From Ferrimonas sp. YFM (GTDB taxonomy: Bacteria > Pseudomonadota > Gammaproteobacteria > Enterobacterales > Shewanellaceae): a stretch of 64,000 nt of DNA. The position numbers and the translations under genes were made by a program. The first letter of the stretch is position 1. Every line of letters begins with the position of its first letter. Where the stretch lies: the NCBI RefSeq assembly GCF_030296015.1, contig NZ_AP027368.1:2976001-3040000 (forward strand), given 5' to 3'. Of the stretch, positions 1 to 64,000 are shown piece by piece. The notes under the pieces were generated by a model that saw only the letters and a program-made list of their open reading frames with translations, ran no database searches and was not told where the DNA came from.

Positions 1-533
1 ACGACGACGAGCTGGCCCACACCTTGAGGCTGTACCGCAATCAGGGGGAGTCAGACAAGTACATCCACAGCAAGCTGGGTTACAACGCCCGCATGACCGA
101 CATCTCTGCGGCCATCGGCCTGAATCAGCTGACACAGCTGGACAGGTACCTGGCCGGACGCAGGCGGGTCTGTCAGTCCTACGATCACCATTTCCAGCAG
201 CTGGGCATCGAGATCCTCAGCAATCCTGAGCCCGACACCCTGGCCGCCCCCTTCCTCTATGCCATCCAACTGGATGAACGGGATCAGGTGGCCGCCGGCC
301 TCAAGGAGCAGGGAATCGATACCCGCATCTGTTACCCCATGCCCCTCTACCGGCAACCTGTGTATCTGGACGGGGAAGCGCCCAGCCGCCACCTGCCCTG
401 TCCGGTATCTGAGCGGGTCAGCAAACGCATCCTCAACCTGCCGCTGTTTCCCAGCATGAGTGACGAGGAGATAGAGCGGGTGGTCCAGAACGTGGATATG
501 CTCAACCAGGGGCCTCTTGTCAGCGGATTGTGA
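1..533 (+). CDS. DegT/DnrJ/EryC1/StrS-family sugar aminotransferase, C-terminal part
   Basis: The gene enters from the left edge and reads in frame from base 3 to the TGA at 531-533, giving about 176 C-terminal residues. The stretch RNQGES...GYNARMTDISAAIGLNQL is typical of PLP-dependent DegT/DnrJ/EryC1/StrS aminotransferases, which transaminate nucleotide-linked keto-sugars for O-antigen or capsule synthesis. The tail carries the family's YPMPLYRQP region and the closing LNLPLFPSMSDEEIERV. The catalytic lysine and PLP-binding part lie outside the window, so the exact sugar substrate cannot be named. Family assignment is firm; pathway role is inferred. Confidence 0.85.
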   Translation, partial: DDELAHTLRLYRNQGESDKYIHSKLGYNARMTDISAAIGLNQLTQLDRYLAGRRRVCQSYDHHFQQLGIEILSNPEPDTLAAPFLYAIQLDERDQVAAGLKEQGIDTRICYPMPLYRQPVYLDGEAPSRHLPCPVSERVSKRILNLPLFPSMSDEEIERVVQNVDMLNQGPLVSGL

Positions 534-572
534 CCCGCTATGCTGTTCCTCTAACGCAGAGGGAGAGTGACC

Positions 573-1664
573 ATGGATAGGATAGACACCCTGGTGGTGG
601 GCGCCGGGGTGATAGGATTAGCCTGCGCCCGGGCCCTGGCCTCTCGGGGCACCGAGGTGTTGCTGCTGGAGCAGGAGCCCGCCATCGGCACCGGCATCAG
701 CAGCCGCAATAGCGAGGTAATTCATGCCGGCCTCTACTACCCCAGTCAGTGGCACAAGACCCGCCTCTGCGTACGGGGCCGCGCCCTGCTCTACCCCTTT
801 CTGGAACAGGCTGGCGTGCCCTACCGCCGCTGCGGCAAGCTGGTGGTGGCCACCAGCGATGCCCAGCTGTCACAGCTGCAGCAACTGGCCAATCAGGCCG
901 AGGCCAACGGCGTCGGCGGAATCAGCCTGCTCAGTGAAGCCGAGGCCCGGCTCCTGGAACCCCAGCTCAGCTGTCGCGGCGCCCTGCTGAGCCGCGAGTC
1001 CGGCATCCTGGACAGCCATCAACTGATGCTGGCCCTGCAGGGGGACGCCCAACACCAGGGCGCCCTGCTGGCACTCCATTGTCGGGTGCATGCCATCCAT
1101 CCCGGACAGGCCGGGCTAACCGTTACCACCAGCCAGGGCGATATCCTGTGCCGGAAGCTGGTGTTGGCGGCCGGGCTGGCCACCCCGGCCCTGATTGGCT
1201 GCATCAAGGGTTTCAATCAGGCCCTGCCCCGCCAATATCTGGCCAAGGGCAACTACTACAAGCTCAGTGGCGACGCGCCATTCAGTCATCTCATCTACCC
1301 CCTGCCCGAACCCGGCGGCCTGGGCATTCACCTGACCCTGGATCTGGCCGGTAACGCCCGATTTGGCCCGGATGTGCAGTGGTGCGACGCTGTGAATTAT
1401 GAGGTGACCCCGGGACTGGAAGAGACGTTCAAGCGGGCGGTTGGCCGTTATTGGCCACAGGTGGAAGGGCGCACCCTGACGGCGGATTACGCCGGTGTGC
1501 GACCCAAGCTGTCCGGCCCGGGAGAGCCGGGTGTCGATTTTGCCCTGCTCGGGCCTCGGGAGCTGGGGCTAAGAGGCGTCGTCGCCCTGGCAGGCATAGA
1601 GTCACCCGGGCTGACCGCCTCTTTGGCCCTGGCCGAATGGGTGGCCGATCAGTTGCAGGACTAG
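573..1664 (+). CDS. FAD-dependent oxidoreductase (DAO / L-2-hydroxyglutarate oxidase-like)
   Basis: A 363-residue protein that opens with a Rossmann FAD-binding motif (VVGAGVIGLACARALASRG) at about residues 7-25, followed by SSRNSEVIHAGLYYP near residue 45, a block characteristic of the L-2-hydroxyglutarate dehydrogenase/oxidase branch of the DAO superfamily. The C-terminus has the GIESPGLTASLALAEWV FAD-contacting segment. Likely oxidises a 2-hydroxy acid, passing electrons to oxygen or quinone; the substrate is not proven. ATG 573 is preferred over GTG 567 because a GAGGGAGAG Shine-Dalgarno lies just upstream. Its stop overlaps the stop of the convergent gene at 1661. Confidence 0.8.
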   Translation: MDRIDTLVVGAGVIGLACARALASRGTEVLLLEQEPAIGTGISSRNSEVIHAGLYYPSQWHKTRLCVRGRALLYPFLEQAGVPYRRCGKLVVATSDAQLSQLQQLANQAEANGVGGISLLSEAEARLLEPQLSCRGALLSRESGILDSHQLMLALQGDAQHQGALLALHCRVHAIHPGQAGLTVTTSQGDILCRKLVLAAGLATPALIGCIKGFNQALPRQYLAKGNYYKLSGDAPFSHLIYPLPEPGGLGIHLTLDLAGNARFGPDVQWCDAVNYEVTPGLEETFKRAVGRYWPQVEGRTLTADYAGVRPKLSGPGEPGVDFALLGPRELGLRGVVALAGIESPGLTASLALAEWVADQLQD

Positions 1665-2257
1665 ACCAGAGAGCAGAGCAGGCGGAACTGATAATACTGG
1701 TCGAAGCGGCCCAGGTAGGCGACCTTGGCCCGCTCCCCGTCAATCTCGAAGATGCGCTCATCCCCCACCTTAAAGTGGATGCGCCGGCCCGCCAGCCGGG
1801 TCTCGATGCGATCCTCGAGCTCACCCAGCACCGAGAAGGTGATGCCGTCGCCACAGAGGGAGGCGCCCTTGTTCAGGGGCAGCACAAAATCGGGAAGCGT
1901 ATTGATGTGGGACAGGCGCTCGCGCTCGGCCAGCCACAGGAAATTGCTTTCGATGGCGTCGGAGTAGTAGCTGATCTGCCCCAGATCTGAGATCAGACTC
2001 TTGCTGATGACGTCGATGTGTTCCACCACAGGCGAGAGCTGCTGCTGATCGGCGGTCAGGGATTTTAGCCGGTCCAGTTCGTCCTGCAATGCGGTGGCAC
2101 TGCTGATGACGTCGTCTGACACCTGCTGGACATCGGCGTTGATCAACGCCAGGGGATGGTCTTTCTGGGATTGGGCCAGCTGCATTACGCTGACACCCAG
2201 GATGGCGCCGATTAACGCCACCCCCAAGTTTCGGGCAATAAAGCTTGCACTGTCCAT
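1661..2257 (-). CDS. hypothetical membrane-anchored protein
   Basis: A 198-residue protein starting at ATG 2257 behind a good GGGAGCG ribosome binding site; an in-frame upstream extension to 2347 has no such site. An N-terminal hydrophobic segment (about residues 8-28, NLGVALIGAILGVSVM) should anchor it in the inner membrane, followed by a helical, probably coiled-coil region (about 40-95) and a soluble C-terminal domain with two cysteines. I recognise no family. It converges tail-to-tail with the FAD oxidoreductase, overlapping by four bases, so no terminator separates them. Confidence 0.6.
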   Translation of the reverse strand: MDSASFIARNLGVALIGAILGVSVMQLAQSQKDHPLALINADVQQVSDDVISSATALQDELDRLKSLTADQQQLSPVVEHIDVISKSLISDLGQISYYSDAIESNFLWLAERERLSHINTLPDFVLPLNKGASLCGDGITFSVLGELEDRIETRLAGRRIHFKVGDERIFEIDGERAKVAYLGRFDQYYQFRLLCSLV

Positions 2258-2394
2258 TATAACGCTCCCTGTTTCAATTACTTGTGACACTTCCGTGGTC
2301 ACAGCCACCTGATTTTGACACAGGAGAGATTTTGGGCAAGCCGCCAAGAGCTCCTATGGGTGATGTATTACACAAATTTCGTCTTTGCCCCATC

Positions 2395-2937
2395 TCAGGA
2401 GGCGATGAGGGCGGTCAGAACGTGATCTCGCCACTGACCGTCTATCTTCAGATAGGCCTTGGCATAGCCCTCGCGAACAAACCCCAGTCCCTGCAGCAGC
2501 TGCTCACTGCGACGGTTATCCGGTTGATAGTTGGCCATCACCCGGTGCAGTCCCAGTTCACCGAAGGCGAAGGCCAGCACAGGCTCGAGCACCTCTCGCA
2601 TCAGCCCCTTGCCCTGATGACGATGAGACACCGAATACCCCAGGTTGGCGGCCTGAAAGGGACCGAACACCAGGTTGGTCAGGTTGACCACCGCCAGTAT
2701 CTCCTGTTCGTCGTGATCCAGAGCCACCAGCCTCAGGGAGCGGCGGTCCTCCCACTCCAGTTGAGCGACGCGAATCAGTTCCAGCTGGTGGTTGAGGTGG
2801 AAGAAGCTCTCGCTGCGGTGAGGCTCCCAGGCGCGCAGGTGATCGCGGTTGTCCTTGTAATAGTCCTGAATCAGAAACCCATCCTCCGCCGATAACATGC
2901 GGATTTTGGTGCGTGCTGTGGTGAGGGGGTGAAACAC
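2395..2937 (-). CDS. rimJ: ribosomal protein uS5 alanine N-acetyltransferase RimJ
   Basis: A 180-residue GNAT-fold acetyltransferase that acetylates the N-terminal alanine of ribosomal protein S5. It closely follows RimJ along its length: DYYKDNRDHLRAWEP near residue 25, the acetyl-CoA-binding HQGKGLMREVLEP near 108-120, and the RimJ-typical HRVMANYQPDNRRSEQLL and closing IDGQWRDHVLTAL. The start is a GTG at 2937 with TAGGAG upstream. It stands alone between hypothetical genes. Confidence 0.9.
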   Translation of the reverse strand: MFHPLTTARTKIRMLSAEDGFLIQDYYKDNRDHLRAWEPHRSESFFHLNHQLELIRVAQLEWEDRRSLRLVALDHDEQEILAVVNLTNLVFGPFQAANLGYSVSHRHQGKGLMREVLEPVLAFAFGELGLHRVMANYQPDNRRSEQLLQGLGFVREGYAKAYLKIDGQWRDHVLTALIAS

Positions 2938-2989
2938 CGTCTAACTCCTAGTGAGTGCTTTGCCCAATGAGAGCGACGGCAGCCCGGCG

Positions 2990-3370
2990 CTACTTAAATA
3001 CATCGGGGCAACCACCAAAGTCGTTGAAGGCCGGGTCCCAGCGCCGCACGTCGTTGGCCCGGCGCCAGCGGCTGTGGAAGAACTCCATCATACAGGGGCC
3101 ACTGGGCAGCTCAATGATCAGGGTGTCGTACTCCTTCACCTTGTCATATTCGGGGTAATCGCTTCCCCTGCCCCAGCTCAGCCCGCCGTTCTTCGCCGCC
3201 TGAGCCAGCCAGAACGCCTCCAGCGAGGTCCAGCTGCCGAGATCATCATCCCACACCCGCCAGGGGGACCCGGATCTGTCCACCTCGCCGTGGCGGCGCT
3301 CCTCCTGAGCCGGCGAACCACTGCTCCAGACACACAGCGCCACCAACAACACGGCCAAAAATCTGTTCAT
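2990..3370 (-). CDS. small secreted hypothetical protein
   Basis: A 126-residue protein from ATG 3370, chosen because AAGGAGAAGACG precedes it and the sequence then begins with a clear signal peptide (MNRFLAVLLVALCVWSSGSPAQ, cleavage after about residue 22). The mature part is acidic and tryptophan-rich with only two cysteines (in GPCMM and GGCPD), which could pair in the periplasm. No family recognised. It lies 29 bases downstream of the DUF805 gene on the same strand and may be co-transcribed with it. Confidence 0.6.
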   Translation of the reverse strand: MNRFLAVLLVALCVWSSGSPAQEERRHGEVDRSGSPWRVWDDDLGSWTSLEAFWLAQAAKNGGLSWGRGSDYPEYDKVKEYDTLIIELPSGPCMMEFFHSRWRRANDVRRWDPAFNDFGGCPDVFK

Positions 3371-3399
3371 CGTCTTCTCCTTTGTTTGGGCGATGAGGA

Positions 3400-3774
3400 T
3401 CAAAATGCCATTCCGGCCTTGGGGTTGGCACCGTAGTCGTTGTTTCCCGGCTCGCCATCCAGAGCCATAAACACCAACAAGACGATCACCCCCAGCACGG
3501 GGATCAGGCTGATGAGCACCCACCAACCTGTTCGCCCGGTATCGTGCAGCCGCCTGACGGTCAGCGCCAGAGTCGGCAGGATAACGATAAAGGAGTAGAA
3601 GGTGCTGAAGGTGCCCGTCTTGGTCTGCTCATCCACCGTGCCCAACATCAGATCGACCAGGGCGATGGCGATGGCCACCAGAATGTTGAGCAATAGGAAC
3701 ATCCAGTACTCGGTGCGGCGCGACCGGCCACTGAATTGCAGGCAGCGTTGCCATGCCATCAGGTACCATTTCAT
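3400..3774 (-). CDS. DUF805 family inner-membrane protein
   Basis: A 124-residue protein with the DUF805 layout: a leading amphipathic WQRCLQFSGRSRRTEYW motif, then four hydrophobic spans (about residues 24-45, 58-75, 82-105 and near 100) with the diagnostic VRRLHDTGRTGWW around residue 74-86 and a glycine/asparagine-rich tail GEPGNNDYGANP. Function of the family is unknown. It heads a possible two-gene transcript with the secreted protein gene downstream at 2990-3370. Confidence 0.8.
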   Translation of the reverse strand: MKWYLMAWQRCLQFSGRSRRTEYWMFLLLNILVAIAIALVDLMLGTVDEQTKTGTFSTFYSFIVILPTLALTVRRLHDTGRTGWWVLISLIPVLGVIVLLVFMALDGEPGNNDYGANPKAGMAF

Positions 3775-3810
3775 CCAGTCCCCCTGGAGCTCTCCTCGAA
3801 TATCTGAGAC

Positions 3811-4119
3811 TTAGTTTAGCCAAAATCGATCGCCGGGCACCCAGCATATCACCCCCTGCTCCCTGAGCAGGCCTTGGCATCCCTTGAACAGCGGCAGGGC
3901 ACGCCAGTCTCGCACGCCCTTGGGGGTGTCGGCATCAAACCAGAGTCCGGCGAAATAGATGAAGGCGTGGGGCATCAGCCGGCGTACATAGAAGATTTGG
4001 GCGCTGGGGCAGCGCTGAGCGGCCAGGGACGCCCACTCGTAGCAGTGGCCCTGATTGATGTGCTCTGTGGAGATTCGGTGCCTGCGGCACAGCCTGTTTG
4101 TTACCCACTCAAAGGCCAT
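3811..4119 (-). CDS. hypothetical protein with Cys/His/Asp arrangement
   Basis: A 102-residue protein from ATG 4119, chosen for the GAGGAGG ribosome binding site five bases upstream; the frame stays open to 4227. The segment GHCYEWASLAAQ (about residues 24-35) followed by RRLMPHAFIYF (about 46-56) and WFDADTP (about 59-65) resembles the Cys-His-Asp order of transglutaminase/papain-like folds, but I cannot place it in a named family, so a catalytic role is only a suggestion. No signal peptide is seen. Confidence 0.5.
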   Translation of the reverse strand: MAFEWVTNRLCRRHRISTEHINQGHCYEWASLAAQRCPSAQIFYVRRLMPHAFIYFAGLWFDADTPKGVRDWRALPLFKGCQGLLREQGVICWVPGDRFWLN

Positions 4120-4349
4120 CCTGGCCTCCTCTATCAGGAGCCGGACCCGGCCGAGTCGAGCCGGGGCGGCCTCAACAACAGAATCTAGATTCAACAGCAG
4201 ATTCCACTCTGATACAGAAAAGCCCAATGGTCAATCCTTGACCACTCAGAGGGTTAGGGCGAAGCCCTGTCAATCATGCCTTGTGGTGGACACAGGGGCG
4301 CTAAAGATCGCCTAAACTAAAAGGCCTCAAGGGACTGAGGCAGAGCAAT

Positions 4350-4697
4350 ATGGCCAGGCGATCACAGGGGGTGTCGCATTCAGGCCGCAAAATCACAATA
4401 GCGGACGTGCCCATGAGAAGGATAACCATTGCCGCCGACTGCATGAAACGGGCGGCGGATTGCCAGGCCCGAGGAGACCACTGCAACGCCGTGTGCTGGA
4501 TGCAGCTCTCCATCGCTCTGCGCAAGGGGCGGGTGGAAAGCCTGCAGGAGCTGGAAAAACTGGGACATGCGGTGGAAGTTCTGGCCCCACAAGAGTCCCG
4601 GCCACAGGTGGAGAACGACGAGGTGATCGCGGCCCGCTTCGCCCGGAAATACCTGCAGCAGATGGCCCTGAACCTGGCCAAACAGCAGCCTTTTTAG
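4350..4697 (+). CDS. hypothetical protein
   Basis: A 115-residue soluble protein of unknown family; ATG 4350 has GAGG nine bases upstream, while an internal ATG at 4413 (MRRITIAADCMKRAADC) is an alternative start. The centre is helical with cysteines in ADCMKRAADCQ and DHCNAVCW. No motif recognised. It runs convergent to hrpA, with hrpA's terminator lying between them. Confidence 0.45.
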   Translation: MARRSQGVSHSGRKITIADVPMRRITIAADCMKRAADCQARGDHCNAVCWMQLSIALRKGRVESLQELEKLGHAVEVLAPQESRPQVENDEVIAARFARKYLQQMALNLAKQQPF

Positions 4698-4707
4698 ACT
4701 CATACAT

Positions 4708-4737
4708 AAAAAAGGGCGCAGACCTTGGTCTGCGCCC
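4708..4737 (-). terminator. intrinsic terminator of hrpA
   Basis: Inverted repeat GGGCGCAGACC (4714-4724) and GGTCTGCGCCC (4727-4737) followed, reading the minus strand, by six T residues (4713-4708). It sits 33 bases beyond the hrpA stop and has no T tract on the plus strand, so it serves hrpA. Confidence 0.8.
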
Positions 4738-4769
4738 TGTTCGTTGGCGCTCTTTTTCCCTGATACGGA

Positions 4770-7700
4770 CTAGCTGGCTTCCTGAATCGCCATCATGATC
4801 CGCTTATCGCTGATGGGGTACTTGGTGCCCAGGGTCTGGGCGAAACTGGAGATGCGATACTCCTCAATCATCCAGCGCACCTCCGCCAGCTCAGCAGACG
4901 GCGCCACCCCTTTGGGCAGTTTGTTCAGCGCTCCCTGATAGGCTTCCTGCACCTTCTGAATCTTGAGCAGATGCAGCCTGTCCCGGTTGGGGTCCACCGG
5001 CAGCTTCTCCAGTCGGCGCTCAATACCCTGCAGGTAGCGGGCCAGATCATCCAGCCGCTGCCAACCGGTGTCACGGACAAATCCCTTGTAGACCAGACCG
5101 TCCAGCTGACTCTGAATGTCCGACATGGCGAAGGCAGTCTGCAGATCCATCTTACCCTTGAGGCGCTTCTTCACCTGATGACTGAGGGTCATCACCCGCT
5201 CCACCTTGATGGCGATGGCCACGACGGTGTCACCCAGCTCACCGCGCACCTGCTCCTTGAGCTTCTCAAATGCATCCGGGTCTCTGACCGAGTCAGGGTG
5301 GCCGTCGATCAGCTGATCCAGGCCACAGTGGATACAGTCGTCAATCAGCAAATCCACCTTGCCAAACGGGTTGAAATACATCGCCAGCTTGGCCTTGTTA
5401 GGCAAGGACTTCTGCAGGTACTTCACCGGGTTGGGCACATTGATCAGCAGCAGCTTGCGCAGTCCGGCGCGGTTGGCCGTCGCTGCCCGGGACTCGTCAT
5501 CGAACAGCTTGATGGCCACGCTGTCGCCGCTGTCCACCAGGGCCGGGTAGGCCTTAACCTTGTAGTTGCCCTGCTTGCGCTCATAGCTTTGGGGCAAGCT
5601 GCCGAAATCCCACTGAGTTAACCCCTCGGCCTCGATGCCCTTGTCCGCCACCTTGGCGATGGCGGTCTGCACCTGGCCCTTGAGCTGATGCTTAAGCTCA
5701 TGAAGATCCCGGCCCTGGGCCAGCACCTTGCCGCGGTGGTCCTCCACCTTGAAGTTGACCACCAGGTGGGTATCCAGGGCGGACAGGTCGAAGGCGTCCG
5801 GCTCAACCCGGACACCGGTCATCCTCAGCAGGTGCCTGCACAGGGCATCGAGCAGCGGCATCTGGTGAGGCTCCATCACCTGCAGCACCGCATCGGCGTA
5901 GTTGGGCGCCGGCACGAAGTTGCGTCGCATCGCCTTGGGCAGGCTCTTGATCAGTCCCACCAGTTTCTCATGCAGCAGACCGGGCACCAGATAATCGAAC
6001 CCCTGCTCCTGCACCTGGTTAAGCAGGGCCAGGGGGATGTGCACCGATACGCCGTCGTCCACTTCACCGGGCTCAAAGGCGTAGGTCACCGGCAGCACCA
6101 GCCCCTCCTGGTACCAGTGATCCGGGAAGTCCAGCTCGCCGACGTGGCCCGCATCCCGCTTCATCAGCAGCGCCTTGGAGAAATTCAGCAGCTCCTTGTC
6201 CTTGGCACCGGCCTTGCTCCACCAGCCTCTGAACAGCTGGCGAGTGTAGATCCCCTCGGGAATGCGCTCTTCGTAGAACTCCTGCAAGGTGGCATCGTCC
6301 GCCAGGATGTCCCTGCGGCGGGACTTGTGTTCCAGCTCCTCCACTTCGGTGATCAGGGCCAGATTCTCCTTAAGGAAGGCCTCATTGGCGCCCAACTGGC
6401 CGCCCACCAACGCCTGCTGAATGAAGATGTTGCGCGACTCCAGCGGGTCGATGGGGCCGTACTGCACCTTACGTTTGGGCACCACGATCACCCCGAACAG
6501 GGAGACCTGCTCGAAGGCCATCACCGAGCCAGGCTTCTGCTCCCAGTGAGGCTCGGCGTAGCTGCGCTTGACCAGATGTTCCGCCAGGGGCTCTACCCAC
6601 AGGGGATCGATCTTGGCCACCATCCGGGCAAACAGGCGGCTGGTTTCCACCAGTTCGGCGGCCATCACCCACTTGGGAGACTTCTTCGCCAGGGCCGAAC
6701 CGGGGAAGATATGGAACTGACTGTTACGCGCGCCCTTGAAGTGGCCTTCCGGCTCCTTGGAGCCGATGTGGGACAGCAGGCCCGCCAGCAAGGCACGGTG
6801 AATTTGCTCGTAACCGGCTTTCTCCCCGATGGTGATGCTCATATCCAGTTCAGACAGGGAGTGACGCAGTTGACTGTAGAGGTCCTGCCACTCACGTATC
6901 CTCAGGTAGTTGAGGAAATCGGTGCGGCACATGCGACGGAACTGGTTGGTGGACAGCTCATTGCGCTGCTCCTTGAGGTAGTCCCACAAGTTGAGCAGGG
7001 CGACGAAGTCCGACTCCTTGTCCGCGAAACGCCGGTGCTTCTCATCCGCCTGCTGCTGCTTGTCCATGGGCCGCTCACGGGGGTCCTGAATGGAGAGCGC
7101 ACTGGCGATCACCATCACCTCATGCACACAGCCATAGGGCTTGGCCGCCAGGATCATCCTGGCCAGACGCGGGTCGATGGGCAGGCGGGCCAGCTGTCGG
7201 CCCAGCTTGGTCATCCGGGGCTGGTGTTTGTGCACCTCGATGGCGGACAGCTCCTCCAGCAGGCGCATGCCGTCGTTGATGTGGCGGTTGTCCGGCGGCT
7301 GTACGAAGGGGAAGGCGGCGATGTCGCCCAGCCCCAGGGCCAGCATCTGCAGGATCACCGAGCCCAGGTTGGTGCGCAGGATCTCCGGGTCGGTAAACTC
7401 GGGACGGCCGCTGAAGTCCTCCTCACTGTAGAGGCGAATACAGATGCCTTCGGAGACCCGGCCGCAACGACCGGCGCGCTGGTTGGCACTGGCCTGGGAC
7501 ACCGGCTCGATGGGCAGCCGCTGCACCTTGGTGCGGTAGCTGTAGCGGCTGATGCGTGCCGTTCCCGGATCGATGACGTACTTGATGCCGGGCACCGTCA
7601 GCGAGGTTTCCGCCACGTTGGTGGCCAGCACGATGCGCCGCCCGGTGTGGGAGGCAAAGATCTTCGCCTGCTCGGCGTGGGAGAGCCGGGCAAACAGGGG

Positions 7701-8648
7701 CAGAATCTCTGTGTCACGTAGATTACGGCGGCGCAGGGCATCGGCGGTGTCGCGAATCTCCCGCTCTCCGTTCATGAAGATCAGGATGTCCCCCAACCCT
7801 TCGGCGCACAGCTCATCCACCGCCAGGAAGATCCCCTCCATCTGGTCGAGATCCCGCTCTTCGTCGCGCACCAGGGGCCGGTAGCGCATCTCCACCGGAT
7901 AGGTGCGGCCGGACACCTCGATCACCGGGGCATCGTTGAAGTGGCGCGAGAAACGGTCGACGTCGATGGTGGCCGAGGTGATGATCACCTTGAGATCCGG
8001 TCGCTGGGGCAGCAGCTGCTTGAGGTAGCCCAGGATGAAGTCGATATTGAGGCTGCGCTCGTGGGCTTCATCGATGATCAGGGTGTCGTACTGGTCCAGG
8101 CGGCGATCATGCTGAATCTCCGCCAGCAAGATGCCGTCGGTCATCAGCTTGACGTAGCTGTCGCCACTGGTCTGATCCGCAAAGCGCACCTTGAAGCCCA
8201 CGTGGTTGCCCAGGGGACTCTTGAGCTCATCGGCGATGCGGCTGGCCACCGCCCGGGCCGCCAGGCGACGCGGCTGGGTATGGCCAATCAGGCCTCGGGT
8301 GCCCCTGCCCAGCTCCAGACAGATCTTGGGCAGCTGAGTAGTCTTACCGGACCCGGTTTCACCGGCCACAATCACCACCTGGTTGTCCCGTATCGCCTCG
8401 GCTATCTCGTCACGGCGGTCACTGACCGGCAGATCCGGATACTCGATGGCCGGCAGACCAGACTGACGGGCAATCACCCGCTGTTGACTGGTCTCAAGCA
8501 GGCCCTGCAGCTGCTCCTGGATGGCCTGGCGCTTGCCGGCATCTTTGAGCTTCTTCATGCCGCTCAAGCGGCGACGAATGGTGGCAGCGTCCTGCTGCAT
8601 GCACAGGGCGAGTTGCTGGGGCGAAAAGGGGTTACTCAAGTTGGACAT
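4770..8648 (-). CDS. hrpA: ATP-dependent RNA helicase HrpA
   Basis: A 1292-residue DEAH-box helicase, close to the usual 1300 residues of HrpA, which rescues stalled ribosomes and remodels mRNA. Walker A GETGSGKT lies at about 96-103, DEAH at 193-196, SAT at 225-227, and the motif VI region QRAGRCGR further on; winged-helix, OB-fold and the long HrpA-specific C-terminus follow. The start at ATG 8648 (MSNLSNPF) matches the family's length; the frame remains open to 9062 without family-like sequence. The Shine-Dalgarno is weak. It ends at the terminator 4708-4737. Confidence 0.95.
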   Translation of the reverse strand: MSNLSNPFSPQQLALCMQQDAATIRRRLSGMKKLKDAGKRQAIQEQLQGLLETSQQRVIARQSGLPAIEYPDLPVSDRRDEIAEAIRDNQVVIVAGETGSGKTTQLPKICLELGRGTRGLIGHTQPRRLAARAVASRIADELKSPLGNHVGFKVRFADQTSGDSYVKLMTDGILLAEIQHDRRLDQYDTLIIDEAHERSLNIDFILGYLKQLLPQRPDLKVIITSATIDVDRFSRHFNDAPVIEVSGRTYPVEMRYRPLVRDEERDLDQMEGIFLAVDELCAEGLGDILIFMNGEREIRDTADALRRRNLRDTEILPLFARLSHAEQAKIFASHTGRRIVLATNVAETSLTVPGIKYVIDPGTARISRYSYRTKVQRLPIEPVSQASANQRAGRCGRVSEGICIRLYSEEDFSGRPEFTDPEILRTNLGSVILQMLALGLGDIAAFPFVQPPDNRHINDGMRLLEELSAIEVHKHQPRMTKLGRQLARLPIDPRLARMILAAKPYGCVHEVMVIASALSIQDPRERPMDKQQQADEKHRRFADKESDFVALLNLWDYLKEQRNELSTNQFRRMCRTDFLNYLRIREWQDLYSQLRHSLSELDMSITIGEKAGYEQIHRALLAGLLSHIGSKEPEGHFKGARNSQFHIFPGSALAKKSPKWVMAAELVETSRLFARMVAKIDPLWVEPLAEHLVKRSYAEPHWEQKPGSVMAFEQVSLFGVIVVPKRKVQYGPIDPLESRNIFIQQALVGGQLGANEAFLKENLALITEVEELEHKSRRRDILADDATLQEFYEERIPEGIYTRQLFRGWWSKAGAKDKELLNFSKALLMKRDAGHVGELDFPDHWYQEGLVLPVTYAFEPGEVDDGVSVHIPLALLNQVQEQGFDYLVPGLLHEKLVGLIKSLPKAMRRNFVPAPNYADAVLQVMEPHQMPLLDALCRHLLRMTGVRVEPDAFDLSALDTHLVVNFKVEDHRGKVLAQGRDLHELKHQLKGQVQTAIAKVADKGIEAEGLTQWDFGSLPQSYERKQGNYKVKAYPALVDSGDSVAIKLFDDESRAATANRAGLRKLLLINVPNPVKYLQKSLPNKAKLAMYFNPFGKVDLLIDDCIHCGLDQLIDGHPDSVRDPDAFEKLKEQVRGELGDTVVAIAIKVERVMTLSHQVKKRLKGKMDLQTAFAMSDIQSQLDGLVYKGFVRDTGWQRLDDLARYLQGIERRLEKLPVDPNRDRLHLLKIQKVQEAYQGALNKLPKGVAPSAELAEVRWMIEEYRISSFAQTLGTKYPISDKRIMMAIQEAS

Positions 8649-8804
8649 CCCAATGGCTGATGTGAATCGACGGATCTTAGCAGTTTCAGGGCCTGCGCCC
8701 AATGGTCTGATGAAACCGTCGGCAACCAAGGGTCTAAAAAGCCACCAGTTCTTGAGTTGCCTGGCCCCCGGAGTTAGGGTTGCCGGGTCCAGAGTTTCAA
8801 ATTC

Positions 8805-9194
8805 ATGGAGAAAAAGATGCCCCTGGGACTGACCCTGACCCTCGCCGCCCTGCCTCTGCTGATACTCTGGCCTGCCCTGCTCACCCATCACTGGCCCCTG
8901 CTCTGGTGGGCCGCCGCCAGCCTGGTGGCTTTGTGTCTCTATGGTGTGGACAAGCACAGGGCCCGTCACGGTCAGTGGCGGATTCCCGAGATGGTGCTGC
9001 ATCTGGTGGCCCTGCTGGGTGGCTGGTCCGGGGCGCTTCTGGGGCAACAGCTCTGGCGTCATAAAACCCGCAAGCGGCCCTTCCAGGTCGCCTTCTGGAC
9101 CATTGGCCTGGTGCAGGCCTGCTTACTGGTGGAGTGGCTTTGGCTGAGTGGCCGCAACCTGATGCCCCTATGGCGCGGTTTGTTTCCCCCCTGA
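8805..9194 (+). CDS. DUF1294 family membrane protein
   Basis: A 129-residue protein with four hydrophobic spans and the DUF1294 signature: LYGVDKHRARHGQWRIPE around residues 44-62, LHLVALLGGWSGALLGQQ around 65-82 and RHKTRKRPF around 85-93. The family has no established role; many members carry a cold-shock domain in front, which is absent here. It lies divergently from hrpA across 156 bases. Confidence 0.8.
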   Translation: MEKKMPLGLTLTLAALPLLILWPALLTHHWPLLWWAAASLVALCLYGVDKHRARHGQWRIPEMVLHLVALLGGWSGALLGQQLWRHKTRKRPFQVAFWTIGLVQACLLVEWLWLSGRNLMPLWRGLFPP

Positions 9195-9326
9195 GAGATC
9201 GCCACTGCCAGCACCCAAAATGCGGTCAAAACGTGATCAGACAACCCCTTTGCTTTTCACCGGTGTTGAAATAGACCACGCCTTTGCATAGGGTACGGAC
9301 AGTTCATTTTAGAGTGAGAACCGGGT

Positions 9327-9635
9327 ATGACTCCCATTGAAGAGCTGCTGCAGGATCCCGAGCAGCGCACCGCGGCCACCAAAACCTCCCGCCGTGTCAT
9401 GTTTACCTTTATCGCCATCTTCCTGGTGCTGATCTACGGCTCTGGCGTGCCCTCCGGCATCCTCGGCGGGCTGCTGTTCCTGGCGCTGGGGCTGGTGATG
9501 CTGCCCCTGACCGTGGCCGTGCCCTCCTTTATCCTGCAAAAGAGGCACCCCGCCCTGAAGTGGGCCATCATAGTGCTGGACACCATGGCCAACATCGCCA
9601 TCACCCGAGCTCTCTACCTGGGGCTGTTCGGATAG
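9327..9635 (+). CDS. hypothetical membrane protein
   Basis: A 102-residue protein with a short soluble head (about 1-22), two long hydrophobic spans (about 24-65, with a Gly/Pro break near 40-46) and a third near 78-98. No family recognised. An AGAACCGGG stretch precedes the ATG. It is followed by the NlpE-like lipoprotein gene on the same strand. Confidence 0.6.
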   Translation: MTPIEELLQDPEQRTAATKTSRRVMFTFIAIFLVLIYGSGVPSGILGGLLFLALGLVMLPLTVAVPSFILQKRHPALKWAIIVLDTMANIAITRALYLGLFG

Positions 9636-9728
9636 GGGGAAATTTGGGCGGATGATTGATCTCCGCCCTTGATTTCCGAGGCGAACTGTTCCAGCTTAAA
9701 GAGGTTAAGGATAACCTCGGAGGGCTTG

Positions 9729-10172
9729 ATGAAAGCCTTGATACTACTCACTTCCGCTTGTTTCCTCGTGGGCTGCGCCGCCCCGGAACAGCGCCCGGTA
9801 AACATCATAAAACACTCACCTCCGCCTACGGTCATTGACGGCCACAATGCACACAACGCTCTGGACTGGAGCGGCACCTATCGAGGCACCCTGCCCTGCC
9901 CGGATTGCGACGGCATCGTCACCGAACTGACCCTGTTCGCCGATGGCCGTTACCACCTGAAACAGATCTATCTGGGACGCCGCAACAACGGCAGTGATCT
10001 GAAAGGGCAATTCCAATGGCACAACTCGGGCAACAGCATCATGATTCCCAGGGACAGAGCCGCCCCGGCCCACTACCGGGTCACGGAAAACCGGCTGCAA
10101 CGTCTGGATAATCAGGCCCGGGTCATCGAAGGGCTCAATGCCAACCGTTACTGGCTGGAGAAAATTCGATAA
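9729..10172 (+). CDS. NlpE-like outer-membrane lipoprotein (copper/envelope stress)
   Basis: A 147-residue lipoprotein from ATG 9729, chosen for the GGAGGG site upstream and the lipobox LVGC that follows. The mature region has the NlpE N-terminal signature: WSGTYRGTLPCPDCDGI with its CxxC pair, then TELTLFADGRYHLKQIY. NlpE is an outer-membrane lipoprotein that signals surface contact and envelope stress through Cpx in enterobacteria. This one is shorter than E. coli NlpE and has only the N-terminal domain, so the same signalling role is uncertain. Its native terminator was split by the IS element just downstream. Confidence 0.75.
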   Translation: MKALILLTSACFLVGCAAPEQRPVNIIKHSPPPTVIDGHNAHNALDWSGTYRGTLPCPDCDGIVTELTLFADGRYHLKQIYLGRRNNGSDLKGQFQWHNSGNSIMIPRDRAAPAHYRVTENRLQRLDNQARVIEGLNANRYWLEKIR

Positions 10173-10192
10173 AAAAAGCCCGGCCAATGCCG
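10171..10192. terminator. left half of a bidirectional terminator interrupted by the IS
   Basis: A run of seven A residues plus GCCCGGC and CAATGCCG precede the IS. Removing 10193-11625 restores a 7-bp GC-rich stem (GCCCGGC / GCCGGGC) with CAAT loop, flanked by A7 on the left and a T-rich tract (TTCTTTTT, 11629-11636) on the right, i.e. a terminator serving both nlpE and the convergent yiaD. Confidence 0.75.
10181..10192. repeat. 12-bp target-site duplication, left copy
   Basis: CGGCCAATGCCG directly abuts the IS left end and is repeated exactly at 11614-11625. IS4-group elements make 10-13 bp duplications. Confidence 0.9.
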
Positions 10193-10241
10193 CAATGCTG
10201 ATCAGATAAGGATCGGTTGACCGATCCTCTGAACATAGGAC

Positions 10242-10275
10242 AATCCGGTTCCAGTGAATGGAACCGGATTTTTTT
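10242..10275 (+). terminator. hairpin with T tract just before the transposase start
   Basis: Perfect 11-bp stem AATCCGGTTCC (10242-10252) and GGAACCGGATT (10260-10270), 7-base loop, then TTTTT and immediately the ATG at 10276. It has the form of an intrinsic terminator and could stop read-through transcription from outside or mask translation initiation, as known for other insertion sequences. Confidence 0.7.
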
Positions 10276-11604
10276 ATGTCTATTGCAGCCGCCCTCAACG
10301 ACGTCATGGACAGCCATGATGCTTCTCCTTCAGCCTTTGCCGAGCACCTACCTGTAGAGTGGATTGAAGCGGCAACAGGATTGTCGGCCCAAGCCACAAT
10401 CCGGCGTCGCCGGTTGCCTTCAGACATGGTGCTCTGGTTAACCATTGGCATGGCTTTCTTTCGGGACGAACCCATCTCCGAAGTCGCTAGGAAACTCAAC
10501 ATCTGCGCCAACGGGCTGGCCAATGATGAACTGCTGGCGCCCAGTGCCTTATCGCAAGCCCGCCAACGCTTGGGAGATGAGCCATCAGAGTGGTTATTCA
10601 AAAAGTCTGCTGGCCATTGGGGGGCGGAGCGTTATCCCGATGATGATTGGCACGGCCTGCAGTTGTTTGCGGTGGATGGTGCTCTATTCAGAACACCGGA
10701 GACTCCAGAGCTTAGGGCGCATTTTGGTTCAGGAAATACATCATCAGAAAGGCAAACTCCGTTTCCCATGCTGCGGCTGGTGGCATTGATGAACGTGCGT
10801 TCGCACATCATCATGAACGCCGCCATCAGCCCCTATCGTCGGGGCGAAGTACCGCTGGCAGCGACGTTTACCGATGCGCTGCCCGATAATTCGGTCACTT
10901 TGCTGGATAAGGGGTTTTTCAGCGCCAACCTGCTGCTGAACATCAGCACGGAGGGCCATAACCGTCATTGGTTGCTGCCTGAGCGCAGCAGGCTCTCGTA
11001 TACGGTTGTGGAAAGTTACGCTGAGGGTGATCGTCTGTTGGAAATGAAGGTCTCTGCGCAGGCCCGCAAGGCTAACCCAGAGTTGCCAGCTTACTGGCGA
11101 GCCAGGGCCGTGACTTACCAAGTCGGCGAACAGGAAAAGACAGTGCTAACTTCGCTGCCGGCCAAGCAGTACAGCGCCCACCAAGTGGCAACCCTGTATC
11201 ACCAACGTTGGGAGATTGAGCTTGGATTTCGAGACATCAAAAGCTCGATGCAAGGCAATGCAATTACCTTAAGAAGTAAAAAAGTCGGCCTGATTTACCA
11301 GGAGCTATGGGGGCTACTGCTGGGTTATAACCTGATCCGGCGTGAGGCGAGCCAGGCTGCGGTCGAAAATGGACATTCCCCGCAAGAGATAAGCTTCAAG
11401 TTCGCTTATCAATTTATCGCGACTCAGCTGATCTCAATGGCAGGTGCAGTGTCGCCGGGGAATACGGGCAAGAGGCTTGCAGCACTTAGGGGTTCGGTCG
11501 CGACCCTGTTCATAGAAAAACGCCCCAGGCCATCACGGCCCAGGGCGGTAAAGATATCCAAAACCCGTTATCCGGTGAATCGCAATGCCGCTCCGCTTAA
11601 GTGA
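10276..11604 (+). CDS. IS4-family transposase
   Basis: A 442-residue DDE transposase, similar along its length to the 442-residue IS4 transposase. The catalytic acids are visible: LFAVDGALFR (first Asp, near residue 131), TLLDKGFF (second Asp, near 213) and the YREK-type block YHQRWEIELGFRDIKSSMQ (Glu near 315). The N-terminal IS4 domain includes RRRRLPSDMVLWLTIGMAFFR. ATG 10276 aligns with the IS4 start; 10258 is an in-frame alternative inside the hairpin. The stop lies inside the right terminal repeat. No frameshift or truncation. Confidence 0.93.
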   Translation: MSIAAALNDVMDSHDASPSAFAEHLPVEWIEAATGLSAQATIRRRRLPSDMVLWLTIGMAFFRDEPISEVARKLNICANGLANDELLAPSALSQARQRLGDEPSEWLFKKSAGHWGAERYPDDDWHGLQLFAVDGALFRTPETPELRAHFGSGNTSSERQTPFPMLRLVALMNVRSHIIMNAAISPYRRGEVPLAATFTDALPDNSVTLLDKGFFSANLLLNISTEGHNRHWLLPERSRLSYTVVESYAEGDRLLEMKVSAQARKANPELPAYWRARAVTYQVGEQEKTVLTSLPAKQYSAHQVATLYHQRWEIELGFRDIKSSMQGNAITLRSKKVGLIYQELWGLLLGYNLIRREASQAAVENGHSPQEISFKFAYQFIATQLISMAGAVSPGNTGKRLAALRGSVATLFIEKRPRPSRPRAVKISKTRYPVNRNAAPLK

Positions 11605-11613
11605 ACGGCATTG

Positions 11614-11625
11614 CGGCCAATGCCG
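11614..11625. repeat. 12-bp target-site duplication, right copy
   Basis: CGGCCAATGCCG, identical to 10181-10192, directly follows the IS right end. Confidence 0.9.
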
Positions 11626-11644
11626 GGCTTCTTTTTGAATGGTG

Positions 11645-12313
11645 TTAGCGGACGATGGGGTCCAGGGTGAGCTCCACCCGGCGATTTTGCGCCCGACCCG
11701 CCTTGTTGATGTTGTCGGCAATGGGACGGCTCTCCCCGTAACCCACAGCCGCCACCCGCTGATAGGGGATCTGCTGATTGACCAGATAGCTGGCCACGCT
11801 GGCCGCACGGCGCTCGGACAGCTTCTGATTGTAATCCGCCTCACCCCGGCTGTCGGTGTGTCCGGCAACGGTGATCAGGGTGTTCTCAAACTCCTTCAGC
11901 ACCAGGCCGACTGAGTTGAGGGTGGGATAAAACTGCGCCTTGAGCTGATCTTGGTTGGTGTCAAAGGTAACGTTGCCCGGCATGTTGAGGATGATCTGAT
12001 CGCCCACCCGGGTCACGCTGACGCCTGTGCCCTCCAGTTGTTGGCGCAGCTTCATCTCCTGCTGGTCCATGTAGTAACCCACAGAGCCGCCGGCCAGACC
12101 ACCGATGCCAGCGCCGATCAGGGCACCTTTGGCCCGGTCGCTCTTGCTGGACACCGCCGCGCCGATGATGGCGCCGGTGATGGCGCCAATGCCGGCACCT
12201 ACGGTGGCGTTGGCGGTTTTCTCTTCCCGAGTATAGGGATCCAGGGTGGTACAACCGCTGATGGCCACCAGAGCGCTGAGGCCCAGGGCTGCGGTACGAA
12301 TACGTAGAGTCAT
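11645..12313 (-). CDS. yiaD: YiaD-like OmpA-family lipoprotein
   Basis: A 222-residue outer-membrane lipoprotein from ATG 12313 (GGGGAAG upstream). After a lipobox (ISGC near residue 21) comes a glycine-zipper region (about 35-85) and YYMDQQEMKLRQQLEGTGVSV, then an OmpA C-terminal peptidoglycan-binding domain with NVTFDTNQ, VAGHTDSRG and AQNRRVEL. Order and sequence match E. coli YiaD, an envelope protein whose overexpression suppresses BamD defects. Its terminator was split by the IS4 element. Confidence 0.85.
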   Translation of the reverse strand: MTLRIRTAALGLSALVAISGCTTLDPYTREEKTANATVGAGIGAITGAIIGAAVSSKSDRAKGALIGAGIGGLAGGSVGYYMDQQEMKLRQQLEGTGVSVTRVGDQIILNMPGNVTFDTNQDQLKAQFYPTLNSVGLVLKEFENTLITVAGHTDSRGEADYNQKLSERRAASVASYLVNQQIPYQRVAAVGYGESRPIADNINKAGRAQNRRVELTLDPIVR

Positions 12314-12401
12314 AGAACTTCCCCAAAAACTGCTTGGATTCTCTTTAATGCTCGGCAGTATATCCGCCAAAACATGAAAACCCAGTAAATTTTACTCTGT
12401 T

Positions 12402-14099
12402 TTAATAGCCCGCCGCCTGGCCATCCTTGCGACTCTCCGAGGCGCCGACGTAGGTTTGATTCGTCTCGTCCCAGAGGATCGCCTGGTAGCCGCCGAAGCT
12501 GCCCAGATTTTCCTGAAGCACATGGCCCTTCTCAATGAGACTGCGGCGGGTGGCGGCGGAGAACCCAGTTTCCAGGGAAACCACACCGCCATCGTTCATA
12601 GTCTCACCCGTAGGCTGACTGGAACCTGTATGGAGTATCCTCGGGGCATCCCCCGCCTCCTGAAGGTTCATCCCAAAGTCCAACAGGTTGATCAGAATCT
12701 GAGCATGCGCCTGGGGCTGAGTCGCCCCGCCCATCACCCCGAAGCTGAGCCAGGGTTTCCCCTCTTTGGTGACAAAGGCGGGAATGATGGTGTGGAAGGG
12801 ACGCTTGCCCGGGGCATAACTGTTGGCCTCACCGGGTGTCAGGTTGAACAGCTGGCCCCTGTCCTGGAGTACAAAGCCCAGCCCGGTTGGGGTCATCCCC
12901 GATCCCATGCCGCGATAGTTGCTTTGGATCAGCGACACCATGTTGCCCTGGCTGTCAGCGGTGGTCAGGTAGATGGTGTCACCATGGCCCAGAGCCGGAT
13001 TGCCCGGGTCGACACTGCGCGCCGCCCGCTTGGGGTCGATCTGCTTGCGCCTCTGAGCGGCGTACTCCTCCGACAGCAGTCCCTCGACCGGCACCTGGGC
13101 GAACGCCATATCCGCGTAGAACTTGGCCCTGTCCGCAAAGGCCAGCTTCTTGGCCTCCACAAAGGTGTGCACATACTCGGCGCTGTCCAGCCCCATCTTC
13201 TGGATGTCGTACCCTTCCAGGATTTTAAGGATCTGCTGAGCCGCAACCCCCTGACCATTGGGGGGCAGTTCCCACAACTCATGGCCCCGGTAACTGACCT
13301 TCACCGGCTCCACCCACTCACTGCGATGAGACGCCAGGTCCTGGTAACTGAGGAAACCGTCGTTCTCCTTCATGTAAGCATCGATGCGTCTGGCGATCTC
13401 CCCTTTGTAGAAGGCGTCCCGCCCTTCATCTGCCAACAGCCGGTAGCTGTAGGCCAGATCCGGGTTGCGGAAGATCTCCCCCTTCTGCGGCATCTTGCCA
13501 TCGGGCATAAAGGTCTCTTTGAAGCCGGGATAGGGGCTCAGCCGAGGCGCACTGCGGTTCATGTAATAGGCAATAAGCTCAGAAACCGGAAAACCTTTCT
13601 CCGAATAATCGATGGCCGGAGCCAGAATCGATTTCATCGGCAGCTTGCCGAAGCGCCCGTGGAGCTCAAACCAGCCATCCACGGTACCGGGCACCGACAC
13701 CGGCAAGGGGCCATAAGGGGGAATGCTGGTCATGCCCAGCTGTTGAAAGTGTTCCAGGGTCAGACTCTTGGGGCTACGGCCCGAGCCGTTGAGGCCATAG
13801 AGTTTCTGACTCTTGGCATCCCAGACGATGGCAAAGAGATCGCCACCGATGCCGCAACCTGTGGGCTCGACCAGCCCCAGCATGGCGTTGGCGGCAATGG
13901 CGGCATCCACGGCACTGCCGCCCTGTTTGAGAATGTCCAGTGCCACCTGGGTGGCCAAAGGCTGACTGGTGGCGGCCATGCCGTTTTGCGCCAGCACCTC
14001 GGAACGGGAGGCGAAATGATGGCCGGTCACCCGATCAAAGGCGTGGGCCGGCGCCAGGCAACTCAATGTCAGCGCCAGGGTACAGAGGGTCTTCTTCAT
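12402..14099 (-). CDS. ggt: gamma-glutamyltransferase (periplasmic)
   Basis: A 565-residue Ntn-hydrolase precursor that hydrolyses or transfers the gamma-glutamyl group of glutathione. Signal peptide at 1-20, then GGSAVDAAIAANAMLGLVEP near 60 and GCGIGGDLFAIVWD near 81. The autoprocessing site GHGDT places the catalytic Thr at about 375, giving large and small subunits; GMTPTGLGFVLQDRG and PGKRPFHTIIP follow as usual. It ends 88 bases before the start of yiaD on the same strand. Confidence 0.93.
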   Translation of the reverse strand: MKKTLCTLALTLSCLAPAHAFDRVTGHHFASRSEVLAQNGMAATSQPLATQVALDILKQGGSAVDAAIAANAMLGLVEPTGCGIGGDLFAIVWDAKSQKLYGLNGSGRSPKSLTLEHFQQLGMTSIPPYGPLPVSVPGTVDGWFELHGRFGKLPMKSILAPAIDYSEKGFPVSELIAYYMNRSAPRLSPYPGFKETFMPDGKMPQKGEIFRNPDLAYSYRLLADEGRDAFYKGEIARRIDAYMKENDGFLSYQDLASHRSEWVEPVKVSYRGHELWELPPNGQGVAAQQILKILEGYDIQKMGLDSAEYVHTFVEAKKLAFADRAKFYADMAFAQVPVEGLLSEEYAAQRRKQIDPKRAARSVDPGNPALGHGDTIYLTTADSQGNMVSLIQSNYRGMGSGMTPTGLGFVLQDRGQLFNLTPGEANSYAPGKRPFHTIIPAFVTKEGKPWLSFGVMGGATQPQAHAQILINLLDFGMNLQEAGDAPRILHTGSSQPTGETMNDGGVVSLETGFSAATRRSLIEKGHVLQENLGSFGGYQAILWDETNQTYVGASESRKDGQAAGY

Positions 14100-14230
14100 T
14101 GTTTTTCGCTCTGTTAACAGTAGGAGTCTGCTCAGACTACCAGCTGTTGATCCCGCCGTCAGAGCGGGCGATAAAAAAACAAACGACTAACTGTTACAAA
14201 GCGTTATGCCCTATTCGGGGGTGAGTAAAA

Positions 14231-14257
14231 ACAAGAAGGGGCGCCGCGGCGCCCCTT
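14231..14257 (-). terminator. probable terminator of the CBS-domain gene
   Basis: A perfect 22-bp palindrome (14236-14257, built on AAGGGGCGCCG) lies 20 bases beyond the gene's stop; reading the minus strand it is followed by CTTGTTTTT (14235-14227). The palindrome has no separate loop, so only a shortened stem would form. Confidence 0.55.
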
Positions 14258-14277
14258 GGTATGTGGACACAGGGCCA

Positions 14278-14694
14278 CTACACCGCGTTGCGGAAGCAGC
14301 TTTTCAGGTGAGTACTGATGGCACTGAGCACCCGGCTGCGATCGATGATGCCGACCACCTTGTCCTCATCCAGCACCGGGTAGATTTTGGGTTTTTGTCC
14401 CAACATCGATTCGGCCAGACTCAGCACCGAATCCTCGGGCGTCACCGTCAATACATCCTTGCGCATGCAGTCGGCGACGGTGGCGGTGATATCACAGTGA
14501 TAACTGCTCGCCAGCAATACCGACAGGCAATCCTGCTCAGAGACGAAACCCACCAGATGATGGTCGGCGTCCACGACCGGCGCTCCGGGCTGTTTAGCTT
14601 CCAGCAGGGTATCGACGGCCACAGAGAGCGGCGTTTCCGGGGAGAGCCACACGGGATGACGCTCCATATAGTCTTGTACTTTTACCGATTCCAT
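14278..14694 (-). CDS. CBS-domain pair protein
   Basis: A 138-residue cytoplasmic protein made of two CBS repeats: the first with VQDYMERHPVWLSPETPLSVAVDTLLE and APVVDADHHLVGFVSEQD, the second with VADCMRKDVLTVTPEDSVLSLAE and IYPVLDEDKVVGIIDRSRVLSAI. Stand-alone CBS pairs bind adenosyl nucleotides and act as energy sensors; the partner is unknown. AAGGGG lies before the ATG. Its own terminator at 14231-14257 isolates it from ggt. Confidence 0.85.
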   Translation of the reverse strand: MESVKVQDYMERHPVWLSPETPLSVAVDTLLEAKQPGAPVVDADHHLVGFVSEQDCLSVLLASSYHCDITATVADCMRKDVLTVTPEDSVLSLAESMLGQKPKIYPVLDEDKVVGIIDRSRVLSAISTHLKSCFRNAV

Positions 14695-14792
14695 TGTTTC
14701 CCCTTGAACTATGGTGACTCACTGTAACCATAGTGCCTGACAACGGTTTTTGCCTCGGGGAGAAAAAAGATTCACGCAATCTGCTTGTACGA

Positions 14793-15641
14793 TTAGCTTG
14801 CCGGTTTCTCAAAGAGTTTCTCTGCAACAGCTTCAGTCACCGCCCGCACCAGAGCTGGGGGCTGTTGGTAGCTGTGCACCGCGAACACGCCCACAGGCTC
14901 GGTGGTGTAGCCCGGCAGCAGGGGAGTCAGGCTGGCTTCCCGCTCCAGCAGGAAGGTGGGCACCCTGGCCACCCCCAAACCTGTCCTCACCAGAGCCAGG
15001 ACACTGGGCAGATCGTTCGCCCGCACCTTGGGAACAAAGCTCAGCTGGCGCTGCTTCCCTTCTGGGCCAGTCAGGTGACTCACCACCTGGCTGGCCTCCC
15101 AGCTATTGGCCACATAATGCTCCTGACGCGAGCAGTTTTGGGCCATGACCAGGGTTTCGCGAAACTGACCGATGCGTCTCTGTTTCAGGCTGCTGCTGGG
15201 CACCTTGCCTACCCGAATAGCCAAATCGACCCCTTCCGCCACCAGATCCACCTGGGTGTCCTGGGTCACCAGTTCAGGCTCAATCTCTGGGTGGGCCGAC
15301 ACCAACGACGCCAAGGCCGCAGACACCGGCTCCATCAGCGCGTGTGGCAGACTGATGCGTATGGAGCCCCCCAGGGTACCGCTGCTCTCCCTGGCCCGAT
15401 CCCAGGCCAGGGACACTCTGTCACCGATGTCGCAACATTGGCGGTAAAACTCCCGGCCTGTGGGGGTGAGTACCTGAGAGCGGGTGGTACGCTGAAGCAA
15501 TTGGGTGCCCAGGGCCCCCTCCAGAGATTTCAGGTGCTGGCTGAGTACCGATTTGGACAGTCCCAATGCCTCCGAGGCCGAAGTAAAGGAGCCTTTGTCC
15601 ACCAGGGTGCGGAACAGCATCATTTGTCGCAAGTGATCCAT
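14793..15641 (-). CDS. LysR-family transcriptional regulator
   Basis: A regulator of about 282 residues with an N-terminal winged helix-turn-helix (LFRTLVDKGSFTSASEALGLSKSVLSQHLKSLEGALGTQLLQRTTR) and a C-terminal substrate-binding domain (GGSIRISLPHALMEPV onward). ATG 15641 (MDHLRQMMLF) fits the family start; ATG 15653 is an alternative but lies within the palindrome at 15653-15673. The gene is divergent from the SnoaL-like gene, a common arrangement for a LysR regulator and its target. Confidence 0.85.
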   Translation of the reverse strand: MDHLRQMMLFRTLVDKGSFTSASEALGLSKSVLSQHLKSLEGALGTQLLQRTTRSQVLTPTGREFYRQCCDIGDRVSLAWDRARESSGTLGGSIRISLPHALMEPVSAALASLVSAHPEIEPELVTQDTQVDLVAEGVDLAIRVGKVPSSSLKQRRIGQFRETLVMAQNCSRQEHYVANSWEASQVVSHLTGPEGKQRQLSFVPKVRANDLPSVLALVRTGLGVARVPTFLLEREASLTPLLPGYTTEPVGVFAVHSYQQPPALVRAVTEAVAEKLFEKPAS

Positions 15642-15652
15642 TGCAATCGCCA

Positions 15653-15673
15653 TTGTTTAATTCAGTTAAACAA
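15653..15673. promoter_or_regulatory. palindromic operator candidate between lysR and SnoaL-like gene
   Basis: TTGTTTAA (15653-15660), five bases, TTAAACAA (15666-15673) form a perfect inverted repeat that contains the T-N11-A spacing of LysR sites. It lies in the 111-base divergent promoter region just upstream of ATG 15641. Binding is inferred. Confidence 0.55.
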
Positions 15674-15752
15674 TATGTTCTTTTTATCCCTGTTTTTCAA
15701 ATGCAATCACCGGCCTATTCTGATCCCAGTTGAAACCAAAGAGGATGCCCCG

Positions 15753-16118
15753 ATGAGCCATGACGTGATTGATGCCGTAAAACAAGCCAGTGAGCGATGG
15801 AAAGCCGCCTTTAACCGCGGAGACGCGGCCGGCTGTGCCGCCCAGTATGAGCAGGATGCGGTGATGCACGCCCGCCCTTTCGGCACCTTCGAAGGGCGTG
15901 AAGCCATCGAAGGGTTCTGGCGCCAGTTGATTGCCGATGGCTTTGCCGAGGTAGAGTACATCGAGCCTCAGTTAACCCAGGTGGATGAGCACAGCGCCCT
16001 GCTCACCTCAGGTTGGAAGATGAACAAGGCCCAGGGGGTGATTCACCGCGAGCTGTGGGTGATGGGTGCCGACGGCAAGGCACTGCTGCGCGAAGACGAC
16101 TTCGAGGCCCAGGGCTAA
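15753..16118 (+). CDS. SnoaL-like / DUF4440 family protein
   Basis: A 121-residue cone-fold (NTF2-like) protein. WKAAFNRGDAAGCAAQYEQDAVMHARPFGTFEGREAIEGFWRQLI at about residues 14-58 is the classic SnoaL/DUF4440 opening. These small proteins bind hydrophobic ligands or act as isomerases or stress proteins; the specific role here is unknown. ATG 15753 follows AAGAGG. It is divergent from the LysR gene and closes with the bidirectional terminator. Confidence 0.75.
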   Translation: MSHDVIDAVKQASERWKAAFNRGDAAGCAAQYEQDAVMHARPFGTFEGREAIEGFWRQLIADGFAEVEYIEPQLTQVDEHSALLTSGWKMNKAQGVIHRELWVMGADGKALLREDDFEAQG

Positions 16119-16125
16119 GACTTAT

Positions 16126-16150
16126 GAGGGCCGGCATCTTGCCGGCCCTC
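16126..16150. terminator. bidirectional terminator
   Basis: Stem GAGGGCCGGC (16126-16135) and GCCGGCCCTC (16141-16150) with a 5-base loop lies between the convergent SnoaL-like gene (stop 16118) and the isoaspartyl peptidase gene (stop 16155). T tracts on both sides are short. Confidence 0.65.
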
Positions 16151-16154
16151 TTGG

Positions 16155-17168
16155 TTAATTCTCCCAGATCTTCACCGACACCTGGCCAGCCTTGTCGATG
16201 CTGGCCCGGTACATGCCGCCGGTATTGTACGGCATGACAATCTCCCCCTTCGGGCTCACCACAATCACCCCTCCTGTGCCGCCAACCGGCTTGAGCACCC
16301 GATGGATCACCTCGGATGCGGCCTTATTTATGCTGACCCCTTGGTACTTCACCCTGGCGCAGATGTCTGCTGCCACGTTATAGCGAATAAAGTACTCACC
16401 ATGGCCGGTGGCGGAGACGGCGCAGCTGCCGTTATCCGCATAGGTGCCGGCACCGATGACCGGTGAATCCCCGATGCGGCCCCAGCGCTTGGCGGTCATG
16501 CCGCCGGTGGAGGTGGCCGCCGCCAGGTTGCCGTCACTGTCCAGGGCCACGGCCCCCACGGTGCCATATTTGTAGCCCGGATCCAGGCTGTCCACCGCGG
16601 CCTTGTAATCCTTGGTGTGCTGCTGGTTCTCCATGATCTTCTTCTTGGCACGTAACAGGCTCTGATAACGGCTGTCGGTATCGAAGTAGTGATTGGGCAC
16701 CAGCTCCAACCCCTGATCCAGGGCGAATTCCACCGCCCCCTGGCCCGAAAGCATCACATGGGGAGAATCGGTCATCACCCGCCTGGCCAGCTCGATGGGA
16801 CTTTTCACCTGACGCACCCCGGCCACCGCTCCGGCTTCCAGGGTACGGCCATCCATGATGGAGGCATCCAGCTCGTGGGCTCCCTCGTAGGTATAGACCG
16901 CCCCGACACCGGCATTGAACAGGGGGCTGGATTCCAGCACCTGTACCGCCTGCTGCACCGCGTCCAGACTGCTTCCCCCCTCCTGCAGCACCGCATAACC
17001 GGTGCGCACCGCTTCTTTCAGCTTGGCTCGTACCTGAGCCTCGGTCTCCGGGCTCATCTTATTGGGGTCTATGGTGCCGGCGCCGCCGTGAATGGCGATG
17101 GCCAAAGGCGCGGACAGGACGGGGGCGGCGCACAAACACAGGGCAGCCGCCAACAGGGAGATTCTCAT
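16155..17168 (-). CDS. periplasmic isoaspartyl peptidase / L-asparaginase (Ntn hydrolase)
   Basis: A 337-residue precursor of the plant-type asparaginase family, which cleaves isoaspartyl dipeptides and asparagine. Signal peptide (1-20, cut near VLSA), then IAIHGGAGTI, NAGVGAVYTYEGAHELDASIMDG near 85-107, the autocleavage site YGTVGAVALD with catalytic Thr at about 203, and TSTGGMTAKRWGRIGDSPVIGAGTYAD. E. coli IaaA is cytosolic; the signal peptide here points to the periplasm. With ggt nearby it would scavenge peptide nitrogen, but the genes are not in one operon. Confidence 0.88.
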   Translation of the reverse strand: MRISLLAAALCLCAAPVLSAPLAIAIHGGAGTIDPNKMSPETEAQVRAKLKEAVRTGYAVLQEGGSSLDAVQQAVQVLESSPLFNAGVGAVYTYEGAHELDASIMDGRTLEAGAVAGVRQVKSPIELARRVMTDSPHVMLSGQGAVEFALDQGLELVPNHYFDTDSRYQSLLRAKKKIMENQQHTKDYKAAVDSLDPGYKYGTVGAVALDSDGNLAAATSTGGMTAKRWGRIGDSPVIGAGTYADNGSCAVSATGHGEYFIRYNVAADICARVKYQGVSINKAASEVIHRVLKPVGGTGGVIVVSPKGEIVMPYNTGGMYRASIDKAGQVSVKIWEN

Positions 17169-17455
17169 GGGTATGCTCTTCCGTGATGATTCAGTTAGGT
17201 TTCACACCATACCATCATCGCAAGTTTCAGGCGCCATTGGATACGCAGGCGGCAACTGACTCGGATATCAGCCTTTTCTTCTGGCCTGATGCGCCTGGAC
17301 ACGGGTATCATGAGAGCTGTGTCACACAGAGTTAATTTTCTGATTTTTTTCCAATTGTTATCGGCCAAGGCTATCTTTTAACTACCGGTTACCATGAGCG
17401 TGTCCCCGTCCGGAATGTACCCTCGACGCCCACTCCCGTTGCTGCGGAGAGTTCC

Positions 17456-19321
17456 ATGAGAGCTGCAACCCTGCTGTTGTGGCTGCTGCTGTGCGCCTCG
17501 TTGCCGGTGCAGGCCAGCAATCTGCTGAACTTTCCCCTGTTGGGCCAGGACAATGACTCCGCGTCCGCTGATCAGGAGGGAGACAGTGAGCGCAAACGCA
17601 AATTCCGCTTGCTCAAGGAGCGGGAGAAGAGCGATGAACCTCTGGTGAACCTGAGCGTTCGCGGGGCACCAGATCCGATAAAGCGCAATATCGAGCTCTA
17701 TTTGACCCCACTGCCACTCTCCAGCGCCGAGCGAAACGCCTTCGTCTTCACCCTGGAGGAGCGCGCCCAGGAGGCACTGGCGGCCCTGGGTTACTACAAC
17801 GGTCAGATCAAGGTAACCATCGACCGAGAACAGGCGATCTGGCCGGTTACCCTGACGGTGGATCCGGGGGAGCCGGTTCGCTATCGCTATGTCATGCTGT
17901 GGCTGGAGGGGGATGCCAAGGCCGACCCGGCGATGACCGCCCTGGTGGAAAATGCCAGACTCAGACCCGGGCAGATCCTGCACCACGGCCGCTACCAACA
18001 GCTGAAGAACCGCATCCTCTCCGAAGGCCTGATGCGCGGCTACTTCGACGGGAAGTTCTCGGTTTCCAAGCTCGAGGTCAACCGGAACACCAATGTCGCC
18101 GACCTCTACCTGGTGTATGACAGCGGCACCCGCTACCGGCTCGGTGAAGTGAACTTCTCCCCCTTCGAACTGGAGCCCGAACTGCTGGACGCCATGGTGC
18201 CCTTCGAAACCGGTGCCCCCTATGCCGCCACCACCCTGGCCCGATTCAACTCCAACCTGTTGTCCGCCGGTTATTTCGGCGATGTGCGGGTACTGCCCCA
18301 GACCGATAAGGCGGTGGACTACCAAGTGCCCCTTGAAGTGCAACTGACTCCAGCCGCCCGACATACGGTGGACCTGGGTCTGGGTTTCACCACGGACACC
18401 GGCGCCAGGGCCACCGCGACCTGGCGAACCCCCAGAATCAACGAGGCGGGCCACAGCCAGGAGCTGACCTTTGAGCTCTCCCAAAATCCGCAGATGAACT
18501 TCAACTACCGCATCCCTTTGGATCACCCCCTGAACGACGTCATGGTGATCAACGCCCTGGTGGAGCGGGACCAGTACGGCAACATCGACAGCGATCAGTA
18601 CAGCCTGAGGGTGGGCCGACAGACCCGGCTGGATGATGGCTGGCTGCGCAACTACTACCTGCGCTGGCTCGAGGAACGCTGGGGTACCGGAGGGCGGGAC
18701 TTCGAGTCCAGCCTGATTCTCCCGGGGATCAGCTGGTCCAAGACCAAGCGATGGGGTTCTCCCCTGGATCCCAGGCGTGGCTTTCGTCAGATCTACAGCC
18801 TGGAGGTGTCCTCCGACAGCGCTGGCTCCGACGTGACCCTGGCCCAGATAAAGGGGCAGTTCAAATGGGTGGACACCCCCTGGGACAATCACAGATTTGT
18901 GCTTCGTCTGGATGGCGGCCTGACCAAGGTGGACAACGCCGACCTGCCGCTGGTGCCTCCCTCCATGCGCTTCTTTGCCGGTGGCGATACCAGCATCCGC
19001 GGCTTCTCCTATCAGTCTCTGGGACCCAAGGTGGAGATCATCGATGACGAAGGCAACACCAGAGAGGCGGTGGTCGGCGGGCGCTACCTGGCGGTGGCCA
19101 GCCTGGAGTACCAGTATTACCTCAATGACTCCTGGCGTCTGGCGACCTTTGTTGACGGCGGTAACGCCTTTAATACCAATGACTTTACCCCGGTTTATTC
19201 CGTAGGACTTGGGGTCCATTGGATCTCTCCGGTCGGTCCCATCAAGCTGGATGTGGGCTATGGCATCAGTGAAGACGATCCGCCATGGCGCATCCACATC
19301 ACCATAGGAGCGGATCTATGA
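17456..19321 (+). CDS. tamA: translocation and assembly module outer-membrane protein TamA
   Basis: A 621-residue Omp85-family protein, close to the usual size of TamA. Signal peptide at 1-20; POTRA-like region about 60-290 (ALGYYNGQIKV is typical); 16-strand barrel thereafter with the diagnostic MRFFAGGDTSIRGFSYQSLGP and a C-terminal beta strand that closes IHITIGADL. A charged insert (about 30-60, ERKRKFRLLKEREK) precedes POTRA1. Its stop overlaps the tamB start in an ATGA, indicating coupled translation. Confidence 0.93.
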   Translation: MRAATLLLWLLLCASLPVQASNLLNFPLLGQDNDSASADQEGDSERKRKFRLLKEREKSDEPLVNLSVRGAPDPIKRNIELYLTPLPLSSAERNAFVFTLEERAQEALAALGYYNGQIKVTIDREQAIWPVTLTVDPGEPVRYRYVMLWLEGDAKADPAMTALVENARLRPGQILHHGRYQQLKNRILSEGLMRGYFDGKFSVSKLEVNRNTNVADLYLVYDSGTRYRLGEVNFSPFELEPELLDAMVPFETGAPYAATTLARFNSNLLSAGYFGDVRVLPQTDKAVDYQVPLEVQLTPAARHTVDLGLGFTTDTGARATATWRTPRINEAGHSQELTFELSQNPQMNFNYRIPLDHPLNDVMVINALVERDQYGNIDSDQYSLRVGRQTRLDDGWLRNYYLRWLEERWGTGGRDFESSLILPGISWSKTKRWGSPLDPRRGFRQIYSLEVSSDSAGSDVTLAQIKGQFKWVDTPWDNHRFVLRLDGGLTKVDNADLPLVPPSMRFFAGGDTSIRGFSYQSLGPKVEIIDDEGNTREAVVGGRYLAVASLEYQYYLNDSWRLATFVDGGNAFNTNDFTPVYSVGLGVHWISPVGPIKLDVGYGISEDDPPWRIHITIGADL

Positions 19322-22300
19322 CCTGGCGGCGTCTGCTCAGCTTCCTCCTCGGGGTGCCCCTGGCCATCCTGGTGCTGGTGGCTCTGCTGGTGGGCACCAG
19401 AGGCGGCACCGCCTTGGTGGTGTCCGCCGCCGATACCCTGGTGCCCGGCCTCTCCATCGAGAAAGCCAGCGGTCGCCTGAACCGGGATCTGCACCTGAGC
19501 CAGGTCGCTTACCGGGGTCTCGACGGGCTGTCGGTGACCGTGGACAAGCTGACCCTGGACTGGCGCCCCAGTTGCCTGCTGCATAAAACCCTGTGCAGCA
19601 ACCGCCTGATGGCCAACGGCGTGGCAGTGGACATCGACACCGAGCTCTTGGGAGGAGACGCCACACCAGACACCCAACCAGAGGCTGAGACCGAGGCCGA
19701 TCCCCACTTCAGCCTGCCCTTTACCATTGAGGCCAAGCTGCTGGAGCTGAGCCGGGTGCGAGTCCGGGTCAACGACATGCACTTCGCCATGGGCCAGCTC
19801 TCCGGCTCTGCCCTGTTCGACCCCAGCAAACTCAAGGTCAACAGGCTCAATGCCACCCAGATTGCTGTCTACATCCCTCTGGCATCCCAGCCAGCAGAGT
19901 CAGCACCGCTGGAGGCCGAGGCCGACGCCGACTCCTGGGCCCTGGCCTCCCTGCCCAGGGTGGCCCTGCCCTTCCCCATCGACGCCAACAACGTCAAGCT
20001 GAGCCGAGGCCTGGTCACCATAGGCGACCTGGTCCAAAGGCTGCAACGGGGGCAATTCGACGCCAACTGGCATGGCACCCAGCTTCAGGTGAATGAGTTG
20101 GAGGCCGACCATGAGTGGGCCAGTGTCCGCCTCTACGGCAGCCTCGACTTCCAGGGGCCCTGGCCGCTGGACGCCAAGGCAGAGGGCACCATTGCCAAGC
20201 TGCCCTGGACGCCGGGCCTCGAAGGCCAGGCGCTGCAACTGACCGTCGATGGCAGCCTGGGAAAACTGGGTTTCGATGTCGCCGCCACCGGGCAACAACA
20301 GGCCCAGGCCTCTGGAGAGATCACCCTGGCCTCGCCGACTCTGGATTATCAGCTGCAACTCGGCGCAGAGCGGCTGAGCTGGCCTTTCGGCGACACACCA
20401 GACTACCGCGTCAGTGAGGTCAGACTCAGCAGTGCTGGGGATCTGAGCCATCAGCGCCTCACCATCGAGGGCGCCAGCAAGTTGTGGGACTACCCCGCCT
20501 TCAGACTCAATGGCGAGTTCGAGCATCAACCCGGGCTGCTGACGGTGCACCAGGCCAGCCTGGAAAGCGAACGGGGGGGCGGCGATCTCAAGGGGCAACT
20601 TCAATATGGCGAGCTGCTCTCCTGGCAGGCACAGCTGAATACCCGGGCCTTGGAGCTGGCGACCTTGAGCCCCAAGCTGCCCCTGGTGGTCAGCGGTCAA
20701 GGCCTGACCCGGGGCGCCTGGGACGGCAAGCTCTGGTCCGTCAGCCTCAGCCAGGCCAATCTCGAAGGACGTTTCGACGACGATCCCTTTACCCTCAAGG
20801 GCACCCTGGCCGCCAGCAGCGACGGCAAAGCCAGGGCCAAGGCGCTGGAAGTGCTCTACCGCGGCAGCCAATTGAGGGCCGACGGCGGCAGCGAGCCCGA
20901 GTGGCAGATGCAGGGTAACCTGGCCCTGGCGGACCTGGAGCGCTGGGACCCCAGACTCCGCGGGGAAGCGCAGGTGGCTTTCTCGGTCAGCGGTGCCACC
21001 GACCAGCCGAAGATTCAGTTGGAGCTTGAAGGCCAACAACTGGCGTTCGATGCCCAGCGCCTAAACCGGCTGATGGCCAAGGGGTGGTACCAGCCCAGGC
21101 AAAACCACGGATTTATGCTGAACCTCTCCGCCACAGATCTCGATCTGGCCGGAGAGAAGTTCAACCTGCTCACCCTGGACGGCGATGGCGATCTCACCGA
21201 GCAAAGCGCCATCCTCGGGCTGGAGGGCAGCGACACCACCCCCTGGGGCGGAGAGCTGGCCATGGCAGGCAAACTGGACCCCAGGTTTACCTGGTGGCAG
21301 GGGGTACTCTCTGGCGCCAAACTGACCACCCCTCTTGGCTTATGGCAGCAGCAGGAGGCGGCGCCGGTGACCTTCTCCTTCGCCAGTCAGGCCTTTGTGA
21401 TCAGCGAACACTGCTGGCAAGGCCCGGCCGCCACCCTGTGTCTGCCCATTCCCGCCAACGTCGGCAGCGGTGGCGCGGTGAAGATGGCCCTGACCGCGGA
21501 TCTGCCCAGGACGGCACAACCCCTGCTGCCGCCACAACTCTCCGTAGACACTCAGCTGACCGCCGAACTGGACACCACCTGGCTGCCGGGACAGCTGCCC
21601 CAGCTCAGGGCCCAGGTGCACAGTGATCAGGGGACGGTCCTGGTCAAAGCCGACCCGCGCCGGGCCCAGGTGCAACTGCCCTGGCAGAGACTGGACCTGG
21701 ACGCCACCCTGTCCGATGCCGGCCTGGATCTGACCCTGGAGCTGGACGACGATGCCCCGCTGATCCGCAGCCGCCTGCATCTGGACCCACAGGCGCCCTA
21801 TGCCATGAACGGCGAGTTGACCCTCAACAGCTTCGACCTGACGCCCCTGACCAAAGCCCTGCCCCGCATCGCCGCCCTGGAGGGGCTGGTGACCGCCAAT
21901 CTCGACCTGGGTGGGGACTTGACCACCCCCCTGCTCAACGGCGATCTGGATCTGAAACAGGGCCGTCTGGCCTCTCTGGCCAACCCTACCGAGCTCAGTG
22001 AGATTGAGATAGAGCTGGATCTCACCGGCCAGAGAGCGGACATCGGCGCCGAGCTGATGGTGGGCGATGGGCCGGTTCAAGCCAGTGGCTGGCTGGACTG
22101 GAGCCAGGACGCGCTGCATGCGGACGTCGAACTGCTTGGGGACAGACTGGATATCCTGCAGCCCCCGCTGCTCATTGCCGAGGCGTCACCCACCCTGAGG
22201 TTCCGCAAGGACGATACCGCCATGGAGGTCACCGGCCGCATCGACATTCCCAAGGCCGCCCTGACCCTGTCACAACTGCCCGAAGGAGGGGTGGCCCTCT

Positions 22301-23067
22301 CCGATGACGTCCAGTTTGTCGACAACCGCCCCGATACCGAAGCGGAGCCCCCGGCCCCCTTCGCCATGGACATTCAGCTGAATGTGGGTGACGAGGTGAC
22401 GGTGGAAGGCCTGGGGATCGGCGGCAGGCTCGGCGGCCAGCTCACCATGAGACAGAAGGCATATCAGACGCCGCAACTGTTTGGTGACATCAGCCTGCAC
22501 CAGGGCAAGTTCCGCGCCTTTGGCCAGCAACTGACCATACGCCGGGGCAAGGTGCTGTTTAACGGGCCCCCCAGCCTGCCCACCCTGGATGTGGAGGCGA
22601 TCAGGGAGATCAAGTCGGAAAACGTCATCGCCGGGGTGCGCCTCTCCGGGGTGGTCACCGAACCCACCATGACCCTGTTCTCCAACCCCAGCATGGAGCA
22701 GCAGGAGATCCTCTCCTACATCACCCAGGGGCGGGGATTGGGCGGCACAGACAACGGCAACGCCCTATGGGCTTCGGCCGCGGTGAATCTGGGCCTGGCC
22801 CAGACCGGAGGCATGCTCTCCACCCTGGGGGAAGAGCTGGGCTTCAGTGAGGTCCGGGTCGGAACCGAAGGGGATGGCGACGACACCCAGGTGGCCATCA
22901 GCGGCTACCTGGGGGAGAAGATCTTCCTCAAATACGGGGTCAACATCTTTGAGCCCATCACCGAGGTCACGGTGCGCTACTACCTGCAAAACCGCTTGTG
23001 GATCGAGGGGATCAACAACACCCTCAAAGACTCTCTGGATATCTACTACAGCTTCGACATCGAGTAA
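19318..23067 (+). CDS. tamB: translocation and assembly module inner-membrane protein TamB
   Basis: A 1249-residue AsmA-like bridge protein, near the 1259 of E. coli TamB. One N-terminal membrane segment (about 6-28), a long run of beta-rich repeats forming the periplasm-spanning groove, and a conserved DUF490/TamB C-terminal domain with DISLHQGKFRAFGQQLTIRRG, YITQGRGLGGTDNGNALWAS and EVTVRYYLQNRLWIEG. It works with TamA in outer-membrane protein assembly and, with its paralogues, in phospholipid transport. ATG 19318 overlaps the tamA stop; GGAG lies upstream. Confidence 0.94.
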   Translation: MTWRRLLSFLLGVPLAILVLVALLVGTRGGTALVVSAADTLVPGLSIEKASGRLNRDLHLSQVAYRGLDGLSVTVDKLTLDWRPSCLLHKTLCSNRLMANGVAVDIDTELLGGDATPDTQPEAETEADPHFSLPFTIEAKLLELSRVRVRVNDMHFAMGQLSGSALFDPSKLKVNRLNATQIAVYIPLASQPAESAPLEAEADADSWALASLPRVALPFPIDANNVKLSRGLVTIGDLVQRLQRGQFDANWHGTQLQVNELEADHEWASVRLYGSLDFQGPWPLDAKAEGTIAKLPWTPGLEGQALQLTVDGSLGKLGFDVAATGQQQAQASGEITLASPTLDYQLQLGAERLSWPFGDTPDYRVSEVRLSSAGDLSHQRLTIEGASKLWDYPAFRLNGEFEHQPGLLTVHQASLESERGGGDLKGQLQYGELLSWQAQLNTRALELATLSPKLPLVVSGQGLTRGAWDGKLWSVSLSQANLEGRFDDDPFTLKGTLAASSDGKARAKALEVLYRGSQLRADGGSEPEWQMQGNLALADLERWDPRLRGEAQVAFSVSGATDQPKIQLELEGQQLAFDAQRLNRLMAKGWYQPRQNHGFMLNLSATDLDLAGEKFNLLTLDGDGDLTEQSAILGLEGSDTTPWGGELAMAGKLDPRFTWWQGVLSGAKLTTPLGLWQQQEAAPVTFSFASQAFVISEHCWQGPAATLCLPIPANVGSGGAVKMALTADLPRTAQPLLPPQLSVDTQLTAELDTTWLPGQLPQLRAQVHSDQGTVLVKADPRRAQVQLPWQRLDLDATLSDAGLDLTLELDDDAPLIRSRLHLDPQAPYAMNGELTLNSFDLTPLTKALPRIAALEGLVTANLDLGGDLTTPLLNGDLDLKQGRLASLANPTELSEIEIELDLTGQRADIGAELMVGDGPVQASGWLDWSQDALHADVELLGDRLDILQPPLLIAEASPTLRFRKDDTAMEVTGRIDIPKAALTLSQLPEGGVALSDDVQFVDNRPDTEAEPPAPFAMDIQLNVGDEVTVEGLGIGGRLGGQLTMRQKAYQTPQLFGDISLHQGKFRAFGQQLTIRRGKVLFNGPPSLPTLDVEAIREIKSENVIAGVRLSGVVTEPTMTLFSNPSMEQQEILSYITQGRGLGGTDNGNALWASAAVNLGLAQTGGMLSTLGEELGFSEVRVGTEGDGDDTQVAISGYLGEKIFLKYGVNIFEPITEVTVRYYLQNRLWIEGINNTLKDSLDIYYSFDIE

Positions 23068-23206
23068 CCGACTGAATATCAGCGGAAAGTAAATATTACT
23101 TTAGAGGTAGTTAATAAACCCGTTACTATGAGACAGGTCGCAGATTAACTGACTGAATACGTAGGACAATAGAGGCCGAATTCCATTTGTTGTACCGGAG
23201 GCCCCA

Positions 23207-23536
23207 ATGTGGTGGCGAATTTTGCTGATCATCCTTGCCTACCTGGTGCTGGGCGCCCACTTCCTGCGCTACGGCAACGCCCTGGTCGCGGTGCCCGTGG
23301 CCCTGCTTCCGGCCCTGTTGCTCACCCGCCGTCCCTGGTCCGTACTGGTGGTCCAAGTGGGTCTGGTGCTCTCCACCCTGCTGGTGTGGCTGCCCACCAC
23401 CCACAGGCTGATCTCCATGCGCATCGCCTTCGAGCAACCCTGGATGCGAATGGCGGTAATTCTGGGTGCGGTGATGCTGTGTAACCTGTTGATCGCCTGG
23501 GGCGCCAACGGCATCAGAGCAAAATTCCAGCGATAA
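23207..23536 (+). CDS. hypothetical small membrane protein
   Basis: A 109-residue very hydrophobic protein with about four short spans: 4-20, 26-40, 46-65 and 80-98. No family recognised. It follows tamB by 139 bases; the gap holds no clear terminator. The ATG follows GGAGG (in ACCGGAGGCCCCA). A strong terminator 117 bases beyond its stop may end its transcript. Confidence 0.55.
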   Translation: MWWRILLIILAYLVLGAHFLRYGNALVAVPVALLPALLLTRRPWSVLVVQVGLVLSTLLVWLPTTHRLISMRIAFEQPWMRMAVILGAVMLCNLLIAWGANGIRAKFQR

Positions 23537-23652
23537 CTGGCGACAAAATACCCCCTAGGGGGTAATCAGGCCTTTAGACCAAAGTGGTAAAATAGCGACA
23601 CTCGCCAGCAAATGGGCAGAGTATCATCATTATTTTCCTGCAAGGTTTTGCG

Positions 23653-23680
23653 AACCGGCTCCCTCGAGCCGGTTTTTTTA
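23653..23680 (+). terminator. strong intrinsic terminator
   Basis: Stem AACCGGCTC (23653-23661) and GAGCCGGTT (23666-23674), loop CCTC, then TTTTT. On the minus strand no T tract follows, so it does not serve yebG. It ends either the transcript of 23207-23536 or an independent short RNA (see findings). Confidence 0.85.
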
Positions 23681-23683
23681 TGC

Positions 23684-23974
23684 TCAGGCGGCTTTATCCG
23701 CAGCCTTGGGGGCGGGTTTCTTTGCGGCGGGCTTGGCGGGGGCTTTCTTCTTACCTTTAAGAATGGTGGCGACCTCCTCCTTATGCTCTGCCAGGTAGAG
23801 CGCCAGGGATTCGACCAACTCCTCCTGCTCAACCAGGCCGCTGCCCTGGATCATCGCTTCCAGATCGTCAGCAATGTCCAGCATCTTGTCATAAGCATCG
23901 GCTTCCGCTTTACTGGCAAAGGTCATTTTCTCCACTCCATCCCGCTCAACCACGTATTTAACGATGACTGCCAT
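23684..23974 (-). CDS. yebG: SOS-inducible YebG-family protein
   Basis: A 96-residue protein matching YebG: MAVIVKYVVERDGVEKMTF, then SKAEADAYDKMLDIADDLE near residues 21-40 and LYLAEHKEEVATILKGKKK near 58-76. The last 25 residues are Lys/Ala/Pro-rich, a histone-like tail differing from E. coli. YebG is a DNA-damage-inducible protein of unclear mechanism. A LexA box lies 46 bases upstream, matching the known SOS control. Confidence 0.9.
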   Translation of the reverse strand: MAVIVKYVVERDGVEKMTFASKAEADAYDKMLDIADDLEAMIQGSGLVEQEELVESLALYLAEHKEEVATILKGKKKAPAKPAAKKPAPKAADKAA

Positions 23975-24019
23975 TTCGGCTCCCCCAATCGACTAGTTTT
24001 GCGCCAGTCTACCCCAACA

Positions 24020-24035
24020 CTGTATATAAATACAG
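24020..24035. promoter_or_regulatory. LexA (SOS) box upstream of yebG
   Basis: CTGTATATAAATACAG fits the gammaproteobacterial consensus CTG-N10-CAG with the AT-rich core; 46 bases before the yebG start codon. Confidence 0.88.
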
Positions 24036-24217
24036 ACCTCTGATCCTTTCCCTTGATGCTGGTCAATTATGGCCCGGTGACATGATGTCTAAGCATCAGA
24101 TACTCTGTTAGTTTTTCTTTGCTATGTTATGGTTCAGGAAAGATTCAGAGCAAAGGCACTATCCTTAGTGGCACCGGGCAACTGCCCTCCCTTTTCCGCC
24201 AACTACCCGAGGTGACA

Positions 24218-24892
24218 ATGAAGATACTGGTGATTGAAGACGATGCCCTGTTGCGCCACCACCTGAAGGTCCGCCTGACCGAGATGGGCAACCAGGTAAT
24301 GGCCTCGGAGTCTGCCGGAGAGGGGCGTTATCTGGCGGAAAACTACCCGGTAGACATCGCCGTGGTGGACCTTGGCCTGCCGGATCAGGACGGCATCGAT
24401 CTGATTCAGCACCTGAGAGACAACGGCTTTCGTCAGCCGATTCTGATCCTCACCGCCCGGGATCACTGGAAGGACAAGGTGGCCGGACTCAACGCCGGCG
24501 CCGATGACTATCTGGTGAAACCCTTCCAGGTCGAAGAGCTGATCGCCCGCCTCAACGCCCTGGTGCGCCGCAGTGCCGGTTTCGTCAAGCCGGTGATCCA
24601 GTGTGAACACCTGACCCTGGACATGGCCGCCAAACAGGCGACCCTGGGTGAAGCCGAGCTGGAGCTGACCGCCTTCGAATACCAGATTCTGGAGTACCTG
24701 ATGCGCCATCATCAGCAGGTGATCTCCAAGCAGCGCCTGCTGGATATCCTCTATCAGGACAAGGAGGGGGACCCCAACACCATCGAGGTGATGATCTCCC
24801 GGGTACGTAAGAAGCTGAGCCAGGGCGGCCTGGAGAACCCCATAGTGACCATTCGTGGTCAGGGCTACAGGTTCAATCTGGTATGCGGCTGA
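24218..24892 (+). CDS. phoP: PhoP-type response regulator
   Basis: A 224-residue OmpR/PhoB-class regulator. Receiver domain with acidic pocket EDDALLRHHLK at 7-17, phospho-acceptor Asp51 in VVDLGLPDQDG, and Lys101 in YLVKPF; winged-helix DNA-binding domain about 125-222 with TAFEYQILEYLM and the ending TIRGQGYRFNL. It resembles E. coli PhoP throughout (DNALLRHHLK, VDLGLPDEDG). ATG 24218 follows GAGGTGAC. The stop overlaps the sensor gene by ten bases. Confidence 0.9.
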   Translation: MKILVIEDDALLRHHLKVRLTEMGNQVMASESAGEGRYLAENYPVDIAVVDLGLPDQDGIDLIQHLRDNGFRQPILILTARDHWKDKVAGLNAGADDYLVKPFQVEELIARLNALVRRSAGFVKPVIQCEHLTLDMAAKQATLGEAELELTAFEYQILEYLMRHHQQVISKQRLLDILYQDKEGDPNTIEVMISRVRKKLSQGGLENPIVTIRGQGYRFNLVCG

Positions 24893-26271
24893 TCCCCACC
24901 CTGTTCAGTAAACGGCCGCGGCTGCAGCGGCGGCTGATGCTCACCTCTCTGGCGATCATCACCGTCGCCTCCCTGGCGTTGGCCGAGGTGATCAACCAGC
25001 AGAAGGTCCAGGACTTCTACGTCAACCAGACCAACGACATCATCGCCCGTCTGCCCTCCATCGCCACCGAGCTGCGCCTGGAAGGGATGCTGCCCAAGAG
25101 CAATGAAGCACTGGAGTCTGAGCCCTCAGACCACGCCCGTCGCGCCAGCGATTATCTGCTGATCACCTGCGTCAACGGCATGCGCGACCACTACACCTCT
25201 TCGGTGGAGGCACGCCGCCGTGGCCTGCAGGACAGCTGTGATCGGGTCCGTCAGGTGGCCCGGGATGCCTCCCCGCCCTATATGGTGACCCTGGCCGACA
25301 GCCAGCTCTATGCCGTGGTGCCCATGCCGGTGAGCATCAATAACAAAGAGTATGACCTGCTGGTGTTGCGCAACGCCGAACAGGTGCAGAAACGCCTCGA
25401 CCGTGCCCGCCGGGCCACCTACTTCCGGGTGGGGCTGTTCATCCCCCTCTCCGGTCTGTTGCTGGTGAGCGCCGGTTACTGGGGCCTGCGCCCCTTGAGA
25501 CGCCTCTCTGATGAGGTGAAGGGGATCCTCAGCGGCGAGCGGGAACAACTGAGCCAGGGCTACCCCACGGAGCTGGAGGAGGTCACCAAGGCGCTGAACG
25601 AGCTTATCTCCCAGGAGAAACACCAACGCCAGACCTATCAGCACGCCATGAAGGACCTGGCCCACAGCCTCAAGACCCGGCTGGCAGCCACCAATGCCAT
25701 CATGGAGGACGCCAACCTCAATGAGAGTCAGCGTCAGCAGGAAATGCTCTCCCAGTTGGGCCAGATGGACCAGATTATCCAGTATCAGCTGCGCCGGGCC
25801 GTCTCCGGCCGTCAGGGCCTGACCCGTGAGCAGGTCAGCATAGCGCCCACCCTGGAGCAGTTGACTGCCATGCTGGACAAGGTCTACCGGGAGAAACAGG
25901 TTCAGGTGGTCCTGCAGCTGCAGGAGGAAGCTCGCTTCCCCGGCAATCAGGATGACCTGATGGAGATGATGGGCAACCTGCTGGAGAACGCCTACCGCTT
26001 TGCCATCAGCCAGGTGCGGGTTCGTGCTTCGGTAGAGGAAGGCACCCTCACCATCGCCGTTGAGGACGATGGCCCGGGCATCGAACCCAAGATGCGCGAA
26101 GCGGTGCTGGAACGTGGCGTACGTGCCGACCGCCGTAACCCCGGCCAGGGGATCGGTCTGGCGGTGGTTCATGACATCGTCCTGGGCTACGGCGGCACCA
26201 TGACCATAGAGGAATCTCCCCTGCAGGGCGCGGCCATACTGCTGCGGTTTGAGGCACCGAAAAAGGTGTAG
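24883..26271 (+). CDS. phoQ: PhoQ-like sensor histidine kinase
   Basis: A 462-residue inner-membrane kinase: transmembrane segments near 17-35 and 181-200, a periplasmic sensor between, then a HAMP-like region, the H box MKDLAHSLKTRLA with His261, N box NLLENAYRFA (365-374), and G boxes EDDGPGI and GQGIGLAVVHD. HSLKT is PhoQ-like, but the usual proline after it is Arg. The sensor lacks the acidic cluster of E. coli PhoQ and has two cysteines (about 96 and 119), so the signal may not be divalent cations. Confidence 0.85.
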   Translation: MRLIPTLFSKRPRLQRRLMLTSLAIITVASLALAEVINQQKVQDFYVNQTNDIIARLPSIATELRLEGMLPKSNEALESEPSDHARRASDYLLITCVNGMRDHYTSSVEARRRGLQDSCDRVRQVARDASPPYMVTLADSQLYAVVPMPVSINNKEYDLLVLRNAEQVQKRLDRARRATYFRVGLFIPLSGLLLVSAGYWGLRPLRRLSDEVKGILSGEREQLSQGYPTELEEVTKALNELISQEKHQRQTYQHAMKDLAHSLKTRLAATNAIMEDANLNESQRQQEMLSQLGQMDQIIQYQLRRAVSGRQGLTREQVSIAPTLEQLTAMLDKVYREKQVQVVLQLQEEARFPGNQDDLMEMMGNLLENAYRFAISQVRVRASVEEGTLTIAVEDDGPGIEPKMREAVLERGVRADRRNPGQGIGLAVVHDIVLGYGGTMTIEESPLQGAAILLRFEAPKKV

Positions 26272-26310
26272 ACCCACCTTTGCGCAATATTTATGCAACT
26301 TTTTTGAAAC

Positions 26311-26338
26311 AGACCGGCCCTTGGGCCGGTCTTTTTTT
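26311..26338 (+). terminator. terminator of phoPQ
   Basis: Stem AGACCGGCCC (26311-26320) and GGGCCGGTCT (26323-26332) followed by a T run; 40 bases after the phoQ stop. Confidence 0.85.
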
Positions 26339-26371
26339 GGGCAAGGAGAAAACAGTTACGAGGAGAGAAAG

Positions 26372-26797
26372 ATGAGAGCCATTATTCTGCTTAGCGCCAC
26401 AGCCCTGTCCCTGTCGGTATCCGCCGCCACCCTGAATCTGGGTGAAAACGTCAGGGTGGTATCCATCAACGGTAAGAGTGTTCCCGCTTACGCCAGCCAG
26501 ATCGATCTGAACCAGGGGGTGAATAACGTCACCGTCCGCTACGACAGCCTGTTTGAACAGGACTCCGAGAGCCACTGGTTCATCCGCTCTGAGCTGCATC
26601 AGCTCACCTTCAATGCCATGGGTGACGAGGAATACTTCCTGGACGCCCCCGCCGCCTACTCAGATCAGCAGGGGCAAATGCTGGCTAATGATCCGATTTT
26701 CACCCTGATGGATGACGCTGATAATCGGGTAGAACATGGCCTGAGATCCCATACCGAACTGCTCAATCAGACCGGTCTGGCAGGCAATCAGTTCTAG
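26372..26797 (+). CDS. DUF2057-like secreted protein, short
   Basis: A 141-residue exported protein from ATG 26372 (GAGGAGAG upstream), signal peptide 1-19 (cut near VSAA). The mature start ATLNLGENVRVVSINGKSVP resembles the YccT/DUF2057 family of periplasmic proteins, and NQGVNNVTVRYDSLF fits the next conserved block. It is much shorter than the roughly 200-residue family norm, so it may be a minimal member. Function unknown. It lies between the phoPQ terminator and a hairpin at 26821-26853. Confidence 0.6.
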   Translation: MRAIILLSATALSLSVSAATLNLGENVRVVSINGKSVPAYASQIDLNQGVNNVTVRYDSLFEQDSESHWFIRSELHQLTFNAMGDEEYFLDAPAAYSDQQGQMLANDPIFTLMDDADNRVEHGLRSHTELLNQTGLAGNQF

Positions 26798-26820
26798 ACA
26801 GTGGAAACACAAAGCGAATA

Positions 26821-26853
26821 AAATGCCGGTAGCGTAAGAAGTTACCGGCATTT
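26821..26853 (+). promoter_or_regulatory. hairpin abutting the HD-GYP start codon
   Basis: Perfect 11-bp stem AAATGCCGGTA (26821-26831) and TACCGGCATTT (26843-26853) with loop GCGTAAGAAGT; the ATG begins at 26854. The only purine-rich stretch near the start (AAGAAG) lies in the loop. It may terminate the upstream DUF2057 transcript, control translation of the next gene, or both. Confidence 0.6.
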
Positions 26854-28110
26854 ATGAGCAAAACCCTCCAAAAAGTCGCGGTGGACCAGCTGCAGGTGGG
26901 AAACTACATTCGTCTCCCCATCTCCTGGCGTGAACACCCCTTCATGTTCAACAGTTTTAAGATTCGCAGCAGGGATCAGATCCAGCTGCTGAAGAAACTG
27001 CGCCTGACCCACGTCGTCGTGGATCTCAAGCGCAGCGATACTGGCGTGCTCAGCGCCCCCGCCATCCCCAACCTGGCAGACAGTGCGCCGGATCTGGACA
27101 AGATGAAGGAGCAGATGCTGCAGCAGAAGCAGCAGGGGATCAGCGAACTCAAAGAGTTTCGTCGCGAGTACAAGAAACACGAACGGGAGTACGCCGACTC
27201 TCTGGCCCAGCTGCGAGCAATCAACAACCGCCTGCCCATGAAGCCCATGGAAGGCCTGATGCTCAGCTCCAAGCTGATCAAACAGATGGCCGCCAGCCTC
27301 AGTGCCGGCAGTCAGGTGACCCTGCACCTGATGAACGACGACATCCGCCCGGATGACCCCTGCTACCACGCCCTGAACGTCACCGTGCTGGCAATGATGC
27401 TGGCCAAACGGGTGGGCATGAGCGAAGAGGAGATCGCCGTGGTGGGCCAGGGCGGCCTGCTTCACGACTGTGGCAAGCTGCTGCTGTCCAAGTCCCTGCT
27501 GTCCAAGAAGCAACCCTCCAAGGCAGACCTGCGCGAGATGCAGCGTCACCCCGTTTTGGGTCAGGAGCTGCTCCGCAATCAGAGTCATCTGCCCCGCTCC
27601 ATCACCGCCATGATCAGCCAGCATCATGAGTTCCTCGACGGCAGCGGTTACCCCAAGGGACTCAAGGGCAATGACATCGAGCCTCTGGCTCAGCTGATTG
27701 CCGTGGTCAACACCTATGACGATCTGTGCCACCCCAGGGACAAAACCCGTACCCGCCCGCCAGGCACGGTACTGGGGATGCTGTACAAGATCTTCAAGGA
27801 CAAGCTCAACAACCACTATGTTCAGCAGTTCATCAAGATGATGGGGGTCTACCCTCCAGGCAGTGTGGTGCAGCTCTCCAGCGGTCAGTTCGGCCTGGTG
27901 ACCTCGGTGGACTCCGAGAAGCTGCTCTACCCTACGGTACTGGTGTACGATCCCGCCGTCCCCCGTCAGGAGGCGGCCGCCATCGCCATCGACACCCAGG
28001 GGCTGACCATCGAACGCGCCATCGTTGCCTCGGCACTCACCCCGGAAGCCTTCCAGTACCTGAGTCCCAAGGAGCGCATCTCCTACTTCTACGACAGCAG
28101 AAACGGATAA
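26854..28110 (+). CDS. HD-GYP domain cyclic-di-GMP phosphodiesterase
   Basis: A 418-residue cytoplasmic protein. The N-terminal DUF3391 domain (KVAVDQLQVGNYIRLP, to about 60) and a coiled coil (about 80-125) precede an HD-GYP domain with HDCGK at 204-208, His232 in QRHPVLG, HHE at 257-259 and DGSGYPKGLKG at 262-272, then NTYDDL. These are the metal-binding and GYP residues of active c-di-GMP hydrolases. In this setting it probably lowers c-di-GMP to favour motility. No classic Shine-Dalgarno precedes the ATG; a hairpin does. Confidence 0.9.
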   Translation: MSKTLQKVAVDQLQVGNYIRLPISWREHPFMFNSFKIRSRDQIQLLKKLRLTHVVVDLKRSDTGVLSAPAIPNLADSAPDLDKMKEQMLQQKQQGISELKEFRREYKKHEREYADSLAQLRAINNRLPMKPMEGLMLSSKLIKQMAASLSAGSQVTLHLMNDDIRPDDPCYHALNVTVLAMMLAKRVGMSEEEIAVVGQGGLLHDCGKLLLSKSLLSKKQPSKADLREMQRHPVLGQELLRNQSHLPRSITAMISQHHEFLDGSGYPKGLKGNDIEPLAQLIAVVNTYDDLCHPRDKTRTRPPGTVLGMLYKIFKDKLNNHYVQQFIKMMGVYPPGSVVQLSSGQFGLVTSVDSEKLLYPTVLVYDPAVPRQEAAAIAIDTQGLTIERAIVASALTPEAFQYLSPKERISYFYDSRNG

Positions 28111-28135
28111 CCAGGCTCAGCCGTCGACAGAAGAG

Positions 28136-28160
28136 AAACGCGCCCCAGTGGCGCGTTTTC
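28136..28160 (+). terminator. terminator of the HD-GYP gene
   Basis: Stem AAACGCGCC (28136-28144) and GGCGCGTTT (28150-28158), 5-base loop, followed by TCTT. It lies 26 bases after the stop. Confidence 0.75.
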
Positions 28161-28337
28161 TTAGACTTTGTGCCCTAAGCTGCTCATCTTCCTTCCCTTC
28201 CCATTTGACCAAAGTGTGATCCAGGTCAATATTTACTCTGTCGGCCGGAGGCGCAAATCACCGCCCCGACCCAAGTCTTGCCATGGAGTGGTGGTACGCC
28301 AGACAGAGGATGTTTGCCTTTTTGACCGGAGGGAAAC

Positions 28338-28664
28338 ATGACTGAGCTGCCCACGTTCGACGAGATGATGCACCTGGCCAAAACCGACCCGGATAAGCTG
28401 GAACGGATTCGCCAGGCCGCCATCAGCCAGACCATCGACCAGGCCAAGGCGTCCAATCGTGGCGCACTCAAGGCCCTGCAACACCGCATCGATCTGACCC
28501 GGGAACGGGCCAGCAATCCCTATCAGAGCATGGTTGAGATTTCGCGCATGATGCATGATAAGCTCGATCTGCTGAACACCGCACTCAACCGCCCCGAAGA
28601 ACTCAATCGAAGCCGGGTGGTGTCCCTGGGGCAAGCCCAGGCTCGGAAGGCGGTGAACACCTGA
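28338..28664 (+). CDS. DUF3135 family protein
   Basis: A 108-residue soluble, helical protein. LPTFDEMMHLAKTDPDKLERIRQAAISQTI at 4-33, ALQHRIDLTRERASNP at 46-61 and ISRMMHDKL near 68-76 match the DUF3135 layout known from Vibrio, Shewanella and Aeromonas. Function unknown. CCGGAGGGAAAC precedes the ATG. The DUF4136-like lipoprotein gene follows 28 bases downstream and may be co-transcribed. Confidence 0.8.
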   Translation: MTELPTFDEMMHLAKTDPDKLERIRQAAISQTIDQAKASNRGALKALQHRIDLTRERASNPYQSMVEISRMMHDKLDLLNTALNRPEELNRSRVVSLGQAQARKAVNT

Positions 28665-28692
28665 CACTGACGCAGATTCCATGGAGGGAGAG

Positions 28693-29217
28693 ATGAGAGC
28701 ACTGACTGGACTGTTTCTGCTGCTGCTTGCCGGCTGTGCCGCCAAGAGCGATGTGGACTATGACCCCGGCTTCGACTTCACCACAGTCAGCCAGGTGCAG
28801 CTGCTGCCCAGTCGCCATCGGGATGAACCCCTGGCGGCCGAGCGCTCGGAGAAGGCGCTCAAAGAGGCCCTGACAGCCACCGGATGGCAACTGGTGGACC
28901 AATCCAGCCACAAGCTTCAAATCAGCCTGTGGCGCGAAACAGAGGCCAATGACTCCGGCTTCTCCATAGGGATCGGCGGTGGTCGCAGCAGTGGCAACAC
29001 CGCCATAGGCGGCAGCGTCTCCATTCCGGTTACCCCCACAGAGGCGGACTACAGGAAGATTCGCCTGGATCTGTTCGACGGCGAGCGCCAGGTGTGGCGT
29101 GCCGCCGACGGCTTCAAGCTCAAGGGCAAGGCGGACGCCCAGTGGCGAGAAGAGCAGACCCGCAAGGTGATGGACAAGCTCCTGAGCCAGCTGCCCGGGG
29201 CTACTCCAGCTCAGTAA
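28693..29217 (+). CDS. DUF4136-like lipoprotein
   Basis: A 174-residue lipoprotein from ATG 28693 (GGAGGGAG upstream): signal peptide with lipobox LAGC (Cys near 15), then VDYDPGFDFTTVSQVQLLP, a typical DUF4136 opening, and a glycine/serine-rich stretch (GIGIGGGRSSGNTAIGGSV, about 91-110). Likely attached to the outer membrane; no enzymatic role known. Its last 17 bases overlap the convergent gene at 29201. Confidence 0.75.
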   Translation: MRALTGLFLLLLAGCAAKSDVDYDPGFDFTTVSQVQLLPSRHRDEPLAAERSEKALKEALTATGWQLVDQSSHKLQISLWRETEANDSGFSIGIGGGRSSGNTAIGGSVSIPVTPTEADYRKIRLDLFDGERQVWRAADGFKLKGKADAQWREEQTRKVMDKLLSQLPGATPAQ

Positions 29218-29737
29218 GCTGCACGGATCTGAACCAGGCGCTGCCCGTGGTCTGGCCTGAATACATGCCCAGCCTCAGGGCAATGGTGACCCAGGTGCGC
29301 TCACCAGTGTCGAACTCCACCTGACGATAACGCCAGCCCAGCGAGCCCAGCATGGGTTCACTGTAGGTAAAGGAACCCAGCTCCGGCAGAGACTCCAGCA
29401 CAGACAAGTTGCCGCCCACATCCAGCGAATCTATGGTGGGGGTGGTCTTCTGCACCCGAATCCAGCCGGAGAGGCGATAACGGGTATTGGGTTTGACCAC
29501 CACCACTTGCTGCCATCGGGCATCGTTGGGAATCTGCGGATCGATGTGGATGGAAACGGTCTTCTGAGCCTGGGACCAAGCGTACTCAACCCCCTCCTGC
29601 TTGAAGGAGCTTGTGGACCAACCCGTCGGCACTCCTATTTCAAACTTCGGATTTTCAACAAGATTTTCTTGCGCACTCGCGGCTGGCGCGATCAGTGACC
29701 CCGCCACTATCGCGATGGCTATTCCTCTGAAGATCAT
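29201..29737 (-). CDS. secreted carbohydrate-binding-module-like protein
   Basis: A 178-residue secreted protein: signal peptide 1-22 (cut near ASAQ), then NLVENPKFEIGVPTGW, a pattern typical of CBM4/9-type or other jelly-roll domains, and RWQQVVVVKPNTRYRLSGWIRV and WRYRQVEFDTGERTWVTIALRLGMYSGQTTGSAWF, where the last block is the usual closing strand set. No catalytic domain is attached. It may bind glycans outside the cell; the ligand is unknown. It overlaps the convergent lipoprotein gene by 17 bases. Confidence 0.65.
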   Translation of the reverse strand: MIFRGIAIAIVAGSLIAPAASAQENLVENPKFEIGVPTGWSTSSFKQEGVEYAWSQAQKTVSIHIDPQIPNDARWQQVVVVKPNTRYRLSGWIRVQKTTPTIDSLDVGGNLSVLESLPELGSFTYSEPMLGSLGWRYRQVEFDTGERTWVTIALRLGMYSGQTTGSAWFRSVQLTELE

Positions 29738-29886
29738 GGTGTCTACTCCCAGTCTGAAAAGTCGAAATCAAAGCCTGTCGACAGGACGAACGAGAAACCA
29801 GATTCAGTGTAGGACAGACACGACAAATCCACACAAAGAGTGCGGCAATCAGAGGCAAAGACAAGAGAAAAGGAGAGAGAAGAAAG

Positions 29887-29962
29887 TGGTGGGTCGTGAA
29901 GGATTCGAACCTTCGACCAATTGGTTAAAAGCCAACTGCTCTACCAGCTGAGCTAACGACCC
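29887..29962 (-). tRNA. tRNA-Lys(UUU), array copy 9 (last transcribed)
   Basis: 76-base tRNA with CCA encoded, acceptor GGGTCGT/ACGACCC, anticodon loop CTTTTAA giving UUU, T-loop GGTTCGAATCC. Nearest the 3' end of the array transcript. Confidence 0.95.
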
Positions 29963-29997
29963 ACTTTTTGGTTTTCATCCCCAGACGGGGAAGAAAG

Positions 29998-30073
29998 TGG
30001 TGGGTCGTGAAGGATTCGAACCTTCGACCAATTGGTTAAAAGCCAACTGCTCTACCAGCTGAGCTAACGACCC
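29998..30073 (-). tRNA. tRNA-Lys(UUU), array copy 8
   Basis: Same 76-base sequence as the other copies, CCA encoded; exactly 111 bases from its neighbours. Confidence 0.95.
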
Positions 30074-30108
30074 ACTTTTTGGTTTTCATCCCCAGGCGGA
30101 GAAGAAAG

Positions 30109-30184
30109 TGGTGGGTCGTGAAGGATTCGAACCTTCGACCAATTGGTTAAAAGCCAACTGCTCTACCAGCTGAGCTAACGACCC
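30109..30184 (-). tRNA. tRNA-Lys(UUU), array copy 7
   Basis: Same 76-base sequence, CCA encoded; bordered on its left by a type B spacer (GGCGGAG). Confidence 0.95.
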
Positions 30185-30219
30185 ACTTTTTGGTTTTCAT
30201 CCCCAGACGGGGAAGAAAG

Positions 30220-30295
30220 TGGTGGGTCGTGAAGGATTCGAACCTTCGACCAATTGGTTAAAAGCCAACTGCTCTACCAGCTGAGCTAACGACCC
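30220..30295 (-). tRNA. tRNA-Lys(UUU), array copy 6
   Basis: Same 76-base sequence, CCA encoded; type A spacers on both sides. Confidence 0.95.
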
Positions 30296-30330
30296 ACTTT
30301 TTGGTTTTCATCCCCAGACGGGGAAGAAAG

Positions 30331-30406
30331 TGGTGGGTCGTGAAGGATTCGAACCTTCGACCAATTGGTTAAAAGCCAACTGCTCTACCAGCTGAGCTAA
30401 CGACCC
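30331..30406 (-). tRNA. tRNA-Lys(UUU), array copy 5
   Basis: Same 76-base sequence, CCA encoded; central copy of the array. Confidence 0.95.
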
Positions 30407-30441
30407 ACTTTTTGGTTTTCATCCCCAGGCGGAGAAGAAAG

Positions 30442-30517
30442 TGGTGGGTCGTGAAGGATTCGAACCTTCGACCAATTGGTTAAAAGCCAACTGCTCTACC
30501 AGCTGAGCTAACGACCC
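30442..30517 (-). tRNA. tRNA-Lys(UUU), array copy 4
   Basis: Same 76-base sequence, CCA encoded; bordered on its left by the second type B spacer. Confidence 0.95.
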
Positions 30518-30552
30518 ACTTTTTGGTTTTCATCCCCAGACGGGGAAGAAAG

Positions 30553-30628
30553 TGGTGGGTCGTGAAGGATTCGAACCTTCGACCAATTGGTTAAAAGCCA
30601 ACTGCTCTACCAGCTGAGCTAACGACCC
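30553..30628 (-). tRNA. tRNA-Lys(UUU), array copy 3
   Basis: Same 76-base sequence, CCA encoded. Confidence 0.95.
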
Positions 30629-30663
30629 ACTTTTTGGTTTTCATCCCCAGACGGGGAAGAAAG

Positions 30664-30739
30664 TGGTGGGTCGTGAAGGATTCGAACCTTCGACCAATTG
30701 GTTAAAAGCCAACTGCTCTACCAGCTGAGCTAACGACCC
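30664..30739 (-). tRNA. tRNA-Lys(UUU), array copy 2
   Basis: Same 76-base sequence, CCA encoded; separated from copy 1 by the unique type C spacer (GACGGAG). Confidence 0.95.
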
Positions 30740-30774
30740 ACTTTTTGGTTTTCATCCCCAGACGGAGAAGAAAG

Positions 30775-30850
30775 TGGTGGGTCGTGAAGGATTCGAACCT
30801 TCGACCAATTGGTTAAAAGCCAACTGCTCTACCAGCTGAGCTAACGACCC
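30775..30850 (-). tRNA. tRNA-Lys(UUU), array copy 1 (promoter-proximal)
   Basis: Same 76-base sequence, CCA encoded; first copy after the promoter at 30891-30918. Confidence 0.95.
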
Positions 30851-30879
30851 ACTTTTGTCTTCCGAGGACTCCCTCATCC

Positions 30880-30918
30880 GACGGGCGGCTATAATACCAA
30901 TTTCGCCTTGGTGTGCAA
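30880..30918 (-). promoter_or_regulatory. sigma70 promoter of the tRNA-Lys array with GC-rich discriminator
   Basis: On the minus strand: TTGCAC (30918-30913), 16-base spacer, TATTAT (30896-30891), then AGCCGCCCGTC, a GC-rich discriminator as in stringently controlled stable-RNA promoters. No other promoter of this quality is seen near the array. Confidence 0.75.
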
Positions 30919-31005
30919 CTGGAAATCTGTCTTTTTTGGCCTTTTGCGCACAAAAGCAACTAAGCGGACAAAAAAGCGATTCCAGTGCCGGGCGAAACGG
31001 CTAAC

Positions 31006-31782
31006 TTAGCCTTTTGACAACTCTTTTTTCGCCAACTGAGCGGCGTTAGAGTTGCCATATTCTTTCACTACCCGGTTGAAATAACCTTGGGCACCCGCCT
31101 TGTCTCCGGCGTCGGCGGCGATCATCCCCAGCTTCAGCAGGGAGTCGGCTCGCTTGGCGGAGTCGGGGTAGCTGTTCACCACGGTTTCAAACGCGGTTTT
31201 GGCCTGGGCCATCTCACCCTTGTTATACAGCAGTTGACCCAACCAGTAGTGGGAGTTGGCAGTATAGGTGGACTGAGGGTAGTTTTCGATGAACTGACGG
31301 AAGGCGGGAATCGCCTCATCGTACTTGCGCTGCTTCAGCACCAGGTCCACCGCCTGCTGATAGGCATCGGCCTCAGACAGGGAGAGGTTGGGCACAGTGG
31401 CAGGCACCGGGCTGCCAGCCTGGGGCGTGGTCGCCTGAGGCTGCGCTGGGGCACCACTCTTAAACTGCTCTTCGATGCGGCTCAGTTCCTGGTACATCTG
31501 ACGCTGGCGTTCCACCATCTGCTGTACTTGGTACTGCTGGCTCTCCACCTGACCACGCAGCTGGGACACTTCCATCTGCAGTTGATCAAACATCTGCTGC
31601 ATGTGCAGCTGAGCCTGGTTACGCGCCTTCATCAACCGCTCCAGGCGGGTGACGCGGGAGTTGATATCGTCCCCAGAGAGGGACTGAGGGGCATTTTCAG
31701 CTGCTTCTATAACGGGAGCGGGCGCAGCCTGAAGCTGCGCCCCCATGAATAGAAGAGCTGTTGCAATAACAGCTTTCTTCAT
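31006..31782 (-). CDS. cpoB: cell division coordinator CpoB (YbgF)
   Basis: A 258-residue periplasmic protein that links Tol-Pal to PBP1B-LpoB during cell constriction. Signal peptide 1-19, N-terminal trimerising coiled coil about 42-107 (RVTRLERLMKARNQAQLHMQ onward), a Pro/Ala-rich linker, then TPR repeats from about 138 (YQQAVDLVLKQRKYDEAIPAF, SHYWLGQLLYNKGEMAQAKTAF, ADSLLKLGMIAADAGD). It is the last gene of the tol-pal operon; 17 bases separate it from pal. Confidence 0.93.
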   Translation of the reverse strand: MKKAVIATALLFMGAQLQAAPAPVIEAAENAPQSLSGDDINSRVTRLERLMKARNQAQLHMQQMFDQLQMEVSQLRGQVESQQYQVQQMVERQRQMYQELSRIEEQFKSGAPAQPQATTPQAGSPVPATVPNLSLSEADAYQQAVDLVLKQRKYDEAIPAFRQFIENYPQSTYTANSHYWLGQLLYNKGEMAQAKTAFETVVNSYPDSAKRADSLLKLGMIAADAGDKAGAQGYFNRVVKEYGNSNAAQLAKKELSKG

Positions 31783-31798
31783 AGATTAACCGTTTCGC

Positions 31799-32329
31799 TT
31801 AGTAAACCAGTACGGCACGACGGTTCTTGGCGTGAGCCGCGTCGGTGGCGGAACCGTCCAGAGGCTTCTCTTCACCGTAGGACACTACGGAGATTTGAGA
31901 GGACAGAACACCCAGACCCTGCAGGTAACGGGATACGGCCTTGGCACGACGCTCGCCCAGGGCGATGTTGTACTCAGGGGTACCGCGCTCATCGGCGTGA
32001 CCTTCGATCAGCACCTTAACACCTGGGTTTTCAATCAGGTAGTTGGCGTGGGCTTCCAGCAGTTCGCCGTACTTGCCCTGGATGTCGCTGCGGTCAAATT
32101 CGAAGTACAGAATGTGCTCTTTGCGCAGTTCCTGGTACTTCAGACGCTGCTGCTCAGCAGGAGTCAGCACGGGCTCTACGGCACCGGTCTGAACGCCGCT
32201 TTGCGCTTGTTCGTTGGTGGTGTTGCCGGTCTGGGACTGGCTGTCGCTGTCGGAGGTACTGGAACAGGCTGTCAGCGCCAGAGCGGGTACAGCAATCAGC
32301 ATACCTTTGAGGAGGCTATTGAGCTTCAT
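31799..32329 (-). CDS. pal: peptidoglycan-associated lipoprotein Pal
   Basis: A 176-residue outer-membrane lipoprotein. Signal peptide with lipobox LTAC (Cys near 22), Ser/Gln/Thr-rich linker, then the OmpA-like peptidoglycan-binding domain from about 70: HILYFEFDRSDI, VLIEGHADERGTPEYNIALGERRAKAV and ISVVSYGEEKPLDGS, the classic Pal motifs. It anchors the outer membrane to the wall and binds TolB. Placed as expected between tolB and cpoB. Confidence 0.96.
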   Translation of the reverse strand: MKLNSLLKGMLIAVPALALTACSSTSDSDSQSQTGNTTNEQAQSGVQTGAVEPVLTPAEQQRLKYQELRKEHILYFEFDRSDIQGKYGELLEAHANYLIENPGVKVLIEGHADERGTPEYNIALGERRAKAVSRYLQGLGVLSSQISVVSYGEEKPLDGSATDAAHAKNRRAVLVY

Positions 32330-32362
32330 CTATCTTTTCCTTTTAATTCGTTACTTTTCCAA

Positions 32363-33718
32363 TCAAAGATAAGGCGACCAAGAAGGCGCTTTCACACTGC
32401 CCACCTGAGTCGGAATTCTGGCCTTAAAGCGGCCATCCACCGAAACGGCTGCCAACACCTGGCGGCCATTGTGGCTTGTCCCATAAATGATCATTGTGCC
32501 ATTCGGGGCGACACTTGGTGATTCATCCAGGTAAGTTTCCGTCAATACGTCCATAAAGCCGGTCTCCAGCTCCATGCGCGCAATGTGGAACCTGTTGTTG
32601 GTCCTGTTGACCATCACCAAGTAACGACCATCCGGAGTCACGGAACCACCGAGGTTCCACTCCCCCTGGAAGGTCAGACGCTGGATCCTTCCGGTGTCCA
32701 AATATACTCGATAAATCTGCGGTCTACCACCCCGCTCCGAGGTGAATACCAGGGATTTGCCATCGGGATGCCAGCTGGGCTCGGTATCGATGGCGTAGTG
32801 ATTGGTGATGCGCTTCATCTGCTTGGTGGCGATGTCCATCACGTAGATCTCAGGGTTGCCGTCCTTCGACAGGCTCATGGCCATCTTGGTGCCGTCGGGA
32901 GACCAGTTGGGTGAACCGTTGATCCCTTCGAAGCTGGTGAGCCTGTCCCGCTTCTGGGTATAGAGGTCCTGAATGTAGATCTCGGAGCGACCGTTCTCGA
33001 AGGACACGTAAGAGAGCTTACGGCCATCGGGAGACCAGGAGGGCGACATCAGCGGCTCTTTGGAGCGCAGCAACACCTTCTCGTTGTACCCATCATAGTC
33101 GGCCACGCGCAGCTGGAACTTGAACGGGTCGTTGTCTGCCACGGTCACATAGGCGATGCGGGTCAGGAAGGCGCCCTTGATGCCGGTCAGGGCCTCATAC
33201 ACCAGATCGGAGATGCGGTGGCCATATTGACGGAACTGGCTGCCGCGAATCACGGTGTCCCGACCGTCCAGGATGTGGTCCTGGGTCTGCACAAGCTCAC
33301 CATTTTGCAGGCCGCGGCTCTCGCCCCCGGTCATCTGGGCACGCACCAAGTCCACCAGCTCGAAGCTGACCTGATACTGGTCCGGGCCAAACTCGCTGAC
33401 CTTGCCCACCACCACGGCCTCGGCGCCGGTGGCAATCCAGGCCTTGAGATCCAGCTCGGAAGCCTTGGACACCTGACCGGGCATCATGCCCCGGGCGATG
33501 GGGTTGAAGGTGCCGGAACGGCGCAGATCGGAAGAGACCACGTCGGCGATCTGGGCGGGCATCTCGCCCTGCCCTTCCCAAACAAAGGGCACCACGGCGA
33601 TGGGCCGGGCGGCGTCGATCCCCTCGGTAATGACGATCTCAAGAGTGGCTTTCGCCGGCATGCTCACCATGGCCATCAGGGCCAACCATGCCATTGTCAG
33701 TGTTTTTATCAGTCTCAT
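32363..33718 (-). CDS. tolB: Tol-Pal system beta-propeller protein TolB
   Basis: A 451-residue periplasmic protein with signal peptide (1-24, cut after AKA), an N-terminal alpha/beta domain (about 25-165) and a six-bladed propeller with repeats such as [36 protein letters not shown] and [16 protein letters not shown]. It exchanges between TolA and Pal. The gene lies 10 bases after tolA. Confidence 0.96.
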
Positions 33719-33728
33719 CAGCCTGTCG

Positions 33729-34661
33729 CTATTGCTCTGGTTGTACTGTTAGGTTGATATCTTTCAATTTCGCGTAGACATCCGGTTCCTGGGACACGGG
33801 CAGCTTACCCGCGGCGTTGATGGCCGCCTGGGTTACCCGGCACAGGTTGGCGTCCCCACCCAGTGTCTTACTGGAGATGACAAAGCCGTCTGGCGCCAGT
33901 CGGATGTTCACCCGGCACTCCTTGCCGCGCATGCTGGTGTCGGTGCGCAAGTTACGTTGAATCGTCTGACGAATCAACACGGTGTACCGGTCCACCTCGG
34001 ACAGCACCTTCTTGCTGCGCGCCGCCTCGATCTGAGCCTGCTCCGCCGCCAACTGCTCCGCCAGCTCCGCCTCACGGGCTTTGCGGGCGGCCTCCTCGGC
34101 AGCCTTGCGTTTGCGCTCCTCCTCCTTGCGCTTGCGCTCCGCTTCCGCCTTACGCTTACGCTCGTCCTCCTTGCGCTTACGCTCGGCGGCTTCCGCCTTG
34201 GCCTTATCCTCGGCGGCTTTGCGTTCCCGCTCCGCCTTGGCCTTGGCCTGCTCCTCTTTCTTGCGTTGCTCAGCCAGCTTGCGAGCCTGGTCCTGCTCCT
34301 TCTTCTGCTTGAGCTTGGCCTGCTTGGCCGCCTCTTCCGCCTTCTTGATCTCGGCCTCTTTGCGCTTGCGCTCCAGTTCCAGCTTCTTCAGCTTCTCCTG
34401 GGCAGCCCTGGCTTTCCTGTCCTCTTCGGCGCGGCGCTTTCGCTCCGCTTCCGCTTCGGCGGCTTTGGCCTGCTTGATCCGTTCCACCTGCTCCTGCACC
34501 TTGGCCTGATCCACCACCACCGCCTGCACCACAGGGGCGGAGGGCTGGGGGGCAACAGGTTTGGGCTTGCTGGAGAAGTCCACCCCAAGGGCCAGCACAG
34601 CGACCAGGCCAACGTGCGCCAGCAGAGAGACCACAAAGGGGAGTGTCATTTTCTGCTGCAT
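33729..34661 (-). CDS. tolA: cell envelope protein TolA
   Basis: A 310-residue protein with one N-terminal membrane span (about 8-27, [17 protein letters not shown]), a long Lys/Ala/Glu helical domain (about 55-205, [15 protein letters not shown]-like repeats) and a C-terminal globular domain (about 220-310) with [17 protein letters not shown] and a closing NLTVQPEQ. It transmits the energy of TolQR across the periplasm. Shorter than E. coli TolA (421) because the helical domain is reduced. Confidence 0.95.
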
Positions 34662-34664
34662 CGG

Positions 34665-35096
34665 TTACTGCTCCGGCGTCTCGGTCATCAGGCCCACAGA
34701 GGGCACACCGGCCCGCTGCAGACTCACCATAAGTTGAATCACTTCGTCATAGGAGACGCTTCTGTCCCCTTTGACCACCACGGGACGCTGAGGATCCAGC
34801 TGCAGCTCGGCGGCCACCAGGGCGGCCAGCTCATCGAGCATCAGAGGACGGTCATCCTGAACGCTGCCGTTATCGAGGAAGTACTGGCCTTCGCTGGTTA
34901 CCGACGCCACCAGGGGTGGCCGCGAGTCCTTCTTCAGCGGCTCCGCCTCGCCCTGGGGCAGGTCCACCTTCACCCCCTGGGAGATGATGGGAGCGGTGGC
35001 CATAAAGATGATCAGCAGCACCAGCATCACGTCGATGTAGGGCACCACGTTGATCTCCGCCACCTTACGGCGTCGTTTACGCTGGTACCCCTGCAT
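34665..35096 (-). CDS. tolR: Tol-Pal motor protein TolR
   Basis: A 143-residue ExbD/TolR-type protein: cytoplasmic basic head (YQRKRRRKVAEINVVPYIDVM), one membrane span about 19-38 with the essential Asp in the VPYIDVMLVLLIIF segment, and a periplasmic domain. It works with TolQ as a proton-driven motor. Its start codon overlaps the tolQ stop by one base. Confidence 0.95.
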   Translation of the reverse strand: MQGYQRKRRRKVAEINVVPYIDVMLVLLIIFMATAPIISQGVKVDLPQGEAEPLKKDSRPPLVASVTSEGQYFLDNGSVQDDRPLMLDELAALVAAELQLDPQRPVVVKGDRSVSYDEVIQLMVSLQRAGVPSVGLMTETPEQ

Positions 35097-35782
35097 CAGC
35101 GCGCTTCCTTATCGTGGAACGCCTGACGGTGCAGGATGCTGGAGAACTCCTCGATGAAGTTGATGTAGGTGTTCTCCAGTTTTTCCACCTTGGTGGAGTA
35201 GCGGTTGAAGAACAGCACCGCGGGGATGGCGGCAAACAGGCCCATGGCGGTGGCGATCAGGGCCTCGGCGATGCCCGGAGCCACCATGTTGAGGGTGGCA
35301 TTCTGCACCTGACCCAGGGCGATAAAGGCGTTCATGATCCCCCACACTGTACCGAACAGGCCGATGTAGGGACTGGTGGAACCGATGGAGGCCAGCAGAG
35401 ACAGGTTGGACTCCAGTTTGTCCACCTCCCGGGAGAGGGCGACGCGCATCGCCCTGTGGGTACCGTCCATGATGGCGCCGCCGCTGCTGGCGGTCTGGGA
35501 CAGACGCATGTACTCCTTGAAACCGGCACTGAACAGCAGCTCCATGCCGGAGTTGCGGTCGCCGCGGCCGCTCAGCTCCTGATAGAGGCGGGTCAGATCC
35601 ACCCCGGACCAGAACCTGTCTTCGAACTTACGCGCGTGGGTGGAGGCCTGCTTGATGACGTTGTGACGCTGCAGGATCACCGCCCAACCGGTCACGGAGA
35701 GCATCAGCAACAGCAGCATCACCAGCTTTACCAACAAACTGGCTTCAAGGAAAAGGTTGATAAAGGACATCTCAGCTGACAC
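35096..35782 (-). CDS. tolQ: Tol-Pal motor channel protein TolQ
   Basis: A 228-residue MotA/TolQ/ExbB-type inner-membrane protein with three spans (about 16-37, 132-154, 166-190); SIGSTSPYIGLFGTVWGIMNAF and IAEALIATAMGLFAAIPAVLFFNR are the conserved channel segments. It forms the ring around TolR. Its start overlaps the ybgC stop by eleven bases. Confidence 0.96.
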   Translation of the reverse strand: MSAEMSFINLFLEASLLVKLVMLLLLMLSVTGWAVILQRHNVIKQASTHARKFEDRFWSGVDLTRLYQELSGRGDRNSGMELLFSAGFKEYMRLSQTASSGGAIMDGTHRAMRVALSREVDKLESNLSLLASIGSTSPYIGLFGTVWGIMNAFIALGQVQNATLNMVAPGIAEALIATAMGLFAAIPAVLFFNRYSTKVEKLENTYINFIEEFSSILHRQAFHDKEAR

Positions 35783-36173
35783 GCGCTAACTCCTGCTTAA
35801 TGTGTGACGGGATCGGCCTGGGTTTGAAGGCCTCACTGTCGATGCAAACCACGGTGACCTGGGCCCGGCAATAGCAACAGCCATCGCTGTCTTCGAGGGA
35901 CTGACTGAACACCATGGAGGCGCCGGCCAGCTTGGTTACCTCGGTCACCACGGTCAGAGCCTGGTTGAATCGGGCGGGACGGACAAAGTCGATATTCATG
36001 TTGCGCACCACGAACAGTACGCCGGACTGTGCCAGCTCATCCTGCTCGAAGCCTTTTTCCCGCAACATCTCAGACCGGGCATGTTCGAAGAAGTTCAGGT
36101 AATTGGCGTGGTAGACCACCCCGCCAGCGTCAGTATCGGAATAGTAAACCCGGACGGGCCAGTGAAACGCCAT
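35772..36173 (-). CDS. ybgC: acyl-CoA thioester hydrolase YbgC
   Basis: A 133-residue hotdog-fold thioesterase, first gene of the tol-pal operon. The start MAFHWPVRVYYSDTDAGGVVYHANYL carries the catalytic Asp in the DTDAGGVVYH motif, as in E. coli YbgC. ATG 36173 matches the family length; an in-frame ATG at 36194 is the alternative. It probably acts on acyl-CoA or acyl-ACP in phospholipid metabolism. Confidence 0.93.
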   Translation of the reverse strand: MAFHWPVRVYYSDTDAGGVVYHANYLNFFEHARSEMLREKGFEQDELAQSGVLFVVRNMNIDFVRPARFNQALTVVTEVTKLAGASMVFSQSLEDSDGCCYCRAQVTVVCIDSEAFKPRPIPSHIKQELARVS

Positions 36174-36288
36174 CTCCCTGCCTGTGCCTTGCATCTGGTA
36201 ATTGGAATGACTGGCTACTATACCCCATGGCCCCTGGGGATGGGAGGGTGAAGGGGGGAAGATTGGGTTTCAAAATGCGTCTTGGCGC

Positions 36289-36315
36289 AAAAAAGGGGAG
36301 CCAGGCTCCCCTTTT
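36289..36315. terminator. bidirectional terminator, prolyl oligopeptidase gene
   Basis: AAAAGGGGAGCC (36291-36302) and GGCTCCCCTTTT (36304-36315) form a near loop-free stem flanked by A and T runs; 20 bases beyond the minus-strand gene's stop. ybgC is transcribed away from it. Confidence 0.8.
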
Positions 36316-36334
36316 AACTAGATATCAGCCAGAG

Positions 36335-38473
36335 TTACTGGATCTTCTCGGGCAGTTCCAGGCCGAAGTTATGCCACAGGAAGGCATAGATGTCGCGGAA
36401 CTCGGCGATGCGCATGGCGGTCGGCTTACCGGCACCGTGGCCCGCCTTGGTTTCGATGCGGGCGATTACCGGAGCGTCACCGGTCTGCTGATGCTGCACC
36501 TCGGCGGCAAACTTGAAGCTGTGGGAGGGCACCACACGATCATCGTGATCGGCGGTCATCACCATGGTGGCCGGATAGTCGCGCTTGGCCACGTTGTGCA
36601 GCGGCGAGTAGGCCAGCAGGTAGGGGAAGTCCTCGGCGTTATCGGCACTGCCGTACTCTGAGGTCCAGGCCCAGCCGATGGTGAACTTCTGGAAGCGCAG
36701 CATGTCCAGCACGCCAACCGCAGGCAGGATGGCCGCGAACAGATCGGGGCGCTGGGTCAGGGCGGCGCCCATCAGCAGGCCACCGTTACTGCGGCCATAG
36801 GCCCCCATCTTGCTGGCATTGGTGTAGTTCTGGGCAATCAGATACTCACCGGCGGCGTAGTAGTCGTCAAACACATTCTGCTTGCGCTCCTTCATGCCAC
36901 CCTGGTGCCAGGCTTCACCATACTCGGCGCCGCCGCGCAGGTTGGGTACGGCGTAGATGCCACCCATGTCCATCCAGGCGATGTTGGCGGGAGAGAAGCG
37001 CGGGGTCAGGGAGATGTTGAAGCCACCATAGGCGTACAGCAGGGTCGGGTTGTTGCCATCCTTTTTCAGCCCCTTCTTGTAGGAGATGATCATCGGCACC
37101 CGGGTGCCATCCTTGCTGGTGTAGAACACCTGCTCAGACACGTAGTCCTCTGGGTTGAACGCCACCTTGGGCACCTGATGGGCACTCACCTTGCTGCCAT
37201 CGAAGTCATAGCGATAGACGCCGGTGGGGTGGATGTAGGAGTTGAACAGGAAGTAGAACTGTTTGTCCTTGCGGCCACCGCTGATGCCGGTGACTCGACC
37301 GGCACCGGGCAGATCCAGGGTCGCCTGCTCCTTGCCATCCAGGCCATAGACCTTCACCTCGGCCAGCACATCCTTGAGGTAGCTCACTACGAAGGTGTTG
37401 TTGACGATGGAGGCGCTGTAGATGGTGTTGTCGGTTTCCGCCACCAGCTCCTTCCAGTTGGCCTTGGCGGGTTTGTTCAGGTCAACCGCAATGATGCGGC
37501 CCTTGGGCGCCTGATAGTCGGTCTTGAAGTAGAAGGTGTCGCCGTCGTTACCCAGGAACAGGTACTCCGCCTCCAGATCTGGCATCAGCTCCACGGTCTT
37601 GCCGGTGGCCATCTCCTGATAGAAGAAGCGGTTGCGCGGGTCGGTACCCTGGGACACGGTGATCGCCAGGTAGTTGCCCTCATCGGACAGCTCGGCGGAG
37701 AAGCCCCAGTCCTTCTGATCAGGACGGTGGTACACCAGCTTGTCTTCGGACTGGTCGGTGCCCAGCTTATGGTAGTAGACCTTCTGGAAGTAGTTGGCCT
37801 GCTCCATCTTATCGGCGCCGGCCTGTGGGGCGTCATAACGGGAGTACCAGACCCCCTGCCCCTCTTTGTCCCAGGCGGCGGAGGAGAATTTGATCCACTC
37901 CAGCTTATCGGTCAACGCCTTGCCGGTGTCGATGTCCACGAACTGCCATTGCTGCCAGTCAGAACCGGACTGGGAGGTGCCGTAGGCCAGCATCTTGCCA
38001 TCTTTGCTGATGCTGACGCCGGACAGGGCGACGGTGCCGTCACTGGAGAAGCCGTTGGGATCCAGCAGCACTTGAGGGTTTTTGCCCTGCTTGTCCGCCC
38101 GATAGAGCACGGACTGGCTCTGCAGACCGTCATTGCGATAGAAGAACTGGCTGTCGCCCTTGATGGAGGGGGCGGACAGCTTCTCATAGTTCCACAGTTC
38201 GGTGATGCGCGCTTCCACGGACTGACGGTTGGGGATGGCGGCCAGGTAGTCGTCGCCATAGGCCTTCTGGGTCATCACCCAGTCGTGGGTCTCCTGGCTG
38301 TCCAGGTCTTCCAGCCAGCGGTAGGGGTCGGCCACCTGGGTACCGTGGATCTCCTCAACCAGATCCATACGGCGGGTGTCCGGGGCCTCAGCCTGAGCCT
38401 GCTCCTTGCCATCAAAGGACTGGCAGCCGCCCACGAGTGACAAGGCAACCAGTGAAAATGCCAAATTACGCAT
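36335..38473 (-). CDS. prolyl oligopeptidase family serine peptidase, lipoprotein
   Basis: A 712-residue S9A peptidase with beta-propeller (about 80-430) and alpha/beta hydrolase domain. The triad is visible: Ser562 in GAYGRSNGG, Asp at about 645 in ADHDDRVV and His679 in KAGHGAGKP. N-terminal IHGTQVADPYRWLEDLDS is typical of the family. Unlike cytosolic members it has a signal peptide with lipobox VGGC (Cys17), so it is anchored in the envelope and probably trims proline-containing peptides there. Confidence 0.92.
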   Translation of the reverse strand: MRNLAFSLVALSLVGGCQSFDGKEQAQAEAPDTRRMDLVEEIHGTQVADPYRWLEDLDSQETHDWVMTQKAYGDDYLAAIPNRQSVEARITELWNYEKLSAPSIKGDSQFFYRNDGLQSQSVLYRADKQGKNPQVLLDPNGFSSDGTVALSGVSISKDGKMLAYGTSQSGSDWQQWQFVDIDTGKALTDKLEWIKFSSAAWDKEGQGVWYSRYDAPQAGADKMEQANYFQKVYYHKLGTDQSEDKLVYHRPDQKDWGFSAELSDEGNYLAITVSQGTDPRNRFFYQEMATGKTVELMPDLEAEYLFLGNDGDTFYFKTDYQAPKGRIIAVDLNKPAKANWKELVAETDNTIYSASIVNNTFVVSYLKDVLAEVKVYGLDGKEQATLDLPGAGRVTGISGGRKDKQFYFLFNSYIHPTGVYRYDFDGSKVSAHQVPKVAFNPEDYVSEQVFYTSKDGTRVPMIISYKKGLKKDGNNPTLLYAYGGFNISLTPRFSPANIAWMDMGGIYAVPNLRGGAEYGEAWHQGGMKERKQNVFDDYYAAGEYLIAQNYTNASKMGAYGRSNGGLLMGAALTQRPDLFAAILPAVGVLDMLRFQKFTIGWAWTSEYGSADNAEDFPYLLAYSPLHNVAKRDYPATMVMTADHDDRVVPSHSFKFAAEVQHQQTGDAPVIARIETKAGHGAGKPTAMRIAEFRDIYAFLWHNFGLELPEKIQ

Positions 38474-38599
38474 TGTTATTCCTTTTTCATGTTTTTGTAT
38501 CCGGACACACTATATCTGCCGAAGGATGGAAGACCAAGGGATGGGGCGGGTAAGATTAATTTTGCTTACAGTTTCGCAACGACGTGACCGAACGCACAA

Positions 38600-38610
38600 T
38601 TTTGGTGCAC
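38600..38610. promoter_or_regulatory. TTTTGGTGCAC element, copy 1
   Basis: An 11-base element in the region upstream of the prolyl oligopeptidase gene, repeated exactly at 38738-38748 inside the small-RNA promoter. A shared regulator is possible but unproven. Confidence 0.35.
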
Positions 38611-38727
38611 ACATCGGCTAAACCCGTTTCTGCGTAAGGATTTTCCCGAAGTGAGCGTATAAAAAGCGACGCATATACGGGGATTGTTAAATTAGATTTT
38701 TTTATGCGAAAAAGCAATTTTTCTTGG

Positions 38728-38756
38728 TTGTGGTAAGTTTTGGTGCACCATAGAAT
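38728..38756 (+). promoter_or_regulatory. sigma70 promoter for the candidate small RNA
   Basis: TTGTGG (38728-38733), 17-base spacer, TAGAAT (38751-38756). The spacer contains the palindrome TGGTGCACCA (38741-38750), in an operator position. Predicted start around 38761-38764. Confidence 0.6.
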
Positions 38757-38762
38757 AGCAAC

Positions 38763-38911
38763 CATTGAGGAGATAGAGACTCTCCGAGTCAAGATTTCCG
38801 GCCGTTGTGGCCCTAAGCAAGCCAGAACGGTTTAAAGGTTCTTTTGCTTAACTTCCTTCTTTTTTGTTGATTGCTATTCTGCCCGCTGAATCTCAGCGGG
38901 CTTTTTTTTTT
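38763..38911 (+). ncRNA. candidate small regulatory RNA
   Basis: About 149 bases with promoter, stems and strong terminator but no open reading frame. Visible stems: GACTC-TCC-GAGTC; GGCC-GTTGT-GGCC; a longer arm pairing AAGCAA with TTGCTT and AGAAC with GTTCT around 38816-38850. A U/C-rich stretch (AACTTCCTTCTTTTTTG) could bind Hfq and pair with Shine-Dalgarno sequences. CAAGATTTCC recalls the ArcZ seed region, but the rest does not match, so no name is given. Confidence 0.55.
38881..38911 (+). terminator. terminator of the candidate small RNA
   Basis: Stem GCCCGCTGA (38881-38889) and TCAGCGGGC (38893-38901) followed by ten T residues. Confidence 0.9.
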
Positions 38912-38922
38912 GTCCCGCCGTG

Positions 38923-38950
38923 AAAAAACCCCGGGAGAGTGCCCCCGGGG
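38923..38950 (-). terminator. terminator of the TorF-like porin gene
   Basis: CCCCGGG (38929-38935) and CCCGGGG (38944-38950) with T6 on the minus strand (38928-38923), 22 bases beyond the gene's stop. Confidence 0.8.
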
Positions 38951-38972
38951 TGTTCAGTTTGAGGGACTGAAC

Positions 38973-39638
38973 TTAGAACCAATAGGCCACACCCACCATG
39001 TAGTGGTCCTTGTCATACTCCTGATAGCTGGCCTCGAGCAGCAGGCTGAGGCTCTCCAGCACCGGGTAGTCGTAACGCAGGGCCACGTCATAGAAGCTGT
39101 CGTCCGGGTTGTTCTCATCTCCGTAACCGTAGTTTTCGGCATCGAAGAACATGCCCACGTGCAGTTCCAGGGTGGAATCGTGGAACAGCCCCAGGCCATA
39201 GTTGAACTCGCCATACCAGGCTTTGACGTCTTCGTCGTAGTTCACCGTCATCCCCAGGCTCTGGTAATCCACCGACAGGGTGTACTCGACAGTGTCGCCG
39301 CCGTCGCCATAGGTGTACTTCATCGCCATCAACCCTATGCCCAGATCATCGGTGAGCATCTGGTAGTAGCCGCCGTAATAATCGATTTCGTAATCCTTCA
39401 CCTCTTCACCGGCGTCCCCTTCGTAACGGTAGGTCTCATAGGACACTCCCCCATAGAAGCCGCTGTCGTGCTCCACCATCAGGTCCGACTGCAGAGAAGG
39501 GTTATCCAGGCTGATGGTCTGGCCACGCCATAGGTAGTTGCTCAGTCCCATGGTGTATCCGGAAAAGGAAACCGGGACCTCGTTGGCCAGGGTCTGGGCG
39601 CTGATCAGGGCCAGGGCAAGTGCTGTCATCTTTTTCAT
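38973..39638 (-). CDS. TorF-family putative outer-membrane porin
   Basis: A 221-residue exported beta-barrel: signal peptide 1-18 (cut near TLAN), GYTMGLSNYLWRGQTISLDNPSLQSDLMVEHDSGFYGGV at about 27-65, and EIDYYGGYYQML, all hallmarks of the TorF putative porin family, and a terminal strand ending in YWF. The barrel is strongly acidic. It lies 19 bases after the multiheme cytochrome gene on the same strand, so they are probably co-transcribed. Substrate unknown. Confidence 0.78.
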   Translation of the reverse strand: MKKMTALALALISAQTLANEVPVSFSGYTMGLSNYLWRGQTISLDNPSLQSDLMVEHDSGFYGGVSYETYRYEGDAGEEVKDYEIDYYGGYYQMLTDDLGIGLMAMKYTYGDGGDTVEYTLSVDYQSLGMTVNYDEDVKAWYGEFNYGLGLFHDSTLELHVGMFFDAENYGYGDENNPDDSFYDVALRYDYPVLESLSLLLEASYQEYDKDHYMVGVAYWF

Positions 39639-39657
39639 GTTGTTGTACTCCAGGGTT

Positions 39658-41025
39658 TTAATGCTTGGGCAGACGAGACTGAGGGACGATCCACTGCTTT
39701 TCAGATACAGGGTCGGTTACGCCAAGCTGCACGTCGCTCTCTTTGAGGAAGATGTCGTTGTCTGTGTTGTGGCAGTTCTCGCACATCCGTTTGCTGGTGC
39801 GCGCTTCCGGGGTCGCCAGGGGGTTCTTGGCAACGAAGTGGGCGGCAAAGGGCACCCAGTAGGATTTGGTATCAGGATTATTCAGGTCCACCACTGCCTT
39901 GCTGTCGGAACTGACGCCGCCGGAGTGACTCAGGGGAACCAGCTTGCTGTGGGGATCGCCGGCAACGCTCAGGCCCAGCTTGATGTTCTCATCGTCCCCA
40001 ATCTGACCCAGGGCGCCTTTGGCCACCCGCTTCAGTTGCTCCCAGGTGCCCACCGATTCAGGGGCGTCCTCATGGCAGCCAAAACAGTTGGTGTAGGGCT
40101 GGGTGTGACAGGCGGTGCATTTGAGACTGTCGTTGTGGTTCACCAACGCCTTTTTGCCACTGAGAAGCTCGGTGTGGTCCGCCACCTTATCCTGATGGCA
40201 ATCTTCACATTTCACCTGAACAACCTCTTGTTTCTGAGTTTGTTCAAATGGACCTATTTTGGATACCTTGGGTCCGTCGCCAAAATAACGCCCCTGAGGA
40301 ATGTCATTAATATCCCTCCCATGGAACTCCACCATATCCGTATGACAATCCAGACAGCTCATGCCATATTTTGTTACGTGGACATCGACCTCTTTATGGG
40401 TTTCGGCGTTTTCGTAATGACAGGTCTCACAGGTTTTTTCAGGCTGTGGCTCTTTTTGGAACTGGTGATTATTCAACAGACCGCCACCGGCATAATTGGG
40501 CTGGCTCACATGACACTGCCCACAGGTGGCATGGCAGGCGGCACACCCCTCTCCGGTGTCGGTGTGCATCTCTTCAAACAGCGCCTGGGCGTTGGGGGTC
40601 TGAGCCAGGCGCTCGGTCAGTCCCTTGGCGATGCCGTTCACCGTATAGTGAAGGGAGTGGCGGAAGTTGGTGACCATCTCCTCACCGTGGCAGTCTGCGC
40701 AGGCGCTGCCGCCATCGGCGGTGGGGTCCAGCTGCACCGCAGGATGCCAGCCGGTGTGCCCGTCTGCCAGAGGCGCATGGCAATCACCGCACTCCAACTC
40801 CCCATGACTGCCCATGGTGTTCAGCTTGACCTGAAGCTGGCTGACCCGCTCAGAGACAGAGCGCTCACCCAGGTCCACCTGCTTGGTCACCAGCATGCGT
40901 TCCAGCACCCTGGGTTTGGTGTGGCAACCGACGCAGCCCCCCTGGGCCTGTACCAGGCCAGGCAGAAGCGCCCCTGCCATCAGGGCGATGCTCACCCCCC
41001 GGCATAGATTGGTTAGTTTCATCAT
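39658..41025 (-). CDS. periplasmic/exported undecaheme cytochrome c
   Basis: A 455-residue exported protein (signal peptide 1-27, cut near VQAQ) with eleven CxxCH heme motifs at about 31, 79, 109, 161, 168, 199, 224, 273, 303, 314 and 415; all mature cysteines belong to these motifs. Two sit close together (CAACHATCGQCH). There is no lipobox. The wide gap between the tenth and eleventh hemes (about 97 residues) suggests an extra structural or substrate-binding region. Shewanella-type multiheme proteins of this kind carry electrons to nitrogen or sulfur oxides or metals; the acceptor is not known. Confidence 0.85.
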   Translation of the reverse strand: MMKLTNLCRGVSIALMAGALLPGLVQAQGGCVGCHTKPRVLERMLVTKQVDLGERSVSERVSQLQVKLNTMGSHGELECGDCHAPLADGHTGWHPAVQLDPTADGGSACADCHGEEMVTNFRHSLHYTVNGIAKGLTERLAQTPNAQALFEEMHTDTGEGCAACHATCGQCHVSQPNYAGGGLLNNHQFQKEPQPEKTCETCHYENAETHKEVDVHVTKYGMSCLDCHTDMVEFHGRDINDIPQGRYFGDGPKVSKIGPFEQTQKQEVVQVKCEDCHQDKVADHTELLSGKKALVNHNDSLKCTACHTQPYTNCFGCHEDAPESVGTWEQLKRVAKGALGQIGDDENIKLGLSVAGDPHSKLVPLSHSGGVSSDSKAVVDLNNPDTKSYWVPFAAHFVAKNPLATPEARTSKRMCENCHNTDNDIFLKESDVQLGVTDPVSEKQWIVPQSRLPKH

Positions 41026-41354
41026 CTTTTCCCTAATTATTCTGGTTTCAAGAGCTACTCATCATTTCTTAAAACCAAATATTCAGTCCTCGGAAGTGAC
41101 TTTTGAGAAAAGCGAGGCGCAGTTCCTTCTGCCTATCCTTTATTCCCCGCAAATAAACACTCAGAAGATAAAGTAATAAAATGCACCATTACTTATCTGG
41201 GTTTATTTTTGCTTCAGGCACGCGGGGGCAACAGTGACAGTGGTCACAGGTGAGAAAGGGGAAACTTACAAACTGTTAGCTGAAGCTGAATATGAACAAA
41301 GCGCAAAAAGCGTTTTTCATCTTTCAAGAATGAGGAAGAAAGGCCGGATGAGCC
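41026..41354. other. 329-base region without a gene
   Basis: Region upstream of the cytochrome gene. It holds a CRP-like site (41233-41248) and AT-rich tracts; a plus-strand frame at 41234-41425 has no family-like sequence and reads through the terminator, so it is not called. Confidence 0.5.
41233..41248. promoter_or_regulatory. CRP-like site upstream of the cytochrome gene
   Basis: AGTGA-CAGTGG-TCACA, one mismatch from TGTGA-N6-TCACA, located 208 bases upstream of the cytochrome start. CRP often controls anaerobic respiration in Shewanella relatives. Confidence 0.55.
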
Positions 41355-41396
41355 AAAAAAAATGGCCCGGCACCCAAGGGGTATGGTGCCGGGCCA
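41355..41396 (-). terminator. terminator of the lateral flagellar laf operon
   Basis: TGGCCCGGCACC (41363-41374) and GGTGCCGGGCCA (41385-41396) with a 10-base loop and eight T residues on the minus strand (41362-41355); it directly follows the last gene of the operon (stop at 41400). Confidence 0.88.
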
Positions 41397-41399
41397 GTC

Positions 41400-41708
41400 T
41401 CAGTAAAGGAAGAAAAACCCAATAAGAAGCATCACGATCAGCAGGGTACTGATCACCACAGGATAGAGAAGATAGCCATCCCCGGCGCGCCGGGCCCGCA
41501 TCAGGGAGAGTTTAAGCAGCAGAAACTGCAGCATCACCACCCCGCTGCCCGCCAGCACTCCCGCCAGAAAACTGAGTTCCTCCAGCTTCAGCAACAGCAA
41601 GCCCGCCACCAGCCAGTTCACCAGAATCAGGTAAAGAAACACCTTCTGCAGCCGATCGGGTCCATGGCGGACGAACCCCGCCGGTTGGGAGTCGAGAGGA
41701 TCAGTCAT
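41400..41708 (-). CDS. small membrane protein at the end of the laf operon
   Basis: A 102-residue protein with a polar head (1-20) and about three spans (22-40, 47-66, 80-101). It overlaps the lafU end by eight bases, so it is translated with the stator genes, but I recognise no family and it is not a standard flagellar gene. The operon terminator follows at once. Confidence 0.6.
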   Translation of the reverse strand: MTDPLDSQPAGFVRHGPDRLQKVFLYLILVNWLVAGLLLLKLEELSFLAGVLAGSGVVMLQFLLLKLSLMRARRAGDGYLLYPVVISTLLIVMLLIGFFFLY

Positions 41709-42678
41709 TGTATCTCAGCCTGGGTTGATTCTGCTCGGCCCGGAACCTGGCCTGCTGCAGTTTGGCCTCGCTCAGACCGTGCTGTTGTTCCAGCTCCTCG
41801 GTGCCCTGGTCACTTAGGATAAACAGCTCGATACGGCGGTTGGAGGCGGACATGGGATCCTCAGGGATCAGGGGCATCTGATCGGCGTAACCGGCCACCT
41901 GCAACACCCTATCCGAAGCCACACCGCCTATGGTCAGGGCACGACGCGCCTCCAGGGCCCGCAGGGCCGACAGCTCCCAGTTGGTGGTGCGATTGCCGGC
42001 AAAGGGGGCCGCATCGGTATGACCACTGATGATAAACCGGTTCTTCACCGGTGCCAGCAGCTCAGCCATGGCCAGCATCAGGTCCTCGAAGTAGGGTTCC
42101 ATCTGGGTGCGCCCACGCTTGAACATGAAACGATCCGAGGCATCCCGAATCAGGATGCGCAATCCGTCCGGGGTCATCTCCACGTCCACGTGACGGGAGA
42201 GGTCCCCCTGCTTGAGCAGCTGCTGAACCTGCAACGCCAGGGTCTCTAGGGGCACCTGGGCATTGGTCTCCCCTGGGATCATGGCGTTGAGCTCCTTGCC
42301 CTGGCCCGCCTCGGCGTCCTCCTGCCCTTCCGGGATGTTATTGAACATCGCCACCCCAGCCTGTTCCGGTCCGGTACCGGTGGCGGGAATGCCCGCCTGA
42401 TCGATGCTGGGTCGTCCTTCGAAGTCGATGATGGAGCTGTTGATGCTGGTGGCCAGGGGGTTGGCCCCCTGCTCTATAGGGGGCCCATTGAGCTGCTGGA
42501 CGATGGCCCGGCGCTCATTGACGTCCGCCACCTGCATCAGCCACATCACCATGAAGAAACACATCATCGCCAGGGTGAAGTCGGCAAAGGCCACCTTCCA
42601 CGCCCCGCCGTGACTGCCTCCATGTTTGTGTTTCTTGCCCTTCTTTATGATCACCGGCGATTTCCCATGCTGACTCAC
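41701..42678 (-). CDS. lafU: lateral flagellar stator protein LafU (MotB-like)
   Basis: About 325 residues. After a basic head (KKGKKHKHGGSHGG) comes the single span with the proton-carrying Asp in FADFTLAMMCFFMVMWLM, then a periplasmic linker and an OmpA-like peptidoglycan-binding domain (FIISGHTDAAPF, NWELSALRALEARRAL, RIELFILS). GTG 42678 overlaps the lafT stop as GTGA and has GGAGG upstream; a start at 42699 is the alternative. Together with LafT it forms the dedicated motor stator. Confidence 0.9.
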   Translation of the reverse strand: MSQHGKSPVIIKKGKKHKHGGSHGGAWKVAFADFTLAMMCFFMVMWLMQVADVNERRAIVQQLNGPPIEQGANPLATSINSSIIDFEGRPSIDQAGIPATGTGPEQAGVAMFNNIPEGQEDAEAGQGKELNAMIPGETNAQVPLETLALQVQQLLKQGDLSRHVDVEMTPDGLRILIRDASDRFMFKRGRTQMEPYFEDLMLAMAELLAPVKNRFIISGHTDAAPFAGNRTTNWELSALRALEARRALTIGGVASDRVLQVAGYADQMPLIPEDPMSASNRRIELFILSDQGTEELEQQHGLSEAKLQQARFRAEQNQPRLRYND

Positions 42679-43532
42679 AGCTGTTGGGCCTCCAGCCAAC
42701 GCTCCACTTCGATGAAGCTGGGGCGGTTCTCCTGCTGAATCTTACGACGGCCTGCGTCGATGGCCAGCAGCGGCGGTTTGCCCTTGGCGTGCATCACCAG
42801 GATCGCCGCCATGCAGCGCAGCCTGGCGGTCTGCCGGTCCACCTGGTGCTCCAGGGCGGTGGCCAGGGGATCGAACATGCAGTAGCAGGCGAAGATGCCG
42901 ATAAAGGTGCCCACCAGTGCCGCGGCCACCTTGACCCCAATCATGGTCAGCGGACCGTCGATGCTGCCCATGGTGATGATGATGCCCATCACCGCCGCCA
43001 GGATGCCGAAGCCTGGCATCGCCTCCGCCACCTTGGAGAGCGCCTCGGAAGGGCGAAGATGATCTTCATGAAGCCGCTCAATCTCCTCCTCCAGCAAGGC
43101 CTCCAGATCGTGGGGGGCCACCTTGGCCATGGACTGCATCCTCAGGTTGTCCACGGTAAACTGCAGCAGCTCTGGCTGCTTGAGCACCGCTGGGTACATC
43201 AGGAACATGGAACTTTCGTGGGGCGCCTCGATGTGCTCATCCAGCACCTTCATTCCCTGGGACTGCAGCTGGCTGAGCAGCACGTGCATCAGGCCGAACA
43301 ACTGAGGGTAGAGCTCAGGGTCCTCCTTCTCCTGATTCCACATCTCCTTGAGCTGGTGAATCATGTCGCGAATCACGTCGGTGGGGTTGGCGATGAACAG
43401 GGCACCGAATCCGGCACCGAAAATAATCACCATCTCGGCGGGTTGCCACAGGTTGCCCAGATTACCGCCGTGGGAGGCGTAACCGCCAAACACAGCCAGG
43501 AGCAGGCCGACAAAACCGATCAACTTCTTCAT
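42675..43532 (-). CDS. lafT: lateral flagellar stator protein LafT (MotA-like)
   Basis: A 285-residue MotA homologue with four membrane spans (about 3-20, 31-50, 170-190, 200-222) and the conserved VAEAMPGFGILAAVMGIIITMGSIDGP and VAAALVGTFIGIFACYCMFDPLA segments. It powers rotation through LafU. It overlaps both neighbours by four bases, consistent with coupled translation. Confidence 0.93.
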   Translation of the reverse strand: MKKLIGFVGLLLAVFGGYASHGGNLGNLWQPAEMVIIFGAGFGALFIANPTDVIRDMIHQLKEMWNQEKEDPELYPQLFGLMHVLLSQLQSQGMKVLDEHIEAPHESSMFLMYPAVLKQPELLQFTVDNLRMQSMAKVAPHDLEALLEEEIERLHEDHLRPSEALSKVAEAMPGFGILAAVMGIIITMGSIDGPLTMIGVKVAAALVGTFIGIFACYCMFDPLATALEHQVDRQTARLRCMAAILVMHAKGKPPLLAIDAGRRKIQQENRPSFIEVERWLEAQQL

Positions 43533-44257
43533 GGGCGCTGTCTCTCCATCTGAGTCTGCCAGGTCTCTAAAACTTCCCGGAGCTGTTTGACCGCGGCCTT
43601 ATGCAACTGGCACACCCGGGATTCGGTCAGGTTAAGGGTCAGGGCGATCTCCTTGAGATTGAGTTCATGCTGGTAATAGAGACCCAGCACCAGCTGTTCC
43701 CTCTTATTCAGTTTGCCCAGGGCTTTCACCAGGGTGCGTTTGTCGATGAAGCGTTTCTGCCCGTCCGGGCTGCCGTCCGGCTCCACCCCGTTCTGAAACA
43801 GCTCATCCAGACTCTGCATCGATTCAGCCTGACTGGCGTAGAGCCGCTCTCTGAGCTGGGCCGGGGTCAGTGCCATCGCTTCGGCCACTTCGCTGTCCTT
43901 GGGGGGACGCCCCAGTTCCCGGGAGAGCCGGCGAACCACATCGTTGAACTCATGGGCCTGCTGGCGTACCGGCCGTGGACGCCAGTCCAGGCGCCGCAGT
44001 TCATCCAAGATGGCGCCTCGAATCCGCTTAGACGCAAAATTGATGAAACCGCCATCCAGTTCTCCCGGATAGCGGCGCAGGGAGTCCAGCAGTGCCATCA
44101 TCCCGATCTGCTCCATGTCCTGGGGCTCCAGCTGGCTGCCGCAATGGCTGCGCAGCTGGTTGACCGCCCGCTTGACCAGGGGCAGGAACTGGCTGAGCTG
44201 AGCCGATTCGCTGCCCTCCCGGGCGTCGGTCTGGTAACTGTACGCTTGTGCCAACAT
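43529..44257 (-). CDS. lafS: lateral flagellar sigma factor LafS (FliA/sigma28 family)
   Basis: A 242-residue sigma28-type factor. Region 2 includes QIGMMALLDSLRRYPGELDGGFINFASKRIRGAILDELRRLDWRPR, near 50-95; region 3 and the region 4 helix-turn-helix (LNLKEIALTLNLTESRVCQLHKAAVKQL, about 200-228) follow. It should direct late filament and motor genes and be held by FlgM. ATG 44257 has GGAGGCG just upstream. The polar system normally has its own FliA. Confidence 0.9.
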   Translation of the reverse strand: MLAQAYSYQTDAREGSESAQLSQFLPLVKRAVNQLRSHCGSQLEPQDMEQIGMMALLDSLRRYPGELDGGFINFASKRIRGAILDELRRLDWRPRPVRQQAHEFNDVVRRLSRELGRPPKDSEVAEAMALTPAQLRERLYASQAESMQSLDELFQNGVEPDGSPDGQKRFIDKRTLVKALGKLNKREQLVLGLYYQHELNLKEIALTLNLTESRVCQLHKAAVKQLREVLETWQTQMERQRP

Positions 44258-44265
44258 ATCGCCTC

Positions 44266-44727
44266 CTACTGAACCACCAGACGGGTAAAGAGCACCGCAT
44301 CCAGTTGTATGTCGAAGCCATGGTTGGTCAGCACCTCCTGCAGCGCCACCTTGGCCTCACCCTGCAGCTTCTCCATGTTGGAGGTGCTGTTGAGTTCATC
44401 CAGGCTCTTGTTGCCCATCAGCTTGATCATGGTGTTTTTCAGCAGCGGGTCGCTGGCAATCAGCTTGCTCTCAATCTCCTGGGTGGGGCTTTGCAGCGCC
44501 ATCTCCAGTAGCAGGTATCTGGGGTAGCGCTCCCCAGGCAGGGAGATCACCAACTTATCCAGGGGATAGAATTTATCCGGCTCCGGCGCCGCCACACCCA
44601 GGCCAAAGGGCAGCTCAAGGTCGTCGGTTTTACCGATCCCCACTACCCCGACTATGACCATGGCTCCGGACCACACCAGCAGCACGCACACCTGAAGTAA
44701 CCGTTTCACTCCGGTCGACATCGCCAT
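44266..44727 (-). CDS. lafF: FliL-like protein (LafF)
   Basis: A 153-residue protein with one N-terminal span (about 10-30, VCVLLVWSGAMVIVGVVGI) and a periplasmic FliL domain: FYPLDKLVISLPGERYPRYLLLEMALQ near 53-80, and HGFDIQLDAVLFTRLVVQ at the end. FliL surrounds the stator and raises torque. Located between lafE and lafS in Flag-2 order. Confidence 0.85.
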   Translation of the reverse strand: MAMSTGVKRLLQVCVLLVWSGAMVIVGVVGIGKTDDLELPFGLGVAAPEPDKFYPLDKLVISLPGERYPRYLLLEMALQSPTQEIESKLIASDPLLKNTMIKLMGNKSLDELNSTSNMEKLQGEAKVALQEVLTNHGFDIQLDAVLFTRLVVQ

Positions 44728-44743
44728 TACGTTACCCCTACCT

Positions 44744-45913
44744 TTAAGCCAACATATCGATGAGATCCCGCTCGGTCGCGGGTTGATCCACCGCCGGGTC
44801 CTGGGCCGCCATCATGGGCGCACTCCTTCCCGGATACTCTGGTTGTTGTTGTTTCTCTTGCGGGGCGCCCTGCCCCACATCCACCTGGACCTCGCCACCC
44901 AGGCCCTGGGTCATCTCACTGCGCAGCCGCTCTGCACCCAGGGCCAGGGCTTCCCGCACGGCCGGGTTGGCGGCGGTCAGCTGAACCGTCACCCTGTCTC
45001 CCTCATGACGCACACTGAGATCGATACGGCCCAGCTCCGGCGGGTCCAGCCTGACCTCGGCCTTGGTGATGCCGTGATCCACACTGAAGCGCACCTGCTC
45101 CTTCAGAGGTGCCAGCATCTGTCTGGCCAGAGTCACAGTGCCCGAGGACGCATCCAGGGGCAGCGGCCCCCATTGGCTGCCTCTGCCGGCAGCCAGTTGG
45201 GCGGTGATGGCGGCCGGCGCGTCAGCGGTTGGCCTCTCCCTGTCGGTGACAGGCTGAGACAACTCTCCGGCCATCACCTGGGTAACGGCGCTGCCGGTCA
45301 GCGGCCGCCAGGCGCCCAGGCTGTCACCGGAGTGGGTGCCCAGGGACATGGTGGCCAGCTGGCCCGAAGCCTGGGAAACACTGGTCTGCTTAACCTGGGT
45401 GACGGCCATCTCCGACGAGACGGCTCCCCCCACAGGCGCAAGCTGTGCCTCAGGCTGAGTCGTCTGATTGAGCTGAGCGGACTGAGCTGCCGTGGACTCA
45501 GTGTTGGTCACCTGGGCGGAAACCGGCTGCGTACCATCGAGCGGCAGGGACCTGGCTGAAGTGGCTGGGGAAGGCCAGCTCTGATCAGCCCCTCTCCCCT
45601 GAGGCGCTGGCCCCTGCTGGCTGGCCTCTGCCATCACAGGCACCAGGTCGAGGGCCGTGGCCTCGCCACTGTCCGGGCTGTCCGGTTGACGCTGCTGTTG
45701 AGGGGAAGGCCGCGTCGCTTCCTGAACCTGGCCATAGGAGGCAACCGTCTCCCCCATCAGGGCAGCGGCGGACTCTCCAGGCTGAGTTTGCAGCTCCCCA
45801 TAGGCGGGCAGCACGGTGGCAAAGCTCGGATAGTCGCCCACGCCACCGCCCTGGGGCTGAACCCCCGGGATTTGAGCGAAGCCAGGCAGGCTAGTGATTA
45901 TCGGGTTCAACAC
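44744..45913 (-). CDS. lafE: flagellar hook-length control protein (FliK/LafE)
   Basis: A 389-residue Gln/Ala/Pro/Ser-rich protein whose C-terminal part (about 265-345) holds the FliK domain: VRLDPPELGRIDLSVRHEGD, VQLTAANPAVREAL and LRSEMTQ. FliK measures hook length and switches export to filament substrates. The start is a GTG at 45913, overlapping lafD by 23 bases; TTG 45910 is an alternative. The N-terminal half is low-complexity, as usual. Confidence 0.85.
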   Translation of the reverse strand: MLNPIITSLPGFAQIPGVQPQGGGVGDYPSFATVLPAYGELQTQPGESAAALMGETVASYGQVQEATRPSPQQQRQPDSPDSGEATALDLVPVMAEASQQGPAPQGRGADQSWPSPATSARSLPLDGTQPVSAQVTNTESTAAQSAQLNQTTQPEAQLAPVGGAVSSEMAVTQVKQTSVSQASGQLATMSLGTHSGDSLGAWRPLTGSAVTQVMAGELSQPVTDRERPTADAPAAITAQLAAGRGSQWGPLPLDASSGTVTLARQMLAPLKEQVRFSVDHGITKAEVRLDPPELGRIDLSVRHEGDRVTVQLTAANPAVREALALGAERLRSEMTQGLGGEVQVDVGQGAPQEKQQQPEYPGRSAPMMAAQDPAVDQPATERDLIDMLA

Positions 45914-46211
45914 TTAACTCCGTTCTGCGGTAGGCATTGATGCCCTCCCGCTGCTGTTGAAATCTGTCCATCTCCTCGGCCAGGTGGTCCCTGGCGGAGA
46001 TCAGCTGACCCAGTACCTGATGATGAACCTGAGCCAGCGCCTTACGAGCCTGAAGCTCCTCCTCGCTGGAGGGCTTACCTTCGGCCCTGAGCCGTTGCTG
46101 CATCTTGCTGTCTATCTGCGCCACACGGGCCCAATCCTGCTCTGCGGCAAACTTCTGCAAAGCCAGGCCGATGCGGTGCCACTGCTCAATTGAGGTTTTC
46201 CCAGCCTTCAC
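45891..46211 (-). CDS. lafD: flagellar protein LafD (FliT-like)
   Basis: A 106-residue helical protein with strong heptad-like stretches (QWHRIGLALQKFAAEQDWARVAQIDSKMQQRL). It holds the slot of lafD in Flag-2 loci, between fliS- and fliK-type genes, where a FliT-like chaperone is expected. GTG 46211 is chosen for GGAGAG four to five bases upstream; TTG 46223 is the alternative. Sequence similarity to FliT is weak, so the role rests mainly on position. Confidence 0.65.
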   Translation of the reverse strand: MKAGKTSIEQWHRIGLALQKFAAEQDWARVAQIDSKMQQRLRAEGKPSSEEELQARKALAQVHHQVLGQLISARDHLAEEMDRFQQQREGINAYRRTELSVEPDNH

Positions 46212-46566
46212 GTATCTCTCCAACCACCTTCACCACGGGCGCCAGCAACTCGGCATCGTTGCGGATGCTGGTGGTCAGCAATTGCCTGCTGCAAAAGTCA
46301 TAAAGCTGATGCAGATTCATCGCCACCTCACCGCCACTCTCCAGATCCAGCATGGAATCCAGTCCCTGAACGATGTTGATGCATCGCTGCACCGAGTGGC
46401 CCTTCTTCTCTATCTGGCGGGCGTGGATGTGGCCTTCGGCCCGGGAGAGCTCCTCCAGCAGGCCATCGAGCAGCATCCGCACCATCTCGTGCTGGTTGGC
46501 GGCGGCCGCCCGGGCATCCAGGGAGGTCTGCTTATAGGCGTTGAATGGGTCCTGTTCCTGTAACAT
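46186..46566 (-). CDS. lafC: flagellin export chaperone FliS (LafC)
   Basis: A 126-residue helical protein with the FliS layout: YKQTSLDARAAAANQHEMVRMLLDGLLEELSRAEGHI (about 11-48) and LHQLYDFCSRQLL. FliS binds the flagellin C-terminus before export. It lies 11 bases after fliD/lafB. Its presence implies that some flagellin is served, though none is coded in the window. Confidence 0.87.
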   Translation of the reverse strand: MLQEQDPFNAYKQTSLDARAAAANQHEMVRMLLDGLLEELSRAEGHIHARQIEKKGHSVQRCINIVQGLDSMLDLESGGEVAMNLHQLYDFCSRQLLTTSIRNDAELLAPVVKVVGEIREGWENLN

Positions 46567-46577
46567 GTGATCTTCCG

Positions 46578-47930
46578 TCAGTAGAACAATCCGGCGCTGG
46601 CGTTCATGGAGTTGATGTACTGCTCCATGGCGGTGAACTGCGCCAGATAACGTTGATAGGCTTGCTGCATCTGGTAATCGTGCCGCGTCATGTCGTCTTC
46701 GAGTCGCTCCATCCGCGAGTCGAGGTTGTCCTGTTTGGTGTCGATGAAGCCGTTGCGCTCGGTGAAGGGGTCGATGATGCCGTCCAGGCGGTTGACGTAC
46801 CCATTGGTGGAGGTGAACATCTCCTGCACCTTGGCGGAATCGCTCTTGAGCGCCTTTTCCAGCTTCTCTTCGTCCAGCTTCATCTTGCCGTTGCGATCCA
46901 GTTCGATGCCGATGTCGGAGAGGCGCATGCCATTGTCCGAGGCGGGGAACAGCGCATTGTTGAGGCGGTTTTTCAGCATGCGGATGCTGGAATCTCCCTT
47001 GAGCACCCCAAGCTGGTCCTCCTCAATCTTCTTGGCTTCCTCCTTGTCCTCGTCATCCTCCTTGCCGATGTCGGACTCCACCTCGACACTGCTGCCCAGG
47101 CTCTGGGTCAGGCCGGTGATCTCACTCATCAGCTTGTTGTAGGAGGAGACGAAATCCTTCACCGAATCCAGGGTCTTGTCGGTGTCATACCCGACACTGA
47201 TGGTGCTGGACTCCCCGGCCTTGTGGGCCTCGGTCAGTTCCAGATCAACGCCATCAATCACCTTCTCCACGTAGTTGGTGGCACTGGTGATCGCCACGCC
47301 GTTGAGCTCAAACTGGGCGTCCTGAGCGGCAACCAGGTCGGTGAAGCCAAAACCACCATCGTCCTGGTTAATCTGAATCTGGTTGGCGGTACCCGCTTCC
47401 TTGGCGGTGAGCAGCAACTCGACACTGCCATCCCCTTTGCGCATCAGAGAGGCCTGCACCCCAAGATCTGCGGCATTGTCATTGATGTAATCTCTCAGGC
47501 CGGAGACTGTGCCGGTGCCTGAGGGGTTGATCACCGAGAAGTCGATGGTCAGCACCTCACCGTTCACCTCCAGCTCGAAGATCCCGCTGGTGGGGATCAG
47601 CGCATCTTCGGAGGCAAAGCTGGCTGATTTCTGATTGGCCTGAGCCAGCTGGTTTACCTTGAGGTTGTAGTTGCCCGCCGGAGCATCGGCCGCCACGGTC
47701 ACCTTGGCGATGCTCTCATCGCTGATGGTGCCGCTCTTGGCGTTGAAGGCATCGTCGCCCAGGGCATCCAGATCCGCCGTCATCTGCTTCAGGGACGACT
47801 CCAGCAGCTTGTAAGCATCAAGCTCGGCCTGGTAATCGCTCTTCCTGGTGCTGTAGAGCTGATCCTTGCCACTGCGCTCTACAGCCACCAACTGCTCGGC
47901 CCACTGTGCCGCCGACATTCCGGAAATCAT
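46578..47930 (-). CDS. lafB: flagellar cap protein FliD (LafB)
   Basis: A 450-residue filament cap protein. Regular N-terminal FliD section (SAAQWAEQLVAVERSGKDQLYSTRKSDYQAELDAYKLLESSLKQM), central TSKNYxIKVxQLA-like block NYNLKVNQLAQANQKSASF near 80-100, and a C-terminal coiled coil (RMERLEDDMTRHDYQMQQAYQRYLAQFTAMEQYI). An acidic insert (EVESDIGKEDDEDKEEAKKIEED, about 280-305) is unusual. Good GGAGAC site before the ATG. The upstream gap of 384 bases is where lafA would be expected. Confidence 0.92.
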   Translation of the reverse strand: MISGMSAAQWAEQLVAVERSGKDQLYSTRKSDYQAELDAYKLLESSLKQMTADLDALGDDAFNAKSGTISDESIAKVTVAADAPAGNYNLKVNQLAQANQKSASFASEDALIPTSGIFELEVNGEVLTIDFSVINPSGTGTVSGLRDYINDNAADLGVQASLMRKGDGSVELLLTAKEAGTANQIQINQDDGGFGFTDLVAAQDAQFELNGVAITSATNYVEKVIDGVDLELTEAHKAGESSTISVGYDTDKTLDSVKDFVSSYNKLMSEITGLTQSLGSSVEVESDIGKEDDEDKEEAKKIEEDQLGVLKGDSSIRMLKNRLNNALFPASDNGMRLSDIGIELDRNGKMKLDEEKLEKALKSDSAKVQEMFTSTNGYVNRLDGIIDPFTERNGFIDTKQDNLDSRMERLEDDMTRHDYQMQQAYQRYLAQFTAMEQYINSMNASAGLFY

Positions 47931-48314
47931 GCGCGTCTCCTCAAGATAGAACCCAACGGAATGCTAATTTCATGCCAGCTAAGATTCTCTTTACAATTCT
48001 TATGCTTACGTTAGTGGTGGCGGAAGTTCTCCCCCCACCTCTCATCGGGACGGCAGCGGAAGGGAAGCGACTCTTCCGCCCTGTCCCCCGCTGGGTCCAC
48101 CTGATTCAAAGGGCGACCCCGACACGGGCAAACTTAAACAGCCAAAGGGGAAAAAAGTCGGGGCGATCCTGGATCCGCCCGGGGATCAGAAAGGATCCTC
48201 AAGATCAAGCTTAGGCAATGAATTTAAAGAGGTTTTTGATTGATTTGTGGCCGTGCGACGTGAGAGAATGTGCAAAGTTTCGACGCCGTAATACCGCCAA
48301 AGAGAGTGACACCC
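47931..48314. other. 384-base region with no recognisable gene
   Basis: Between lafB and the next gene. It has a purine-rich inverted repeat (GCGGAAG...CTTCCGC near 48055-48080), several GGATC words around 48167-48203 and no flagellin-like coding sequence in any frame. An 80-codon frame from ATG 47972 begins hydrophobic but has a basic, low-quality tail; not called. Known Flag-2 loci have flagellin here. Confidence 0.5.
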
Positions 48315-48509
48315 ATGACCACCATAGTGATACTGCTGCTGGCTGCCCTAGGGGGCGGACTGCTCTACCGTCATCTCAAGCTGGGCAAAGGTCTGGCCCC
48401 GCTGACCGACGAGCACCTGAGCAGGCTGGAAAGCCATCTCGAGCAACTCAAGAGCAGTGGTATGGTCAACCAGCAGGAGTGCGACGAGTTCCGCCGTCAG
48501 TTTCAGTAA
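48315..48509 (+). CDS. small single-span membrane protein
   Basis: A 64-residue protein: one membrane span (about 3-19, TIVILLLAALGGGLLYR) followed by an amphipathic helical tail (LTDEHLSRLESHLEQLK). ATG 48315 has AGAGAGTG upstream. It is transcribed against the flagellar genes and its last seven bases overlap the end of the lafW-like gene. No family recognised. Confidence 0.6.
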   Translation: MTTIVILLLAALGGGLLYRHLKLGKGLAPLTDEHLSRLESHLEQLKSSGMVNQQECDEFRRQFQ

Positions 48510-49522
48510 AGCAGCGCCTGGGTCTGGTTGCGGCTGGTGTTGGCCTGGGCCATCAGGTTCTGCATCCGGCGGCCAAACCCCTGAGGCTGCAGCAGTTGAG
48601 CCAGAGACTCCAGTTGCTGAGGCAGCTCCTGAAGCTGCAATCCCCCTTTTTCCCCCAATAGCCGCTCCGACGCCAATTCCAGAGCATGGCGCATCTGCTT
48701 GAGCATGCGGGCCAGCTTGGCCACCACTCCCTGAACCCTGGGCAGAGACTCTTTGATTCCCTGCAGTTCATTGAAAATCCAACCCCTGGGGTCCTGCCAG
48801 TGATGCAGCTCTATCAGCTTGATGCCCCGCAGCTCCCCAGCCGGCAGCCTCTGTCCCTGGCCTCGCATCCACCAGTGACCATCGAGACGCTGCCACAGCA
48901 CCTCAGGCAGGGCAAACTGCAGCTGCCCCTCCACCAGACTGGCTTCGATGCCGCACTGGGACAGGGCCCGCTGCACCACCGCCAGTTGCCCCTGGGGCGT
49001 GCCCTGGGCGGGCAGAGGCAGTTGTAACCACAGATCGCCGATGCGCAGATCGATGGTCTCTGCCCTGGGCCTGGCGCTGAGCAGGTCCACAGACTTGAGC
49101 AGGCACAGCCTGGGAGAGGAGGCCCCGCGCTCGGCCACAGGCTCCAGCCTGTGGTCCAGCAATGGATGACCAGCGAAGCTGCCACGGCGAGCCAGCATCT
49201 GCCGCCTGAGGCGCTCCATCTCGTCCGTCTGTTCCAGGACGCCCTGAGACAGGGCCCGGGACATCAGCTGATGCAGCTTACGGGCTCGGCGCCACTGCTG
49301 CATCAAGGTCTCCTCCGCCGCCTGGGCGTAGAGCACCTGATGATGACCACGACTGATCCGTTCCCAGCGGTCATAGCACAGCAGCCTGTGCCTGGAGAGC
49401 GGCGTCGCCGGAACAGGACGCTGCTCCGTGGCGCCATTGACCGTCGGCGCACTGCCCAGGCCATTGAGCCTGGGCTGGTGAGACAGGGGGGAGATCTGAG
49501 TGTCGCGGATGGCTGAGAGCAT
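48503..49522 (-). CDS. LafW-like putative hook-associated protein
   Basis: A 339-residue protein three bases after flgL on the same transcript. In Flag-2 systems this slot holds lafW, called a putative hook-associated protein. Most of the sequence is not recognisable, but the end, RRMQNLMAQANTSRNQTQALLY, resembles the C-terminal D0 helix of flagellins and hook-associated proteins (AQANxxxxxxxLL). The N-terminus lacks the flagellin D0/D1 pattern. The central part carries WERISRGHHQVLY and many Leu/Gln helices. Role is inferred from place and tail only. Confidence 0.6.
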   Translation of the reverse strand: MLSAIRDTQISPLSHQPRLNGLGSAPTVNGATEQRPVPATPLSRHRLLCYDRWERISRGHHQVLYAQAAEETLMQQWRRARKLHQLMSRALSQGVLEQTDEMERLRRQMLARRGSFAGHPLLDHRLEPVAERGASSPRLCLLKSVDLLSARPRAETIDLRIGDLWLQLPLPAQGTPQGQLAVVQRALSQCGIEASLVEGQLQFALPEVLWQRLDGHWWMRGQGQRLPAGELRGIKLIELHHWQDPRGWIFNELQGIKESLPRVQGVVAKLARMLKQMRHALELASERLLGEKGGLQLQELPQQLESLAQLLQPQGFGRRMQNLMAQANTSRNQTQALLY

Positions 49523-49525
49523 GGG

Positions 49526-50443
49526 TTACATCTCGTTGAACAGGGAGAGCTGGCTGATCTTGACGAAGCTCTCCTGGGTCACCTGCAGGGCCACCAGGGA
49601 GCTCTGGTAACGGCTCTGTGCCTCGGCGTAATCCAGCCCCTCCACCTCACCCACCAGTTGCTTGTTGAACAGCATCATGTCCTGGTGAGAGGTTTCAATC
49701 AGGCTGAGGCTGTTCTGACGGCCGCCTATGGTGGTCACCGCGGCGCTGATGCTGGTCAAGGCATCATCCAGTGAGGCCATCATGCTCTTCTGCTCCACAT
49801 CAAACCCGGGGTTGCCCGGGGAGAGTGTGGGGTCTCTGAGCACCTCGACGTAATCATCCAGGGCGTTGAAGATGTCCTTGCCGCCACCGGAGAAGAACAG
49901 GTCCTCCCCATGGCTGTTGGCGGTGATCCAGGTGGAGTCCGATACCTGCACCTCCCGGGTCTTGTTGTCGCCCTTGTAGACGTAGTTTCCGGCGCCATCG
50001 AGCTGAATCGGCGCCGTGGTGGTGCTGTTGCCGGCGAACAGGTAGTTGCCCTTGTCATCCTTGGCGTTGGCCAGATCCACCATGGCGTCTTTCAGGGTCT
50101 CCAGCTCATCGGCGTAGGCCTCCCTGTCCTCGGGAGACAGAGTGCCATTGCCGGCGGAGGTGACAATCTCCCGCATGCGGTTTTGCAGGTCGATCATCGA
50201 CGTCAGATAGCTCTCGTTGCGATCCAGGCTGTCGGACAGGGCGCCGATGTTATCGACAAACTGACTGGTGGCGGCCTGGTCCCTCTGTACCGTCAGCACC
50301 TGCACGGCACCGATGGGATCGTCCGAGGGACGCTGAATGTTCTTGCCGTTGGACATCTTCTGCAGAAGGTTACCCAGCTCGGCGGCCCCGTTCTGCATGC
50401 TGTGCAGATTGTTGTTGTACAACAGTTGAGTGGAGATGCGCAT
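49526..50443 (-). CDS. flgL: flagellar hook-filament junction protein FlgL (lateral set)
   Basis: A 305-residue HAP3 with the flagellin-like N-terminus MRISTQLLYNNNLHSMQ...LLQKMSNGKNIQRPSDDPIGAVQVL and C-terminal YQSSLVALQVTQESFVKISQLSLFNEM. It joins hook to filament together with FlgK. GGAG lies before the ATG; flgK ends nine bases upstream. Confidence 0.92.
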   Translation of the reverse strand: MRISTQLLYNNNLHSMQNGAAELGNLLQKMSNGKNIQRPSDDPIGAVQVLTVQRDQAATSQFVDNIGALSDSLDRNESYLTSMIDLQNRMREIVTSAGNGTLSPEDREAYADELETLKDAMVDLANAKDDKGNYLFAGNSTTTAPIQLDGAGNYVYKGDNKTREVQVSDSTWITANSHGEDLFFSGGGKDIFNALDDYVEVLRDPTLSPGNPGFDVEQKSMMASLDDALTSISAAVTTIGGRQNSLSLIETSHQDMMLFNKQLVGEVEGLDYAEAQSRYQSSLVALQVTQESFVKISQLSLFNEM

Positions 50444-50452
50444 CAGGGCTCC

Positions 50453-51823
50453 TTAGAAGGCTTGCAGCACAGTCTGAAACAGTTGATCGGCGGTGGAGAT
50501 CACCTTGGCGTTGGCCTGGTAGGCCTGCTGGTAGAGGATCAGGTTCGCCCCCTCCTCATCCAGATTGACCCCGCTGACTCCGGCCCACTCCCCCTGAGCG
50601 CGGCGCTGGGCCTGCAGGGAGGAGTCGGCGTCCAGCTTGGCCTGCTGACTGCGGGAGCCCAGCTCCCCCAGCTTGGAGGCAAAGGCATCCCCCAGGGTGG
50701 CGTCCAGCCCCAGGGAGCCGAAGGTCAGCGTCTTGTCCGCCAGGGCCACCAGATCCTTGAGGTTGCTGTTGTCCCCCGGGGTGCCATCCTGGCCGAACGC
50801 CAGCTTGTCGGCGGTAAATCCGGCGGTCACCCTCAGGGTGCCGGCAGGATTCAGGGGATCATAGCTGAACAGATCCTGGGTCGGCGCGGCGCCGCCAAGG
50901 TCCGTGCCCGCGGACAGCACAGTGTTCATCTCATCGGCCACATGGGCAGCCAGCTCATCGATGAAGGCCTTGGAGTCCACCAGGCTGTTATCCCGGTAAT
51001 CCAATAAGCCGCCAATGCTGCCGCCAACGGATTCGTCGATGGCAAACTCCGCCCCCTCCAGGGCCACACTCAGACGGCCAAACTCCGGCTTGGCCGGATC
51101 CGGCGCCATGGAGAGCTTGGCGGCATGGCTGCCCACCACCAGCGGTTGGCCCTGGGTCAGGGCCAGATTCAGGGTGCCGTCGTGATTCTCCGACACCGTC
51201 AGGTCCAGCTGTTTGGCCAGCTCGGCAATCACCGCGTCGCGCTCATCCAGCAGCTCCGGCGGCGCCTCGGCGATGCCGCCATGGCTTTTCACCTCGGCAT
51301 TGAGCCGCGCCACCTCATGGAGCTGAACATTGGACTGCTCCACGGAGGCACGCAGTTGGCTCTCCACCTGATCGAACTGGCTCTGCAGGCCGTCATTGAT
51401 GGCATTGAACCTGAGGGAGAGGCCTTTGGCTTCATTGACCACAGACTGGCGGGTCGCCAGATCGTTGGGCGACAGCAGGTTGGCATTCAATGCGGCAAAC
51501 AGCTGATCCAGGCCGGTGGAGATGTTGGACCCCTCTGAGCCAAACACCTGCTCGACCTGACTGAAGTAGCTGGACTGGGTCTGCTGGAAGCTGGCGCTGG
51601 TGGTGGTGTTCCACACCTGGTCCACCAGGTACTGGTCGGCAATGCGACGCACCCCTTCCACCGCCACACCGCGGCCATAGACGCCGCCCTCGACGGTGCC
51701 CAGCATCACCTCCTGACGGGAGTAGCCGGCCACCGTGGCGTTGGCGATGTTGTTGGAGGTCACGGACAGGGCCGCCTGGCTGGCAATCAGCCCGGAAAGG
51801 CCGGTGTTTAGCATGGTTGTCAT
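50453..51823 (-). CDS. flgK: flagellar hook-associated protein FlgK (lateral set)
   Basis: A 456-residue HAP1: N-terminal LNTGLSGLIASQAALSVTSNNIANATVAGYSRQEV, the mid-part NTTTSASFQQTQSSYFSQVEQVFGSEGSNIS, and the C-terminal LDEEGANLILYQQAYQANAKVISTADQLFQTVLQAF, all classic. It is shorter than the 547 of E. coli FlgK. Its ATG overlaps the flgJ stop by four bases. Confidence 0.93.
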   Translation of the reverse strand: MTTMLNTGLSGLIASQAALSVTSNNIANATVAGYSRQEVMLGTVEGGVYGRGVAVEGVRRIADQYLVDQVWNTTTSASFQQTQSSYFSQVEQVFGSEGSNISTGLDQLFAALNANLLSPNDLATRQSVVNEAKGLSLRFNAINDGLQSQFDQVESQLRASVEQSNVQLHEVARLNAEVKSHGGIAEAPPELLDERDAVIAELAKQLDLTVSENHDGTLNLALTQGQPLVVGSHAAKLSMAPDPAKPEFGRLSVALEGAEFAIDESVGGSIGGLLDYRDNSLVDSKAFIDELAAHVADEMNTVLSAGTDLGGAAPTQDLFSYDPLNPAGTLRVTAGFTADKLAFGQDGTPGDNSNLKDLVALADKTLTFGSLGLDATLGDAFASKLGELGSRSQQAKLDADSSLQAQRRAQGEWAGVSGVNLDEEGANLILYQQAYQANAKVISTADQLFQTVLQAF

Positions 51824-52224
51824 CGGGCTTCCTTAGCAACAAAAGGCAGGATCACCGCCTGCTGCATGGCGGCGGTGACCGGAGGTTGCCTATCCACAGC
51901 GACCGGGGTCGCCTCGGACTTAAACTCCCCGCCCAGTTGGCGGGTCAGGGCCTGGACCAGGCCGGTGCCGGCTTTGCCGCTCAGTGTCAGCGACAGCTCG
52001 GCATCGTGAAGGTCACGGTAGATCTCGTTGTTCTTGGAGGAGAGCGGGCTCTCCTCATCCGCCAGGGCGTCCGCCGCCGCCCGCATGTGCTTGAGCACCG
52101 TCTGCAGGAACTGGGCTTCAAACTGCTGGCTGACCGCCTGGATGGCGCCGTTGTGGCCGTGCTGAGAGACCAGTTGGCCCGCATCCAGCCGGTTCAGGTA
52201 GCCGCCATTGGAGCTTATCTGCAT
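51820..52224 (-). CDS. flgJ: rod-binding protein FlgJ, single domain (lateral set)
   Basis: A 134-residue protein with only the rod-assembly domain (QAVSQQFEAQFLQTVLKHMRAAADAL and SKNNEIYRDLHDAELSLTLSGKAGTGLVQALTRQL). The C-terminal muramidase domain of typical 300-residue FlgJ is missing, as in lateral LfgJ of some species, so another enzyme must open the cell wall. Overlaps flgI by one base. Confidence 0.88.
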   Translation of the reverse strand: MQISSNGGYLNRLDAGQLVSQHGHNGAIQAVSQQFEAQFLQTVLKHMRAAADALADEESPLSSKNNEIYRDLHDAELSLTLSGKAGTGLVQALTRQLGGEFKSEATPVAVDRQPPVTAAMQQAVILPFVAKEAR

Positions 52225-53330
52225 CAGATCACCACCAGTTCTGCGTCCAGGGCCCCGGCTTCATCCAGAGCCTGGAGGATGGCCATCAGGTCTGCCGGCG
52301 CGGCGCCCAGGGAGTTGACCGCCTTGACGATGGTCTCCAGGGAGGTGCCCTCGGGCCAGACAAACATGGAGGCGTCCCCCTGATCGATGTTGATGCTGCT
52401 GTTGTTGGTCACTGCGGTGTTGCCCCCGGAGAAGGCGCCGGGCTGGCTCACCGAGGTCTGTTCGGTGATCGCCACCGTCAGGTTGCCGTGACTCACCGCC
52501 GCCTTCTGCACCCGGACGTCTGCGCCCATCACCACGGTGCCGGTGCGGCTGTTGAACACCACCCGGGCGGGGCGGCGCCCGGGCTGCACCTGCAGCTCCT
52601 CCAGCATCGACATGAAGGTCACCCGCTGACGGGGATCGCTGGGGGCGTGCACCCGCACCTTGGCGTTGCTCTGGGCCCGGGCCACGTCCGGGCCAAAGGT
52701 GTCGTTGATGACCCGCTCGATGTTGCGGGCGGTCTTGAAGCTCTGGTGCTTGAGGTTGAGGACAATGTCGTCGCCACTCTGGAAACTGCTGGGGATGGAG
52801 GCTTCCAGCAGGGCGCCATTGGGGATGGTCCCCACTGTGGGCACATTGATGGTCACCGAGGTGCCATCGCGCCCCTCGGCGGTAACCCCGCCCACCACCA
52901 GGTTGCCCTGGGCCACGGCGTACACCTCGCCATCGACCCCGCGCAGCGGGGTCATCAGCAGGGAGCCGCCCCGCAGGCTCTTGGCATCACCGATGGAGGA
53001 GACGGTCACGTCCAGGGTCTGCCCCGGGCTGGCCAGGGGCGGCACCGAGGCGTGGATGGCCACGGCGGCCACATTCTTCAGCTTGGGGTCCGAGGTGCCG
53101 TCAATCTGCACCCCGAACTGCTTGAGCATGTTGACCACGGACTGGGCGGTGAACTTCACCTGGCTCTTGTCACCGGTGCCGGTCAGGCCCACCACCAGGC
53201 CATAGCCCACCAGCTGGTTGTCACGAATCCCCTGCACATCCACCAGATCCATCATCTGACGGGTCTGAGGCGCGGCCACCAGAGGCAGGGGCAGCGACAG
53301 GATCAGCAGCAGAACAAACAGAATTCTCAT
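52224..53330 (-). CDS. flgI: flagellar P-ring protein FlgI (lateral set)
   Basis: A 368-residue periplasmic protein with signal peptide (1-20, ATG 53330 behind AGGAAGCGCT). Conserved text includes [50 protein letters not shown] and the C-terminal [34 protein letters not shown]. It forms the P-ring bushing in the peptidoglycan. Spaced eight bases from flgH. Confidence 0.95.
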
Positions 53331-53338
53331 AGCGCTTC

Positions 53339-54004
53339 CTACATGGGGAACCAGGGGCTGTTGAAGTAGCGCGACGCCCACCCCATGCTGTTGCTGTCGG
53401 CGATGGCGCCCTTGCCGCCATAGATGATGCGGGCGTCGGCGATACGCTGAGAAGAGAGGGTGTTGCCATTGTCGATGTCGTCGGTACGCACCAGTCCCAC
53501 CAGGCGCAGATACTCATCCCCCTGGTTCAGGCGAAGCCACTTCTCGCCACGGATCAGCAACACCCCGTTGGGCAATACCTTGGCCACGGTCACCGTGATG
53601 GAGCCGGTCAGCTGGTTCTGCTGGCTGCTGGAGCCATTGCCGCTGTATTGATGCCCGGTGCCCAGGGAGCCGCTGGTGGCGTAGCTCTTGCCGTTGGACA
53701 GCGCCAGATCCCCCTGGCCGCTGAGATTGGTGCTCTTGCGGGTGGAGGTGTCCGCCTTCTTGCTGGCCTGGGTGCGCTCATCCAGGTTCACCGTCAGGAT
53801 GTCTCCCTCACGAAAGGCGCGCTTGTCCTTGAACAGGGTCAGCATGTAGCCGGGGCGGTAGAGGCTGCCATTCTCGGCGGCAGGCAGGCTGTAATCCACC
53901 GCGGGTGGCGCCCAGGTCGGGGTATCCGGCACCGGGGCGGTCTCGGGAAAGTGGGAGGCACAGCCCCCGAGAAACAGGAAAAACAGGGCGATCCAGGCTT
54001 TCAT
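53339..54004 (-). CDS. flgH: flagellar L-ring lipoprotein FlgH (lateral set)
   Basis: A 221-residue lipoprotein with lipobox LGGC (Cys near 15). It has the FlgH pattern [31 protein letters not shown] near 60-90 and [32 protein letters not shown] near 147-178, with the C-terminal [14 protein letters not shown]. It forms the L-ring in the outer membrane. Confidence 0.94.
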
Positions 54005-54014
54005 CTCTCTCTCC

Positions 54015-54800
54015 TTACACCGTCTGGTTGAGGAACTGCATCATTTCGTCGGACGCAGTCAGCACCTTGGCGTTCATCTCATAGGCGCGCTGCGTGGAGA
54101 TCATCTCCACCATCTCCTCCACCACATTGACGTTGGCCGACTCCAGGGCGCCCTGACGCAGGGTCCCCATCCCCTGCTCGCCGGCGGTGCCCTCGACAGG
54201 TACGCCGGAGGCCGCGGTTTCCGCGTAGAGGTTGTCACCCCGGGATTCCAGGCCGGTGGGATTGATGAAGTTCACCAGGGTGATCTGACCCAGCTCCTCG
54301 GCGTCCGCCTGGCCCGCCATCTGGGCGGTCACCCGGCCGTCTGAGCCTATGGTGATGGTCAGCGCCTCCTCGGGGATGGTGATGCCGGGCACCAGGGGCA
54401 GGCCGCCGGCGGTGACCATTTCGCCATCGGCGTTGCGGTAAAACTGGCCGTCCCTGGTGTAACCCAGGTCGCCGTTGGGCTGCTGCACCTGGAAGAACCC
54501 CTGGCCTTCGATGCCCAGATCCAGCTGCTGGCTGGTGGTCACCAGATTGCCCGTGGTGAACACCTTCTGGGTGCCCGCCACCCGCACCCCGGTACCCAGC
54601 TGCAGGCCGGAAGGCAGGTCGTTGACCTCGTCCATCTGGCCGCCCGGCTGGCGCTGCACCTGATAGAAGAGGTCGTTGAAGGCCACCCGGTCCCGCTTGA
54701 AGCCGGTGGTGTTGACGTTGGCCAGGTTGTTGGCGATGGCCGTCATCTTGGTGTCTTGGGCCGTCAGGCCGGTCTTAGAGATCCACAGTGCTGAACTCAT
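54015..54800 (-). CDS. flgG: flagellar distal rod protein FlgG (lateral set)
   Basis: A 261-residue rod protein: SSALWISKTGLTAQDTKMTAIANNLANVNTTGFKRDRVAFNDLFYQ at the start, TGVRVAGTQKVFTTGNLVTTSQQLDLGIEGQGFFQV in the middle, and NVVEEMVEMISTQRAYEMNAKVLTASDEMMQFLNQTV at the end, as in all FlgG. Length matches E. coli FlgG (260). Confidence 0.95.
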   Translation of the reverse strand: MSSALWISKTGLTAQDTKMTAIANNLANVNTTGFKRDRVAFNDLFYQVQRQPGGQMDEVNDLPSGLQLGTGVRVAGTQKVFTTGNLVTTSQQLDLGIEGQGFFQVQQPNGDLGYTRDGQFYRNADGEMVTAGGLPLVPGITIPEEALTITIGSDGRVTAQMAGQADAEELGQITLVNFINPTGLESRGDNLYAETAASGVPVEGTAGEQGMGTLRQGALESANVNVVEEMVEMISTQRAYEMNAKVLTASDEMMQFLNQTV

Positions 54801-54813
54801 GGCTTATCCCCTG

Positions 54814-55530
54814 TTATACGTCGTTAAGCAGGCGGTTGCCGGACTTGGCCAGGCTCTCCGCACTCTTCATCAATTTGATCTGAACTTCGAACTGGCGGCT
54901 GAGATCCATGGAGGCCACCAATTCCTGAACCGCGTCTACGTTGCTCCCCTCAAGGAATCCGCTGACCACCTTCACCTGGTCATCGGCGGCCAGGGGCACA
55001 CCATCGGCGGGACGCAGCAGCCCATCCAGGCTCTTGCGCATCTGGGCCATGTCCGGATTCACCAGTTTCAGGCGCCCCACCTCCTCAATCACCCCGCCCT
55101 CGGCCGGGGTGACGCTGATGGTGCCGTCGTCCCCGACGAAGATCTCCTTGTACTCGGGCAGCACGATGGGACCATCCAGCCCCGCCACCGGCAGGCCGCC
55201 CTGAGTCAGCTGTCCCAGAGCGTCGAGCTCCAGGTGACCGGCCCGGCTGTAAGCTTCGCCGTTGGGGGTCAGCAGGGTGAACATCCCCCTGTCTTCGATG
55301 GCCAGATCCAGGGTGCGGCCCGTGGGGGCCAGCTCCCCTGCCTTCTGGCTGACACCGGCGCTGCCCAGCTGGGACAGCACCCGGGTCTCGGAGACCGCCA
55401 GCGCCTGAACCCGTTCCAGATCGGCGCGAAAGCCATTGGTGTCGACGTTGGCCAGGTTATTGGCCTTGAGGGCCTGGGCCGCCATCACCCGGTTGGCGCC
55501 GCTGACGGCGGTGTAGAGCAACTTATCCAT
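54814..55530 (-). CDS. flgF: flagellar proximal rod protein FlgF (lateral set)
   Basis: A 238-residue rod protein with MDKLLYTAVSGANRVMAAQALKANNLANVDTNGFRADLERVQAL and C-terminal GSNVDAVQELVASMDLSRQFEVQIKLMKSAESLAKSGNRLL, the FlgF pattern. Located between flgE and flgG as normal. Confidence 0.94.
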   Translation of the reverse strand: MDKLLYTAVSGANRVMAAQALKANNLANVDTNGFRADLERVQALAVSETRVLSQLGSAGVSQKAGELAPTGRTLDLAIEDRGMFTLLTPNGEAYSRAGHLELDALGQLTQGGLPVAGLDGPIVLPEYKEIFVGDDGTISVTPAEGGVIEEVGRLKLVNPDMAQMRKSLDGLLRPADGVPLAADDQVKVVSGFLEGSNVDAVQELVASMDLSRQFEVQIKLMKSAESLAKSGNRLLNDV

Positions 55531-55537
55531 GGGTCAC

Positions 55538-56731
55538 CTAGATGGCGTTAAGCAGGGACTGGTTCATGGTGTCCGCGGCGGTCAACACCTTGGCGTTGGA
55601 CTGATAGTTGCGCTGGGCGGTCATCAGGTTGACCATCTCCGCGGTCAGGTCCACGTTGGATCCCTCGATGTAGCCGGCGGAAAGCCCGGCCAGGGTGCCG
55701 CTGCCCGGGGCGCCAACCGCCGGATCACCGGCTTCCTGGTTGGCAATCCAGGCAGTGTTGTTCACCGCTTCCAGGCCATTGGGGTTGGTGAAGTTGGCCA
55801 GCACCACCTGGCCCTGCAGTCGCTCCTCGCCGTTGGTGTAGGTGGAGTACACCTTGCCGTCTTCGGCGACCCGCACCCCTTTCATCTCACCGGAGGTGTT
55901 GCCGTTCTGGTCAATCTTGGAGGTGATGTAATCGGCGCCGTACTGGGTGGTGTTGTTCCACTCCAGATCCAGGGTCAGATCCGCGGAGCCGGTGCCCAGG
56001 GTGGCCGCACTGATGGTCAGAGCGTCGGTGCCGCCGGCAGTAAGGTTGCCGGAGGTGTCAAAGCTCATGGTGTTGGTGTCCGCCAGGGTGGTGCCGTCCA
56101 CGGCGTAGTGCACCGTCCAGCTGTTGTCGGCGGTCTTGACGTAGTACTGGGTCAGGGCGTGCTTATTGCCCTGGGAGTCATAGACAGAGACGGTGTTGGA
56201 GCTGTGGTAGGTGCTCACGTCGGTGGCGTCGAAGGGGGCGGTGATGTTGCTGACTCTGGCGTCCAGGTTGGCAGTCATGTTCACCTCTGTGGTGGCCCGG
56301 GCCGGAATCGACCCCGCCTGCACCTGCAGGTCGCCCACAGAGCCGGTCAAAATGGTGCCGCCACTGCTCACCGGGTAGCCCTGGAGACGGTTGCCATAGG
56401 GGTCCACCACATAGCCGTCGGCGTTCTGGTTGAACATGCCGGCGCGGCTGTAGAGGGTGCTGCCGTCGTCGGCGCCCAGGACGAAAAAGCCGTTGCCCTG
56501 AATCCCCAGATCCAGGGAGCGGCCGGTGTAGTTCATGGTGCCGTTCAGGGAGAAGTTCTGGCTGGCACCGGTCATGGACACGCCCCCGGCCTGACCACCG
56601 TTGTAGATGGCGGCAAACTCGCTGCGGGCCCCGCGGAAGCCGGCGGTAGAGACGTTGGCGATGTTGTTGCTGATGGTGTTCAGCTCCTGGCTGGTGGAGC
56701 GCAGGCCACTCATGGCGATGTTGTAAGACAT
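55538..56731 (-). CDS. flgE: flagellar hook protein FlgE (lateral set)
   Basis: A 397-residue hook protein from ATG 56731 (GAGGATACT upstream). N-terminus SYNIAMSGLRSTSQELNTISNNIANVSTAGFRGARSEFA and C-terminus GSNVDLTAEMVNLMTAQRNYQSNAKVLTAADTMNQSLLNAI match FlgE; the middle is the variable surface domain with many Thr/Asn/Gly. Size is close to E. coli FlgE (402). Confidence 0.94.
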   Translation of the reverse strand: MSYNIAMSGLRSTSQELNTISNNIANVSTAGFRGARSEFAAIYNGGQAGGVSMTGASQNFSLNGTMNYTGRSLDLGIQGNGFFVLGADDGSTLYSRAGMFNQNADGYVVDPYGNRLQGYPVSSGGTILTGSVGDLQVQAGSIPARATTEVNMTANLDARVSNITAPFDATDVSTYHSSNTVSVYDSQGNKHALTQYYVKTADNSWTVHYAVDGTTLADTNTMSFDTSGNLTAGGTDALTISAATLGTGSADLTLDLEWNNTTQYGADYITSKIDQNGNTSGEMKGVRVAEDGKVYSTYTNGEERLQGQVVLANFTNPNGLEAVNNTAWIANQEAGDPAVGAPGSGTLAGLSAGYIEGSNVDLTAEMVNLMTAQRNYQSNAKVLTAADTMNQSLLNAI

Positions 56732-56747
56732 AGTATCCTCAGTATCC

Positions 56748-57428
56748 TTATTGCACTGCGCTGTCAGTGGCGCTGACTTCGCTGATGTTGAGCACCGAAA
56801 TGGTGCCCAGACCATTGCCCATCTCCGCCATCATCATTCCTGAGGCGCTGGCAAAATGAATCTTCTCAATGGGGGCCCGAACAAAGGTGTTCACCGGCAG
56901 TTCGCTCTCTCCTGCGGTGGCGGTCACCTTGAGGCTGTACTCCCCATCCGCCAGGCCCAGTTTCTGCGGGTCCACGGCAAAGGGCACATCCCCTTTACCC
57001 TGACTGCCCAGATCCAGGGTGGCGGCCACCTCACCCTTGTCGTCAATGAGCTGCACCTGGACCGACTCGGCGCTGTTCTCCAGATAGAGCTTGCCGTTCA
57101 CCGCCTCACCACTGAGGGTGAAACTGTCCGCCGGCACCATCGCCTGCTTGCCCAGCAGGGAAGCGGACTGAACGATGGCGGCGTTCTCCATCATGGTCAT
57201 CTGGGCTGACTGGTTCTGGCGGATGTACTCCAGGCTCTCCACCTGGGAGAACTGGGCCAGCTGAGCCACATACTCGTTGGCGTCCAGGGGATCCGTGGGA
57301 TCCTGATTCTCGATCTGGGCGATCATCAGGGTCATGAATTCGTTCTTCAGATCCGCCGCCGAGTTGGGCTGAATCTGGTTGCTGTCGCCGCCGCCCTGGG
57401 CGGCGTTGTTGATGGCATTGACCGTCAT
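56748..57428 (-). CDS. flgD: flagellar hook cap protein FlgD (lateral set)
   Basis: A 226-residue hook-capping protein. The FlgD N-terminus is clear: DLKNEFMTLMIAQIENQDPTDPLDANEYVAQLAQFSQVESLEYIRQNQ at about 25-75, followed by Ig-like domains (ENSAESVQVQLIDDKGEVAATLDLG). It scaffolds hook polymerisation and is later discarded. Confidence 0.93.
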   Translation of the reverse strand: MTVNAINNAAQGGGDSNQIQPNSAADLKNEFMTLMIAQIENQDPTDPLDANEYVAQLAQFSQVESLEYIRQNQSAQMTMMENAAIVQSASLLGKQAMVPADSFTLSGEAVNGKLYLENSAESVQVQLIDDKGEVAATLDLGSQGKGDVPFAVDPQKLGLADGEYSLKVTATAGESELPVNTFVRAPIEKIHFASASGMMMAEMGNGLGTISVLNISEVSATDSAVQ

Positions 57429-57430
57429 GG

Positions 57431-57844
57431 TTACTTGGTTCCCAGTTGCAGCAGGCCCTGTTGCATGGAGCGGGCCCGGTTCATGATGTTGACGCTGGCC
57501 TCGAAGCTCTGGGTGGCAGACATCATGTCCGCCATCTCCGCCACGGTGTCCACGTTGGAGTAGGCCACAAAGCCCTCTTCATTGGCGTAGGGGTGGTTGG
57601 GCTCGAAGCGCATCTCCACCGGCGCATCGGTCTGCACCACCGCCGCCACCTCCACCTTGGCGGAAGGCACGCCGTTGAACTGGTCGTAGATGGCACGAAA
57701 CACAGGTTTCACCGCCCGGTAGGCCTGATCGGCGTCCGGAGCGGCGGCGTCGGCATTGGCCAGGTTACTGGCCACGGTATTCAACCGCTGGGTTTGCGCC
57801 GCCAGTGAGCTGCCTGCGATGTCGTAGATTCGGTTGAACGACAT
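57431..57844 (-). CDS. flgC: flagellar proximal rod protein FlgC (lateral set)
   Basis: A 137-residue rod protein: MSFNRIYDIAGSSLAAQTQRLNTVASNLANADAAAPD and C-terminal GFVAYSNVDTVAEMADMMSATQSFEASVNIMNRARSMQQGLLQL, typical FlgC. Two to three bases separate it from flgB and flgD. Confidence 0.94.
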   Translation of the reverse strand: MSFNRIYDIAGSSLAAQTQRLNTVASNLANADAAAPDADQAYRAVKPVFRAIYDQFNGVPSAKVEVAAVVQTDAPVEMRFEPNHPYANEEGFVAYSNVDTVAEMADMMSATQSFEASVNIMNRARSMQQGLLQLGTK

Positions 57845-57846
57845 GG

Positions 57847-58197
57847 TTATTGACCCTCGATGGCGGTGCGAATGCCGCTTATCTTCATGTTGAGGAAGGT
57901 GAGGCTGGTCTGAAAATCCATGGAGTTGGCGGCAAAGCGCGCCTGCTCCTGCTCCAGCTCCACGGTGTTGCCGTCGGCGGCGATCTGATGAGGCACCCGG
58001 TAATCCAGCTGATAGTCGCGCTGCAACTGACCACTGGTCTGATACCCCTGCATCACCTTGGAGAAATCGATGTCTCTGGCCAGGTAGCCTGGGGTCTCCG
58101 CATTGGCCAGATTGGCGGCCAGAATCTTGGTGCGCTCCACCCTCAGATCCAGCCCCTGGGCATGCAGCCCCAGTGCCGATTCCAGGTTGATAGCCAT
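57847..58197 (-). CDS. flgB: flagellar proximal rod protein FlgB (lateral set)
   Basis: A 116-residue rod protein starting at ATG 58197 behind TAGGAG. It shows LESALGLHAQGLDLRVERTKILAANLANAETPGYLARDIDF and the C-terminal LTFLNMKISGIRTAIEGQ of FlgB. First gene of the long flgB-to-lafW transcript; a sigma54 promoter lies 44-60 bases upstream. Confidence 0.94.
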   Translation of the reverse strand: MAINLESALGLHAQGLDLRVERTKILAANLANAETPGYLARDIDFSKVMQGYQTSGQLQRDYQLDYRVPHQIAADGNTVELEQEQARFAANSMDFQTSLTFLNMKISGIRTAIEGQ

Positions 58198-58240
58198 GGC
58201 AACTCCTAGTAACGTGTTAATACAGTCCTGGCCACTGGAA

Positions 58241-58257
58241 TCCAAAATCCGTGCCAG
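58241..58257 (-). promoter_or_regulatory. sigma54 (RpoN) promoter of the lateral flgB operon
   Basis: Minus strand CTGGCACGGATTTTGGA against the consensus CTGGCACGRNNNTTGCW: the -24 element is perfect and only the -12 C is G. It faces flgB at a suitable distance, in keeping with LafK/RpoN control of lateral class II genes. Confidence 0.85.
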
Positions 58258-58291
58258 GTTTTTATTTTTATATATAACAAAGAGATACGCC

Positions 58292-59020
58292 TTGAGAGCC
58301 TGGTTTAACGGAAGCGGAAGTTCCCTGTTCCCCCTGCTATTGCTGCTGGGGTTTCCGCTGTCCGCGACCGCCGAGGACGCCCCGCAGCAGATCCGCGCCG
58401 CCCTTGATGACGCCCTCAGCCAGGAGGTGGTCCAATGGCAACAGCAGCACCCCGGCCACTGGCTTAAGAGCAAGATTCGCATCCAGCTTCCTTCGGGCGC
58501 CGCCACCCTGCCCCCCTGCACACAACCACTGCAGCTGGAGGGGGAGCGGGGTCGCTTTCCCGTGGGCCGCCAACACCGGCGGGTCAGTTGCCCCAGCCCC
58601 AAGTGGTCTCTGCGAGTTCGGAGCACCGTCTCTCTCGAGGCCAGGGTCCCGGTCACCCGGGCAAAGCTGATGGCCGGCCATCTGATTCAGCCCAGCCAAC
58701 TGCATTGGCAGCAGCGCGCACTGACTCCGTCTGACGGCGACCTGCTGATGTCCATAGCGTCCATTGCCGGCCAACGTGCCCGGCGGGGCATTCGTGCCGG
58801 CTCCCCCATCAAGGCTCAGCAGTTGATGCCACCACTGATGGTAGAGCGGGGTCAGCAGGTGGTGATGGTGGCCCGGGGTGACAGCTTCGCCGCCACCACC
58901 TCGGGCATTGCCCTCAAAGGAGGCAGCGAAGGTGAGGTGATCAAGGTGAAGAACAGCCGATCCGGCAAAATTGTTTCCGCCCGGATCGTCGCCACAGGAA
59001 AAGTGGAAACAATTTTTTAA
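58292..59020 (+). CDS. flgA: P-ring assembly chaperone FlgA (lateral set)
   Basis: About 242 residues from TTG 58292 (AAAGAGATA upstream), giving a signal peptide (SLFPLLLLLGFPLSATA) with cleavage near ATAE. No ATG lies between the divergent flgB start and this codon. The SAF domain is visible (VPVTRAKLMAGHLIQPSQLHWQQ, RGIRAGSPIKAQQL, VERGQQVVMVARGDSFAATTSGIALKGGSEGEVIKVKNSRSGKIVSARIVATGKVE). FlgA helps the P-ring form. Confidence 0.85.
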   Translation: MRAWFNGSGSSLFPLLLLLGFPLSATAEDAPQQIRAALDDALSQEVVQWQQQHPGHWLKSKIRIQLPSGAATLPPCTQPLQLEGERGRFPVGRQHRRVSCPSPKWSLRVRSTVSLEARVPVTRAKLMAGHLIQPSQLHWQQRALTPSDGDLLMSIASIAGQRARRGIRAGSPIKAQQLMPPLMVERGQQVVMVARGDSFAATTSGIALKGGSEGEVIKVKNSRSGKIVSARIVATGKVETIF

Positions 59021-59079
59021 GTTCCTGCCGAAACCTGCCGCCCTCCATAGACAAAGGCAACATCGATTGAGAGAACACC

Positions 59080-59361
59080 ATGGAAATTACTCCGGTATCC
59101 CAGCAGCTGGTCTCCCTGCAGAACCAGGAGGCCAACACCAGCAATGCCCCGGTGAGTAAGCACCAGAGCGAGAACCAGTCCCAGTCTGTCAGCCAGGAGT
59201 GGCAGCAGCTGAACCAGGCCAGCAAGGAGCTGGATGAGATGGACAGCGTCGACAGAAACAAGGTTGCCGCCCTGCAGGCGGAACTGTCCACAGAGGGTTA
59301 CCCCATCGATCTGGAGCTGATCGCGGAAGCGATGCTGGAAGAGCACGGGTCCAAACTGTGA
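59080..59361 (+). CDS. flgM: anti-sigma28 factor FlgM (lateral set)
   Basis: A 93-residue, Gln/Ser/Glu-rich protein with a disordered N-terminus and a C-terminal sigma-binding helix (DRNKVAALQAELSTEGYPIDLELIAEAMLEEH), the FlgM pattern. It holds LafS until the hook is complete. A weak sigma28-like promoter (TTAAGTTC at 59017, GCCG at 59037) lies upstream. It overlaps flgN by four bases. Confidence 0.82.
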   Translation: MEITPVSQQLVSLQNQEANTSNAPVSKHQSENQSQSVSQEWQQLNQASKELDEMDSVDRNKVAALQAELSTEGYPIDLELIAEAMLEEHGSKL

Positions 59362-59804
59362 CCCGAGCGGAACAGGTTCGTCAGCTGGTCAAGGGGATTC
59401 AGCTGGACGTTAAGCAGTATCAACAGCTCAAGAGCCTGATTCGTCACCAGCACGGCCTGCTGGAGCGTCGTGACACCGAGGCCCTGTCCAGGCACAACAA
59501 CCGCCAGGACGAGCTGTGTCAGGTGCTGCAGCAGCGTGCCCAGCACCGCTGTGAGCAGCTGGCGGCCCTGGGCCTGCCCGGCGACGACAAGGGGATGAAA
59601 CGACTGCTGTCCGCCATCCCCGGAGACAGCGGCAAGAAAATCGGCCTGTTGTGGCAACAGCTGCAACAGCTGGTGCATCAGTGTAAGACCCAGAACGACA
59701 TCAATGGCCGCCTGCTCAATACCCAGCAGCGCTCACTCAATCGACTGGTGGATCCCCAGAAGGCCCAGGCCCTGGAAAACGACTATGGCCAGTTGCAGCC
59801 CTGA
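59358..59804 (+). CDS. flgN: flagellar export chaperone FlgN (lateral set)
   Basis: A 148-residue all-helical protein; ATG overlaps the flgM end. LKSLIRHQHGLLERRDTEALSRHNNRQDELCQVLQQRA (about 23-60) and LLWQQLQQLVHQCKTQNDINGRLLNTQQRSLNRLVD (about 96-130) agree with FlgN, the chaperone of FlgK and FlgL. It ends at a bidirectional terminator. Confidence 0.82.
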   Translation: MTRAEQVRQLVKGIQLDVKQYQQLKSLIRHQHGLLERRDTEALSRHNNRQDELCQVLQQRAQHRCEQLAALGLPGDDKGMKRLLSAIPGDSGKKIGLLWQQLQQLVHQCKTQNDINGRLLNTQQRSLNRLVDPQKAQALENDYGQLQP

Positions 59805-59824
59805 GCCCCTATGGCCAGAGACAC

Positions 59825-59853
59825 AAAAAAAGGACCCCAGGGGTCCTTTTTTT
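59825..59853. terminator. bidirectional terminator between flgN and fliJ
   Basis: AGGACCC (59831-59837) and GGGTCCT (59841-59847) flanked by A6 and T6; it lies between the convergent stops at 59804 and 59873. Confidence 0.85.
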
Positions 59854-59872
59854 ATGCCGTGATAGCGGGCGG

Positions 59873-60304
59873 CTAACGCCTGAATCCCCGGGCCGATGCG
59901 GCCATCCGAGCACCCGCTTCATCCTGCTGACGCTGCTCGGTGCGGTTGTGGCGTTCAACCCCCTGCTGACGGCGCTGCTCCTCGAGCCAGGCCAATCCCT
60001 GACGGCGGGCCAGGGCGTGCTGCCAAAGGCGGCTGATGCGCCCCTGTTCCTGCTCCGCCAGTCCCTGTTCCATAGCCAGTTTCTGGGTTGCCGGGATCAG
60101 CTGCCCCCGGTAGTGGCTGCGATTTTGCCAACTGAGGGCACAGCCTGTGGCCGGGGCCTCACCGCTGGCCTCCAGGGCCTGCTCCAGCCCCAGGCGACGG
60201 CGCTCGAGCTGTGCCAGCCTGAGCTGGCTGCGCTGCTTCTGCTGCCCCAGCTGAGCCATCTGCTTCTCCTGCTTCTCCCGCAGCAGCTGTATCTTACGCA
60301 CCAT
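59873..60304 (-). CDS. fliJ: flagellar export protein FliJ (lateral set)
   Basis: A 143-residue coiled-coil protein rich in Gln, Arg and Leu, following fliI. VRKIQLLREKQEKQMAQLGQQKQRSQLRLAQLERRR and the later helix with LAWLEEQRRQQGVERHNRTEQRQQDE match FliJ only in general character; the place after fliI supports the call. It couples the FliI ATPase to the export gate. Confidence 0.8.
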   Translation of the reverse strand: MVRKIQLLREKQEKQMAQLGQQKQRSQLRLAQLERRRLGLEQALEASGEAPATGCALSWQNRSHYRGQLIPATQKLAMEQGLAEQEQGRISRLWQHALARRQGLAWLEEQRRQQGVERHNRTEQRQQDEAGARMAASARGFRR

Positions 60305-61622
60305 GTTGGGCTATCTCCTCCAGCATTGTCTCCAGGGTCTGAGCGCTCTGCGCCAAATCAACCCGTTCATCTTTGTCCTGCTGCAAAAAGCCCGCCAATG
60401 TGGGGTAACTGCGCACCGCCAGGTCCAGCTCTGCATCCTGACCGGGTTGATAGCCCCCCAGGGGCAGCAGCTCGCGCACCTCCTGGTAGCGCCCCAGCAG
60501 ACGACGAACCCGGGCGGACGCCTGCAACTGCGCCTTGCTGTGCAGCTGATCCGCCACCCGGCTGGCCGAGGCGTTGATGTCGATGGCGGGGAAATGCCCC
60601 TGCTGTGCCAGGGCACGGCTGAGGACGATGTGACCATCGAGAATCGCCCGGGCGGCGTCGGCCACCGGGTCCTGCTGATCATCCCCTTCTGCCAACACGG
60701 TGTACAGAGCACTCAGGCTGCCGTTGGGGTGCTCGCCATTGCCCGCCATCTCCACCAGCGAAGGCAGGGTCGAAAACGCCGAAGGCGGGTAGCCCCGGGT
60801 CGCCGGCGGCTCCCCCAGGCTCAGACCGATCTCGCGCTGGGCCTGGGCATAGCGGGTCAACGAGTCCATCAGCAGCAACACATCCTGGCCCTGATCCCGG
60901 AATCCGGTGGCTACCTGGTGACACAGGCGGGCGGCGCGAAGGCGCATCAGCGGCGTGGTGTCGGCCGGGGCGGCGATCACCACCGCACGGCGACGCCCCT
61001 GTTCTCCCAGGGCATGGTCGAGAAATTCCCGGACCTCACGCCCCCGCTCACCGATGAGTCCCACCACCACCACATCCGCCTGGGTATAGCGGGTCATCAT
61101 CCCCAGGAGCACCGACTTGCCTACGCCGGAGCCGGCGAACAGCCCCAGGCGCTGGCCCTTGCCAATAGGCAGCAGGGTATTGAGGGCGCGCACCCCCACG
61201 TCCAGTTGTCCGGCGATGGGACGTCTGAGCAGAGGGTTAGGGACCTTGAGATGAGTCGGCTGGGCGCTGCAGTGACGCAGCGGGCCCTTGCCGTCGATGG
61301 GGTTACCGCTGCCATCGAGTACCCGGCCCAGCAGGCCGGGTCCGATGGGCACGGTGGAGGGGCCAGAGAGTGGCCGCACCCTGGCACCGGGCATCAATCC
61401 AGAGGTGGGATGCAAGGGCATCAGCAGCAGGGTGGCGCCTTCGAAGCCCACCACCTCGGCTTCCACCTCACTGCCATCGCGGCAGCCCAGCATGCAGCGG
61501 TCACCGGTGCCCAGCTGGCAGCCTACCGCCTCCAGCATCAGTCCGTTGACCCGAATCAACCTACCGTAGATGGTGGCAACCGGTACCTTGGGGTGACAGG
61601 CTAGGTTAAGCACCCTGGCCAT
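60294..61622 (-). CDS. fliI: flagellum-specific ATPase FliI (lateral set)
   Basis: A 442-residue F1-like ATPase from ATG 61622 (MARVLNLAC); ATG 61628 is an alternative. Walker A GLFAGSGVGKSVLLGM near 165-180, GLIGERGREVREFLDH, Walker B DVLLLMDSLTRYAQAQREIGLSLGEPP, and GGYQPGQDAELDLAV near the end. It energises type III export. It overlaps fliH and fliJ. Confidence 0.94.
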   Translation of the reverse strand: MARVLNLACHPKVPVATIYGRLIRVNGLMLEAVGCQLGTGDRCMLGCRDGSEVEAEVVGFEGATLLLMPLHPTSGLMPGARVRPLSGPSTVPIGPGLLGRVLDGSGNPIDGKGPLRHCSAQPTHLKVPNPLLRRPIAGQLDVGVRALNTLLPIGKGQRLGLFAGSGVGKSVLLGMMTRYTQADVVVVGLIGERGREVREFLDHALGEQGRRRAVVIAAPADTTPLMRLRAARLCHQVATGFRDQGQDVLLLMDSLTRYAQAQREIGLSLGEPPATRGYPPSAFSTLPSLVEMAGNGEHPNGSLSALYTVLAEGDDQQDPVADAARAILDGHIVLSRALAQQGHFPAIDINASASRVADQLHSKAQLQASARVRRLLGRYQEVRELLPLGGYQPGQDAELDLAVRSYPTLAGFLQQDKDERVDLAQSAQTLETMLEEIAQHGA

Positions 61623-62310
61623 GGTCATCCACCAGATGCTTGGCCACCTGCTCCATGCAGGCATCCAGCCGGGTGGCGGTGGAGGCGTCCGCCTCACACT
61701 CTTCGGTCACCACCCGCACATCGCCAATGCCCAGAGTCGGGTCGGCCTTAAGCTCCCACTGGGCCACCTGATCTGCCGCCACCTCGCTGAGGGTGGTGAG
61801 CACACCGGGCTCCAGGTGGATCACCGGATTGGTGCGCCCGTCCGGCAGAGCCGCCAGAGTCTCCTCGATGAGGCTCATGATCTGCTGTGGGTGCAGAGTC
61901 AGTTCACAGCGCACCACCTGCTCGGCCACCCGCTTTACCAGCTCAAGGATCAGCTCCTGCTGCCCCTTGAGCTGCTGTTCGTGGCCCTCTCGCAGCAGCT
62001 GCTGCAGTGCGGTCAGCGGAGCGATCATCGGCGCCAGACGCTGTTCCATCTCCTGATGGGCCTGGGCCTGGCCCTGGGCGCGGCCTTCTGCCACCCCCTG
62101 AGAGACCCCCTCTTGGCGGCCCGTCTCCAGGCCCTCCTGGTAGCCGGCCTCGCGGCCCTGCTCCATCCCCTCCTGATAACCCTGTTCCACCGCACGCTGA
62201 TAATCGGCGCCGGTAGACGCCGGCGCACTCTCCCCTCCCTGAGTTCCCAGGGGCGGGAAGTGGTAGAGACGCACCCGGCTCGCTTGGTTGTTCCAGTGTT
62301 GCTGACTCAT
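61606..62310 (-). CDS. fliH: flagellar assembly protein FliH (lateral set)
   Basis: A 234-residue protein with the Gly-rich GxxxG helical repeats typical of FliH (QGYQEGMEQGREAGYQEG onwards, about 42-80) and a C-terminal V-type ATPase subunit E-like domain (LILELVKRVAEQVVRCEL, HPQQIMSLIEETLAALP, ADPTLGIGDVRVVTEEC). It regulates FliI. Its start shares a base with the fliG stop. Confidence 0.9.
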   Translation of the reverse strand: MSQQHWNNQASRVRLYHFPPLGTQGGESAPASTGADYQRAVEQGYQEGMEQGREAGYQEGLETGRQEGVSQGVAEGRAQGQAQAHQEMEQRLAPMIAPLTALQQLLREGHEQQLKGQQELILELVKRVAEQVVRCELTLHPQQIMSLIEETLAALPDGRTNPVIHLEPGVLTTLSEVAADQVAQWELKADPTLGIGDVRVVTEECEADASTATRLDACMEQVAKHLVDDHGQGA

Positions 62311-63323
62311 TATTCCACCACCGGCTCTTCAAAGAGTTGCAGTTCCAGCTCCTTGGCTTCCATCATGCTCTTGGCCTTATCCATCACCTCGGCCCGGGCC
62401 AGGTCCGCCCTGGAAAGGGCCACGGCACCGATCGCCTCCATCCGGGTCTCAATGGAGGAGGACATCCGCTTGGGCAAGGCGCCCAGCACCGCCTTCTTGA
62501 GGTTGGAGTCCACCCCTTTGAGGGAGATGGCCAGGGTCTCCGGATCCACCTCTGCCAGCAGTTTCTGCAGGGTGTCGTCCTTCTGACGGCCCAGGATGAT
62601 GAAGTCGAACATGTTGTCCTCCACCTGGGTGGCCAGGGTCTGATCGTGCAATCGGAGCACCGACATCAGCTGTTCCCTGTCCCCCTCATAGCGGTTGAGG
62701 ATGTCCGCCACCTGTTTCACCCCGGCGACCTGGGTATGACTCTTCTCCATGGCGATGGCCACGCAGCGCTCCACCAGCTGGCGCAGCTCCTCCACCACAT
62801 CCCGGTCCAACTCGCCCAGGGCGGCGATGCGCAGCAGCACCTCATCGTGGCAGTGGCCCGGCAGGTGTTGCAGTACCAGGGAGGCGTTTTCCGCGGGCAG
62901 CAGCCCCAGCAGCACCGCCTGAAGCTGGCTGTGCTCGTGGGTGATCTCATGGGCCAGCAGTTTGGGGTCCACCCACTCCAGGCGACGCACCAGGGTCTGA
63001 ATCTCATCCCCATAGATGTTGTCGATGAGTCCCTTGGCCACCCGATCGCCCAGGGCGATGTCCAGAGTACGCTGCAGGTACCCCCGGGAGGCCCGGGCGA
63101 TGCCGGACTGATCCCGATAGGCATCGAAGAAGCGGCTCAGCACTCCGCCGGCCTCTTCATGGGAGATGTGGCTCAACCGGGCCATCTTGTGGCTCAGACG
63201 CTGCACGTCGCTGCGATCCAGGTGGGCCAACACCTTGGCGGCCCCCTCCTCGCCCATGCTCAGCAGCAGCATGGCTGCCTGTTCCATGTTGTCCATCTGG
63301 GACGATTTCAGGGCATTAGTCAC
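62310..63323 (-). CDS. fliG: flagellar motor switch protein FliG (lateral set)
   Basis: About 337 residues from GTG 63323 (GGAGCAGAGAAAC upstream); TTG 63338 is another option. N-terminal MDNMEQAAMLLLSMGEEGAAKVLAHL, middle domain EITHEHSQLQAVLLGLLPAENA with EHSQ in place of the usual EHPQ, and the C-terminal torque helix (FDFIILGRQKDDTLQKLLAEVDPETLAISLKG, RMSSSIETRMEAIGAVALSRADLARA). It links MS-ring to the stator. Confidence 0.92.
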   Translation of the reverse strand: MTNALKSSQMDNMEQAAMLLLSMGEEGAAKVLAHLDRSDVQRLSHKMARLSHISHEEAGGVLSRFFDAYRDQSGIARASRGYLQRTLDIALGDRVAKGLIDNIYGDEIQTLVRRLEWVDPKLLAHEITHEHSQLQAVLLGLLPAENASLVLQHLPGHCHDEVLLRIAALGELDRDVVEELRQLVERCVAIAMEKSHTQVAGVKQVADILNRYEGDREQLMSVLRLHDQTLATQVEDNMFDFIILGRQKDDTLQKLLAEVDPETLAISLKGVDSNLKKAVLGALPKRMSSSIETRMEAIGAVALSRADLARAEVMDKAKSMMEAKELELQLFEEPVVE

Positions 63324-64000
63324 GTTTCTCTGCTCCAATCCACTGGGAGATCACCTCGGCCACCCGGGCCGGTTCCTCCTTGGCCAGCATGCCAAGGTGC
63401 TCCAACTGTACGGTCAGCGGCGAGCCGGGCTCCGGCAGTCCCAGGGCCACGATGGCACTGCTCAGCCCCTTCTGCTCAGGCTCGACTTCCGGCGGCGGTG
63501 CCAGCTCAGGCGGGTTGTCGGCGACAGGCAGCGGCGGCGCCTCTTTCGGCATCCGCTCCACCTTGATCAGGTGGCTGACCATGGGGCGCAGCACGAAGAA
63601 GATCAGGCACAGCCCCACCAGGCCACCCACCAGGTAGCGAAAGTACTGGGCGTATTCCGGCATCTGCCACCAGGGCATGGGCTCCACCGGGGTCTCGGTG
63701 ACCACAGCAAAGGGGAACACCGACAGGGAGAACTGGTCACCCCGGCTGGCGTCGAAACCGATGGCATCACGCACCATCTGGGCCATCTGATCCTGCTGGG
63801 CCTGGGTCCAGGGTTGCTCCATGTCAGCACGCTGATTCACCAGCACCGAGACAGACAGCTGTTTCAGCTGGGCCTGCTGGTACTTGGTGTGGCGCACCGA
63901 GCGTCCCGCCTCGAAACTGCGGCTGGACTCCTCGCTCAGGGTGCTGGACTGGTTCGAGGGCTGCTCCCCCTCCTGGGCCGGTGGCTGGTTGGATAGGGCG
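63316..64000 (-). CDS. fliF: flagellar MS-ring protein FliF, C-terminal part (lateral set)
   Basis: Continues past the right edge; about 227 C-terminal residues are visible. It shows a periplasmic segment (RSVRHTKYQQAQLKQLSVSVLVNQR), DAIGFDASRGDQFSLSVFPF, a second membrane span (about FRYLVGGLVGLCLIFFVLRP), a proline-rich linker and the FliG-binding tail EPARVAEVISQWIGAEKRD. It is the base of the rotor; the upstream fliE and lafK are outside the window. Confidence 0.92.
   Translation of the reverse strand, partial: ALSNQPPAQEGEQPSNQSSTLSEESSRSFEAGRSVRHTKYQQAQLKQLSVSVLVNQRADMEQPWTQAQQDQMAQMVRDAIGFDASRGDQFSLSVFPFAVVTETPVEPMPWWQMPEYAQYFRYLVGGLVGLCLIFFVLRPMVSHLIKVERMPKEAPPLPVADNPPELAPPPEVEPEQKGLSSAIVALGLPEPGSPLTVQLEHLGMLAKEEPARVAEVISQWIGAEKRD

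Follow-up and report, generated by a model that had tools for sequence, protein, structure and literature searches.

By sequence and position, an array of nine tRNA-Lys(UUU) genes in Ferrimonas sp. YFM is the Ferrimonas equivalent of the lysT tRNA operon and follows the tol-pal-cpoB operon on its 3′ side. The existence of the array is beyond doubt, and it is an enlarged form of a familiar gene cluster, ordinary in kind, because E. coli and many relatives keep lysine tRNA genes at the same cpoB site. The explanation that best accounts for our observations, and which taken as a whole we consider very probable, is a lysT-type operon that would be read from one promoter into a single precursor, with unequal recombination between its units and growth by a three-gene block. 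A literature search, judged by titles and the beginnings of abstracts, returned no paper on this array.

The array consists of nine identical genes in 111-bp units

The window that we analyzed is a stretch of 64,000 nucleotides (contig NZ_AP027368.1, positions 2,976,001 to 3,040,000 of the forward strand). Using ARAGORN on the window, we found nine tRNA-Lys(ttt) genes on the minus strand, their starts spaced 111 bases apart (29887 to 30775) and the last base at 30850. The Rfam tRNA model gave nine equal matches of 76.5 bits each, and TRF reported a repeat of period 111 with 98% matches over 29879-30856. All nine genes are identical, measure 76 nt and encode the CCA end, and the eight spacers between them are all 35 nt long and fall into three types, designated A, B and C. 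The order of the spacers is A B A A B A A C on the plus strand and thus C A A B A A B A in the direction of transcription. Spacer B differs from A at two bases, and both differences travel together in both B spacers. Spacer C has the base of B at one variable site and that of A at the other, which places it one step from each. A preliminary description made from the letters of the DNA had proposed nine identical tRNA-Lys(UUU) genes, the 111-bp period and this spacer order, and all of these were borne out by ARAGORN, Rfam, TRF and the comparison of spacers.

The features are listed below. Each tRNA gene is identified by ARAGORN and Rfam (gene 9 is also listed for its identity to the other copies) and the spacers by spacer comparison and the fold test, with fold z-scores at the first spacer of each type.

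29829..29845 (-): weak terminator-like hairpin after the last gene (terminator scan, folding)
29887..29962 (-): tRNA-Lys(UUU) gene 9, last transcribed
29963..29997 (-): spacer type A, hairpin-forming, z -2.73
29998..30073 (-): tRNA-Lys(UUU) gene 8
30074..30108 (-): spacer type B, hairpin-forming, z -1.85
30109..30184 (-): tRNA-Lys(UUU) gene 7
30185..30219 (-): spacer type A
30220..30295 (-): tRNA-Lys(UUU) gene 6
30296..30330 (-): spacer type A
30331..30406 (-): tRNA-Lys(UUU) gene 5
30407..30441 (-): spacer type B
30442..30517 (-): tRNA-Lys(UUU) gene 4
30518..30552 (-): spacer type A
30553..30628 (-): tRNA-Lys(UUU) gene 3
30629..30663 (-): spacer type A
30664..30739 (-): tRNA-Lys(UUU) gene 2
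30740..30774 (-): spacer type C, between genes 1 and 2, hairpin-forming, z -2.05
30775..30850 (-): tRNA-Lys(UUU) gene 1, promoter-proximal
30880..30918 (-): putative promoter (conservation)
31006..31782 (-): cpoB (ybgF), directly upstream of the array (TIGR02795, above cut-off)
31799..36194 (-): pal, tolB, tolA, tolR, tolQ and ybgC (NCBIfam equivalogs)

The array follows the tol-pal-cpoB genes in Ferrimonas

The products of ybgC, tolQ, tolR, tolA, tolB, pal and cpoB (seven of seven) each passed the cut-off of one or more NCBIfam equivalogs, and the cpoB product also matched the longer CpoB model NF008068, below the cut-off of that model. The array lies 3′ of ybgC-tolQRAB-pal-cpoB on the same strand, which is the position of a lysT-type operon, and, as in such an operon, it holds multiple tRNA-Lys(UUU) genes that share one sequence. 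Array DNA was matched in all 14 Ferrimonas genomes, that of strain YFM included, and in 13 of the 14 the distance from cpoB down to the first tRNA-Lys is no more than about 200 bases, a count that leaves out the cpoB side of G008 and in which locus L037 stands for G006. CpoB of the window is 74-95% identical to its counterparts at five named Ferrimonas loci.

Two other origins for the array were considered and rejected: a phage or mobile origin, since the neighbors are conserved tol-pal genes, and a recent horizontal gain, since all 14 Ferrimonas genomes have a match.

Two further observations concern the surrounding DNA. Just past the array, a reading frame of 178 aa (29201-29737, minus strand) has a signal-peptide-like start and gave no NCBIfam match at E 1e-5. 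Within tolA, the stretch rich in Lys, Glu, Arg and Ala (34102-34219) contains imperfect repeats of 21-45 bp.

All tRNA-Lys genes found in the genome lie in the array

The genome has 119 matches to the Rfam model RF00005, from a search that scored 150 of 196 first-look candidates and could therefore miss a tRNA. The ARAGORN inventory, which covers 42 stretches around these matches, also came to 119 tRNAs, including nine tRNA-Lys, all with a UUU anticodon and all in the array. A tRNA-Lys pattern search of the same genome returned nine matches. As all nine tRNA-Lys found sit in the array, lysine decoding seems to depend on one locus. No CUU tRNA is present among the 119 tRNAs found in the genome, and the array must therefore serve AAG as well as AAA; the earlier wording, in which changes in the array would alter UUU-lysine decoding capacity, is thus too narrow. 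In 14 reading frames of the window, a small sample, lysine is encoded by 192 AAG and 83 AAA among 5505 codons.

As far as the search reached, these nine genes make up the cell's whole supply of lysine tRNA genes, and their copy number would therefore set the lysine-tRNA dosage. An excerpt of a study on tRNA supply states that the tRNA pool is set more by gene copy number than by regulation (PMC9981150). In E. coli, the lysT unit was reported as deletable only with a complementing plasmid, even though lysV remains (PMC11480407, in part). The other tRNA arrays of the Ferrimonas genome hold seven tRNA-Val, six tRNA-Gly and fourteen Glu/Ala genes. A 14-tRNA Glu(UUC)/Ala(GGC) array in the same genome (L082, G000:C1:1149200-1151600) is built from repeated Glu-Ala units.

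Copy number varies between species

The preliminary description had proposed a comparison of copy number, and running it on related species gave differing counts. Complete arrays are present in six of the 14 Ferrimonas genomes, each from a different species, and contain 9 (strain YFM), 9, 7, 6, 11 and 9 genes. In eight of the 14 genomes a contig ends inside the array, which indicates that the array is hard to assemble, and tRNA-Lys counts from Ferrimonas drafts can consequently be too low. The same contig ends could suggest that the number of copies or the order of spacers reported here is an artefact of a collapsed or over-expanded repeat. We consider this very unlikely, as the window comes from a genome assembled into a single 4.66-Mb contig and the six complete Ferrimonas arrays have unlike spacers and lengths. 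Separately, G007 carries one more tRNA-Lys approximately 16 kb from its array.

For other genera of the order we read 24 stretches downstream of cpoB (L060-L079 and L096-L099), chosen among 100 of the 110 genomes in which CpoB was matched; the choice leaned towards genomes rich in tRNA-Lys, and L066 was shortened by a contig end. At least one tRNA-Lys is present in 22 of the 24, and 15 have a run of at least four tRNA-Lys with no other tRNA between them. With one mismatch allowed, the tRNA-Lys pattern matched in 150 of 248 genomes. Hand counts gave at least six matches in 37 of the 248 and at least nine in two, both Ferrimonas, and all pattern counts are lower bounds given divergent genes and collapsed drafts. 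Together this suggests an array of a common kind whose size lies at the upper end of the range. The initial view that large dedicated lysine tRNA arrays are unusual is not supported as regards kind, and nine copies is a high number.

Growth in three-gene steps is likely

The preliminary description attributed the spacer order to duplication of a 333-bp block of three genes, and two measures support this. The longest exact self-match of the array is 550 nt at a shift of 333, about 2.5 times the longest run at any other multiple of 111 (221, 219, 221, 219 and 217 nt at shifts of 111, 222, 444, 555 and 666). When the eight spacer labels were permuted exactly, agreement at lag 3 at least as good as that observed occurred in 3.6% of orders with C counted as B and in 4.8% with C kept separate (p of about 0.04). 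Growth in steps of a three-gene block is thus likely, if weakly supported, the evidence for the three-gene step being three minority spacers among eight.

With so few informative spacers, and with permutation p values of 0.036-0.048, the period-3 order could instead be chance, in an array that expanded one unit at a time and was altered by gene conversion. Two other Ferrimonas arrays that we tested show no significant period: the spacers of G007 (A B A A B A A A D A), which look similar and come near to period 3, have none beyond shuffling (best-lag p 0.22, or 0.56 with D counted as B), and the alternating, two-step order in G009 gave p 0.13. Single-unit expansion is nonetheless the unlikely reading, given the 550-nt exact run at shift 333, the linkage of the two bases that separate B from A in both B spacers, and the plain multi-gene blocks of relatives. 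In one relative (L077, at the cpoB site), a Met-Val-Lys tRNA block recurs every 384 bp, its spacers being identical across three consecutive blocks, and in another (L094, not at the cpoB site) a Val-Lys pair is repeated every 266 bp. Like the Ferrimonas array, both point to growth by multi-tRNA blocks, and since their blocks hold different tRNAs, the block step is plain in them without recourse to spacer types.

In the history proposed originally, type C arose late by a single-base change in the last spacer. That order is probably reversed. The nearest relative, F. futtsuensis (G005), has a CpoB 95% identical to that of the window, and the readable 13 bases of its first spacer equal type C at both variable sites, although these bases end at a contig edge and could blend several copies. 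A history that starts from C also needs two changes, as opposed to three for the order proposed originally. For these two reasons, type C is probably older than B.

Concerted evolution of the array

Within each Ferrimonas array that we read the tRNA genes are identical, with the exception of one variant in G002. Mean spacer identity is 0.74-0.99 within species versus 0.54 between eight species, so that copies are more alike within than between species, as concerted evolution predicts. The exception is the closest pair, G002 and G012, whose spacer identity of 0.76 exceeds the within-array mean of G003 (0.74). Copy number also differs between close relatives, compared at the level of species (6 to 11 genes). 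In both G003 (seven genes) and G012 (nine genes), all copies have one paired change in the acceptor stem in common, C-G to T-A, as expected from homogenization.

The mechanism that we favor for this pattern is unequal homologous recombination between the identical 111-bp units, sometimes several at once, by which an array would grow and shrink. Such recombination would homogenize the tRNAs and spacers within a species and let spacers drift apart between species, and the present array would most likely have grown by three-gene steps along the way. An excerpt from work on tRNA gene sets describes their evolution by duplication as possible (PMC7661048). Whole-unit turnover need not account for everything. 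In G003 the tRNAs are identical and the spacers are as little as 55% alike, and this, together with the G002-G012 spacers being more alike than those within G003, suggests that selection or short gene conversion may also contribute much to keeping the tRNAs identical. The array is a clear natural example of concerted evolution acting on a tRNA dosage array, with the steps recorded in its spacers.

A putative promoter precedes the array

Upstream of gene 1, a 21-base block (TTGGTATTATAGCCGCCCGTC) is invariant in all 12 aligned upstream regions, which represent 12 of the genus's 14 genomes. The block comprises a -10-like hexamer and a GC-rich discriminator, 16 nt after an invariant TTGC. In the window the putative promoter would consist of a -35-like TTGCAC (30918-30913), a 16-nt gap, a -10-like TATTAT (30896-30891) and the discriminator (approximately 30890-30880). 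A consensus promoter scan found none at 30880-30918. A GC-rich discriminator is a hallmark of rRNA and tRNA promoters under stringent control. We hypothesize that one growth-controlled promoter transcribes all nine units as a single precursor.

On the 3′ side of the array, an intrinsic terminator scan found one weak site, the hairpin at 29829..29845, and such sites are no more frequent than in shuffled sequence. When the downstream stretches of strain YFM and five other species were folded, the former alone stood out, with a z-score of -2.68, and the others ranged from -1.65 to +0.92. The stretch before the hairpin is C/U-rich and G-poor, and a Rho-dependent stop after the array would be our guess. 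The precursor would then be cut into single tRNAs, probably by RNase P, by analogy with the E. coli lysT transcript, which RNase P is reported to cut from 3′ to 5′ after terminator removal (PMC11143913, in part).

Spacers of the array tend to form hairpins

A hairpin is present in nearly every Ferrimonas lysine-array spacer, with some covariation in the stem (the eight spacers of strain YFM and loci L042, L043, L044, L045, L048 and L053). For the fold test we used distinct spacers of 15-80 nt from 9 loci of the genus, 20 loci of relatives and 12 other clusters of the YFM genome; E. coli had no spacer within this range. The 36 distinct lysine spacers of other Ferrimonas genomes have a mean fold z of -3.13 (32 of 36 below -1) and those of the YFM array a mean of -2.21 (three of three below -1), as compared with -1.22 for 98 tRNA spacers of relatives (49 below -1) and -1.37 for 28 spacers from the other tRNA clusters of the YFM genome (14 below -1). 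An alignment of 25 spacers from four species has 93.1% of its stem cells paired and a covariation of 0.233, and for each of these values 1 of 500 shuffles did as well. Five cells are changed on both sides (reached by 1 of 500), eight further pair types occur (32 of 500) and two pairs are changed on both sides (124 of 500). These values were obtained with a structure read from the same sequences on which it was tested, and two rows of alignment A1 that seem misaligned at the hairpin were included without adjustment.

These results raise the possibility that every spacer is an RNA element under selection, one that keeps identical neighboring tRNAs apart during folding or guides their processing, a reading that we hold tentatively and that can hold together with the lysT-operon explanation. 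In its favor are the stronger folding of Ferrimonas lysine spacers relative to both comparison sets, the pairing and covariation that shuffles seldom reach, and a report that E. coli RNase E depends on a neighboring structured element, a role that a plain stem-loop can fill; in the same source, a terminator stem-loop could replace the neighboring tRNA (PMC9841416, in part). Several points weigh against it. The count of pairs changed on both sides is readily reached by shuffles, and a structure slid by +2 columns, with 56.6% paired, equals that count (two) and exceeds the count of cells (10 versus 5). Three of the four spacers above z -1 come from one array, that of G009, and a modest folding advantage over shuffles is seen in spacers of other tRNA clusters too. 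The E. coli lysT transcript, moreover, is reported as cut by RNase P (PMC11143913, in part).

The fuller version of this idea strikes us as doubtful: that the 27-77-nt spacers of Ferrimonas lysine arrays each hold a selected hairpin near the CCA end, kept through fast sequence turnover and in species whose spacer sequences differ, which separates neighbors or marks a cutting site. If it were true, the hairpin would keep the acceptor-stem halves of neighboring identical tRNAs from mispairing in the nascent precursor, and selected hairpins would provide a testable rule for the folding and cutting of precursors with many identical tRNAs.

Comparison with known lysine tRNA clusters

The cpoB-linked arrays of other genera share the site of the Ferrimonas array, and in 15 of the 24 stretches they contain runs of 4-8 identical or nearly identical tRNA-Lys. 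They differ from it in having fewer copies and spacers that are mostly longer and less regular. The lysT-type operon that we propose for Ferrimonas has a counterpart in E. coli K-12, where lysT-valT-lysW-valZ-lysY-lysZ-lysQ (NC_000913.3:780554-781652) is located between cpoB and nadA. As in Ferrimonas, this operon lies directly 3′ of pal-cpoB on the tol-pal strand and is made up mainly of identical tRNA-Lys(UUU) genes. Unlike the Ferrimonas array, it has seven genes, including two tRNA-Val, and irregular spacers of 2-149 nt with no single regular unit, and E. coli is reported to have a further lysine tRNA, lysV, outside the operon (PMC11480407, in part). Given that lysT mixes Lys and Val genes across such uneven spacers, the likeness between the two clusters is one of site and content, not of exact layout.
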